Shown: positions 1 to 30,308 of the stretch, in pieces
Layout: the number at the start of each line of letters is the position of its first letter
Numbering within the stretch: the first letter of the stretch is position 1
DNA from: a virus
Reading direction: 5' to 3' (one strand)
DNA: 30,308 nucleotides
IMG/VR virus record: IMGVR_UViG_3300031629_000045
Location: 1-30,308 of that record
Translations under genes and position numbers: made by a program
Notes under the pieces: model-generated
The model's input: the letters and a program-made list of their open reading frames with translations, nothing else
Told to the model about the DNA's origin: nothing
The model's database searches: none

Positions 1-2
1 AA

Positions 3-317
3 GACCTTAAGAACTATAAAGATAGGAATCGTAAAGCTGAAGCTTCAATGACTATTGAGATAGTTAAAGGTAACACTTCTAATAAGTTTGACGATGACTT
101 TGGTTTCAATCAAGCTGAAATGGGTGCTATGGATAAAGTTATTAGTAAAGTTAAGACTATGCATATATCTAGCTTTGATGGTGGTGACTCAGCTCCTGCA
201 TCTTTAGAATTTTATGGTGATAAGGCTTCACTTGATAAGTTTTTGAAAGATTCAAGTGTAGTAAAAACTATGAAGAAATATAAAGCTAAAGTCAACGGCC
301 CTTATATAAACAAGTAA
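3..317 (+). CDS. Unknown protein, 3' end of a gene cut by the window edge
   Basis: The reading frame is open from the first bases and runs to TAA at 315-317. The first ATG (48) has no Shine-Dalgarno sequence ahead of it, and the codons before it (reading ..RKAEAS) look like ordinary coding sequence, so the true start is probably outside the window. The visible part is about 104 residues, lysine-rich, with no membrane segment and no motif I recognise. A late-gene neighbour of the next three conserved phage proteins is a reasonable guess, but the function is unknown. Confidence 0.6.
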   Translation, partial: DLKNYKDRNRKAEASMTIEIVKGNTSNKFDDDFGFNQAEMGAMDKVISKVKTMHISSFDGGDSAPASLEFYGDKASLDKFLKDSSVVKTMKKYKAKVNGPYINK

Positions 318-343
318 CGGCCTTTTGGGGTTATATATAATAT

Positions 344-715
344 ATGATGAAAATATTTGATACCTTAAATAGAAGGAACTTTGAGCTCTATGCAGCTCAA
401 AACTATAATAACCCTGAGTGTTTAGACATAGAGGAATTTAAGGAGGACTTGGCCAGATTTAAATATCTAAAGAGACTCCTTAGACGCTATGAAATTGCAG
501 ACGACTTGCAGATCCGACTTATATTAAATCACATAATTGTACTTTACAATGTGTTTGGAATAGAAGCAGCTAATAGAATGCTTTGGTATAAGATAGAACC
601 AGAACACTGGACTTATATTAAACCGTTTCTGGTATTTTTAAATTACTTACCAGTAGATGAACAGGTAGAGATACCATTGGATCCACTTATTGTGGACTTA
701 CTAAGGAAACTTTAA
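344..715 (+). CDS. Conserved T4-like phage protein of unknown function
   Basis: The 123-residue product has an aromatic- and leucine-rich core (ILNHIIVLYNVFG, then KPFLVFLNYLP). I recognise this pattern from an uncharacterised family (DUF7207-like) widespread in marine T4-like phages, usually beside late structural genes. It is probably soluble and helical. The start is ATG 344 or the adjacent ATG 347. There is no Shine-Dalgarno sequence; the bases just upstream are an AT-rich TATATAATAT stretch, so the message may start at or next to the ATG. The stop codon overlaps the next gene's start. Confidence 0.75.
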   Translation: MMKIFDTLNRRNFELYAAQNYNNPECLDIEEFKEDLARFKYLKRLLRRYEIADDLQIRLILNHIIVLYNVFGIEAANRMLWYKIEPEHWTYIKPFLVFLNYLPVDEQVEIPLDPLIVDLLRKL

Positions 716-1299
716 TGGGTGTAGTATCACGTACAGCAGACTTATTTTATGCCTTTAGGTTTCTAAAGCTGTTGGTTACGCCGTGGGATAAGACCGGTGC
801 ATTCGAGCAGGGTATCATTGACGAGACTGGTAAGAACCTTAAGAAGGCGAAAGAATTAACTACCCCGCAAGAGAAAGAAGTTTATACTGTCTTTCACAGA
901 TTAGTATTTAATCTAAAGAGATTACTCAATAAAGTACCTTTCGGTAAATCAAAGTTGGCATCTTATGCTGCCGCTTTGTTTCTAATTAAAGAAAATACTA
1001 ACCTGACCGAAGAAGAGATCAGAGAAGTCTTAGAAGAGATTTTAGGAGACTTGGACGAATCACTCAACGAAAGTGTATTCTATATTAAGGATGAAGTCCT
1101 CAATCCAGGTAGATATAAATTAACTTCTGAAATGGCTAGTAATAACACCGGCGAGATTATTGCTCGATCTGGAGATGAAGTACAGGTTACTTTACATAGT
1201 TCACCATTTGGTAGAATTTTTGATACTCCGATATACGAGGTCACGCACATTGCAACCAAACAGAAGTTATACGTCAGTAGTGGAGACATAAAGATATGA
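715..1299 (+). CDS. Conserved T4-like phage protein of unknown function
   Basis: The 194-residue product has two parts. The N-terminal ~115 residues are helical and positively charged (motifs YAFRFLKLLVTP, FHRLVFNLKRLL, KLASYAAALFLIKE). The C-terminal ~70 residues are predicted mainly beta (TSEMASNNTGEII.. to VSSGDIKI), with a small SH3/KOW-like feel. The first part matches a family I remember from marine T4-like phages, where it sits next to the preceding gene. It overlaps both neighbours by a few bases, so it is probably co-translated with them. No catalytic motif is visible. Confidence 0.75.
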   Translation: MGVVSRTADLFYAFRFLKLLVTPWDKTGAFEQGIIDETGKNLKKAKELTTPQEKEVYTVFHRLVFNLKRLLNKVPFGKSKLASYAAALFLIKENTNLTEEEIREVLEEILGDLDESLNESVFYIKDEVLNPGRYKLTSEMASNNTGEIIARSGDEVQVTLHSSPFGRIFDTPIYEVTHIATKQKLYVSSGDIKI

Positions 1300-1712
1300 A
1301 AGATTTTAAGGATATGTGGGAAGATTCAGCTGCCAATTCAGTAGGTGCTGGTGGTGTTGATATGCCCGCGGATGTTCAACAGGATAAGAAAAGAAAGAAG
1401 CCTGTATATGACGGCCGCACCAAAGCAGGTAGAAAGTTTGTAGAGAAGATGTTGGCCAGAAGAAACGCTAAGAAAGCTGCTCAAGACCTTACTGCTCAGA
1501 AGACCAACATGGCATCGGTGCAGATGAAAGAAGACCTTAAAGAAAAGGCCGATCAAGATACCGTTGATATGATATTAGCCAATCCTAAAATGAAAGATAA
1601 AACACTTAAAGGTTTAAGTCCTAAAGCTCGTAAAGAAGTAGAAGCTGCACTGAAGAAAGCTGATTCTGCTAGACGTAAAGATTATAATGCATACCAGAAG
1701 TCAAAGCGATAA
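1296..1712 (+). CDS. Basic, low-complexity conserved phage protein
   Basis: The product has 138 residues, rich in Lys, Ala, Arg and Asp. It starts with an acidic, Gly/Ala-rich leader (NSVGAGGVDMP), followed by a charged block (KPVYDGRTKAGRKFVEKMLARR) that I associate with small conserved proteins of marine T4-like phages, and a helical Lys/Ala-rich C-terminus. It looks partly disordered and could bind nucleic acid or act as a scaffold; neither is shown by a motif. It overlaps the preceding gene by four bases. Confidence 0.7.
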   Translation: MKDFKDMWEDSAANSVGAGGVDMPADVQQDKKRKKPVYDGRTKAGRKFVEKMLARRNAKKAAQDLTAQKTNMASVQMKEDLKEKADQDTVDMILANPKMKDKTLKGLSPKARKEVEAALKKADSARRKDYNAYQKSKR

Positions 1713-1730
1713 TATAATATAGGATAAATT

Positions 1731-2123
1731 ATGTCAAAAATATTGATTGGGATTATTATTGCTATGGGTTTATCATGTATGTTATACTATCAATTCTCTG
1801 TTGTACCTATGCAGGTTAAACTAGAAGAACAGACCAAAGTTATTCTAGCACAAGACCTTAGAGACCAAGAACAGAAAGCGGCTATAGAGGCCATTCAGAG
1901 TAACTTAATAAAGACCGGGGAATCCCTCAGAGGTCTTCAAGTACAAAATCAACAATACGAAACTCAGATGTCAGAGTATATGGATATATTCCGTAGACAC
2001 AACATCGCTAAGTTAGCTAGTGCCAAGCCTGGACTAATAGAAACAAGAATTAATAAAGCAACCAAGGAGGTATTCGATGCAATTGAAGATGATAGCAGTC
2101 GTATTAGCGCTCTTAACGATTAG
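1731..2123 (+). CDS. Putative inner-membrane spanin (i-spanin, Rz-like)
   Basis: The product has 130 residues. Residues 4-26 form one N-terminal membrane anchor (ILIGIIIAMGLSCMLYYQF). Residues 30-95 are a Gln/Glu-rich coiled coil that would sit in the periplasm, followed by a conserved-looking tail (KPGLIETRINKATKEVFDAIE). This is the usual build of an i-spanin, which bridges to an outer-membrane lipoprotein and fuses the membranes during lysis of a Gram-negative host. The call is strengthened by the next gene, a lipoprotein whose start is embedded in this gene out of frame, the classic Rz/Rz1 layout. The Shine-Dalgarno is a weak AGGA just upstream. Confidence 0.7.
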   Translation: MSKILIGIIIAMGLSCMLYYQFSVVPMQVKLEEQTKVILAQDLRDQEQKAAIEAIQSNLIKTGESLRGLQVQNQQYETQMSEYMDIFRRHNIAKLASAKPGLIETRINKATKEVFDAIEDDSSRISALND

Positions 2124-2562
2124 TGGTTGTAGTTTATTAACCCCTGCTCCTAGGGAAGTAGAGATTATAACTAAGCCTATAAGAATAGATATAGTACAAC
2201 CTGTATTACCTAGAGCTATAGACTTAAAAGAACCAAGGTGGTATGTAGTATCTGATGCTAAAGTAATTGAGAATTGTTTAAAAGATTCAGTGACTAAAGA
2301 AGCCAACTGTAAATTAGGCAGAGAAGATTTATATCCCGAAGGTTATACTTACCTAGATAAATTTATAGATGGGATTAAAAAGAGACACGGTGGTGATGTA
2401 GTTTTTGTTGCTATGAGTGTTGAGGATTATGAGATGATGTCTTATAACACTCAGGAAATTAAAAGATACATTAATCAGCTAGGTGAGGTGATTGTTTATT
2501 ATAGGAATGTGACATTAAATGATGAAGAAGCTGCAGCAGTTGAAATTAAATTGGAGAAATAG
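2077..2562 (+). CDS. Putative outer-membrane lipoprotein spanin (o-spanin-like)
   Basis: The product has 161 residues. It opens with a short hydrophobic signal and a lipobox (LTISGC, Cys18), so it should be lipidated and sorted to the outer membrane. The mature part starts with Pro-rich sequence, as o-spanins do, then has a longer globular part with SVEDYEMMSYNTQEIKRYI, a pattern I remember from lipoproteins in the lysis region of marine T4-like phages. It overlaps the putative i-spanin by 47 bases in another frame and has GGAGG immediately upstream of its ATG. It is longer than a minimal Rz1, so an additional role is possible. Confidence 0.65.
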   Translation: MQLKMIAVVLALLTISGCSLLTPAPREVEIITKPIRIDIVQPVLPRAIDLKEPRWYVVSDAKVIENCLKDSVTKEANCKLGREDLYPEGYTYLDKFIDGIKKRHGGDVVFVAMSVEDYEMMSYNTQEIKRYINQLGEVIVYYRNVTLNDEEAAAVEIKLEK

Positions 2563-2563
2563 A

Positions 2564-3310
2564 ATGGCCAAGACAGAGATAACATTGTGGGAAAGAGCAG
2601 AGATTGCTGCTAAACTTTCGGCCATAGCATATATGAATGAGAAACCTGCTACAACTGCAGCAAAGAAACTTGGGTTTACACAAGTAAAACTAATCAGTAA
2701 TGATGGTGCTGAAGTATTAGTATGTAAAGATAAAGATTCTCTTTGGTTTGCGTTTAGGGGAACAGAACCTGCTAAACTTAATGATGTAATGGCTGACCTT
2801 AAAGTAGTAAAGAATACCGCAGTTGCCGGTGGTAAAGTACATGGTGGTTTCCAACAGGAAGTTGACGATGTATGGATGGAATTAGTAAAGGAGTTAGAAC
2901 ACAACGACCAACTAAAGGTAAGAAAAGATGTATATATTACTGGGCATTCTTTGGGTGCTGCTATGGCTACTATTAGTGCCACACGTTATCAACCTAGTGC
3001 GCTCTTCACCTTTGGTTCGCCAAGGGTTGGTGGAAAACACTTCATCAAAAACATCAAATGTCCACACTACAGATTTATGAATAACAATGACATTGTGTGT
3101 AGAATCCCACCAGCATGGTTAGGTTTCAGACATCACGGTGAAATGATTTACTTTAATAGGTTCGGTGACAAACAACTTAAACCAACATGGACAGATTTCT
3201 TTTATGGAATAGGCCAGTCTTGGAAACGTTGGAAGTTCTTTGATGGAGTAGTAGACCACGGAATGCCTAACTATGTTCAAGCTATTAAGAAACTGGCGAA
3301 GGTTAAGTAA
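2564..3310 (+). CDS. Class 3 lipase (alpha/beta hydrolase)
   Basis: The 248-residue product carries the full signature of the fungal-type lipase class 3 family. The oxyanion region is FAFRGTE (62-68), the nucleophile elbow is GHSLG with Ser129, the acid is likely Asp176 in NNNDIVCRIPP, and the base is likely His232 in DHGMPNYV. The ATG at 2564 is preferred because GGAG lies seven bases upstream; an in-frame ATG at 2519 would overlap the spanin gene and adds only basic residues. There is no signal peptide, so export would need lysis or another route. Next to spanin genes, it may help break down host membrane lipid late in infection. The substrate is not known. Confidence 0.85.
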   Translation: MAKTEITLWERAEIAAKLSAIAYMNEKPATTAAKKLGFTQVKLISNDGAEVLVCKDKDSLWFAFRGTEPAKLNDVMADLKVVKNTAVAGGKVHGGFQQEVDDVWMELVKELEHNDQLKVRKDVYITGHSLGAAMATISATRYQPSALFTFGSPRVGGKHFIKNIKCPHYRFMNNNDIVCRIPPAWLGFRHHGEMIYFNRFGDKQLKPTWTDFFYGIGQSWKRWKFFDGVVDHGMPNYVQAIKKLAKVK

Positions 3311-3681
3311 TGTATTTCCTACTCATACTCTCGCTCAAATCTATCTTAGGTTCTGTGATAGGTTCATCATTCTACAATTGGTTCCAAGGCACAACAGGTG
3401 GTATCTGGTTCCAAAAACAAGTAGACAAATTCATGCAGCACTTTGCTGTAAAATATGATTTGGAACTGGCAAAGAAAGATGCCAAGTTCCGAAAACAATT
3501 TCCTTTGGTCGCACAACGACTAGATGTATTGGAAGCACTGGCCCATCCTAAATGCGGCCTAGATGGATTTGATGATTATCCCCCACTAATCGAACGGATA
3601 GATGGTATGGAAGAGGATCTTACTACCCTATGGGAAGTAAACCTTAAAGAAGTGTCAGAGTATTTAAAGAAAAATAAATAA
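3310..3681 (+). CDS. Unknown small protein with a hydrophobic N-terminus
   Basis: The product has 123 residues. The first ~20 are hydrophobic (MYFLLILSLKSILGSVIGSS) and could be a membrane anchor or an uncleaved signal. They are followed by an aromatic segment (FYNWFQGTTGGIWFQKQ) and a charged helical C-terminus. I recall similar proteins in T4-like marine phages but know no function. Its start overlaps the lipase stop, so the two are probably co-translated, and it is the last gene before the nrd promoter. Confidence 0.65.
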   Translation: MYFLLILSLKSILGSVIGSSFYNWFQGTTGGIWFQKQVDKFMQHFAVKYDLELAKKDAKFRKQFPLVAQRLDVLEALAHPKCGLDGFDDYPPLIERIDGMEEDLTTLWEVNLKEVSEYLKKNK

Positions 3682-3689
3682 AATACTTG

Positions 3690-3718
3690 TTTACATTCCA
3701 AGGGGAATGTGTTATAAT
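3690..3718 (+). promoter_or_regulatory. Sigma70-like promoter of the nrdA operon
   Basis: TTTACA at 3690-3695 and TATAAT at 3713-3718 are separated by 17 bases, with an A-rich stretch just upstream. It drives nrdA, nrdB and the glutaredoxin gene. The spacer is almost entirely filled by a perfect inverted repeat. Confidence 0.85.
3693..3710. repeat. Inverted repeat (7-4-7) inside the nrdA promoter spacer
   Basis: ACATTCC (3693-3699) and GGAATGT (3704-3710) are perfect reverse complements around AAGG. The repeat begins in the last three bases of the -35 box and ends two bases before the -10 box, where a repressor would block RNA polymerase. It does not resemble the NrdR box I know. None of the other ten promoters of this type in the window has such a palindrome in its spacer. 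Confidence 0.65.
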
Positions 3719-3742
3719 ATATACTATTAAACCGGAAGAACA

Positions 3743-6055
3743 ATGAATGGGACTAACATAATGAATATCAATGTCACTAAACGTGATGGCTCTAAGCAAG
3801 AGTTTGATTTAGAGAAAGTACACAAAGTATTAGAGTGGGCTACTGTAGGTATTACAGGGGTTTCTATCTCGGAGATAGAACTTAAATCTAATATACAGCT
3901 ATTTGATAAGATACCAGCTTACGATATACACGAGCTACTTATTAAATCTGCAGCAGAACTTATATCAGAACACACACCAAATTATCAATTCGTAGCAGCA
4001 CGGTTAATTAACTATAAACTCCGTAAGGAAGTCTATGGTAAATATGAGCCATGGCCGTTACATCAATTGGTTGTAGAGAATATTAGTCGTGATGTATATG
4101 ATGCTGAAATTTTAGTAAACTATACTAAAGAAGAAATTGATGAGCTAGACAAGTACATTAAACATGAACGTGATGATACCTTTACATATGCGGGTATGGA
4201 ACAGTTTAGAGGTAAGTACTTAGTCCAAGACCGTAAGAACAAACTCCATTATGAAACCCCACAGATGCTATACATGCTAGTATCTGCCACGTTGTTTATG
4301 AACTACCCTAAAGAAACCAGATTAAAATATGTCAAGGATTATTATGATTCAATATCTCAGTTCTATATCTCGCTCCCTACGCCGATCATGGCTGGTGTAC
4401 GGACGCCGACCCGTCAGTTTTCGAGCTGTGTGCTTATTGAATCTGGTGACAGTCTTGATTCTATTAACGCTACTGCCACTTCAATAGTAAAGTATATCAG
4501 TAAGAAGGCTGGTATCGGTATTGGTGCTGGTTCTATTAGAGCAGAGGGAGCCAAAGTTGGTGATGGTTCTGTCATTCATACGGGTCTGCTTCCATTCTTA
4601 AAATACTTTCAAGCGGCCGTTAAGTCATGTTCACAGGGTGGTGTTCGTGGTGGTGCAGCTACTGTATATCTACCCGTCTGGCATTATGAATTCGAGGACT
4701 TGGTTGTACTAAAGAACAATAAGGGTATTGAAGAAACCAGAGTACGCCACATGGACTATGCATTTCAATTCAATAAACTAATGTACGAGCGCTTACTTAC
4801 TAATGGAAATATCACATTCTTTGATCCACATGATGTCCCTGGTTTATATGAGGCGTTCTTTGCCGACCAAGATAAGTTTAAAGAACTATACGAGCGATAT
4901 GAGAAAGTCCGTTCTATTAGAAAGAAAACATTACCTGCTGTAGAAGTGTTCTCTTCGTTCTTAACTGAAAGAAAAGACACTGGTCGTATCTACCTAATGA
5001 ACGTAGACCATGCTAATGAACACGGTTCGTTCAAACCAGATCTTGCTCCAATTAGAATGAGTAATCTATGTTGTGAGATTGATTTACCTACATCGCCGTT
5101 AAACGACTACAATGATGATGAAGGTGAAATCTCTCTGTGTACTCTATCGGCAATCAACTGGGGTTTAATTAATGACCCTAAAGACTTTGAGAAGTACTGT
5201 GATCTTGCTGTCCGTTCATTAGATGAATTACTAGACTATCAAGACTACCCTATTAAGGCAGCAGAGAAAGGAACCATGTCTCGGCGGCCTTTAGGTATCG
5301 GCATCATCAACCTTGCATATTTCCTAGCCAAACGTGGTATGAAATATGATGAGTCTGCATTTGAGGTAGTAGATGAGTATGCAGAAGCATGGTCTTACTA
5401 TCTTATTAAAGCCTCTGCTACATTAGCTGAAGAAAAAGGTACTATTTCTAAAAATAATGAGACAAAATATGGCTCTGGGGTTCTTCCAATAGATACATAT
5501 AAGAGTGCAGTAGATAATTTAATAGAGCATAATGAAAGATTAGACTGGGGCTTGCTTCGAACTCAACTTAAAGCAACAGGTATCCGTAATTCGACTCTCA
5601 TGGCATTAATGCCAGCCGAAACATCTGCACAAATATCTAATAGTACGAATGGTATTGAACCACCTCGTGCCTTGGTTAGTTACAAACAGAGTAAGGACGG
5701 AGTGATGGCTCAGGTTGTTCCTGGGTATCGTCATCTAAAGAATAAGTATGACCTTCTATGGGATCAAAAGTCTCCCGATGGTTACTTAAAGATATGTGCT
5801 ATACTACAGAAGTATATTGACCAAGGTATATCTGTCAACACGTCTTACAACCCAGAACACTTTGAAGACAATAAAATCCCTATGTCAGAGATGATTAAGG
5901 ATACAGTTACTGCATACAAGTATGGGTTAAAACAACTGTATTACTTTAATACCTTTGACGGTTCGGGCGAAATAACCGACGAGGCAACCCACCACAGTTA
6001 TGAAGGCGAAGCCGTAACATATGAAGATGATGATTGCGATAGTTGCAAAATATAA
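3743..6055 (+). CDS. nrdA: Ribonucleoside-diphosphate reductase, class Ia large subunit
   Basis: The 770-residue product is the catalytic alpha subunit, which reduces ribonucleotides to deoxyribonucleotides for phage DNA synthesis. An N-terminal ATP-cone is present (VTKRDGSKQEFDLEKV onwards). Active-site residues are in place: Cys229 in FSSCVLIESGD, and Asn441, Cys443 and Glu445 in NLCCEI (matching N437/C439/E441 of E. coli). Cys765 and Cys768 near the C-terminus form the mobile dithiol pair that takes electrons from glutaredoxin. The start at 3743 follows a GGAAG. The gene leads an operon with nrdB and a glutaredoxin gene, giving a complete reductase set. Full length, no damage seen. Confidence 0.97.
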   Translation: MNGTNIMNINVTKRDGSKQEFDLEKVHKVLEWATVGITGVSISEIELKSNIQLFDKIPAYDIHELLIKSAAELISEHTPNYQFVAARLINYKLRKEVYGKYEPWPLHQLVVENISRDVYDAEILVNYTKEEIDELDKYIKHERDDTFTYAGMEQFRGKYLVQDRKNKLHYETPQMLYMLVSATLFMNYPKETRLKYVKDYYDSISQFYISLPTPIMAGVRTPTRQFSSCVLIESGDSLDSINATATSIVKYISKKAGIGIGAGSIRAEGAKVGDGSVIHTGLLPFLKYFQAAVKSCSQGGVRGGAATVYLPVWHYEFEDLVVLKNNKGIEETRVRHMDYAFQFNKLMYERLLTNGNITFFDPHDVPGLYEAFFADQDKFKELYERYEKVRSIRKKTLPAVEVFSSFLTERKDTGRIYLMNVDHANEHGSFKPDLAPIRMSNLCCEIDLPTSPLNDYNDDEGEISLCTLSAINWGLINDPKDFEKYCDLAVRSLDELLDYQDYPIKAAEKGTMSRRPLGIGIINLAYFLAKRGMKYDESAFEVVDEYAEAWSYYLIKASATLAEEKGTISKNNETKYGSGVLPIDTYKSAVDNLIEHNERLDWGLLRTQLKATGIRNSTLMALMPAETSAQISNSTNGIEPPRALVSYKQSKDGVMAQVVPGYRHLKNKYDLLWDQKSPDGYLKICAILQKYIDQGISVNTSYNPEHFEDNKIPMSEMIKDTVTAYKYGLKQLYYFNTFDGSGEITDEATHHSYEGEAVTYEDDDCDSCKI

Positions 6056-6071
6056 TATAAAGGATTTATAA

Positions 6072-7145
6072 ATGGCAGTATTGAAAAAGAATAAGAAATC
6101 CCATCTGGAAAAGAATATGTTTTTAGATGAAGGAGTAGACATTCAAAGATATGATGAACTGAAGTACCCACAACTAGATAAGATTGCAGATAAACAACTT
6201 GGATTCTTTTGGAGACCCGAAGAGGTAGACATTTCAAAAGACAAGAAGGACTTCGACTCTCTTACAGAACACGAGAAACACATCTTCACGTCCAATCTTA
6301 AACGACAGATTGTATTGGATAGTGTGCAAGGCAGGGCTCCTAATCTAGCATTCTTACCTATTGCTTCATTACCCGAGGTAGAGAACTGGATAGAAACTTG
6401 GTCATTCTTTGAGACTATCCACTCTAAAAGCTATACACATATTATACGTAATATCTACCCCTCTCCTGGTGTAGTGTTCGATAGTATACTAGACGTTAAA
6501 GAAATCAATTCATGTGCTGAGTCTATCGGTAGATACTATGACGATTTGATAACATCTAATGTAGCCACTACAAATAAGATGGATCACAAACGTGCTATCT
6601 GGATGGCAATGATGAGTGCTAACGCCTTGGAAGGTGTAAGGTTCTACGTGTCATTTGCATGTAGTTGGGCCTTTGCTGAGTTAAAGAAAATGGAAGGCAA
6701 TGCTAAGATCATTAAGTTTATTGCCCGAGACGAGAATACTCACTTAGCTGCTACGACTACCATGTTAAAACTTCTAATGAAAGAAGATAAAGACTTTGCT
6801 AAGATTGCAAAAGAAATGGAAGATGCGTCTATTGAACTATATGTTGATGTAATAGAACAAGAGAAAGCATGGGCAAAGTATCTATTTAAAGACGGTTCTA
6901 TGATCGGACTGAACGCGAGATTGCTGTCAGACTATATAGAATGGATAGGATGTAAAAGAATGCGATCAATAGGGTTACCTTGTCCATATACTGTAGCTCA
7001 GATGAACCCATTACCATGGACAGAGAAATGGATCGCCGGTGGTAATGTACAGGTTGCTCCACAGGAAACAGAGATCACATCTTATGTTACTGGTGGAGTA
7101 AAACAAGACGTGACAATTGAAACTATGGCAGGATTGAGTTTATGA
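6072..7145 (+). CDS. nrdB: Ribonucleoside-diphosphate reductase, class Ia small subunit
   Basis: The 357-residue beta subunit houses the di-iron/tyrosyl radical cofactor that starts catalysis in NrdA. All expected residues can be placed: Asp83 (VLDSVQGR), Glu114 and His117 (FFETIHSKSY), radical Tyr121, Glu187 (NALEGVRF), and Glu221 and His224 (RDENTHL). These match D84, E115, H118, Y122, E204, E238 and H241 of E. coli, so it should be an active, radical-bearing subunit. An AAAGGA lies ahead of the ATG. The stop overlaps the glutaredoxin start (ATGA). Confidence 0.97.
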   Translation: MAVLKKNKKSHLEKNMFLDEGVDIQRYDELKYPQLDKIADKQLGFFWRPEEVDISKDKKDFDSLTEHEKHIFTSNLKRQIVLDSVQGRAPNLAFLPIASLPEVENWIETWSFFETIHSKSYTHIIRNIYPSPGVVFDSILDVKEINSCAESIGRYYDDLITSNVATTNKMDHKRAIWMAMMSANALEGVRFYVSFACSWAFAELKKMEGNAKIIKFIARDENTHLAATTTMLKLLMKEDKDFAKIAKEMEDASIELYVDVIEQEKAWAKYLFKDGSMIGLNARLLSDYIEWIGCKRMRSIGLPCPYTVAQMNPLPWTEKWIAGGNVQVAPQETEITSYVTGGVKQDVTIETMAGLSL

Positions 7146-7369
7146 ATATAGAAATATACGGTAAAGATGAGTGTTCACAGTGTGACTTTGCACTTAAAAA
7201 AGCACAACTAATGATTCAAGAGGACTCTAATAAATTAACATATAAGAAATTAGGAGTGGATTTTAACAGAGAAGAGTTGTTGGAACAGTTCCCTAGAGCT
7301 AGAACTTTTCCACAAATTAAAATTGATGGGGTATCTATAGGTGGTTGGTCTGAGTTTAAAGAAATATGA
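7142..7369 (+). CDS. Glutaredoxin (NrdC/NrdH-like electron donor)
   Basis: The 75-residue product has a compact thioredoxin fold. The active-site pair is Cys11 and Cys14 in DECSQCDFA, and the cis-proline loop is TFPQIKIDG (Pro57), followed by the conserved GGWSEF. The active site reads CSQC rather than the usual CPYC or CGPC, a variant that may shift the redox potential. As the third gene of the nrd operon, translationally coupled by an ATGA overlap, it very likely re-reduces NrdA. Confidence 0.9.
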   Translation: MNIEIYGKDECSQCDFALKKAQLMIQEDSNKLTYKKLGVDFNREELLEQFPRARTFPQIKIDGVSIGGWSEFKEI

Positions 7370-7378
7370 GGTTGACAT

Positions 7379-7561
7379 ATGCTGCACGAAATTGATTGCC
7401 AATTCTGTTATAAATTAACTTCTATAGATATAGAAGACCAATGGGATACAGACGACAGATTCTGTCCCAACTGTGGAATGCAAGTAGAGATAGATCCAAC
7501 TCCATGGTATAACGATGAGGCGCAAAAACTAGACTATGACAAAGACCAATACGAGGAATAA
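7379..7561 (+). CDS. Small zinc-ribbon protein
   Basis: The 60-residue product has two CxxC knuckles, Cys7/Cys10 (CQFC) and Cys29/Cys32 (CPNC), spaced as in a zinc ribbon, and an acidic C-terminal tail. The partner is unknown; such ribbons usually bind nucleic acid or mediate protein contacts. A GAGG eight bases upstream supports the ATG. It follows the nrd operon by nine bases and overlaps the next gene by 26 bases. Confidence 0.75.
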   Translation: MLHEIDCQFCYKLTSIDIEDQWDTDDRFCPNCGMQVEIDPTPWYNDEAQKLDYDKDQYEE

Positions 7562-7988
7562 TCCACCATGGCTCTATCAAGAAATAGAATGGCAACCACC
7601 AGAAGAATTCAGTCACGAAGACGTGTATGGCTTTGTTTATCTAATAACGAACCTGAGCTCTCAAAGGAAATACGTGGGAAAGAAATTCTTTTGGAGTCAG
7701 AAGACTCTACCCATAACAAAGACTCGAAAACGGCGAAAGAAGCTTAAAGTAGAATCTGACTGGAGAACATATTGGGGGTCTAATAAACACCTAGTAGCTG
7801 AGATAGAAGAATATGGCACAGAAGGGTTTCACCGAGAGATGCTTCACTTATGCAAGGGTAAAGGTGAACTCGCATATATGGAAGCAAAGGAGCAGTTTGA
7901 CCGGGATGTACTACTTACAGAGGATTACTATAATGGGATCATCGCATGTAAGATAGGCGGCCAAACAGTGAAAAATTTAGTTAAATGA
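7536..7988 (+). CDS. Putative GIY-YIG-family endonuclease
   Basis: The 150-residue product has a likely GIY-YIG half-motif pair near the N-terminus: GFVYLIT (32-38) and KYVGKKFFW (45-53), followed by a basic stretch (TKTRKRRKKLK) and a tryptophan-containing YWGSNKHL. T4-like phages often carry free-standing nucleases of this class, homing or otherwise. The 'GIY' is degenerate (FVY), so activity is uncertain. The start lies inside the previous gene without a good Shine-Dalgarno sequence, suggesting translational coupling. Confidence 0.6.
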   Translation: MTKTNTRNNPPWLYQEIEWQPPEEFSHEDVYGFVYLITNLSSQRKYVGKKFFWSQKTLPITKTRKRRKKLKVESDWRTYWGSNKHLVAEIEEYGTEGFHREMLHLCKGKGELAYMEAKEQFDRDVLLTEDYYNGIIACKIGGQTVKNLVK

Positions 7989-7991
7989 GTG

Positions 7992-8020
7992 TTGACAAAG
8001 GGGACTAAGTGTAGTATAAT
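7992..8020 (+). promoter_or_regulatory. Sigma70-like promoter giving a leaderless message
   Basis: TTGACA (7992-7997), 17 bases, TATAAT (8015-8020), with the extended GTAG before the -10. The ATG of the next gene lies only nine bases after the -10 box, so transcription should begin within about three bases of the start codon. Confidence 0.9.
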
Positions 8021-8029
8021 ATACCTATT

Positions 8030-8359
8030 ATGAATAATATAATACCATTTCCAACCGCGCAGCGGCAAGAACAGATAGAGTCCGAAAGAAATTGGGCATA
8101 TGAAAACTACACTGAAGAGTGTATAGACACCTCTGAATTTGTTCTTATGATGCTTGAAGATTATTTTGCATCAGAAGACTCTGTGTTTGATGAGATGGAC
8201 TTTAGGGATACAGTGTATCCCGAATCACAAGATATGCACGTGATAGTAAATCTTATATCCTCAATGTTTATGAGATATGGCGGCATTGAACACTTCTTAC
8301 AAGAAGACTTAGATGCCATTTATAAAAAAATAGAAGCGAATAAAAATGATATTACTTGA
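8030..8359 (+). CDS. Unknown conserved acidic phage protein, probably from a leaderless message
   Basis: The product has 109 residues, strongly acidic, opening with MNNIIPFPTAQR, a pattern I recall from marine T4-like phages. The rest is helical and rich in Glu, Asp and aromatic residues, with no metal-binding or membrane motif. No Shine-Dalgarno sequence can exist because the promoter -10 ends nine bases before the ATG. The gene overlaps the RNase H gene by 14 bases and is probably its leading co-transcribed partner. Function unknown. Confidence 0.75.
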   Translation: MNNIIPFPTAQRQEQIESERNWAYENYTEECIDTSEFVLMMLEDYFASEDSVFDEMDFRDTVYPESQDMHVIVNLISSMFMRYGGIEHFLQEDLDAIYKKIEANKNDIT

Positions 8360-9206
8360 TTACAGCCAGATTGCACTTTCAAACATCATGGTACAAAAGT
8401 TAAATGATGAAGATATGATTAGACATATGATATTAAACAGTATTCGTATGTACAATAAAAAGTATCGAAAAGAATATGGTCAGATGGTTATCTGTGCAGA
8501 TGGCATGAATACTTGGAGACGTCAGTACTTTCCCGAATACAAAGCTAATAGAAAGAAGGGCCGAGATGCAACTAGTCATATGGACTGGCCAGAAATCTTT
8601 CGTATCCTTTCTACAGTCCGAGAAGAACTCATGGAGAACTTCCCATACAAAGTATTGCATATGGAAGGTTGTGAGGCTGATGACATTATTGGTGCCCTTG
8701 CTATACGAACCCAAGAGTTCGGTCAAGGCGAACCCGTTATGATTATTTCATCTGATAAAGATTTTATTCAGTTGCAGAAGTATAACAATGTAAAACAGTT
8801 CTCTCCTATACAAAAGAAAGCAGTGGTAGATAAGAACCCTAGAAACTATTTGTTTAACCACATCATGAGAGGTGATGCTGGAGATGGTATTCCAAATGTA
8901 TTATCTAAAGATGCTACATTTATTACCGAAGGCCTCAGTCAAACTCCATTAAGACAGACAAGAGTTGATGATTGGTTAACACATAGTGACGACCTTAAAG
9001 CTGCTATGCCCGAGGATCTGTATCGTAACTATCAAAGAAATAAGACCTTAATTGACTTAAATGAAATTCCGGAGACCATTCAAGAATCTATTATAAATAA
9101 ATATGACGATCAAAAACTACCTATGAGAATGAAGGTATTGAATTATTTGATTAAAAAAAGATGCACTAACCTGATTGAATGCGTGGAGGAATTTTATAAT
9201 GCGTAA
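8346..9206 (+). CDS. rnh: RNase H / 5'-3' exonuclease of the FEN family (T4 Rnh-like)
   Basis: The 286-residue product removes RNA primers and flaps during lagging-strand synthesis. The acidic metal-binding set of the FEN family is visible: Asp5 (LLDYSQ), Asp52 (CADGMNTWR), Glu110/Asp112/Asp113 (CEADDIIG), Asp137/Asp139 (SSDKDF), and Asp177/Asp180 (RGDAGDGIPN). The helical-arch region (RRQYFPEYKANRKKGR) is also present. The length is close to T4 RNase H (305). In T4 this gene is near dsbA and gene 33; here those are 20 kb away, so the neighbourhood has been rearranged. Confidence 0.93.
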   Translation: MILLDYSQIALSNIMVQKLNDEDMIRHMILNSIRMYNKKYRKEYGQMVICADGMNTWRRQYFPEYKANRKKGRDATSHMDWPEIFRILSTVREELMENFPYKVLHMEGCEADDIIGALAIRTQEFGQGEPVMIISSDKDFIQLQKYNNVKQFSPIQKKAVVDKNPRNYLFNHIMRGDAGDGIPNVLSKDATFITEGLSQTPLRQTRVDDWLTHSDDLKAAMPEDLYRNYQRNKTLIDLNEIPETIQESIINKYDDQKLPMRMKVLNYLIKKRCTNLIECVEEFYNA

Positions 9207-9624
9207 TTACCTAGTCTCAGATGTCCTAGAAGGACAGGCCAAAATACAAAGCAAAGTGGATAAGATTGCTTATCTTCAGAAGATGAATTCTGCACCACTG
9301 AGAGATATTCTAAGAATGAACTTCGATGACGATGTTGTCACTACGTTACCTACTGGTGCCCCTCCATACAAGAAAGATAATATGCCAGACGGCATGAACT
9401 ACGCGACTCTTCAAAACCAATATAGAAAATTTGCATATTTCTTTAAGGGTAAGTATAGTGACATGAATCCTATTAAAAGAGAAAGTCTGTTTTTAGAGAT
9501 TCTTGAATCTGTACACCCATCTGATGCTGAAGTGTTTATTGCAGCTAAAGATAAAAACCTTAAGTATAAGGGGTTGACTAAGAAATTAGTTGTAGATTCG
9601 TTCCCTAACTTAATTCAAAAATAA
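9199..9624 (+). CDS. Conserved T4-like marine phage protein (DUF6433-like)
   Basis: The product has 141 residues. The start at 9199 is chosen because GGAGG lies about nine bases upstream; the longer frame from 9175 would begin inside rnh without one. Recognisable stretches are LPTGAPPYKKD and FKGKYSDMNPIKRESLFLEILESVHPSDAE, typical of a family I remember from cyanophages and pelagiphages next to DNA metabolism genes. The C-terminus (KYKGLTKKLVVDSFP) is also typical. The function is not established. Confidence 0.75.
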   Translation: MRNYLVSDVLEGQAKIQSKVDKIAYLQKMNSAPLRDILRMNFDDDVVTTLPTGAPPYKKDNMPDGMNYATLQNQYRKFAYFFKGKYSDMNPIKRESLFLEILESVHPSDAEVFIAAKDKNLKYKGLTKKLVVDSFPNLIQK

Positions 9625-9705
9625 CTTAACTAACTTGGAGGGCAGCCTATAGACGAACCTTTATGATGATAGATAATCAATCAATTCACCCATGGAGTAC
9701 TGACT

Positions 9706-9876
9706 ATGCATGTACAAATTGAACGCCTCAAGAAAGACCAAAAAGAGGCAGTATACTATCAGAAAAAACTGAAGCGCAAAGGAAAAGACGTTCTGGCTTA
9801 TAAGATGCAGAAGAAAATAGAATTCCTGAATAGACATATAGAAGATATGTATATGGCGACAGTCAAAGAAGGTTAA
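9706..9876 (+). CDS. Small basic coiled-coil protein of unknown function
   Basis: This 56-residue gene fills most of the 370-base gap between 9624 and 9994. It has GGAG (9694-9697) eight bases ahead of the ATG. The product is Lys/Glu/Gln-rich and almost entirely helical (IERLKKDQKEAVYYQKKL), ending in TVKEG. The charge pattern suggests a coiled coil or nucleic-acid contact. Short genes of this kind are common in T4-like phages. A hairpin follows ten bases after the stop. No family recognised. Confidence 0.65.
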   Translation: MHVQIERLKKDQKEAVYYQKKLKRKGKDVLAYKMQKKIEFLNRHIEDMYMATVKEG

Positions 9877-9885
9877 GAGGGTTTC

Positions 9886-9904
9886 GGCCCTTGTCTAAAG
9901 GGCC
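9886..9904 (+). terminator. Weak terminator-like hairpin
   Basis: GGCCCTT (9886-9892) pairs with AAGGGCC (9898-9904) around a five-base loop. It is followed by CTAATTTA rather than a clean T-run, so termination would be inefficient or Rho-assisted. It lies between the small gene at 9706 and the promoter at 9958, a natural operon boundary. The remainder of 9905-9957 holds nothing I can name. Confidence 0.45.
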
Positions 9905-9957
9905 CTAATTTACATTATGGCAAGATCGAGCTGGAATGCTTTTACTACATTAAATGG

Positions 9958-9986
9958 TTGACAAATTAAACTAACTGTGATATAAT
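9958..9986 (+). promoter_or_regulatory. Sigma70-like promoter giving a leaderless message
   Basis: TTGACA (9958-9963), 17 bases, TATAAT (9981-9986). The ATG at 9994 is seven bases after the -10 box, so transcription should start at or within a base of the initiation codon. Confidence 0.9.
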
Positions 9987-9993
9987 ATACATT

Positions 9994-10569
9994 ATGAATA
10001 TATTTGTACTAAGTGACGACCCAGTCCAAGCTGCACAAGACCAGTGTGATAAACACGTTGTTAAAATGATCGTAGAATCAGCTCAGATGTTATCCACTGT
10101 CCACCGGATGCTAGACGGTACTATTACCCAACGGCCATCCAACTCAGGCAAAAGAACTCTAAAATATTACGAACTACATGACGATAGAGAGGATATCCTT
10201 TATAAGGCTGTTCATCACAATCATCCATGTACGGTATGGTCAAGAGAAAACTGCTGCAATTACAATTGGCACTATGAACATTTTACAGCGCTATGTGATG
10301 AATATACATATAGGTATGGTAAAATTCATGCAACAGATACTAAACTAAGGACTCTGTTAAAAGAACTGCCAAAGAATATATTACACACCAATTGCAAGTC
10401 AGCATTCAAACTAGCCATGGGGTCAAATCCTGAGTGTGTAGTAGTTGGCCTGGGTGGCACAGATGTAGTAGAATCATACAGAAACTTTTATCACACAAAA
10501 CAGGAAAGATTTAAAATGGATTGGACTAAACGCAATGTACCGGAGTGGTTTATACATGCCTCTATATGA
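9994..10569 (+). CDS. Conserved phage protein of unknown function (DKHVVKM family)
   Basis: The product has 191 residues. The N-terminus has the pattern MNIFVLSDDPVQAAQ..CDKHVVKMIVESAQMLSTVHR, which I recognise from an uncharacterised family common in tailed phages. Conserved His, Asp and Cys residues (DKHVVKM, HHNHPCTVWSRE, WHYEHF) suggest an enzyme or metal-binding active site, but I cannot name the reaction. The gene is probably translated from a leaderless message. Its stop region overlaps the start of the next gene by 14 bases. Confidence 0.75.
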   Translation: MNIFVLSDDPVQAAQDQCDKHVVKMIVESAQMLSTVHRMLDGTITQRPSNSGKRTLKYYELHDDREDILYKAVHHNHPCTVWSRENCCNYNWHYEHFTALCDEYTYRYGKIHATDTKLRTLLKELPKNILHTNCKSAFKLAMGSNPECVVVGLGGTDVVESYRNFYHTKQERFKMDWTKRNVPEWFIHASI

Positions 10570-10795
10570 TTTTAAGGATTTAACATCGGGTGAAGTTTAC
10601 ACCAAGATGATGTCTATTGCTGACATGGAAGAACATGTTAAGGATGAGAATATACAACAAGTAGTGTCTGCACCTAAACTGATTAGTGGAGCAAAGGGTA
10701 CTCTCCAAATAGCCGGAGACGGCTGGAAAGAAGTACAAGATAAAATTAAAGCAGGATTACCTCCACGACTACGGGATAACATTAAAACCAAATGA
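10556..10795 (+). CDS. Small FmdB-like protein lacking zinc-binding cysteines
   Basis: The product is 79 residues from the ATG at 10556, the start that gives the typical opening MPLYDFKDLTSGEVY; the longer frame from 10535 adds seven unlikely residues. The opening and the following MMSIADMEEHV resemble phage versions of the FmdB regulatory domain, in which a short beta hairpin normally carries CxxC pairs. Here the cysteines are absent, so no zinc would be bound. The function is unknown. It overlaps phoH by four bases (ATGA). Confidence 0.65.
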   Translation: MPLYDFKDLTSGEVYTKMMSIADMEEHVKDENIQQVVSAPKLISGAKGTLQIAGDGWKEVQDKIKAGLPPRLRDNIKTK

Positions 10796-11475
10796 ATAAG
10801 AAACCTTCAAAATTGAGAACAGAACATTTAATCACATTAGACCCACTTACTAAATCCCAGGAGGCAGTATTTAAATCTTGGAAAGAAGGATTCAACTTAG
10901 TATTATCTGGTTCAGCAGGAACGGGTAAAACCTATATCTCAACATATTTGGCTTTATTGGATATTATGAATAAGGATCAGAAGAAACTAGTGATAGTAAG
11001 ATCTGCGGTACCTACAAGGGACATGGGATTCTTGCCGGGCACACTAGAAGAGAAAGAGGATGCTTATAAGGCTCCATACTATGCTATTATGTCACAACTG
11101 TTTGAAGATGGTGAGGCTTGGAAAAAACTTCAAGTTGCTAAACAGATTGAGTTCTTAACTACGTCCTTTATTAGAGGTATTACTCTTACTGATTGTATCG
11201 TTCTTATTGATGAATCACAGAACCTTACATACCACGAACTGTGTTCTGTTATTACTCGATTGGGTAATAATTGTAGAATCATTCTATGTGGTGATTACTA
11301 CCAGTCGGACTTTACTAAGGGAGGTGACAGAGGTGGTTTGCAAAGGTTTACAAAGATTTTAGAGAATATGAAACTCTTCGATCACGTTGAATTTACTTGG
11401 GAAGATATTGTCAGATCTGGCCTTGTAAGAGATTTTATTATGACAAAGGAACTAGTTGAAAATGGGAAACTTTAA
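10792..11475 (+). CDS. phoH: PhoH-family P-loop ATPase
   Basis: The product has 227 residues. Walker A is GSAGTGKT (40-47) and Walker B is IVLIDESQ (136-143), followed by the GDYYQSD segment typical of PhoH, whose fold is related to superfamily 1 helicases. PhoH-like ATPases are common in marine phages; a role in RNA metabolism or phosphate stress is proposed but not settled. The first gene start overlaps the previous stop, and the end overlaps the exonuclease start, so it belongs to a coupled set. No truncation seen. Confidence 0.93.
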   Translation: MNKKPSKLRTEHLITLDPLTKSQEAVFKSWKEGFNLVLSGSAGTGKTYISTYLALLDIMNKDQKKLVIVRSAVPTRDMGFLPGTLEEKEDAYKAPYYAIMSQLFEDGEAWKKLQVAKQIEFLTTSFIRGITLTDCIVLIDESQNLTYHELCSVITRLGNNCRIILCGDYYQSDFTKGGDRGGLQRFTKILENMKLFDHVEFTWEDIVRSGLVRDFIMTKELVENGKL

Positions 11476-12154
11476 ACATGAAAAAATTGATCTGGGCTAT
11501 GACGACCTCACTGCAGAAACACTACCCTCTGGTAGAACATATGCCGCTCCTAATGGTTGTAACTATCCTTCTATTACTACAGTACTTTCCATATTAAGTA
11601 GGGAAAGTATACAGGCTTGGCGAGCTCGAGTAGGACCAGAAGCTGCCAACAAGATATCAAGAGTCGCATCAGGCCGTGGTACAGCAGTCCACGAGTTATT
11701 AGAGAGGTATGTTAATAATGATCCAGACTTTGACAAAGGTGTTATGCCGCATGTGATGCAATCATTTCATGATGTCAAAGAAGAATTGGATACAAGATTG
11801 ACTAATGTCTATTCACAAGAAGCTCCACTATATTCAGAACACTTAGGATTAGCTGGCAGAGTGGATTGTGTAGGCGTGTGGGATGGAAAGAACTCCATTG
11901 TGGATTATAAAACATCACGTAAACTTAAAAAGAAAGAATGGATATCCGGTTACTTCATGCAGTGTGCAGCTTATGCTATTATGTGGGAAGAACGTACTGG
12001 AATGCCCATTACACAGTTGGTAATTCTAATTGCAGTAGATGATGAAAAGCCTCAGGTCTTTATTGAACACAGAGACAATTGGGTGAAACCATTACTTGAT
12101 GTAATAGAACAATATACCACAGAACAGAAACGTAAAGAGATATTTGGAAACTAA
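11462..12154 (+). CDS. PD-(D/E)XK exonuclease (MGME1/Cas4/RecB-like)
   Basis: The product is 230 residues from the ATG at 11462, which has AAAGGA eleven bases upstream; an alternative TTG at 11456 adds two residues. The PD-(D/E)XK nuclease core is readable: GRGTAVHELLE (71-81, His77), GRVD (Asp135), VDYKTS with Asp148 and Lys150, and the helix QCAAYAIMWEE (Gln167 and Tyr171). This is the single-strand exonuclease family that includes mitochondrial MGME1. It lacks the four-cysteine cluster of Cas4, so no iron-sulfur cluster is expected. A role in phage DNA replication or recombination is likely. Confidence 0.85.
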   Translation: MGNFKHEKIDLGYDDLTAETLPSGRTYAAPNGCNYPSITTVLSILSRESIQAWRARVGPEAANKISRVASGRGTAVHELLERYVNNDPDFDKGVMPHVMQSFHDVKEELDTRLTNVYSQEAPLYSEHLGLAGRVDCVGVWDGKNSIVDYKTSRKLKKKEWISGYFMQCAAYAIMWEERTGMPITQLVILIAVDDEKPQVFIEHRDNWVKPLLDVIEQYTTEQKRKEIFGN

Positions 12155-12156
12155 TA

Positions 12157-12342
12157 ATGAGACTAGATGCTTTATCTGTTAGGGCTAAGCAACAGATATC
12201 TATTTGTTGTGAAACCCTATGCGAAAAGAATGTTGTAGAGAAATATATTGCTGAATTGGAAGCTAGAATCAGATTCTTAGAAAATGACTTCTTTAAAGTA
12301 ATGAAAGCAAGAGAGCCAGTTGTAGAAAGAAAGGGAGATTAA
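12157..12342 (+). CDS. Small helical unknown protein
   Basis: The product has 61 residues: a short start with a Cys pair (ISICCETLC), then a charged helix (AELEARIRFLENDFF) that could form a coiled coil. There is a purine-rich GGAAAC ahead of the ATG and a two-base gap on each side, so it is tightly co-transcribed with the exonuclease and SHMT genes. No family recognised. Confidence 0.6.
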   Translation: MRLDALSVRAKQQISICCETLCEKNVVEKYIAELEARIRFLENDFFKVMKAREPVVERKGD

Positions 12343-12343
12343 A

Positions 12344-13483
12344 ATGGATCATAGAATATTGAATATCCTGAATGATGAAAAGCATCGGCAGGCTAATACA
12401 ATAGAGCTAATTGCAAGTGAAAACTTTGCTAGTCAAGCTGTAATGGATCTTGCTGGTAGTATACTTACAAATAAGTATGCTGAAGGTTATCCGGGCAAGC
12501 GATACTATAATGGCTGTGATCACATGGATGATATCGAAACATTAGCTATTGATACTCTTTGCAAATTGTTTGGAGCTAGATATGCTAATGTTCAACCACA
12601 TTGCGGTGCAAATGCTAACACTGCAGTCTATCAAGCATTCTTAAAACCCGGTGATAAGATTCTCGGTATGGACTTAGCTAGTGGCGGGCATTTAAGCCAC
12701 GGTAGTCCTCCAAATATCTCAGGCAAAATTTATGATGCATATACATATGGAGTTGATGAGAACGGCCTCGTTGATTACGACACGGCCCAATTATTAGCTG
12801 CACTTCACAAACCTAAAATGATCATTGCTGGTGCAAGTGCATATCCAAGACAAATTGATTGGAAACGATTTAGAGAGATCGCAGATTCGGTAGGAGCATT
12901 GCTTATGGTTGATATGGCTCATTACTCTGGCCTTATTGCTGGTGGTGTATATGATAGTCCAATTCCTTATGCTGATGTGGTTACTTCCACAACTCATAAG
13001 ACTTTACGAGGCCCAAGAGGTGGAGTAATACTTTGGAATGATCCTAGTTATAGTAAACGTATTAATAGTGCAATCTTTCCTGGCACTCAGGGTGGGCCAC
13101 TAATGCATATCATCGCCGCAAAGGCTCAATGTTTCATAGAAGCTGATACACTAGAGTTTAAAAATTATTCAGTAAGAGTAATTGAAAATGCACAAGCGAT
13201 GTGTGCAGTCTTTGAAGCAAACGAATTTCCAGTACAAACAGGTGGTACTGATAGTCATATCATCTTAATGGATTTAAGTAATAGTAAGTATAGTGGTCGT
13301 GAAGCGGCTGACCTGCTTGAAGCTGCTGGCATCACCGTAAACAAGAACGGTGTTCCAAATGACCCTCGACCATTCATGGAAACAAGTGGTATTCGGTTGG
13401 GTACCAGTGCAGAAACTACTCGTGGTGTGACCATTGATCAGTTTAAAGATTTAGCACAAAAGATTGTAAATATATTAAAATAA
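12344..13483 (+). CDS. glyA: Serine hydroxymethyltransferase
   Basis: The 379-residue PLP enzyme interconverts serine plus tetrahydrofolate with glycine plus 5,10-methylene-tetrahydrofolate. Conserved blocks run in order: ELIASENF (21-28), LTNKYAEGYPGKRYYNGC, GGHLSHGS, VDMAHYSG with Asp190 and His193, and STTHKTLRGPRGG with the PLP-binding Lys219, then FPGTQGGPLMH and SGIRLGT. It is about 40 residues shorter than E. coli GlyA, trimmed at both ends, but all core blocks remain. The folate product is the carbon donor for thymidylate synthesis and for hydroxymethyl-pyrimidine formation, which fits the nrd and nucleotidase genes nearby. GGGAG lies ahead of the ATG. Confidence 0.95.
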   Translation: MDHRILNILNDEKHRQANTIELIASENFASQAVMDLAGSILTNKYAEGYPGKRYYNGCDHMDDIETLAIDTLCKLFGARYANVQPHCGANANTAVYQAFLKPGDKILGMDLASGGHLSHGSPPNISGKIYDAYTYGVDENGLVDYDTAQLLAALHKPKMIIAGASAYPRQIDWKRFREIADSVGALLMVDMAHYSGLIAGGVYDSPIPYADVVTSTTHKTLRGPRGGVILWNDPSYSKRINSAIFPGTQGGPLMHIIAAKAQCFIEADTLEFKNYSVRVIENAQAMCAVFEANEFPVQTGGTDSHIILMDLSNSKYSGREAADLLEAAGITVNKNGVPNDPRPFMETSGIRLGTSAETTRGVTIDQFKDLAQKIVNILK

Positions 13484-13486
13484 CCC

Positions 13487-13515
13487 TTTACATTTACTAG
13501 TGATTGTAGTATAAT
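13487..13515 (+). promoter_or_regulatory. Sigma70-like promoter leading directly into a terminator
   Basis: TTTACA (13487-13492), 17 bases, TATAAT (13510-13515) with GTAG before the -10. The terminator stem begins five bases after the -10 box, so any transcript would be roughly 40 bases. No coding sequence lies between. Confidence 0.85.
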
Positions 13516-13519
13516 ATAC

Positions 13520-13563
13520 CCCTCAAAGAGAATTTTAAACCACTCTCTTTGAGGGTTTTTTTT
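13520..13563 (+). terminator. Strong Rho-independent terminator
   Basis: CCCTCAAAGAGA (13520-13531) pairs perfectly with TCTCTTTGAGGG (13544-13555) to give a 12-bp stem with a 12-base loop, followed by eight T residues (13556-13563). It ends the phoH-glyA operon as well as any transcript from the promoter at 13487. It is the only textbook intrinsic terminator in the window. Confidence 0.92.
13521..13563 (+). ncRNA. Candidate ~40-nt small RNA made of a terminator hairpin
   Basis: With the -10 box ending at 13515, transcription would start near 13521-13522 and stop in the T-run. The product would be little more than the hairpin with the loop ATTTTAAACCAC. It could be a functional small RNA, an abortive transcript, or what remains after a gene was deleted between a promoter and its terminator. 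The coordinates are inferred from motif positions only. Confidence 0.4.
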
Positions 13564-13590
13564 ATTGTCGAAAATAAATGAAAAAAAGTG

Positions 13591-13619
13591 TTGACAAAAA
13601 GGTAGAACCATAGTATAAT
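13591..13619 (+). promoter_or_regulatory. Sigma70-like promoter for the nucleotidase-ligase operon
   Basis: TTGACA (13591-13596), 17 bases, TATAAT (13614-13619), with an A-rich upstream stretch. From the GTG before the -35 through the CATA after the -10 it is nearly identical to the promoter at 27527, sharing GGTAGAACCATAG in the spacer. Confidence 0.92.
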
Positions 13620-13630
13620 ATACACATATT

Positions 13631-13646
13631 AAGGAGAAATACAATT
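13631..13646 (+). promoter_or_regulatory. Shine-Dalgarno sequence that points to an AUU start codon
   Basis: AAGGAG (13631-13636) is a strong ribosome-binding site. Seven bases downstream is ATT (13644-13646), in frame with the nucleotidase. No ATG or GTG occurs in that frame nearby, and the TTG at 13662 has no ribosome-binding site and would cut into the first beta strand. Confidence 0.65.
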
Positions 13647-14225
13647 AAAGAAAATATAATATTGGTTGACTGTGATGGTGTACTATGTGACTGGGAATAC
13701 TCATTTACTCAGTGGATGCACCACCAAGACATCCCAACAAAGAACATTAACGAGTATGACATTGCTAAGAGGTTTGAGTTAGATAAAGTTACTGCCAAGA
13801 GATTAGTCAGACTGTTTAATGAGTCTGCAGCAATCGCATTCTTACCACCTCTAAGAGATGCAGTGTATTACATGAAGAGACTTAATATGTTACATGGATA
13901 TCGATTCCACTGTATTACATCATTAAGTAGTGATAGGTATGCCCAAAGATTGAGGTATCAGAACCTAGACCTACTATTCGGTAGGGAGTTGTGGGATGAA
14001 GTAATATGTCTACCCTGTGGCGCTGATAAAGATGACGCATTAGAGCCTTACAGAGACACGGGTTGTTTCTGGGTCGAAGATAAAGTTGGCAACGCTGAAC
14101 TGGGGGTTGAATTAGGTCTTAACTCTATCCTTGTAGCTCATACACACAACGCAAGTTATAGTGGAGAGATTCCAAGATTCCACAGATGGAAAGAAATCTA
14201 TAAGCACATTACTGGAGAAGTGTAA
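13644..14225 (+). CDS. 5'(3')-deoxyribonucleotidase-like HAD phosphatase
   Basis: The product is 193 residues from the proposed ATT start. The first strand and HAD motif I read IILVDCDGVLCDW, with nucleophile Asp9 and Asp11. Motif II is CITSLS, motif III lysine is in CGADKDDAL, and motif IV is FWVEDKVGNAELG. This matches the cytosolic deoxynucleotidase (NT5C) family found in many tailed phages, which removes phosphate from deoxynucleoside monophosphates and helps balance pools. Starting at TTG 13662 instead would delete most of strand 1, a strong argument for the upstream start. The stop overlaps the ligase ATG (TAATG). Confidence 0.85.
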   Translation: MKENIILVDCDGVLCDWEYSFTQWMHHQDIPTKNINEYDIAKRFELDKVTAKRLVRLFNESAAIAFLPPLRDAVYYMKRLNMLHGYRFHCITSLSSDRYAQRLRYQNLDLLFGRELWDEVICLPCGADKDDALEPYRDTGCFWVEDKVGNAELGVELGLNSILVAHTHNASYSGEIPRFHRWKEIYKHITGEV

Positions 14226-15511
14226 TGAAACCATGTGAGATAATTAAACTATTAAGATCAGACAACAGTAAACTGTTTAAACAAGAAGTTATTTCGCAAC
14301 ACATGGATAACGAAGAGTTTGTCGAAGGCCTTCAATATGCTTTAACTCCCTTAATTACCTATGGTGTACAATCGGTTCCACCTATTACAGATCACTATCG
14401 AGCTTACACTTACAACGAAGAACTTTCGGAATCAACATGGCCTAGATTTAAAGAACTGTTGGATAAATTAATCGCCAGAGAACTTACTGGCCATGCTGCT
14501 AGAGATGCCATCATAAAGGTAGAAGGTGGTTGCTGCAGTGATACATGGAATGATTGGTATAGACCGATTCTATTAAAAGACTTTAAAGCAGGATTCTCTG
14601 AGAAGACCGTTAATAAAGTAGCCAAGGGTACTATACCAGTATTTGGATGTATGTTGGCAAGAGACGGCGCTAAAGAAGAAAAGAAACTTGTAGGCCAGGT
14701 ACTTATAGAAAACAAGTATGACGGAGTAAGATGTATTGCAATCGTGCAGAATAATACAGCAATTCTCTATAGTAGAAATGGTAAGGTGTTTCCTAACTTC
14801 CCTCATATAGAAGCAGCATTAAGTAAACCAGAATTTAATAATATGGTTTTTGATGGTGAGATTATGAGTGAGAACTTTCAAGCTCTAATGAAACAAGTAT
14901 ATAGAAAGACCGATGTTGATACGTCTGATGCATATCTTGCCCTCTTTGATGTACTTGATCTTTCCGAATTTAATGCAGGTAAAGGTAGTAACACTACTAT
15001 AGAAAGGAAAGAGATACTGGCTGAACTTCCTTTTGATGAGTGTATCAGAAAGGTAGACTTCACCAGAGTTAACCTGGATACTGCCGAAGGCCAGCAAATG
15101 TTTAAAAACATGAATAGAATTGCTATTGCCGAAGGTTACGAAGGTCTTATGGTCAAACCAGTTGAAGCCATATATGAATGTAAAAGATCAGACTCTTGGT
15201 TAAAAATCAAACCCATTATTGAAGTAACACTCACTGTTATTGATATAGAAGAAGGCCAAGGCAAGTTTGAAGGTACTACAGGTGCACTTGTTTGTGAAGG
15301 TATTGATGATGGGGTTACTATAGGAGTCAATGTAGGTTCCGGACTTACTGATGAAATGAGAGAGTCCATCTGGAACAACAGAGACGATGTGATCGGTCAG
15401 TTAGTAGAGATAAGAGCAGATGTTATTACTCAGGCAGATAATGGTGAGTATAGTTTAAGGTTCCCTAGGTTTAAAACATTTAGGGGTTTCGACGTGGGAG
15501 AAAAGCTATGA
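14225..15511 (+). CDS. ATP-dependent DNA ligase
   Basis: The 428-residue product seals nicks in replicated and recombined phage DNA (role of T4 gp30). The nucleotidyltransferase motifs run in order: ENKYDGVR with the adenylated Lys164 (motif I), SRNGKVFP (Ia), FDGEIM (III), YEGLMVKP with Glu306 (IV), and SWLKIKP with Lys327 and Lys329 (V). An OB-fold with a GTTGALVCE segment follows, ending in a RFPRFKTFR motif. The N-terminal ~140 residues form a helical DNA-binding domain as in T4-type ligases. There is a one-base overlap with the nucleotidase. Confidence 0.95.
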   Translation: MKPCEIIKLLRSDNSKLFKQEVISQHMDNEEFVEGLQYALTPLITYGVQSVPPITDHYRAYTYNEELSESTWPRFKELLDKLIARELTGHAARDAIIKVEGGCCSDTWNDWYRPILLKDFKAGFSEKTVNKVAKGTIPVFGCMLARDGAKEEKKLVGQVLIENKYDGVRCIAIVQNNTAILYSRNGKVFPNFPHIEAALSKPEFNNMVFDGEIMSENFQALMKQVYRKTDVDTSDAYLALFDVLDLSEFNAGKGSNTTIERKEILAELPFDECIRKVDFTRVNLDTAEGQQMFKNMNRIAIAEGYEGLMVKPVEAIYECKRSDSWLKIKPIIEVTLTVIDIEEGQGKFEGTTGALVCEGIDDGVTIGVNVGSGLTDEMRESIWNNRDDVIGQLVEIRADVITQADNGEYSLRFPRFKTFRGFDVGEKL

Positions 15512-16020
15512 GAAAACGTCCCGATATGAAGACCACTAAAAAACAGATAGTTGATTGGGGTGACAGAAATATTGATGAGTGCGACTATCCAGTAGATGCG
15601 TCAGAGATGGACACTCATTGTTGGCGTTGTGGATATGAAAGAAAAACTGAACGAGCTCATATTGTACACTGGGCCCAGTCGGGTTACGATCCACAGTATG
15701 ATGCCCCTAAATATTATAGACTGCTTTGCGCACTTTGTCACGAAGAAGCCCCTAATGTTAATGACGAGGAAGAAATGGATGATTGGATAAAATCTTCGGC
15801 CAAAGTATATAATGAGCACTATATGTATAATGTATACTGGAAGGTTAGAGATAAAATCACCGAAATATACAACAGTACAGGTCGCCACGGGTTCAATGCA
15901 ACAAACAAGTCAACCGAAAAGTGGATGCTAAAAGAATTTCAGAAGTGGGAAAAAGAAGAAGAAGATAGAATGATCGAAAAATATATGAAACTATGTGTTG
16001 ACAAAGGTGTCGAACCGTAG
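15508..16020 (+). CDS. HNH-type zinc endonuclease-like protein
   Basis: The 170-residue product has a zinc-stabilised HNH core: CWRC (Cys38, Cys41), RAHIVHW (His51), and LLCALCHEEAPN (Cys74, Cys77, His78). The arrangement CxxC..H..CxxCH is that of McrA/HNH nucleases; the rest is a charged helical tail. It could be a homing nuclease beside the ligase gene or a DNA-processing enzyme. GGGAG lies ahead of the ATG, and the start overlaps the ligase stop. The last ~8 codons contain the promoter of the next gene. Confidence 0.75.
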   Translation: MRKRPDMKTTKKQIVDWGDRNIDECDYPVDASEMDTHCWRCGYERKTERAHIVHWAQSGYDPQYDAPKYYRLLCALCHEEAPNVNDEEEMDDWIKSSAKVYNEHYMYNVYWKVRDKITEIYNSTGRHGFNATNKSTEKWMLKEFQKWEKEEEDRMIEKYMKLCVDKGVEP

Positions 16021-16026
16021 TATACT
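15998..16026 (+). promoter_or_regulatory. Sigma70-like promoter embedded in the end of the HNH gene
   Basis: TTGACA (15998-16003), 17 bases, TATACT (16021-16026). The -35 box and the whole spacer are coding sequence for the C-terminus of the HNH protein (..CVDKGVEP). Confidence 0.85.
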
Positions 16027-16056
16027 AACCGTATAAATTAAATAAAGGAATATATT

Positions 16057-16299
16057 ATGACAAACTCAATAAATTACATCACCACCGGCCGTCCTCCTGA
16101 ATCCACTATAGTCTGGAAACCAAAGTTACATTCAATCAACCACTTTGACTTTGATAAGTTTAAAGAAAGAGTTACAGAATTAAAAGCAGAAGGTAATAAG
16201 AAGGGCTTGAAAATATTGGAAAAAAATGTCAGAAAGGTATGTAAAGATAACCCAAATATGTTTGATGATTTTTTAACCGAATTATTAAGAGATTCGTAA
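16057..16299 (+). CDS. Small unknown protein
   Basis: The product has 80 residues, beginning MTNSINYITTGRPPES, with a Lys/Glu-rich helical second half (FDKFKERVTELKAEGNKKG). AAAGGA lies ahead of the ATG, and a dedicated promoter sits just upstream, suggesting it is made early or in the middle phase. There is no membrane segment or metal site. No family recognised. Confidence 0.7.
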   Translation: MTNSINYITTGRPPESTIVWKPKLHSINHFDFDKFKERVTELKAEGNKKGLKILEKNVRKVCKDNPNMFDDFLTELLRDS

Positions 16300-16383
16300 A
16301 AGACTATATAGTACCAAAGAATATAGTTGAAATAAAACTGCAATGATAGATAATAACATCTGTCAAAATTTAGGAGAAGTACT

Positions 16384-16527
16384 ATGTGGGCACTCATATT
16401 AATCGCTTTAGTTATTGGCTCAGCCAGCAATAAGCAACTAACAGAAAAATGTGAGCAAGAAGTTAAAGACAATATTGCAGATAGCATGTACGAGTGTACT
16501 AGTTACTACCGTAATAGGTTGAAATAA
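16384..16527 (+). CDS. Small exported or membrane-anchored peptide
   Basis: The 47-residue product has AGGAG about eight bases ahead of its ATG. Residues 2-14 are hydrophobic (WALILIALVIGSA), a possible signal peptide or anchor, followed by a polar segment with two cysteines (KCEQEV, YECTSYY) that could form a disulphide in the periplasm. It lies in the 616-base stretch between 16299 and 16915 that otherwise has no long genes. No family recognised. Confidence 0.6.
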   Translation: MWALILIALVIGSASNKQLTEKCEQEVKDNIADSMYECTSYYRNRLK

Positions 16528-16573
16528 ACGATTCCGAAAGGAAGGTAAATTATCTTGCGAAGAAGAGTAAAGG

Positions 16574-16581
16574 TATAAATA
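16574..16581 (+). promoter_or_regulatory. T4-type late promoter (TATAAATA)
   Basis: An exact match to the T4 late -10 consensus, with no -35 box at the expected place. The next start codons, ATG at 16585 and 16588, are three and six bases downstream, so the late message would be essentially leaderless. Confidence 0.65.
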
Positions 16582-16584
16582 GAT

Positions 16585-16746
16585 ATGATGAATAAGTATT
16601 GGAGAATTTGGGCTAAGAGTATAGGCGAAAAGGCCGGTTCCTCCGATAAAGAAGCAGATGCAATTGCAGTGGTAAGAACCATAATAGTTTTGGTTAATTT
16701 TACCACCTGCTTTTTCATAATGTGTGGTGTAATACACAATTGGTAG
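16585..16746 (+). CDS. Small conserved phage membrane protein
   Basis: The 53-residue product starts MMNKYWRIWAKSIGEKAG, then a short acidic linker (SSDKEADAIA), then one membrane helix (TIIVLVNFTTCFFIMCGVI), ending HNW. I recognise this layout (KYWRIWAKSxGEKA..DKEAD..membrane helix..HW) from a small protein conserved in marine T4-like phages. It should sit in the inner membrane with its basic aromatic N-terminus inside. Function unknown. It has no Shine-Dalgarno sequence and directly follows a late promoter. Confidence 0.75.
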   Translation: MMNKYWRIWAKSIGEKAGSSDKEADAIAVVRTIIVLVNFTTCFFIMCGVIHNW

Positions 16747-16768
16747 TAAGAACCAGAAGACTGTAACA

Positions 16769-16912
16769 ATGAAGACAATACCAAAGACAAGATATCATCG
16801 AGTCCTCTTTAGCCAGGACAGTCCGTATAAGCGGCATAATGTCGTGCCCGATAAAAAGAAAGTTATTCCACGAAAGAGAAAGAATGGCAATATAAATAGT
16901 ATAGAGGGTTAA
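16769..16912 (+). CDS. Small basic conserved phage protein
   Basis: The 47-residue product is very basic, with the motif YHRVLFSQDSPYK near the N-terminus and a Lys/Arg-rich tail (DKKKVIPRKRKNG). The pattern RVLF.QDSPYK followed by basic residues recalls small proteins in the late region of marine T4-like phages. It may bind nucleic acid or phospholipid. The late promoter of the next gene lies inside its last codons. No obvious Shine-Dalgarno sequence. Confidence 0.6.
   Translation: MKTIPKTRYHRVLFSQDSPYKRHNVVPDKKKVIPRKRKNGNINSIEG
16891..16898 (+). promoter_or_regulatory. T4-type late promoter (TATAAATA)
   Basis: An exact late consensus 17 bases before the ATG at 16915, with a GAGGG ribosome-binding site between. 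It is well placed to drive the virion-type genes that follow. Confidence 0.7.
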
Positions 16913-16914
16913 CT

Positions 16915-17178
16915 ATGGCAGATTTATTAGACTTTGATTTCGGCTTCACTGCCGTAGATGAGAACGAATTAGAAGCAGTTCAGAAAGTAACATCTGAAGC
17001 GTCTTCAGCATCTGCAGATGCATATGAAGCAGAAGAGAAATTGAACAAACTATATAACGCTATACTACCTCTCTTAACAAATTTAAAAAAGAATCCAGAG
17101 AAAGAATATATACTCTGGCCAAACCGTGTAGAGAAGATCGAGCAGTTTGAGAATTTAATTACGGGAATTATAAAATAA
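16915..17178 (+). CDS. Conserved T4-like marine phage protein, probably late
   Basis: The product has 87 residues: an acidic/aromatic N-terminus (MADLLDFDFGFTAVDENEL), a Ser/Ala-rich helix, and a C-terminal KNPEKEYILWPNRVEKIEQFE block. I remember this block from a family near tail or structural genes in marine T4-like phages. It is probably a small structural or assembly protein. It follows a late promoter with a GAGGG ribosome-binding site, and its stop overlaps the next start (TAATG). Confidence 0.75.
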   Translation: MADLLDFDFGFTAVDENELEAVQKVTSEASSASADAYEAEEKLNKLYNAILPLLTNLKKNPEKEYILWPNRVEKIEQFENLITGIIK

Positions 17179-17636
17179 TGGCATTACAAACGTCCGGACA
17201 AATAACATTAAGTCAAGTGCAAAGTGAATTTGGAGGTAGTAATCCTATTTCACTTAAAGAATACTATAGAAATGGCGGCCTTGTACCTTCAACAATAACA
17301 ACAGGAACTGCCGCGGGTGCTTGGTCAACGTACTATGGCAACACCACTACTTACTATTGGCGGGTCATTGGTAGCCAAATAATTAGGTGGGCCAATGTGA
17401 ATGTATATAATAGCTACACAACGGGCGATTCCATTACGATAGGTAACTATGAGTACCAAAGACAGGCAACAGCTTTTTCTACTATCGCTGGAGGTAAGGC
17501 TGAGCCTTCAACCTACTACTACAGAGTGCGAAGGCGTACCAAATCAACACTAGTGACCACAACTGTTAACTCTAACATTCCAGTATCTCCCAACCAGATA
17601 ACATTGAAGACTATGTACGGTGGAAGAAATACATGA
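17178..17636 (+). CDS. Putative phage tail/fibre structural protein
   Basis: The product has 152 residues and opens MALQTSGQITLSQVQSEFGGSNPI, with the SLKEYYRNGG continuation that I associate with virion proteins (tail fibre or tip domains) of marine phages. The rest is rich in Thr, Ser, Tyr and Gly, with many short beta stretches, and ends ITLKTMYGGRNT. It is likely surface-exposed in the virion and may contribute to host binding. It is coupled to both neighbours by short overlaps. Confidence 0.7.
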   Translation: MALQTSGQITLSQVQSEFGGSNPISLKEYYRNGGLVPSTITTGTAAGAWSTYYGNTTTYYWRVIGSQIIRWANVNVYNSYTTGDSITIGNYEYQRQATAFSTIAGGKAEPSTYYYRVRRRTKSTLVTTTVNSNIPVSPNQITLKTMYGGRNT

Positions 17637-18175
17637 TTACCGTAACTAAGTGTACCGAACTCCCCGATAGTTTTGACTCATTGGTTGATCAGTCTTTTGA
17701 ATACTTGGAGACTGGAACTACTATTGATTGGAGATACATGGGAAATCCCGAAAGCGATTCTGCCAAGAAGGAGAAGCTTCGGGAGGTTTACCAAAATAAT
17801 ATGGATAGTCCCTACTCTGTTGTGGCATGTTGGCAAAAGGATGGGGTGGACGTTCACATTGGGGCTGGTGTTATACACCCCGAAGATGATCGTTACATAC
17901 AATGGAACTATGGCGTGTTTGGTAAAGATGCTACAGGCAGCAAGAACTTTTTGCACGACGAAGAGTATGTAGAAAAGACTGCGGAGTTTGTTAGAGATAC
18001 TCTAGGCTTGGATGGCTACTCAGTAAGTTGTCAAAGAGGCGGAAGTATCTATAACTACCACGTTGCAAGAGCGGATATTTTTGATGGGATTGAGCTGGTT
18101 GATGTGAAATATCACGGGACGGAAGATGCTCCCGAGGTGACCATCGCAACTATAAAATACAGGTATCTGGACTAA
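17633..18175 (+). CDS. Unknown protein beside the fibre-like gene
   Basis: The product has 180 residues, acidic and of mixed alpha/beta character. Segments such as YSVVACWQKDGVDVHIGAGVI and EYVEKTAEFVRDTLGLDGYSVSC loosely resemble a GNAT-like fold, but no acetyl-CoA loop is convincing. Because it overlaps the fibre-like gene by four bases and precedes the endolysin, it may be a fibre chaperone or modifying enzyme. That is inference from position only. Confidence 0.65.
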   Translation: MITVTKCTELPDSFDSLVDQSFEYLETGTTIDWRYMGNPESDSAKKEKLREVYQNNMDSPYSVVACWQKDGVDVHIGAGVIHPEDDRYIQWNYGVFGKDATGSKNFLHDEEYVEKTAEFVRDTLGLDGYSVSCQRGGSIYNYHVARADIFDGIELVDVKYHGTEDAPEVTIATIKYRYLD

Positions 18176-18205
18176 CAATACAAATTTAAGGAAAGGGATA
18201 ATACA

Positions 18206-18670
18206 ATGTTTTGGAATAAAGATACCGATATTGATGTAGATCAGTTAAGAGAAACACTAACGATTGATGAGGGTCTAGTAAATGAAATTTATGAAGACCA
18301 TCTGGGCTACGCAACTTTCGGAATAGGCCACTTGGTCCTTGAATCCGATCCAGAGTTTGGCCAAGATGTGGGAACCCCAGTCACGGAAGAAAGAACAATT
18401 GAATGCTTCGAGCACGATGTACAGTCAGTACTCAAAGACTGTAAGAAGTTGCATGAAGGGTGGGACGGATACCCACAAGAAGTAAAACAAGTTATTGCGA
18501 ACATGATGTTCAATATGGGACTTACGCGCTTGAGTAAATTTAATAAGCACAACGCAGCGCTGCAGAGTGGTGATTGGAATGGAGCTGCGGTAGAAGGCAG
18601 AGATAGTAGATGGCACAAACAAGTAACGAACAGAGCAGAAAGATTAATGGAACGATTAGAGAAACTTTAA
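18206..18670 (+). CDS. Endolysin, T4-lysozyme-type (GH24)
   Basis: The 154-residue enzyme cleaves peptidoglycan glycan strands to release progeny. The catalytic triad of T4 lysozyme is exactly conserved with an offset of 11 residues: Glu22 (TIDEGL), Asp31 (IYEDHLGY) and Thr37 (YATFGIGH), corresponding to E11, D20 and T26. There is no signal peptide, so it needs a holin; two holin-like genes follow at 19096 and 19389. The spanin pair is 16 kb upstream, so lysis functions are split. There is an AAGGAAAGGG ribosome-binding region ahead of the ATG. Confidence 0.95.
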   Translation: MFWNKDTDIDVDQLRETLTIDEGLVNEIYEDHLGYATFGIGHLVLESDPEFGQDVGTPVTEERTIECFEHDVQSVLKDCKKLHEGWDGYPQEVKQVIANMMFNMGLTRLSKFNKHNAALQSGDWNGAAVEGRDSRWHKQVTNRAERLMERLEKL

Positions 18671-18801
18671 AGGTAGAATCTAATATTCCACAAGATAAAC
18701 ATAAATATAAAGGTTGGTTTTGGTGCGACGAAAAGGTCGGACTTTACAGATATTCTGACTGGCACAAAAGTTTAACCGAACTAAATACAGTTAGTTCATA
18801 G
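18610..18801 (+). CDS. Small unknown protein overlapping the endolysin end
   Basis: The frame is 63 residues and overlaps the endolysin gene by 61 bases in another frame. Its non-overlapping part reads like real protein, with an aromatic core (YKGWFWCDEKVGLYRYSDWH), and otherwise the gap from 18670 to 18810 would be empty. There is no good Shine-Dalgarno sequence at 18610, so the exact start is unsure. No family recognised. Confidence 0.5.
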   Translation: MAQTSNEQSRKINGTIRETLKVESNIPQDKHKYKGWFWCDEKVGLYRYSDWHKSLTELNTVSS

Positions 18802-18809
18802 GAGAAGAA

Positions 18810-19058
18810 ATGTCACAGGTAATAAATTTAAAAGGTGCTGAAGGTAATTTAGTCAGTGATAGTAATGTTGGTTTTGCCACATTAGTACGAGTGTTGAACA
18901 ACAAAACAAGTGTTCAAGTTATCACTCAGAAGGCTGCAGGTGGAGCAGTACTAGCTAACGTAACCCTGGCCGCTGGTGAAGTACTATATATTAAGAAGGC
19001 ACCATCAGATACTTTACTCGGTCTTGTAACTTCTTTAGCAGTAGCAGTAGCACAGTAA
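18810..19058 (+). CDS. Small conserved virion-type protein
   Basis: The product has 82 residues, Val/Ala/Leu-rich and beta-structured (MSQVINLKGAEGNLVSDSNV, then VTLAAGEVLYIKKAPSDTL). I recall close relatives in the late regions of marine T4-like phages, probably small structural or decoration proteins. AGGAGA lies ahead of the ATG. A large inverted repeat containing a late promoter follows its stop. Confidence 0.7.
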   Translation: MSQVINLKGAEGNLVSDSNVGFATLVRVLNNKTSVQVITQKAAGGAVLANVTLAAGEVLYIKKAPSDTLLGLVTSLAVAVAQ

Positions 19059-19070
19059 TTACCCATCTTA

Positions 19071-19101
19071 GGTCATACATGTTATAAATACATGTATGAC
19101 C
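19071..19101. repeat. Perfect 12-7-12 inverted repeat covering a late promoter and a start codon
   Basis: GGTCATACATGT (19071-19082) is the exact reverse complement of ACATGTATGACC (19090-19101); the loop is TATAAAT. As RNA made from upstream, it would fold into a stable hairpin that buries the ATG at 19096. As DNA, its centre is a T4-type late promoter. There is no T-run after it, so it is not an ordinary terminator. Confidence 0.8.
19083..19090 (+). promoter_or_regulatory. T4-type late promoter (TATAAATA) in a hairpin loop
   Basis: An exact late consensus, five bases ahead of the ATG at 19096. Transcription would start at about the start codon and so omit the left arm of the hairpin. It is the only promoter I see for the whole curli-like operon. 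Confidence 0.6.
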
Positions 19102-19392
19102 GAAATCTTTGAAATAATTGCGCAGGTCGGTGCCCCCATTGCTGGGGCCTTTGCCATGGGCGCTTTTATTTTCCTCATTATTAAACAAATATTAGAAGGT
19201 CTGATTGATAAGATTAAGACCCTCACTATGTTTTGTGAATCCTTAGAAAACCGAGCCAGAACAATGGCTAATGAAATGATCAAGATTGATATGTTGGTCA
19301 GTTCAGCTTTAGAATTAAGACCCGACATAGAAAGAGTTGCACGAGCAGAGAACTTTGTTGAAGATGGCAAAGTTGATGTACGGAGAGATTGA
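19096..19392 (+). CDS. Small membrane protein, holin-like
   Basis: The 98-residue product has an N-terminal membrane helix (VGAPIAGAFAMGAFIFLIIKQI) and a helical cytoplasmic or periplasmic tail (MFCESLENRARTMANEMIKIDM). The layout, one membrane helix near the N-terminus then a charged coil, recalls BhlA/UviB-type holins, and the endolysin lies just upstream. The next gene has the same design, so the two look like paralogues. A role in curli-like export cannot be excluded, because it heads that operon. No Shine-Dalgarno sequence is present; translation is probably from a leaderless late message. Confidence 0.6.
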   Translation: MTEIFEIIAQVGAPIAGAFAMGAFIFLIIKQILEGLIDKIKTLTMFCESLENRARTMANEMIKIDMLVSSALELRPDIERVARAENFVEDGKVDVRRD

Positions 19393-19667
19393 TGGAAGAA
19401 GCTAATGTATTAGTAGAGGGTATACAACAATATGGTTTCCCTATAGTTGCCTGTGTGGGCTTTGGCTATTTTCTATTCTATATCTGGAAATTCATTAGTA
19501 ACAATATAGAACCAGAGTTAGCAAAAATGCATTTTGCACTTATTAGAGTTATTGATAGAATACGAATGCTCGATCAAGACTTAATTAGATTACAGCAAAA
19601 AGTGAATGTAGTGTTAGAGTATAAAGAAAATGAGAAAAAGAAAAGTGAAAGTGAGAATGAAAAGTAA
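19389..19667 (+). CDS. Small membrane protein, holin-like, paralogue-like to the preceding gene
   Basis: The 92-residue product has one N-terminal membrane helix (YGFPIVACVGFGYFLFYIWKFI), then a coiled coil (RVIDRIRMLDQDLIRLQQKVNVVL) and a Lys/Glu tail. The Q-x-G-x-P-I at the start of the helix is shared with the preceding protein (QVGAPI / QYGFPI). I recall this pair upstream of csgG-like genes in other marine phages. Holin or antiholin is a fair guess; a partner of the curli exporter is the alternative. It overlaps the preceding gene by four bases. Confidence 0.6.
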   Translation: MMEEANVLVEGIQQYGFPIVACVGFGYFLFYIWKFISNNIEPELAKMHFALIRVIDRIRMLDQDLIRLQQKVNVVLEYKENEKKKSESENEK

Positions 19668-20145
19668 AATAACAGGAACCAATTTAGGCATACTAGTAAT
19701 AGCCTTATATTTTGTATCACAAGCAGTCTTGGCCGATGGTATAGTATTTAAGTTTAAGAGTCCGTCATTTAGTGGCCAAGGCGCTTCTGCCCACTATTTA
19801 ACTATTGAGAACCAAGAGAAGTCACGAAAAGACAAGATACAGGAAGATGTGCAAGCTGCCATAGAGAAAGCAGAAAGAGAAGCTAATAACACAACCCAAG
19901 CTAAGTTTTTAAGGAACTTAGAGAGTAGAATATACGCACAGATTGCTAAACAGTTAGTTGATAATATGTTTGGTAATACTGAAAGCTCTACTGAAGGATT
20001 CTTTGAAATAGAGGGTAACTCTATTACTTATGAAACTATTATAGGCGCTGGCTCTGATGGAACGGACATCATTAGAATAACGGTACTTAGTGATGATGGA
20101 ACTACTACTACACTCGATGTTCCCGTCGGTTCGGGTTCGTTCTAA
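19657..20145 (+). CDS. CsgF-like curli assembly factor
   Basis: CsgF binds the CsgG pore on the outer face of the outer membrane and couples secretion to nucleation. From the ATG at 19657 the 162-residue product has a normal signal peptide (LGILVIALYFVSQAVLA, cleaved near residue 26), then the CsgF hallmark FKFKSPSFSG (E. coli: FQFRNPNFGG), a helix (FLRNLESRIYAQIAKQLVDNMF), and a beta C-terminus with TTTLDVPVGSGSF. The longer frame from 19630 adds nine very basic residues and is less likely. CsgF sits directly before CsgG as in csgDEFG. CsgE is not seen. Confidence 0.85.
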   Translation: MKSKITGTNLGILVIALYFVSQAVLADGIVFKFKSPSFSGQGASAHYLTIENQEKSRKDKIQEDVQAAIEKAEREANNTTQAKFLRNLESRIYAQIAKQLVDNMFGNTESSTEGFFEIEGNSITYETIIGAGSDGTDIIRITVLSDDGTTTTLDVPVGSGSF

Positions 20146-21038
20146 TGCGTTTGGGGTATGTGGCATTTCTGCTATTATTAACAGGATGTGCTGGTATACC
20201 TTCAGTAGAGGATAGTTGTACTACAAAATTTATGACAGCCTTTGGAGAATGTTTAGAAGAGGCTGAGGTAGTGACATTACCAGCTTCTGAAAGATTGTCT
20301 AATCTGCCAGCTGCAAAAGAAAGACCTATTGTTGCAGTTTACAGTTTTAAAGATTTAACAGGTCAAAGAAAGAGTAGGGAGAATCTTGCAGATTTCTCTA
20401 CCGCAGTGACACAAGGTGCAGAGGCATTTGTAATTGATGCATTAAAAACTGCAGGAAAGGGTACTTGGTTCCGAGTAGTAGAAAGAACTGGGTTGGATAA
20501 CTTAGTTAAAGAAAGACAGATTATCAGATCGGCGAGAGAAGAGTTTGAGAAAAAAACAGAAGATAAGAAGCTGCAGCCATTACTCTTTGCTGGTATTATA
20601 ATTGATGGTGGTATTATAGGATATGATTCCAACATCAGAAGTGGTGGACGGGGTGCAAGATACTTAGGTATTGGTTCATCTGTCAAGTATAAGAGGGATT
20701 CAGTAATCATAAGTTTAAGGGCAACCTCAACTCTTACTGGTGAAATTTTATTGAACGTACAGACTAAAAAATCTATCTTGTCTGTAGGTGGTGGTTATGA
20801 TGTGTTTCGATTTGTTGATATGGATACTAAATTAATCGAAATTGAAGATGGTAGTAGTTTTAACGAGAGCGTTACTTATGCAACACGTGCAGCAATCGAA
20901 GAAGCAGTACTAGAGTTAATATACCAAGGCCACGATAGAGGTTACTGGGTAATAAAGGATGGTCATCGACACCCCCATCAGCACGATGGTACAAACGAAG
21001 GACATCCGACAAAAGGAGAAGAGGATGAACATGAATAA
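20145..21038 (+). CDS. CsgG-like curli secretion channel lipoprotein
   Basis: CsgG forms a nonameric outer-membrane pore that secretes curlin subunits. The 297-residue product has a lipobox (LLLTGC, Cys15) and the CsgG domain: VYSFKDLTGQRK, FSTAVTQGAEAFVIDAL, VVERTGLDNLVKERQIIRSA, IIDGGIIGYDSN, GARYLGIGSS, STLTGEIL, and YDVFRFVD, each aligning with E. coli CsgG blocks. It ends with a His/Asp/Glu-rich tail (GHRHPHQHDG..) that E. coli CsgG lacks. It follows the CsgF-like gene with a one-base overlap and overlaps the curlin-like gene by 14 bases. Confidence 0.93.
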   Translation: MRLGYVAFLLLLTGCAGIPSVEDSCTTKFMTAFGECLEEAEVVTLPASERLSNLPAAKERPIVAVYSFKDLTGQRKSRENLADFSTAVTQGAEAFVIDALKTAGKGTWFRVVERTGLDNLVKERQIIRSAREEFEKKTEDKKLQPLLFAGIIIDGGIIGYDSNIRSGGRGARYLGIGSSVKYKRDSVIISLRATSTLTGEILLNVQTKKSILSVGGGYDVFRFVDMDTKLIEIEDGSSFNESVTYATRAAIEEAVLELIYQGHDRGYWVIKDGHRHPHQHDGTNEGHPTKGEEDEHE

Positions 21039-21882
21039 AAGTTACATTTTTGTGATGTTTGGTCTTATATCAATGTCTAATGCAATTGCAGGCGATGCGA
21101 ATGATAATGAAATATTTATTGAACAGTCTGGTAACAATGTTGAGCTTACTATTCAACAAATTGGTGCTGGTAACAAGTATGGTGGCGATAACTTTAGTGG
21201 AACGTCCATTGATATGACAATGACAGTTTCCGATTCATACTTGGATATATTACTTGATGGAGATTATAATAAAATGTTTGGTACTATGGACACTACTGGT
21301 TCTACTATCAACAACTTTATTACTGGCGATTATAACTTGTGGAACCAAAAGATAGGTGTGGCTAATACGGCTGACACAATGACAATCGATTCGGCTATAA
21401 CTGGTAGTACTAACACTATAGTATTCAGAGCAGGTAATGCTGACGATACTTATAATATATCTACACCATTATGGAATCAATCAAATCCAGAAGCATTCTG
21501 GACGGTAAGTGGTAGTGTTTGGTCGAGAACGGTTTCAGGACAAACTGCATATTGGGGTTCATGGACGCCAACTGAAGGATCTGCAGATAGTTTGAATATG
21601 GATTTAGATGTTGTCGGATCTGATAACACTTTAAATGTATTTGTTAATTCAACTAATGCTACATTCAATTGGGATGTAACTGGTTCAGATAACTGGATTC
21701 AAACCACAATGGAAGATGGTTCAGATAACAATCAAACTGTTGCAGTAACTGGTGATTACAACTTTATATTTGTAGGCCAAGACACTGGCTCAACTGTTGG
21801 GGTAACGAACAATGCAATACTTGATGCGACATTCAATACAACACATTCCGACATTAATATTATACAGTCTGACGCTAACTAG
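21025..21882 (+). CDS. Curlin-like repeat protein (candidate secreted amyloid subunit)
   Basis: The product is 285 residues from the ATG at 21025, six bases after AAGGAG. It has a signal peptide (IFVMFGLISMSNAIA). The mature part begins NEIFIEQSGNNVELTIQQIG, a close match to curlin repeats, and continues with G-[SD]-x-N turns roughly every 20 residues (GDYNKMF, GDYNLWNQ, GSTNTIVF, GSDNTLNVF, GSDNWIQ, GDYNFIFVGQ). It is longer and more degenerate than CsgA (151), with a Trp-rich insert near the middle (WTVSGSVWSRT). It lies directly after csgF and csgG homologues, so secretion through that pore is the natural reading. Confidence 0.75.
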   Translation: MNMNKSYIFVMFGLISMSNAIAGDANDNEIFIEQSGNNVELTIQQIGAGNKYGGDNFSGTSIDMTMTVSDSYLDILLDGDYNKMFGTMDTTGSTINNFITGDYNLWNQKIGVANTADTMTIDSAITGSTNTIVFRAGNADDTYNISTPLWNQSNPEAFWTVSGSVWSRTVSGQTAYWGSWTPTEGSADSLNMDLDVVGSDNTLNVFVNSTNATFNWDVTGSDNWIQTTMEDGSDNNQTVAVTGDYNFIFVGQDTGSTVGVTNNAILDATFNTTHSDINIIQSDAN

Positions 21883-22975
21883 CATATTTCTTATAGGTTC
21901 GGTTAACGCCGAATCTATAGGAGGTATTACTGAACAGAATGGAGTTGCATCACTGGTTAGAAGTGGTGGTGAAGAGATTACAGTATCGGGTTCTTCGGTA
22001 CCCAATATAGAATTAAATGATACTGCCGTTACTGGTAATGGTAGAATGCTGATTGAGTTCTTAGATGAAGAAGAGCTGTCTATTATAGAACACACTCGTA
22101 TCTACATAGATAAAGCATATTATGATCCAGACCCATCTAAATCTAAGATGGCAATTCGTATGGTACAGGGAACTGCTAGGTTTACCTCAGGCCGTGGGAA
22201 AAGAATTAAAAAATCCAATGTGCAATTATCAACACCAACTGCTGAGATAGCTATACTCGGTACTGACTTTACTACAACCATTGATGAGATAGGTCAATCA
22301 CTTATTATTTTACTACCAGATGAAAAGACTGGTTTGTCTTCAGGTAAAATTATCATAAGCAATGCTGGTGGTACTGTAACCCTAGAAGAAGCATATCAAG
22401 CATCTATTATATCATCATACGACCGTGCTCCTAGCTCACCCGTAATACTATCTGGTATTGACACTAGTATGATCAGTAATATATTCATTGTTTCAGAGCC
22501 TAAAGAGATTAAAGCAGTGAAACAACAAGAAGGTATTATAGCAGATAAAGATTCTGGTAATATACTTGACGTTGACTTCTTAGAATTTAATGAGTTAGAA
22601 AAAGATTACCTAGAATATGATGATTTGGAATTTAGTGAGCTAGATATTGATTACTTGGATGTTGATTTTCTACAAGACGTATTAGATGTTCTCCAAGAAT
22701 TAGATAAGGAAACCGGTTTAGATAGAAGTGCTTTAAAAAATAATATAGACCTTAGGGGAACTAAAATTGGATTCGATACAGATACTCAATACAACAGTAT
22801 AATTGATAAGGGTGCTAATACCGTAAAATTCTTTAGGAATGTTGATGGAGTTATAAGTATAAGTATGTTACTTTCACAATCTGCTACGATTAGAACAGTA
22901 TCAAGTCAAAAAGAATCAGCAATAATATTAGGAGATGGTCAGGGTATTATAATTAATATCACACAGATACAATGA
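21812..22975 (+). CDS. FecR-domain protein with an acidic pentad repeat
   Basis: The product has 387 residues with a signal peptide (LTLTSIFLIGSVNA, cleaved near residue 33), although its start lies 71 bases inside the preceding gene. A FecR domain follows (NGVASLVRSGGEEITV, GNGRMLIEFLDEEELSI, VQGTARFTSG, STPTAEIAILGTDF). Residues ~253-292 form eight pentads each led by Leu (LDVDF-LEFNE-LEKDY-LEYDD). The C-terminus (SQKESAIILGDGQGIIINITQIQ region) is beta-rich and ends like a curlin repeat. FecR domains sense or scaffold at the cell envelope and commonly neighbour CHASE2 cyclases in bacteria. The role here is inferred. Confidence 0.75.
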   Translation: MQYLMRHSIQHIPTLILYSLTLTSIFLIGSVNAESIGGITEQNGVASLVRSGGEEITVSGSSVPNIELNDTAVTGNGRMLIEFLDEEELSIIEHTRIYIDKAYYDPDPSKSKMAIRMVQGTARFTSGRGKRIKKSNVQLSTPTAEIAILGTDFTTTIDEIGQSLIILLPDEKTGLSSGKIIISNAGGTVTLEEAYQASIISSYDRAPSSPVILSGIDTSMISNIFIVSEPKEIKAVKQQEGIIADKDSGNILDVDFLEFNELEKDYLEYDDLEFSELDIDYLDVDFLQDVLDVLQELDKETGLDRSALKNNIDLRGTKIGFDTDTQYNSIIDKGANTVKFFRNVDGVISISMLLSQSATIRTVSSQKESAIILGDGQGIIINITQIQ

Positions 22976-23748
22976 TGAACAGATTTTTAAATTGCACAGC
23001 AATATCGTTTTGGGTTGCTTATCTTATAGTATCATGTCAACCAGCCAATGGTGATAATGAGATATATGTAACTCAGACTGGTGATAACCTTATGTTAGGA
23101 TACCGACAAGAAGGTGATAACAATATGATAGATATAGTATTAGACGGGTATCAATTGGATACAGATATCCTACAAGAAGGTAATAGAAACGAAATACTTA
23201 AAAAATCTCAGGGCATTAGTGGCGACTATAACCAAGTAGTAGTAGAACAATGGAATAACACTAATAGTACTGACGTAAATAAAATATGGATTGATATTGA
23301 TGGGGATAATAATGCTGTTGATGTAGGTCAAGGGTGTAAATTCTATTACTCTAATAGCACAGAATGCAGCAGAGATACCCACGAAGATGCAGGCCATAAT
23401 ATGGAAATCAATATTGATGGTAGTAATAATGGAATACGTGGTGGACAAAAGTCGGGTAGTGCTAATCCAGACCACGATTTACTAATAGATATTAATAGTG
23501 ATAATAACTCTGTGTTCTTTACACAAGCGGGATCGGGCTCTAAAGATTTAGATTTAACTATTAATAATGATGGCAACGCGGTAAGTATCCATCAACATTA
23601 CGGTTCTCATAATGCCACAGTAACTCTTGATGGCACATCACCTACTAGCTTAAGTTTAATACAGGCAGGCGGCCCAAGTAAGAGTTATAACTTAATACAG
23701 AACTGTCTTACTATAGGTGGTTGCTCTGTGTCGGTTACACAAAACTAA
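22972..23748 (+). CDS. Second curlin-like repeat protein, possibly a lipidated nucleator
   Basis: The product has 258 residues. The signal region contains IVSCQ (Cys22), a plausible lipobox; a signal-peptidase I site after PANG is the alternative. The mature start NEIYVTQTGDN mirrors the other curlin-like protein (NEIFIEQSGNN). G-D-x-N turns with Gln follow about every 20 residues (GDNNMIDI, GNRNEILKKSQG, GDYNQVVVEQ, GDNNAVDVGQG, GSNNGIRGGQ, SDNNSVFFTQAG, DGNAVSIHQ), and it ends SVSVTQN. The Gln/Asn ladder is clearer than in the first protein. Lipidation would make it analogous to the CsgB nucleator. It overlaps the FecR gene by four bases. Confidence 0.78.
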   Translation: MMNRFLNCTAISFWVAYLIVSCQPANGDNEIYVTQTGDNLMLGYRQEGDNNMIDIVLDGYQLDTDILQEGNRNEILKKSQGISGDYNQVVVEQWNNTNSTDVNKIWIDIDGDNNAVDVGQGCKFYYSNSTECSRDTHEDAGHNMEINIDGSNNGIRGGQKSGSANPDHDLLIDINSDNNSVFFTQAGSGSKDLDLTINNDGNAVSIHQHYGSHNATVTLDGTSPTSLSLIQAGGPSKSYNLIQNCLTIGGCSVSVTQN

Positions 23749-25562
23749 TGTATGACTGGAAAGTAGTATTACTCACTATAGCATTATTAGTAACAGTAAG
23801 AGTTATGAATCCAAAATTAGTCGAACAGTTTCGGTTAAACTACTTTGATTCTCTACAATCATATCAAGAACCAATTAAATCAGATAACATAGTCATAGTA
23901 GATATAGACGAAAAGTCATTAGATAGGTTTGGTCAATTTCCATTTAGTAGGGACTTATATGCAGATTGGTTAAATCAATCTCCAGAAAATAATGCTTATG
24001 TGTTTAATATGGGATTCACCGAGGATGATAGGTTCGGCAAAGATCACGAATTAGCTATAGCCATGGCAGAAAGAGATGTTATATTATCATCGTTCGTTAG
24101 TAGTAAACCCCAAGGAGAAAAACCTAGTAGGGGATTCGGGAAACTAGGTAAAGGTGATCCAACCGATTGGTTGTATGCTTATCCCGGAATGAGAAACCCT
24201 GTTGTTGCCGAGGATGCTGACGGAGTTGGAACGGTATCGGTTGCTCCCTCAGTAGATGGTATAGTGAGAGAATCACCTTTAGCAATAATGGCTAACGGTC
24301 ATCTATATCCTTCAGTCGCATTAGAGATACTACGAGTGTGGGAGTTTCAGCCTAACCTAGCAATTAAGATTAAAGAAGCGGGTGTTGAGTGGGTAAGAAT
24401 GGGTACTCTGCCACCAATGTATACAACACCGAACTCTAATGTTCAAATAGCATACTGGAACAAATATGAACGTATATCATTTGGAGACCCACTACCGGAT
24501 GAAAAGATAATCATTCTAGGATTGAGTGCAGGTGGATTAGTCAACCCAGTCCCGACTCCGACTGGTGCTATGTTACCACACGACATTCAAGCACATCTAA
24601 TATCTACTGTAGTGAACGGTATCCAAATTCAAAGACCATGGTACGCCGAGCAGATTGAAATTCTGTTGATTATAGTACTATCATTAATAATATTACTTAT
24701 TGTATATCAAACTCCAACTTATATGTCTGCTTGTATATCACTGGGTTTAATGGGTGGGGCAATGTATGCAGGTTATCATTTTTGGATGGCTGAACTTTTA
24801 CTGCTTGATGTTTTATTCCCTACAGTAGCGGCCTTTGTCGTATTCACTCATGCTACATTTAATAGATTCTATGTCACATACAAGTTAAAAGAATTGATTA
24901 AAGGCCAATTTGGCACATACCTATCACCAGATATGGTCTATATGTTACAGAAAGATCCCTCACTATTAGCACTCGGTGGTGAAAGAAAGGAGATGTCATT
25001 CTTGTTTATGGACATTTGTGGGTTCACTCCCATCAGCGAATACTATAAGAACAAAGACGACCCCGAAGGATTGGTGCTATTGGTTAATGAATTCTTAGAT
25101 GCTATGACTAAAATCATACTAAACAACGGTGGTACTATAGACAAATATATGGGCGACTGTGTTATGGCGTTCTGGAATGCTCCAATAGCATGCGATAACC
25201 ATGCAGAGATGGCAGTTAAATCATCAATAGAGATAGAGGCAAAGACGAATGAACTTAAAACGATATACCAAGAGAGGGGACTTCCAGATATTAATGTAGG
25301 TACTGGTGTTAATACGGGTGATTGTATTGTTGGGAATATGGGCAGTGAGTCGAGATTTGATTACTCTGTTATAGGAGATGCTGTTAACCTTGCAGCAAGA
25401 CTAGAGGCTACCGCCGCTAGGGGTGAGTACGTAGAGTACAAAACAATCATATCCTCTTTCACTAGAGACCAACTTCCAGAGAGCTATATATGCGAAGAGA
25501 TTGGTAATATCAAGGTAAAAGGTAAAGATGAACTTATAACCATATATGCTCCTAGGTTATAA
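23748..25562 (+). CDS. CHASE2-class III adenylate cyclase
   Basis: The product is 604 residues from ATG 23748 (TAATG overlap with the previous stop). Residues 5-20 are a membrane anchor, ~45-290 an extracytoplasmic CHASE2 domain (VIVDIDEKSLDRFGQFPFSR; GVGTVSVAPSVDGIVR), ~303-370 three membrane helices, and ~410-600 the cyclase. All catalytic residues are present: metal Asp422 (FMDICGFT) and Asp470 (GD), purine-selecting Lys466 (IDKYMGD) and Asp538 (FDYSVIGD), Asn547 and Arg551 (NLAAR). The Lys/Asp pair points to ATP rather than GTP. It should sense something outside the inner membrane and make cAMP. As the last gene of the curli-like operon, it may signal the envelope or amyloid state. Confidence 0.93.
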   Translation: MYDWKVVLLTIALLVTVRVMNPKLVEQFRLNYFDSLQSYQEPIKSDNIVIVDIDEKSLDRFGQFPFSRDLYADWLNQSPENNAYVFNMGFTEDDRFGKDHELAIAMAERDVILSSFVSSKPQGEKPSRGFGKLGKGDPTDWLYAYPGMRNPVVAEDADGVGTVSVAPSVDGIVRESPLAIMANGHLYPSVALEILRVWEFQPNLAIKIKEAGVEWVRMGTLPPMYTTPNSNVQIAYWNKYERISFGDPLPDEKIIILGLSAGGLVNPVPTPTGAMLPHDIQAHLISTVVNGIQIQRPWYAEQIEILLIIVLSLIILLIVYQTPTYMSACISLGLMGGAMYAGYHFWMAELLLLDVLFPTVAAFVVFTHATFNRFYVTYKLKELIKGQFGTYLSPDMVYMLQKDPSLLALGGERKEMSFLFMDICGFTPISEYYKNKDDPEGLVLLVNEFLDAMTKIILNNGGTIDKYMGDCVMAFWNAPIACDNHAEMAVKSSIEIEAKTNELKTIYQERGLPDINVGTGVNTGDCIVGNMGSESRFDYSVIGDAVNLAARLEATAARGEYVEYKTIISSFTRDQLPESYICEEIGNIKVKGKDELITIYAPRL

Positions 25563-25591
25563 TATTATTCCAAAATGTTCTAAGAAAGGTG

Positions 25592-25620
25592 TTGACCAAA
25601 GGCGTATATAGTAGTATAAT
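25592..25620 (+). promoter_or_regulatory. Sigma70-like promoter
   Basis: TTGACC (25592-25597), 17 bases, TATAAT (25615-25620) with GTAG before the -10. It lies in the gap after the cyclase gene and drives the gene at 25652. Confidence 0.88.
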
Positions 25621-25651
25621 ATATACATATTAACCGATCAGAGAGAAGAAC

Positions 25652-25939
25652 ATGGGATACTATACTTACACAGAGAAACCTATCGGAAACTTCATTGAGA
25701 AGGACTGCGGTAACAACTTTGAATATAGTCTGAACGAAGAGCAGGACGCCTACTCTCTTAGCTTGATAGAAAATTACCCCCACAAGGTATGGGTTGGTGG
25801 TGAACGAATCGGCGGAGACACCGGGTGGCGGTATGCTAACGTCAAGAAAACAGTGGCCTATGTGATTGTAGATGAAGATGAAGGCGGCCCGATACTGGAG
25901 CGTTGGTTCTTAAAAAAGAATGATGCATACGCAATATAG
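25652..25939 (+). CDS. Small unknown protein
   Basis: The product has 95 residues, acidic, with Tyr- and Trp-rich segments (MGYYTYTEKPIGNF, PHKVWVGGERIGGDTGWRY) and a predicted mixed alpha/beta fold. It has a GAGAGAAG stretch ahead of the ATG and its own promoters before and after, a pattern of singly expressed early genes. No signal peptide and no family recognised. Confidence 0.7.
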   Translation: MGYYTYTEKPIGNFIEKDCGNNFEYSLNEEQDAYSLSLIENYPHKVWVGGERIGGDTGWRYANVKKTVAYVIVDEDEGGPILERWFLKKNDAYAI

Positions 25940-25941
25940 TG

Positions 25942-25970
25942 TTGACACTGGCGTTCGTTAGTAGTATAAT
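25942..25970 (+). promoter_or_regulatory. Sigma70-like promoter
   Basis: TTGACA (25942-25947), 17 bases, TATAAT (25965-25970) with TAG before the -10. It drives the genes at 26003 and 26229. The -35 lies two bases after the preceding stop codon. Confidence 0.9.
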
Positions 25971-26002
25971 AGTTAAACTTTAAACAGTTAGGAGATTTAC
26001 AA

Positions 26003-26215
26003 GTGATAGTATTTATTGGTGATTTTGTTCGACTAAACGACACAGACAACTGGCTCGAAGTTACTGACATTGAGCCGTATGATATTTGTGTACTGCAAAA
26101 CGGTATCCGAGTATGTGCATCAGACGAATATATTGCAGAAGCTAAGAGCAGTAACGAGTTTATGCAAATCAAGACAAACAATACTGGATCCAGGCCATGG
26201 CCGCGTGGCCACTAA
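26003..26215 (+). CDS. Small unknown protein with a GTG start
   Basis: The product has 70 residues. GTG at 26003 is chosen as the start because AGGAG lies about eight bases upstream and the frame begins MIVFIGDFVRLND. The first 50 residues look like a small SH3-like beta barrel (GDFVRLNDTDNWLEVTDIE, VLQNGIRVCASDEYI). It precedes the metalloprotease gene by 13 bases and is probably co-transcribed with it. Function unknown. Confidence 0.65.
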   Translation: MIVFIGDFVRLNDTDNWLEVTDIEPYDICVLQNGIRVCASDEYIAEAKSSNEFMQIKTNNTGSRPWPRGH

Positions 26216-26228
26216 CAAGGAAAAGACT

Positions 26229-26663
26229 ATGCCCATGTTGATTATAACCGGTCAGATAAAAGGAAAGGCTTCCGGACTTATAGACTTGTATGTATACAAC
26301 CTATGTAAGGAATTGGGTATAAACCGGATGCATCGAAAACTCATTGAACTCAACTTTGTTACAGACTTAGAAGGCCTGATTGGTGATGCTTGGGTTGATG
26401 AAAAAGAAGGATTTGCTCAGATCAATATTGCACGTAAATGCGAAGATGAGAAATTGGATTATGCTGATATGATGGAGACTCTAGCTCATGAAATGGTTCA
26501 TGTGAAACAGTTCTTCCGAAAAGAATTAGATGTATCTAGCGCGAATAGTGTATGGAAGTGGAAAGGCCGCAACGCTGGTGGTTACAAGTATGAGAACCAA
26601 CCATGGGAACTCGAGGCATACCGTAGACAGGCTGACTTATACCAAAAATGTTGGCCCTTATAA
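26229..26663 (+). CDS. SprT-like zinc metalloprotease
   Basis: The product is 144 residues from ATG 26229, which has AAGGA six bases upstream; a longer frame overlapping the previous gene reads as non-protein. The zincin motif is HEMVH (87-91, catalytic Glu88) in TLAHEMVHVKQFF, and a likely third ligand lies in ENQPWELEAYRRQ. The size and motif spacing suit the SprT/Spartan-like or related phage zincin families, which cut DNA-bound proteins or act in stress. The substrate here is unknown. Confidence 0.8.
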   Translation: MPMLIITGQIKGKASGLIDLYVYNLCKELGINRMHRKLIELNFVTDLEGLIGDAWVDEKEGFAQINIARKCEDEKLDYADMMETLAHEMVHVKQFFRKELDVSSANSVWKWKGRNAGGYKYENQPWELEAYRRQADLYQKCWPL

Positions 26664-26694
26664 CTAAATGTTCTAAAAATAAATGAAGAACGTG

Positions 26695-26723
26695 TTGACA
26701 CAAGGTATGAGCTGTAGTATAAT
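26695..26723 (+). promoter_or_regulatory. Sigma70-like promoter
   Basis: TTGACA (26695-26700), 17 bases, TATAAT (26718-26723) with GTAG before the -10. The upstream AAAATAAATGAA stretch is shared with the promoter at 13591 and may be an UP element. It drives the set 26761-27530. Confidence 0.92.
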
Positions 26724-26760
26724 ATACCCATATTAAGAAATAAAGATAAGGAATTAAATT

Positions 26761-26973
26761 ATGAAGATTTATATGAACGTACTAAAGGGTATTATCGTGG
26801 GAATTATTGTAGGAGTTGCAGCAATTTCTGCAATATCATTTGCAACTGACATTCCAGAAGTTCATACAAGTTACTCATCTGGTGAGTGTGTTAAGGTGGT
26901 TAACTTTATCGAGTCTGACAAGTATACTTGCGAGAACTTTCCACACCGTTATAACCGAGTATGGGTCAAATAG
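26761..26973 (+). CDS. Small conserved exported or anchored phage protein
   Basis: The product has 70 residues. A membrane helix or signal (GIIVGIIVGVAAISAISFA) is followed by a ~40-residue extracytoplasmic part with the pattern SSGECVKVVNF..KYTCENFPHRYNRVWVK, which I recall from small proteins of cyanophages and other marine T4-like phages. Its two cysteines could form a disulphide in the periplasm. AAGGA lies ahead of the ATG. Function unknown; superinfection exclusion is one possibility. Confidence 0.75.
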   Translation: MKIYMNVLKGIIVGIIVGVAAISAISFATDIPEVHTSYSSGECVKVVNFIESDKYTCENFPHRYNRVWVK

Positions 26974-27291
26974 ATGATTAGAATTCTTAAAGAAGTAACC
27001 GACTGGGGTACCGATGATGTTTCTAATGGTACTTACTATGTAAACGAACAAGGTCAATTAGTTGCTTATATGCCCAAAGGTGGTGCTTATAAAGAATTCA
27101 CTAAACCAATGAAACAGTTTTCTACATCACGTAGGAAGTTCAAAGAGCTAGGAACCATTGATGATGAAGACTGCGGCACACCAGTAAAAGGTTCTAAGGG
27201 TAACACATACTATGTTAAAGATGAGAAGTGTTCATGTCCTGGTTTTAAATTCCGACATAAATGCAAACACATATTAGAGGCCGCTGCATGA
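26974..27291 (+). CDS. Protein with a C-terminal SWIM-type zinc finger
   Basis: The product has 105 residues. Residues 70-100 carry a SWIM-like finger: Cys86, Cys88, Cys97 and His99 in the order C-x-C-x8-C-x-H (EKCSCPGFKFRHKCKHI), preceded by GSKGNTYYV, the usual beta strand. The N-terminal 60 residues are of unknown fold (YYVNEQGQLVAYMPKGG). SWIM fingers bind DNA or protein. It begins directly after the previous stop and overlaps the next gene (ATGA). Confidence 0.78.
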   Translation: MIRILKEVTDWGTDDVSNGTYYVNEQGQLVAYMPKGGAYKEFTKPMKQFSTSRRKFKELGTIDDEDCGTPVKGSKGNTYYVKDEKCSCPGFKFRHKCKHILEAAA

Positions 27292-27530
27292 ACACCAGTT
27301 TATCTTATTGCGATTATATTGCTCATACCGTGGTTAAACCTGCACTGAATGAAGATGTTGAAGACCGTGACGGCCCTTTATCTACGGTAAGTAAAATAGG
27401 CAATGATCTAGCTAAAGACGGTTGGGTCCTGAAGACCACTAAGAGAACTATTGATGTAACCGATGTAAATGGCAGAGAGTATAGAATTACTATTGAAGAT
27501 ATCACAAAAATAATTTCAGAAAAGTGTTGA
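27288..27530 (+). CDS. Small unknown protein
   Basis: The product is 80 residues from the ATG at 27288, which overlaps the previous stop (ATGA) and has AGAGG upstream; the longer frame from 27261 is less likely. It is of mixed character, with KIGNDLAKDGWVLKTTKRTIDV and a beta-rich end (GREYRITIEDITKII). The final codons and stop overlap the next promoter -35. No family recognised. Confidence 0.65.
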   Translation: MNTSLSYCDYIAHTVVKPALNEDVEDRDGPLSTVSKIGNDLAKDGWVLKTTKRTIDVTDVNGREYRITIEDITKIISEKC

Positions 27531-27555
27531 CAAACTGGTAGAACCATAGTATAAT
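27527..27555 (+). promoter_or_regulatory. Sigma70-like promoter overlapping a stop codon
   Basis: TTGACA (27527-27532), 17 bases, TATAAT (27550-27555). The stop TGA (27528-27530) of the preceding gene lies within the -35 box. The core is nearly identical to the promoter at 13591. Confidence 0.92.
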
Positions 27556-27586
27556 ATACCCATACTAAATAATAAGGATTTAAATT

Positions 27587-27865
27587 ATGAATAGAATTGA
27601 AATGATCAAAGCGGCCGCTGAGAAGGGTGAAATTAGAAAAGCAATTGGAAATGTTGCTATCAGAAAGAAGTCTATCAAAGAAGAAATGAAGCTTCACAAG
27701 AAATTGACCAGGTCAATGAAAAAAGCTGGCCATCAAGCCCCATCAAGTTTGGAAGCATTTAGGCCAGAGGTTATGTACTACTCTGACAAAGAAACCCAAG
27801 ACTTTATTGCGGGTAGTTCCATAATGGAAACATATGAAGCTATGAGAAGTCAAGACGACTATTAA
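27587..27865 (+). CDS. Small basic unknown protein
   Basis: The product has 92 residues. The N-terminal half is a long Lys/Arg/Glu helix (IKKSIKEEMKLHKKLTRS region) and the C-terminal half is more acidic (SDKETQDFIAGSSIMETYEAM). It has AAGGA ahead of the ATG and its own promoter. No motif or family recognised. Confidence 0.7.
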   Translation: MNRIEMIKAAAEKGEIRKAIGNVAIRKKSIKEEMKLHKKLTRSMKKAGHQAPSSLEAFRPEVMYYSDKETQDFIAGSSIMETYEAMRSQDDY

Positions 27866-27894
27866 GAGAACACCAAAGAAAGATGGAGAATAAC

Positions 27895-28110
27895 ATGAAG
27901 TCTACCTATATGGAAGTATCTTCCTATCAAGAAAAAAATCTCAAAGCAACTGTTTTGAGGACGTCAGGCCTAACAAAGAATTACTATGGATGTAAGTTTT
28001 ACATAGATGATAGCTCTTTAGGTATTGAATGGTACGAAAATAAGAACGTACGGTACGCAGAAGATGCCGCAGAGAATTACGTACTTGGTGTAAAGAAATA
28101 TCCAGCCTAA
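27895..28110 (+). CDS. Small unknown protein
   Basis: The product is 71 residues from ATG 27895, which is six bases after GGAG; an in-frame ATG at 27883 has no ribosome-binding site. The sequence suggests a small alpha/beta fold (NLKATVLRTSGLTKNYYG, GIEWYENKNVRYAEDAAENY). It is co-transcribed with the preceding gene and followed by a hairpin. No family recognised. Confidence 0.65.
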   Translation: MKSTYMEVSSYQEKNLKATVLRTSGLTKNYYGCKFYIDDSSLGIEWYENKNVRYAEDAAENYVLGVKKYPA

Positions 28111-28115
28111 GTTCA

Positions 28116-28158
28116 GTTAACCCCCTGATGATGAGTTTCTGCTCCTAGGGGGGTTGAC
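28116..28158 (+). terminator. Hairpin overlapping the next promoter -35 box
   Basis: GTTAACCCCC (28116-28125) can pair with GGGGGTTGAC (28149-28158), with one G-T wobble, around a 23-base loop. It sits six bases after a stop codon, as a terminator would, but has no T-run. Its right arm contains TTGAC of the next promoter. It may be an operator, a weak terminator or both. Confidence 0.5.
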
Positions 28159-28182
28159 ACATCAATAAAAATGTAGTATAAT
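28154..28182 (+). promoter_or_regulatory. Sigma70-like promoter
   Basis: TTGACA (28154-28159), 17 bases, TATAAT (28177-28182) with GTAG before the -10. It drives the gene at 28210 and probably gp33, dsbA and gp59 beyond it. Confidence 0.92.
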
Positions 28183-28209
28183 ATACACATACTACATACG
28201 GAGTAAGTT

Positions 28210-29385
28210 ATGGTAAGTAAAACATTAGAGAAGGCCAGAGTAAAAGGCCGCAAGAACAGAGTCACTATTGATGACCAGTATATGGGACCTGAACCATGGT
28301 GGGATAAAAATACACCACCGCCGGCAGATGCATCAGCTCGGTCAGCAGCATGGACTCGCGGTGCTCAATGGTACAATTACTATTCAAAACCAAAAGACTA
28401 TACTGGGACTACTTTAAAGTATGCCAAAGAAGTATTGAACTTTGATAAAGAACAAATCAATGCTCTCAAGACACTCTCTGATTGGGAATTGAATTATGGT
28501 GTAGGAGCTATAACGAAACTATACTTTCGTGGGTGGAACCATGAAGATATCTACCTAGAAAGAGTTTCAGAACATTTAAATGCAATGGTTATTGCTGGTA
28601 AAGAAGTTGCTATAGAAAAGAAAGTAGTTGCAGCTGATGCACCGGCCTTTATAAGTCCCGCAAAAAGATCCTACAATAACATGATGGAGACCATTCATGC
28701 AGACTGGTCCGATATTGTAATTGACTCTTGGATGGTAGGCGACTTTAAACCAGAATTTAATGTGTACGACCTATGGAAAAAACATGGCCTTAAAAGTAAT
28801 GTGATCAATGCATTCAAGGCCAAGATTCAATTTGAATATGACTTAGTGTTCGATGCTTATAACAAGACGTGTGAGCAAGCGGTTGAAGCATACTCTCATA
28901 TATCCCCAAGACGTCAGAAGAAGATGCTGAACCTAATGGATGGTATCTTTGCTGACCTAGAGAAGTTGAAGACCAGTTTCAAAGCTGTTAAGATACCTAG
29001 AGCTAAGAAACCTAAATCAACCGATCTACAAGTTGCCAAGTTACAGTACTTGCAGGAACATATCGAGTCCAAAGTCACTTCTATTAATCCCGTATTGATA
29101 CCGACTAAAGAGATGTTATGGGTCTACAACACTAAACAGAAGGCGCTCACACAGTATGTAACTACGTCTACTACGGGTTTTGAGATAAGGGGTAGTACTA
29201 TTAAGAACTTTGATGATACCCTATCCAAAACATCTAGGTTACGAAAGCCTCAGGATGTATTACCAGAAATATTAAAACTCACCCCCAAACAGATGGACAA
29301 GAGAGTCTGGGATAAACTCACCACTAAGATAAGTGTGCCAAACGGTCGGATCAATAAAGACTGCGTACTACTTAGGGTAATATAA
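28210..29385 (+). CDS. Large unknown phage protein upstream of gp33
   Basis: The product has 391 residues, soluble, helical and basic at the N-terminus (KTLEKARVKGRKNRVTID). An aromatic segment follows (GPEPWWDKNTPPP), and the middle has repeated helical stretches with a Lys-rich linker (AVKIPRAKKPKSTD). I recall proteins of this type in marine T4-like phages near the gp33/dsbA/gp59 cluster, but know no function. GGAG lies ahead of the ATG. Expression from a strong promoter with gp33 and dsbA suggests a role in transcription or replication. Confidence 0.7.
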   Translation: MVSKTLEKARVKGRKNRVTIDDQYMGPEPWWDKNTPPPADASARSAAWTRGAQWYNYYSKPKDYTGTTLKYAKEVLNFDKEQINALKTLSDWELNYGVGAITKLYFRGWNHEDIYLERVSEHLNAMVIAGKEVAIEKKVVAADAPAFISPAKRSYNNMMETIHADWSDIVIDSWMVGDFKPEFNVYDLWKKHGLKSNVINAFKAKIQFEYDLVFDAYNKTCEQAVEAYSHISPRRQKKMLNLMDGIFADLEKLKTSFKAVKIPRAKKPKSTDLQVAKLQYLQEHIESKVTSINPVLIPTKEMLWVYNTKQKALTQYVTTSTTGFEIRGSTIKNFDDTLSKTSRLRKPQDVLPEILKLTPKQMDKRVWDKLTTKISVPNGRINKDCVLLRVI

Positions 29386-29392
29386 GGAACAT

Positions 29393-29629
29393 ATGATTGA
29401 ACAAAAGATTATGACGAGGAAGAGGTTTTCTACCGCGGTAGAAGGACTTGTTGCAAAGAGTAGGGATCTGTCTTATATAGAGGCAGCTGCTTACATCATA
29501 GAAGAACGAGGAATGGATTTTAAAAGTTTAAATAGGCTTTTATCTGAATCCCTTAAACAAAAAATCGAAGCGGAAGCTACAGATTTAAACCTGCTTAGAA
29601 TTAAGCAAACTAATAAACTACCCCTATAG
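29393..29629 (+). CDS. 33: Late-transcription coactivator gp33-like
   Basis: In T4, gp33 links RNA polymerase to the sliding clamp and is needed for late promoters. The 78-residue product matches the short form I remember from cyanomyophages: RFSTAVEGLVAKSRDLSYIEAAAYIIEERGMD, then the hallmark LKQKIEAEATDLNLL near the C-terminus. It is shorter than T4 gp33 (112). The adjacent dsbA-like and gp59-like genes reproduce T4-like order, which raises confidence. TATAAATA late promoters in this window would be its targets. AAGGA precedes the ATG. Confidence 0.72.
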   Translation: MIEQKIMTRKRFSTAVEGLVAKSRDLSYIEAAAYIIEERGMDFKSLNRLLSESLKQKIEAEATDLNLLRIKQTNKLPL

Positions 29630-29637
29630 GAAATATT

Positions 29638-29898
29638 ATGACTAATGTGATTATACCTTCATCTGCCGTTGACAAGAAGCGCATCAAGGATTGTGTTATT
29701 GAGATCAGTAATGCTAAAACCCAGATGGAAGCACAACGTGACTTCATTAGAGAAGCCATTAATTCTTGTGTAGATGAAGTTGAAGTTGATAAGAAGCATC
29801 TTAAAAAGATGGCAGATATCTACCACAAACAAAACTTACTAGAAGTAGTAGGCGCGGTAGAAGATGTTGAAGCCTTATACGAGAGCGTTATGGCGTAA
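29638..29898 (+). CDS. dsbA: DsbA-like double-stranded DNA-binding protein
   Basis: T4 DsbA is a small helical protein that binds DNA near late promoters. The 86-residue product (T4: 89) has the features I recall from marine relatives: charged helices, VDKKHLKKMADIYHKQ in the second half, and an acidic end (VEDVEALYESV). It is unrelated to the disulphide oxidoreductase of the same name; it has no CxxC pair. It sits between gp33 and gp59 homologues. Its stop overlaps the gp59 ATG (TAATG). Confidence 0.72.
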   Translation: MTNVIIPSSAVDKKRIKDCVIEISNAKTQMEAQRDFIREAINSCVDEVEVDKKHLKKMADIYHKQNLLEVVGAVEDVEALYESVMA

Positions 29899-30308
29899 TG
29901 ATGGACCCTTTTGATTCTTATAAGTTATATAACGCACTCAAGCTTCACTTTGAAACTGACGGGTACGATGCAATCAAATATAATTATAAATCAAATGTGT
30001 CTGCTCAATCCTTTTTTAAGAGAAGGGATAAGTACTTCTTTGCTAAAGTTGCAAAGAACTATGAGAAGGATTTGTTAACATACTTTGTATCCAACTTCAA
30101 AAATGGAGTTGGGTATGTAGGTGATATGATTAATGAAGACGGACAAAAGAATTATTTAGATCATAAGAGAATACAAGAATCAATACATCGTGTGTTTTCA
30201 ATTGATATAAATATAATTAATGAACAGGGTTTGATATTCGATCAGAACTTTAAGAGTGAAGGCGGACAACTACCCTTGGTCATTAAGTTATGGATGCAGG
30301 AAGAAATT
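29898..30308 (+). CDS. 59: Helicase loader gp59-like, 5' part, cut by the window edge
   Basis: In T4, gp59 loads the gp41 helicase onto forked DNA covered by gp32. The first 137 codons are visible without a stop. The opening DPFDSYKLYNALKLHFET matches the gp59 N-terminus of marine T4-like phages, followed by basic stretches (SFFKRRDKYFFAKVAK) expected for fork-DNA binding. ATG 29898 or the adjacent 29901 can be the start. T4 gp59 has 217 residues, so roughly 80 remain outside. The position next to gp33 and dsbA agrees with T4. Confidence 0.78.
   Translation, partial: MMDPFDSYKLYNALKLHFETDGYDAIKYNYKSNVSAQSFFKRRDKYFFAKVAKNYEKDLLTYFVSNFKNGVGYVGDMINEDGQKNYLDHKRIQESIHRVFSIDINIINEQGLIFDQNFKSEGGQLPLVIKLWMQEEI

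Follow-up and report, generated by a model that had tools for sequence, protein, structure and literature searches.

Overlapping spanin genes followed by a class 3 lipase or an unrelated DUF1353 gene: a possible enzymatic contribution to phage lysis

Canonical endolysins have no access to the periplasm until the holin opens the membrane. Spanins act later, when the wall is already gone through the action of the endolysin (PMC6116114). Phages of Gram-negative bacteria are described as rupturing the outer membrane mechanically, by spanin-driven fusion, a picture that enzymatic help would change. In the Rz/Rz1 class of overlapping two-component spanins, a membrane-bound i-spanin is paired with a lipoprotein o-spanin encoded by an overlapping gene (PMC6139136). 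LysB of the mycobacteriophages Ms6 and D29 is a serine alpha/beta hydrolase with a Ser-Asp-His triad that is encoded among the lysis genes and enzymatically damages the last barrier of the envelope; its deletion results in delayed lysis and a lower burst (PMC6116114). For prophage WO, a lysis cassette has been proposed that combines a lipid hydrolase, a patatin phospholipase, with a small protein carrying an N-terminal membrane segment and a coiled coil, in phages that are said to lack the holin-endolysin-spanin system (PMC9203015). Finally, one DUF1353 protein, TtaP, was shown in 2024 to be a phospholipase A2 (PLA2), which cleaves phospholipids by means of a His/Asp dyad and carries no overt secretion signal (PMC11525133).

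The locus described here shares features with each of these systems. It lies in the 30,308-base virus record IMGVR_UViG_3300031629_000045, which was analysed over its whole length and is called the window below. A run of four genes on the plus strand (1731-3681) encodes two spanins, a class 3 lipase and a small protein. The relevant features of the window are:

1731..2123 (+), i-spanin, 130 aa, with an N-terminal membrane segment followed by a predicted periplasmic stretch
2077..2562 (+), o-spanin, putative lipoprotein of 161 aa (LTISGC, Cys18)
2553..2556 (+), GGAG within the last bases of the o-spanin gene, from the sequence probably the site where ribosomes bind for the lipase
2564..3310 (+), class 3 lipase, 248 aa, without visible signal peptide
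2948..2950 (+), codon of Ser129, predicted catalytic residue, in GHSLG
3089..3091 (+), codon of Asp176, predicted catalytic residue
3257..3259 (+), codon of His232, predicted catalytic residue
3310..3681 (+), small membrane/coiled-coil protein, 123 aa, candidate holin-like protein or partner
18206..18670 (+), lysozyme-like gene, candidate endolysin, 15 kb from the run and outside the operon

The reading frames 1731-2123, 2077-2562 and 2564-3310 had been described in a first-pass annotation made from the sequence alone, and all of its coordinates and residues were correct. Both spanins match families of Rz-like spanins in PHROGs (i-spanin, phrog_739, 3.6e-10; o-spanin, phrog_812, 2.3e-12). The i-spanin reaches a hydropathy of 1.95 at residues 4-22, the o-spanin gene starts in another frame within that of the i-spanin, with an overlap of 47 nt (from the coordinates), and Cys18 is invariant in 14/14 aligned o-spanins; we call the o-spanin a lipoprotein on the basis of the lipobox rule. 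A membrane segment, a lipoprotein cysteine and the gene overlap are all present, as in other two-component overlapping spanins, and the pair is predicted to act in disruption of the outer membrane. As annotated, a single base separates the o-spanin stop codon (TAG, 2560-2562) from the lipase start (ATG, 2564). The ATG of the 123-aa protein in turn overlaps the lipase stop codon by one base. This protein has a hydropathy of 1.77 at residues 3-21 and, judged by eye, a coiled coil, which recalls the small protein of the WO cassette; Pfam and PHROG searches returned no match for it.

The run is followed by the gene for the large subunit of ribonucleotide reductase (named from sequence matches) and by an ORF that we take to encode the small subunit. 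The upstream neighbours, DUF7207 and phrog_2086, belong to families common to T4-like phages, and the match of ORF 715-1299 is named capsid protein in some records. The T4 late-promoter motif TATAAATA is absent upstream of the i-spanin gene and occurs elsewhere in the window at 9092, 16574, 16891, 19083 and 30206. The lysozyme-like gene matches PF00959 (2.3e-9) and the endolysin family phrog_7 (1.1e-13), and a tail-lysozyme family better (9.6e-17). Near it, at 19096-19667, are two adjoining small proteins, both phrog_18771 and with N-terminal hydrophobic stretches by eye, which are holin candidates. Like LysB, the window lipase is a predicted serine alpha/beta hydrolase whose gene accompanies lysis genes, although it adjoins the spanins and not the distant candidate endolysin.

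The lipase matches PF01764 over residues 62-183 (E=9.8e-21; 74.6 bits against a curated cut-off of 22) and the esterase/lipase family phrog_21992 in PHROGs (1.1e-26). Ser129, the nucleophile of the GxSxG motif, Asp176 and His232 are found where the first-pass annotation had placed them, and this predicted triad is invariant in 53/53 distinct lipases, window copy included. An AF2 model (mean pLDDT 75, pTM 0.78; low confidence in the lid region 69-88) was compared to the PDB with Foldseek. The best matches, with 6unv and 1tgl among them, were to fungal lipases and feruloyl esterases (TM 0.5-0.6, best E 2.3e-8). The similarity to lipases of the Rhizomucor type, and to a lesser degree to plant phospholipase A1 (4.0e-5), is consistent with the alpha/beta-hydrolase fold of fungal lipases. 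LysB, in contrast, is cutinase-like and cuts the mycolic acid-arabinogalactan ester of mycobacteria; the best families and folds of the window enzyme are class 3 lipases, not cutinases, and we do not file it as LysB. By hydropathy, the lipase has neither a signal peptide nor a membrane segment (top 19-residue mean 0.81, compared to 1.95 and 2.19 in the spanins), in agreement with the first-pass annotation, and the result is unchanged if the upstream ATG at 2519 is taken as the start. Values of dN/dS against three relatives were 0.051, 0.164 and 0.146. The lipase is under purifying selection and, given the invariant triad and low dN/dS, is thus an enzyme under selection.

We used the lipase to scan IMG/VR, kept 80 of 141 loci, and examined 81 loci including the window copy (L081). 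The o-spanin gene directly precedes the lipase gene in all 79 that could be evaluated, with one base between stop and start in 71 and an overlap of 11-20 nt in eight. Therefore, this arrangement is not due to chance. The gene order proposed as a check on the lysis idea is conserved in close relatives, and the opposite outcome, lipases apart from spanins in every relative, was not observed. Seeding with a lipase profile gave an adjacent o-spanin in 76/80 loci, largely the same contigs as in the first scan or close relatives of them among the matches listed; the other four lipase ORFs start less than 165 nt from the sequence end. If the o-spanin was used as seed, a lipase was found within 150 nt in 70 of 77 loci (80 minus three already in the earlier set), the remainder being L146, where the contig ends, and L160-L165. 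An ORF that by eye looks like a glycosylase follows the spanins in L160, L161 and L163-L165; in the window, a pyrimidine dimer glycosylase-like gene is located at 9994-10569 (PF03013, 1.1e-5). A divergent lipase, B, which is 46% identical, adjoins spanins in 11/12 loci, and the twelfth is truncated.

The adjacency is also maintained where the spanins have diverged. In several loci (L002, L008, L045, L061, L070, L072 and L076 among them), the spanins are 36-57% and the lipase is 79-89% identical to those of the window, and the genes are still one base apart except for a 14-nt overlap in L070. The reverse is seen in L023, in which both spanins, the small membrane protein and the reductase are 95-98% identical to their window counterparts and the lipase only 84%. 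The lipase dS of 0.63 is above the 0.12-0.29 of the spanins and the small protein, a comparison in which the overlapping frames may depress the spanin values. Accordingly, the lipase allele itself (L023:5489-6244) appears to have been exchanged within a very similar neighbourhood.

In the GenBank phage collection, the window o-spanin matches only the Melnitz methylophages (four records). Melnitz, a cultured methylophage whose spanin pair falls into the same PHROG families as that of the window, has a DUF1353 gene (PF07087, 3.3e-14) in the place of the lipase, starting directly after the o-spanin stop codon. The paper on Melnitz discusses lysis; in its main text the sole mention of 'spanin' concerns lambda, and 'lipase' is absent (PMC9004378). 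A scan seeded with DUF1353 (80 of 294 loci kept) revealed an o-spanin within -60 to +150 nt of DUF1353 in 71/80 loci and farther upstream in two (L219, 666 nt; L223, 883 nt). No o-spanin was detected in the other seven, four of which lie near a sequence end (L194, L220, L238, L239), while three have room for one (L196, L203, L216). Since our first spanin models, which also served for the profile-seeded scans and the spanin tree, included the Melnitz pair and so favoured matches in DUF1353 loci, we rebuilt them without it and obtained the same 71/80, with o-spanin E-values from 7e-18 to 4e-5. Not one of the 80 DUF1353-seeded loci contains both a lipase and DUF1353.

The phage DUF1353 proteins have a His-Asp pair and a later Asp that are invariant in 31/31 sequences, and we infer that the later Asp is the partner in the published His/Asp dyad. 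A model of a phage member (pLDDT 72) gave no significant Foldseek match in the PDB, PLA2 fold included; support for the PLA2 assignment thus comes from Pfam, the published assay and the conserved residues. From these, the DUF1353 proteins beside spanins are probably phospholipid-cutting enzymes. The window lipase resembles the TtaP type in being a lipid hydrolase without overt secretion signal, and marine phage members of DUF1353 take the same place after homologous spanins. In contrast to the lipase, they belong to an unrelated His/Asp-dyad family and start with a hydrophobic stretch (by eye; helix 2-37 in the model). Weak matches to Melnitz-type DUF1353 were found in unrelated phages (11 records, 27-35% identity), and in four of five records inspected the gene lies at most two genes from an annotated endolysin, amidase, lysozyme or holin, Eowyn being the exception. 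The label 'tail assembly chaperone' is attached to DUF1353 in HTVC008M, phiRTG5, Fnu1 and Eowyn as well as in PHROGs (phrog_1158). Moreover, in seven matches (L277:5169-5489, L418:3203-3520, L229-L233) DUF1353 adjoins a membrane protein that by eye contains a motif resembling an EF hand; this protein could possibly be a calcium-linked holin or partner of a PLA2.

Linkage of an enzyme gene to the spanins and alternation of lipase and DUF1353 are thus features of these loci, and the exchange has occurred in both directions. The spanins of L277 are nearest to lipase-type pairs (73% and 69%), yet this locus carries DUF1353. Conversely, those of L423 are nearest to DUF1353-type pairs (52% and 56%; by BLAST only, outside the tree described below), yet its enzyme is a class 3 lipase; the lipase gene contains two ambiguous bases, and its ATG follows the o-spanin stop codon at a distance of 13 nt. 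Among 25 long records (47-142 kb), 15 have one PF01764 gene, six have PF07087, none has both and four have neither; these records were chosen by length and gene from loci already found, and the proportions are not frequencies. We also computed a tree of spanin pairs by a quick method, using whole ORFs from 285 of 331 loci (some contigs repeated; 29 without a pair, 15 partial and two cut loci were dropped). Its 106 non-redundant rows require 11 changes of the neighbour label (six for the main lipase, four forced by well-supported branches), with long-branch warnings at L229 and L198. L129, with a diverged lipase, and L277 fall into a supported set otherwise made up of lipase and enzyme-less rows. 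The small number of label changes indicates that common descent explains part of the conservation and that much of the adjacency reflects it.

The link is not universal. When an o-spanin profile was used as seed (best 80 of 566 loci), the next gene was a lipase in 30, DUF1353 in one and another gene in 48, and one locus was cut. The genes after the spanins in enzyme-less loci were read by eye as coiled-coil, 199-aa, glycosyltransferase-like and oxygenase-like proteins. The place after the spanins is therefore not reserved for lipid hydrolases, and with neither enzyme in these 48/80 loci and in four of the 25 long records, which may be fragments, the enzyme looks dispensable. In six loci without lipase (L299, L301, L304, L306, L309, L310), a homologue of the 123-aa protein directly follows the o-spanin (weakest in L304, E 3e-4), and the lipase accordingly looks like an optional insert between these two neighbours.

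Enzymes also occur apart from spanins. DUF1353 is located away from the spanins of the same record in L284/G019, and in HTVC008M it is followed by an i-spanin-like ORF, with no o-spanin detected. From 80 lipase loci on genome contigs, six were inspected, three with spanins (L420, L421, L423) and three without (L422, L427, L432). No spanins were detected beside the lipases of the latter three or those of P-SSM2 and AG-345-O18, and the annotation near the lipases of XacN1, SCTP-2, Cr-LKS4 and RAS14 names none. The P-SSM2 and XacN1 lipases bear the same family name in their records, that of P-SSM2 matches PF01764, and both are 31-33% identical to the window lipase over the part matched by tblastn; unlike the latter, they adjoin no spanins, whether detected or annotated. 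L422 and L432 encode a homologue of the 123-aa protein together with the lipase, and the P-SSM2 lipase gene is likewise followed by a small overlapping ORF.

We favour, with modest confidence, the reading that the window lipase is a lysis-associated lipid hydrolase that is released with the endolysin and attacks envelope phospholipids alongside the spanins, by a logic similar to that of mycobacteriophage LysB, the tested example of a lipid esterase in lysis. A role in lysis had already been suggested in the first-pass annotation. It has gained from the unrelated DUF1353 in the same place in relatives and lost in generality through the distant lipases and the spanin pairs without enzyme. The two-way swaps, the shared place and the adjacency make it better supported than before, yet unproven. 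Lipase and spanins would share one mRNA and be translated in a coupled manner; having no export signal, the folded lipase would wait in the cytoplasm. Once the holin opens the inner membrane, it would exit with the endolysin and hydrolyse ester bonds of phospholipids, presumably those of the inner membrane and of the periplasmic leaflet of the outer membrane. The resulting lysophospholipids and fatty acids would make the membranes weaker ahead of their fusion by the spanins, and lysis might be faster or more complete.

Descent from a single ancestor could have preserved the gene order without any functional link, the place being merely a tolerant site for cargo insertion. This is the strongest of the competing explanations, though we regard it as unlikely. 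It agrees with the few label changes on the spanin tree and with the diverse genes, read by eye, that follow the same spanins, but not with the observation that enzymes of these subfamilies almost always have spanins as neighbours. Nor would it account for the presence in one place of lipid hydrolases from two unrelated families, with lipases of three diverged groups (main, B and that of L423), or for swaps in both directions (L277, L423). We also consider it unlikely, and rank it next, that the lipase, in line with the alternative of feeding on host lipid raised in the first-pass annotation, is an auxiliary metabolic enzyme, which cuts storage or membrane lipid of the host in the cytoplasm for fatty acids or energy and has merely inherited its spanin neighbourhood. 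The missing export signal, the ribonucleotide reductase genes downstream, a serine hydroxymethyltransferase (SHMT) gene elsewhere in the window and the cyanophage P-SSM2, whose class 3 lipase has no detected spanins beside it, would fit such a function. However, neither an unrelated phospholipase-type family beside homologous spanins nor partner swaps between spanins and enzymes with the adjacency kept would be predicted by it.

A quite improbable explanation is that lipase and 123-aa protein form a pair at the inner membrane that serves in membrane remodelling, for superinfection exclusion or host takeover. The coupling of lipase stop and 123-aa protein start, the joint occurrence of both genes without detected spanins in L422 and L432, and the small overlapping ORF after the P-SSM2 lipase are in line with this idea, against which stand the six loci with a 123-aa homologue after the spanins and no lipase. 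Least probable is a virion-associated lipase used at entry. The upstream DUF7207 and phrog_2086 genes, common to T4-like phages, and the capsid protein name given in some records to the match of ORF 715-1299 point in this direction, but we found no link to tail or head modules, and the constant neighbour is the spanin pair.

The lysis reading, derived from comparison of sequences, suggests that enzymes acting on membrane lipids are a means by which some phages burst their hosts. Tentatively, and somewhat short of calling it probable, we extend it to a large group of marine T4-like phages, in which a phospholipid hydrolase made with the spanins would provide a fourth, enzymatic lysis function; at least two unrelated families, class 3 lipase and DUF1353/PLA2, would fill this role and replace each other. 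Addition of a lipid hydrolase to a lysis cassette is of a kind already known, as with LysB and, as a proposal, in prophage WO, where the patatin phospholipase is put forward for phages without the classical system and not, as here, added to a spanin pair. Among the matches listed, we found no report in the open-access literature of the pairing of a lipid hydrolase with spanins or of the alternation of unrelated enzymes, and these two aspects appear new with respect to the literature searched. A term search of the main text of the spanin survey retrieved none of 'lipase', 'phospholipase' and 'phospholipid' (PMC6139136). If our reading is correct, it would suggest a function for those phage genes of the DUF1353 family that several records name 'tail assembly chaperone', and free fatty acids and lysolipids would have to be added to the products of lysis in the sea.

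Some other genes of the window deserve mention. A curli-like locus at 19630-25562 encodes CsgF (PF10614), CsgG (PF03783), a CHASE2 adenylate/guanylate cyclase and a FecR protein. In Melnitz and in pelagimyophages that carry csgGF, csgA/B are reported to be missing (PMC9004378). The locus of the window also contains two N/Q/G-rich proteins (20959-21882 and 22972-23748) without Pfam match, which by eye have signal sequences and look like amyloid subunits. The SHMT gene mentioned above is located at 12344-13483 (PF00464, 1e-148).
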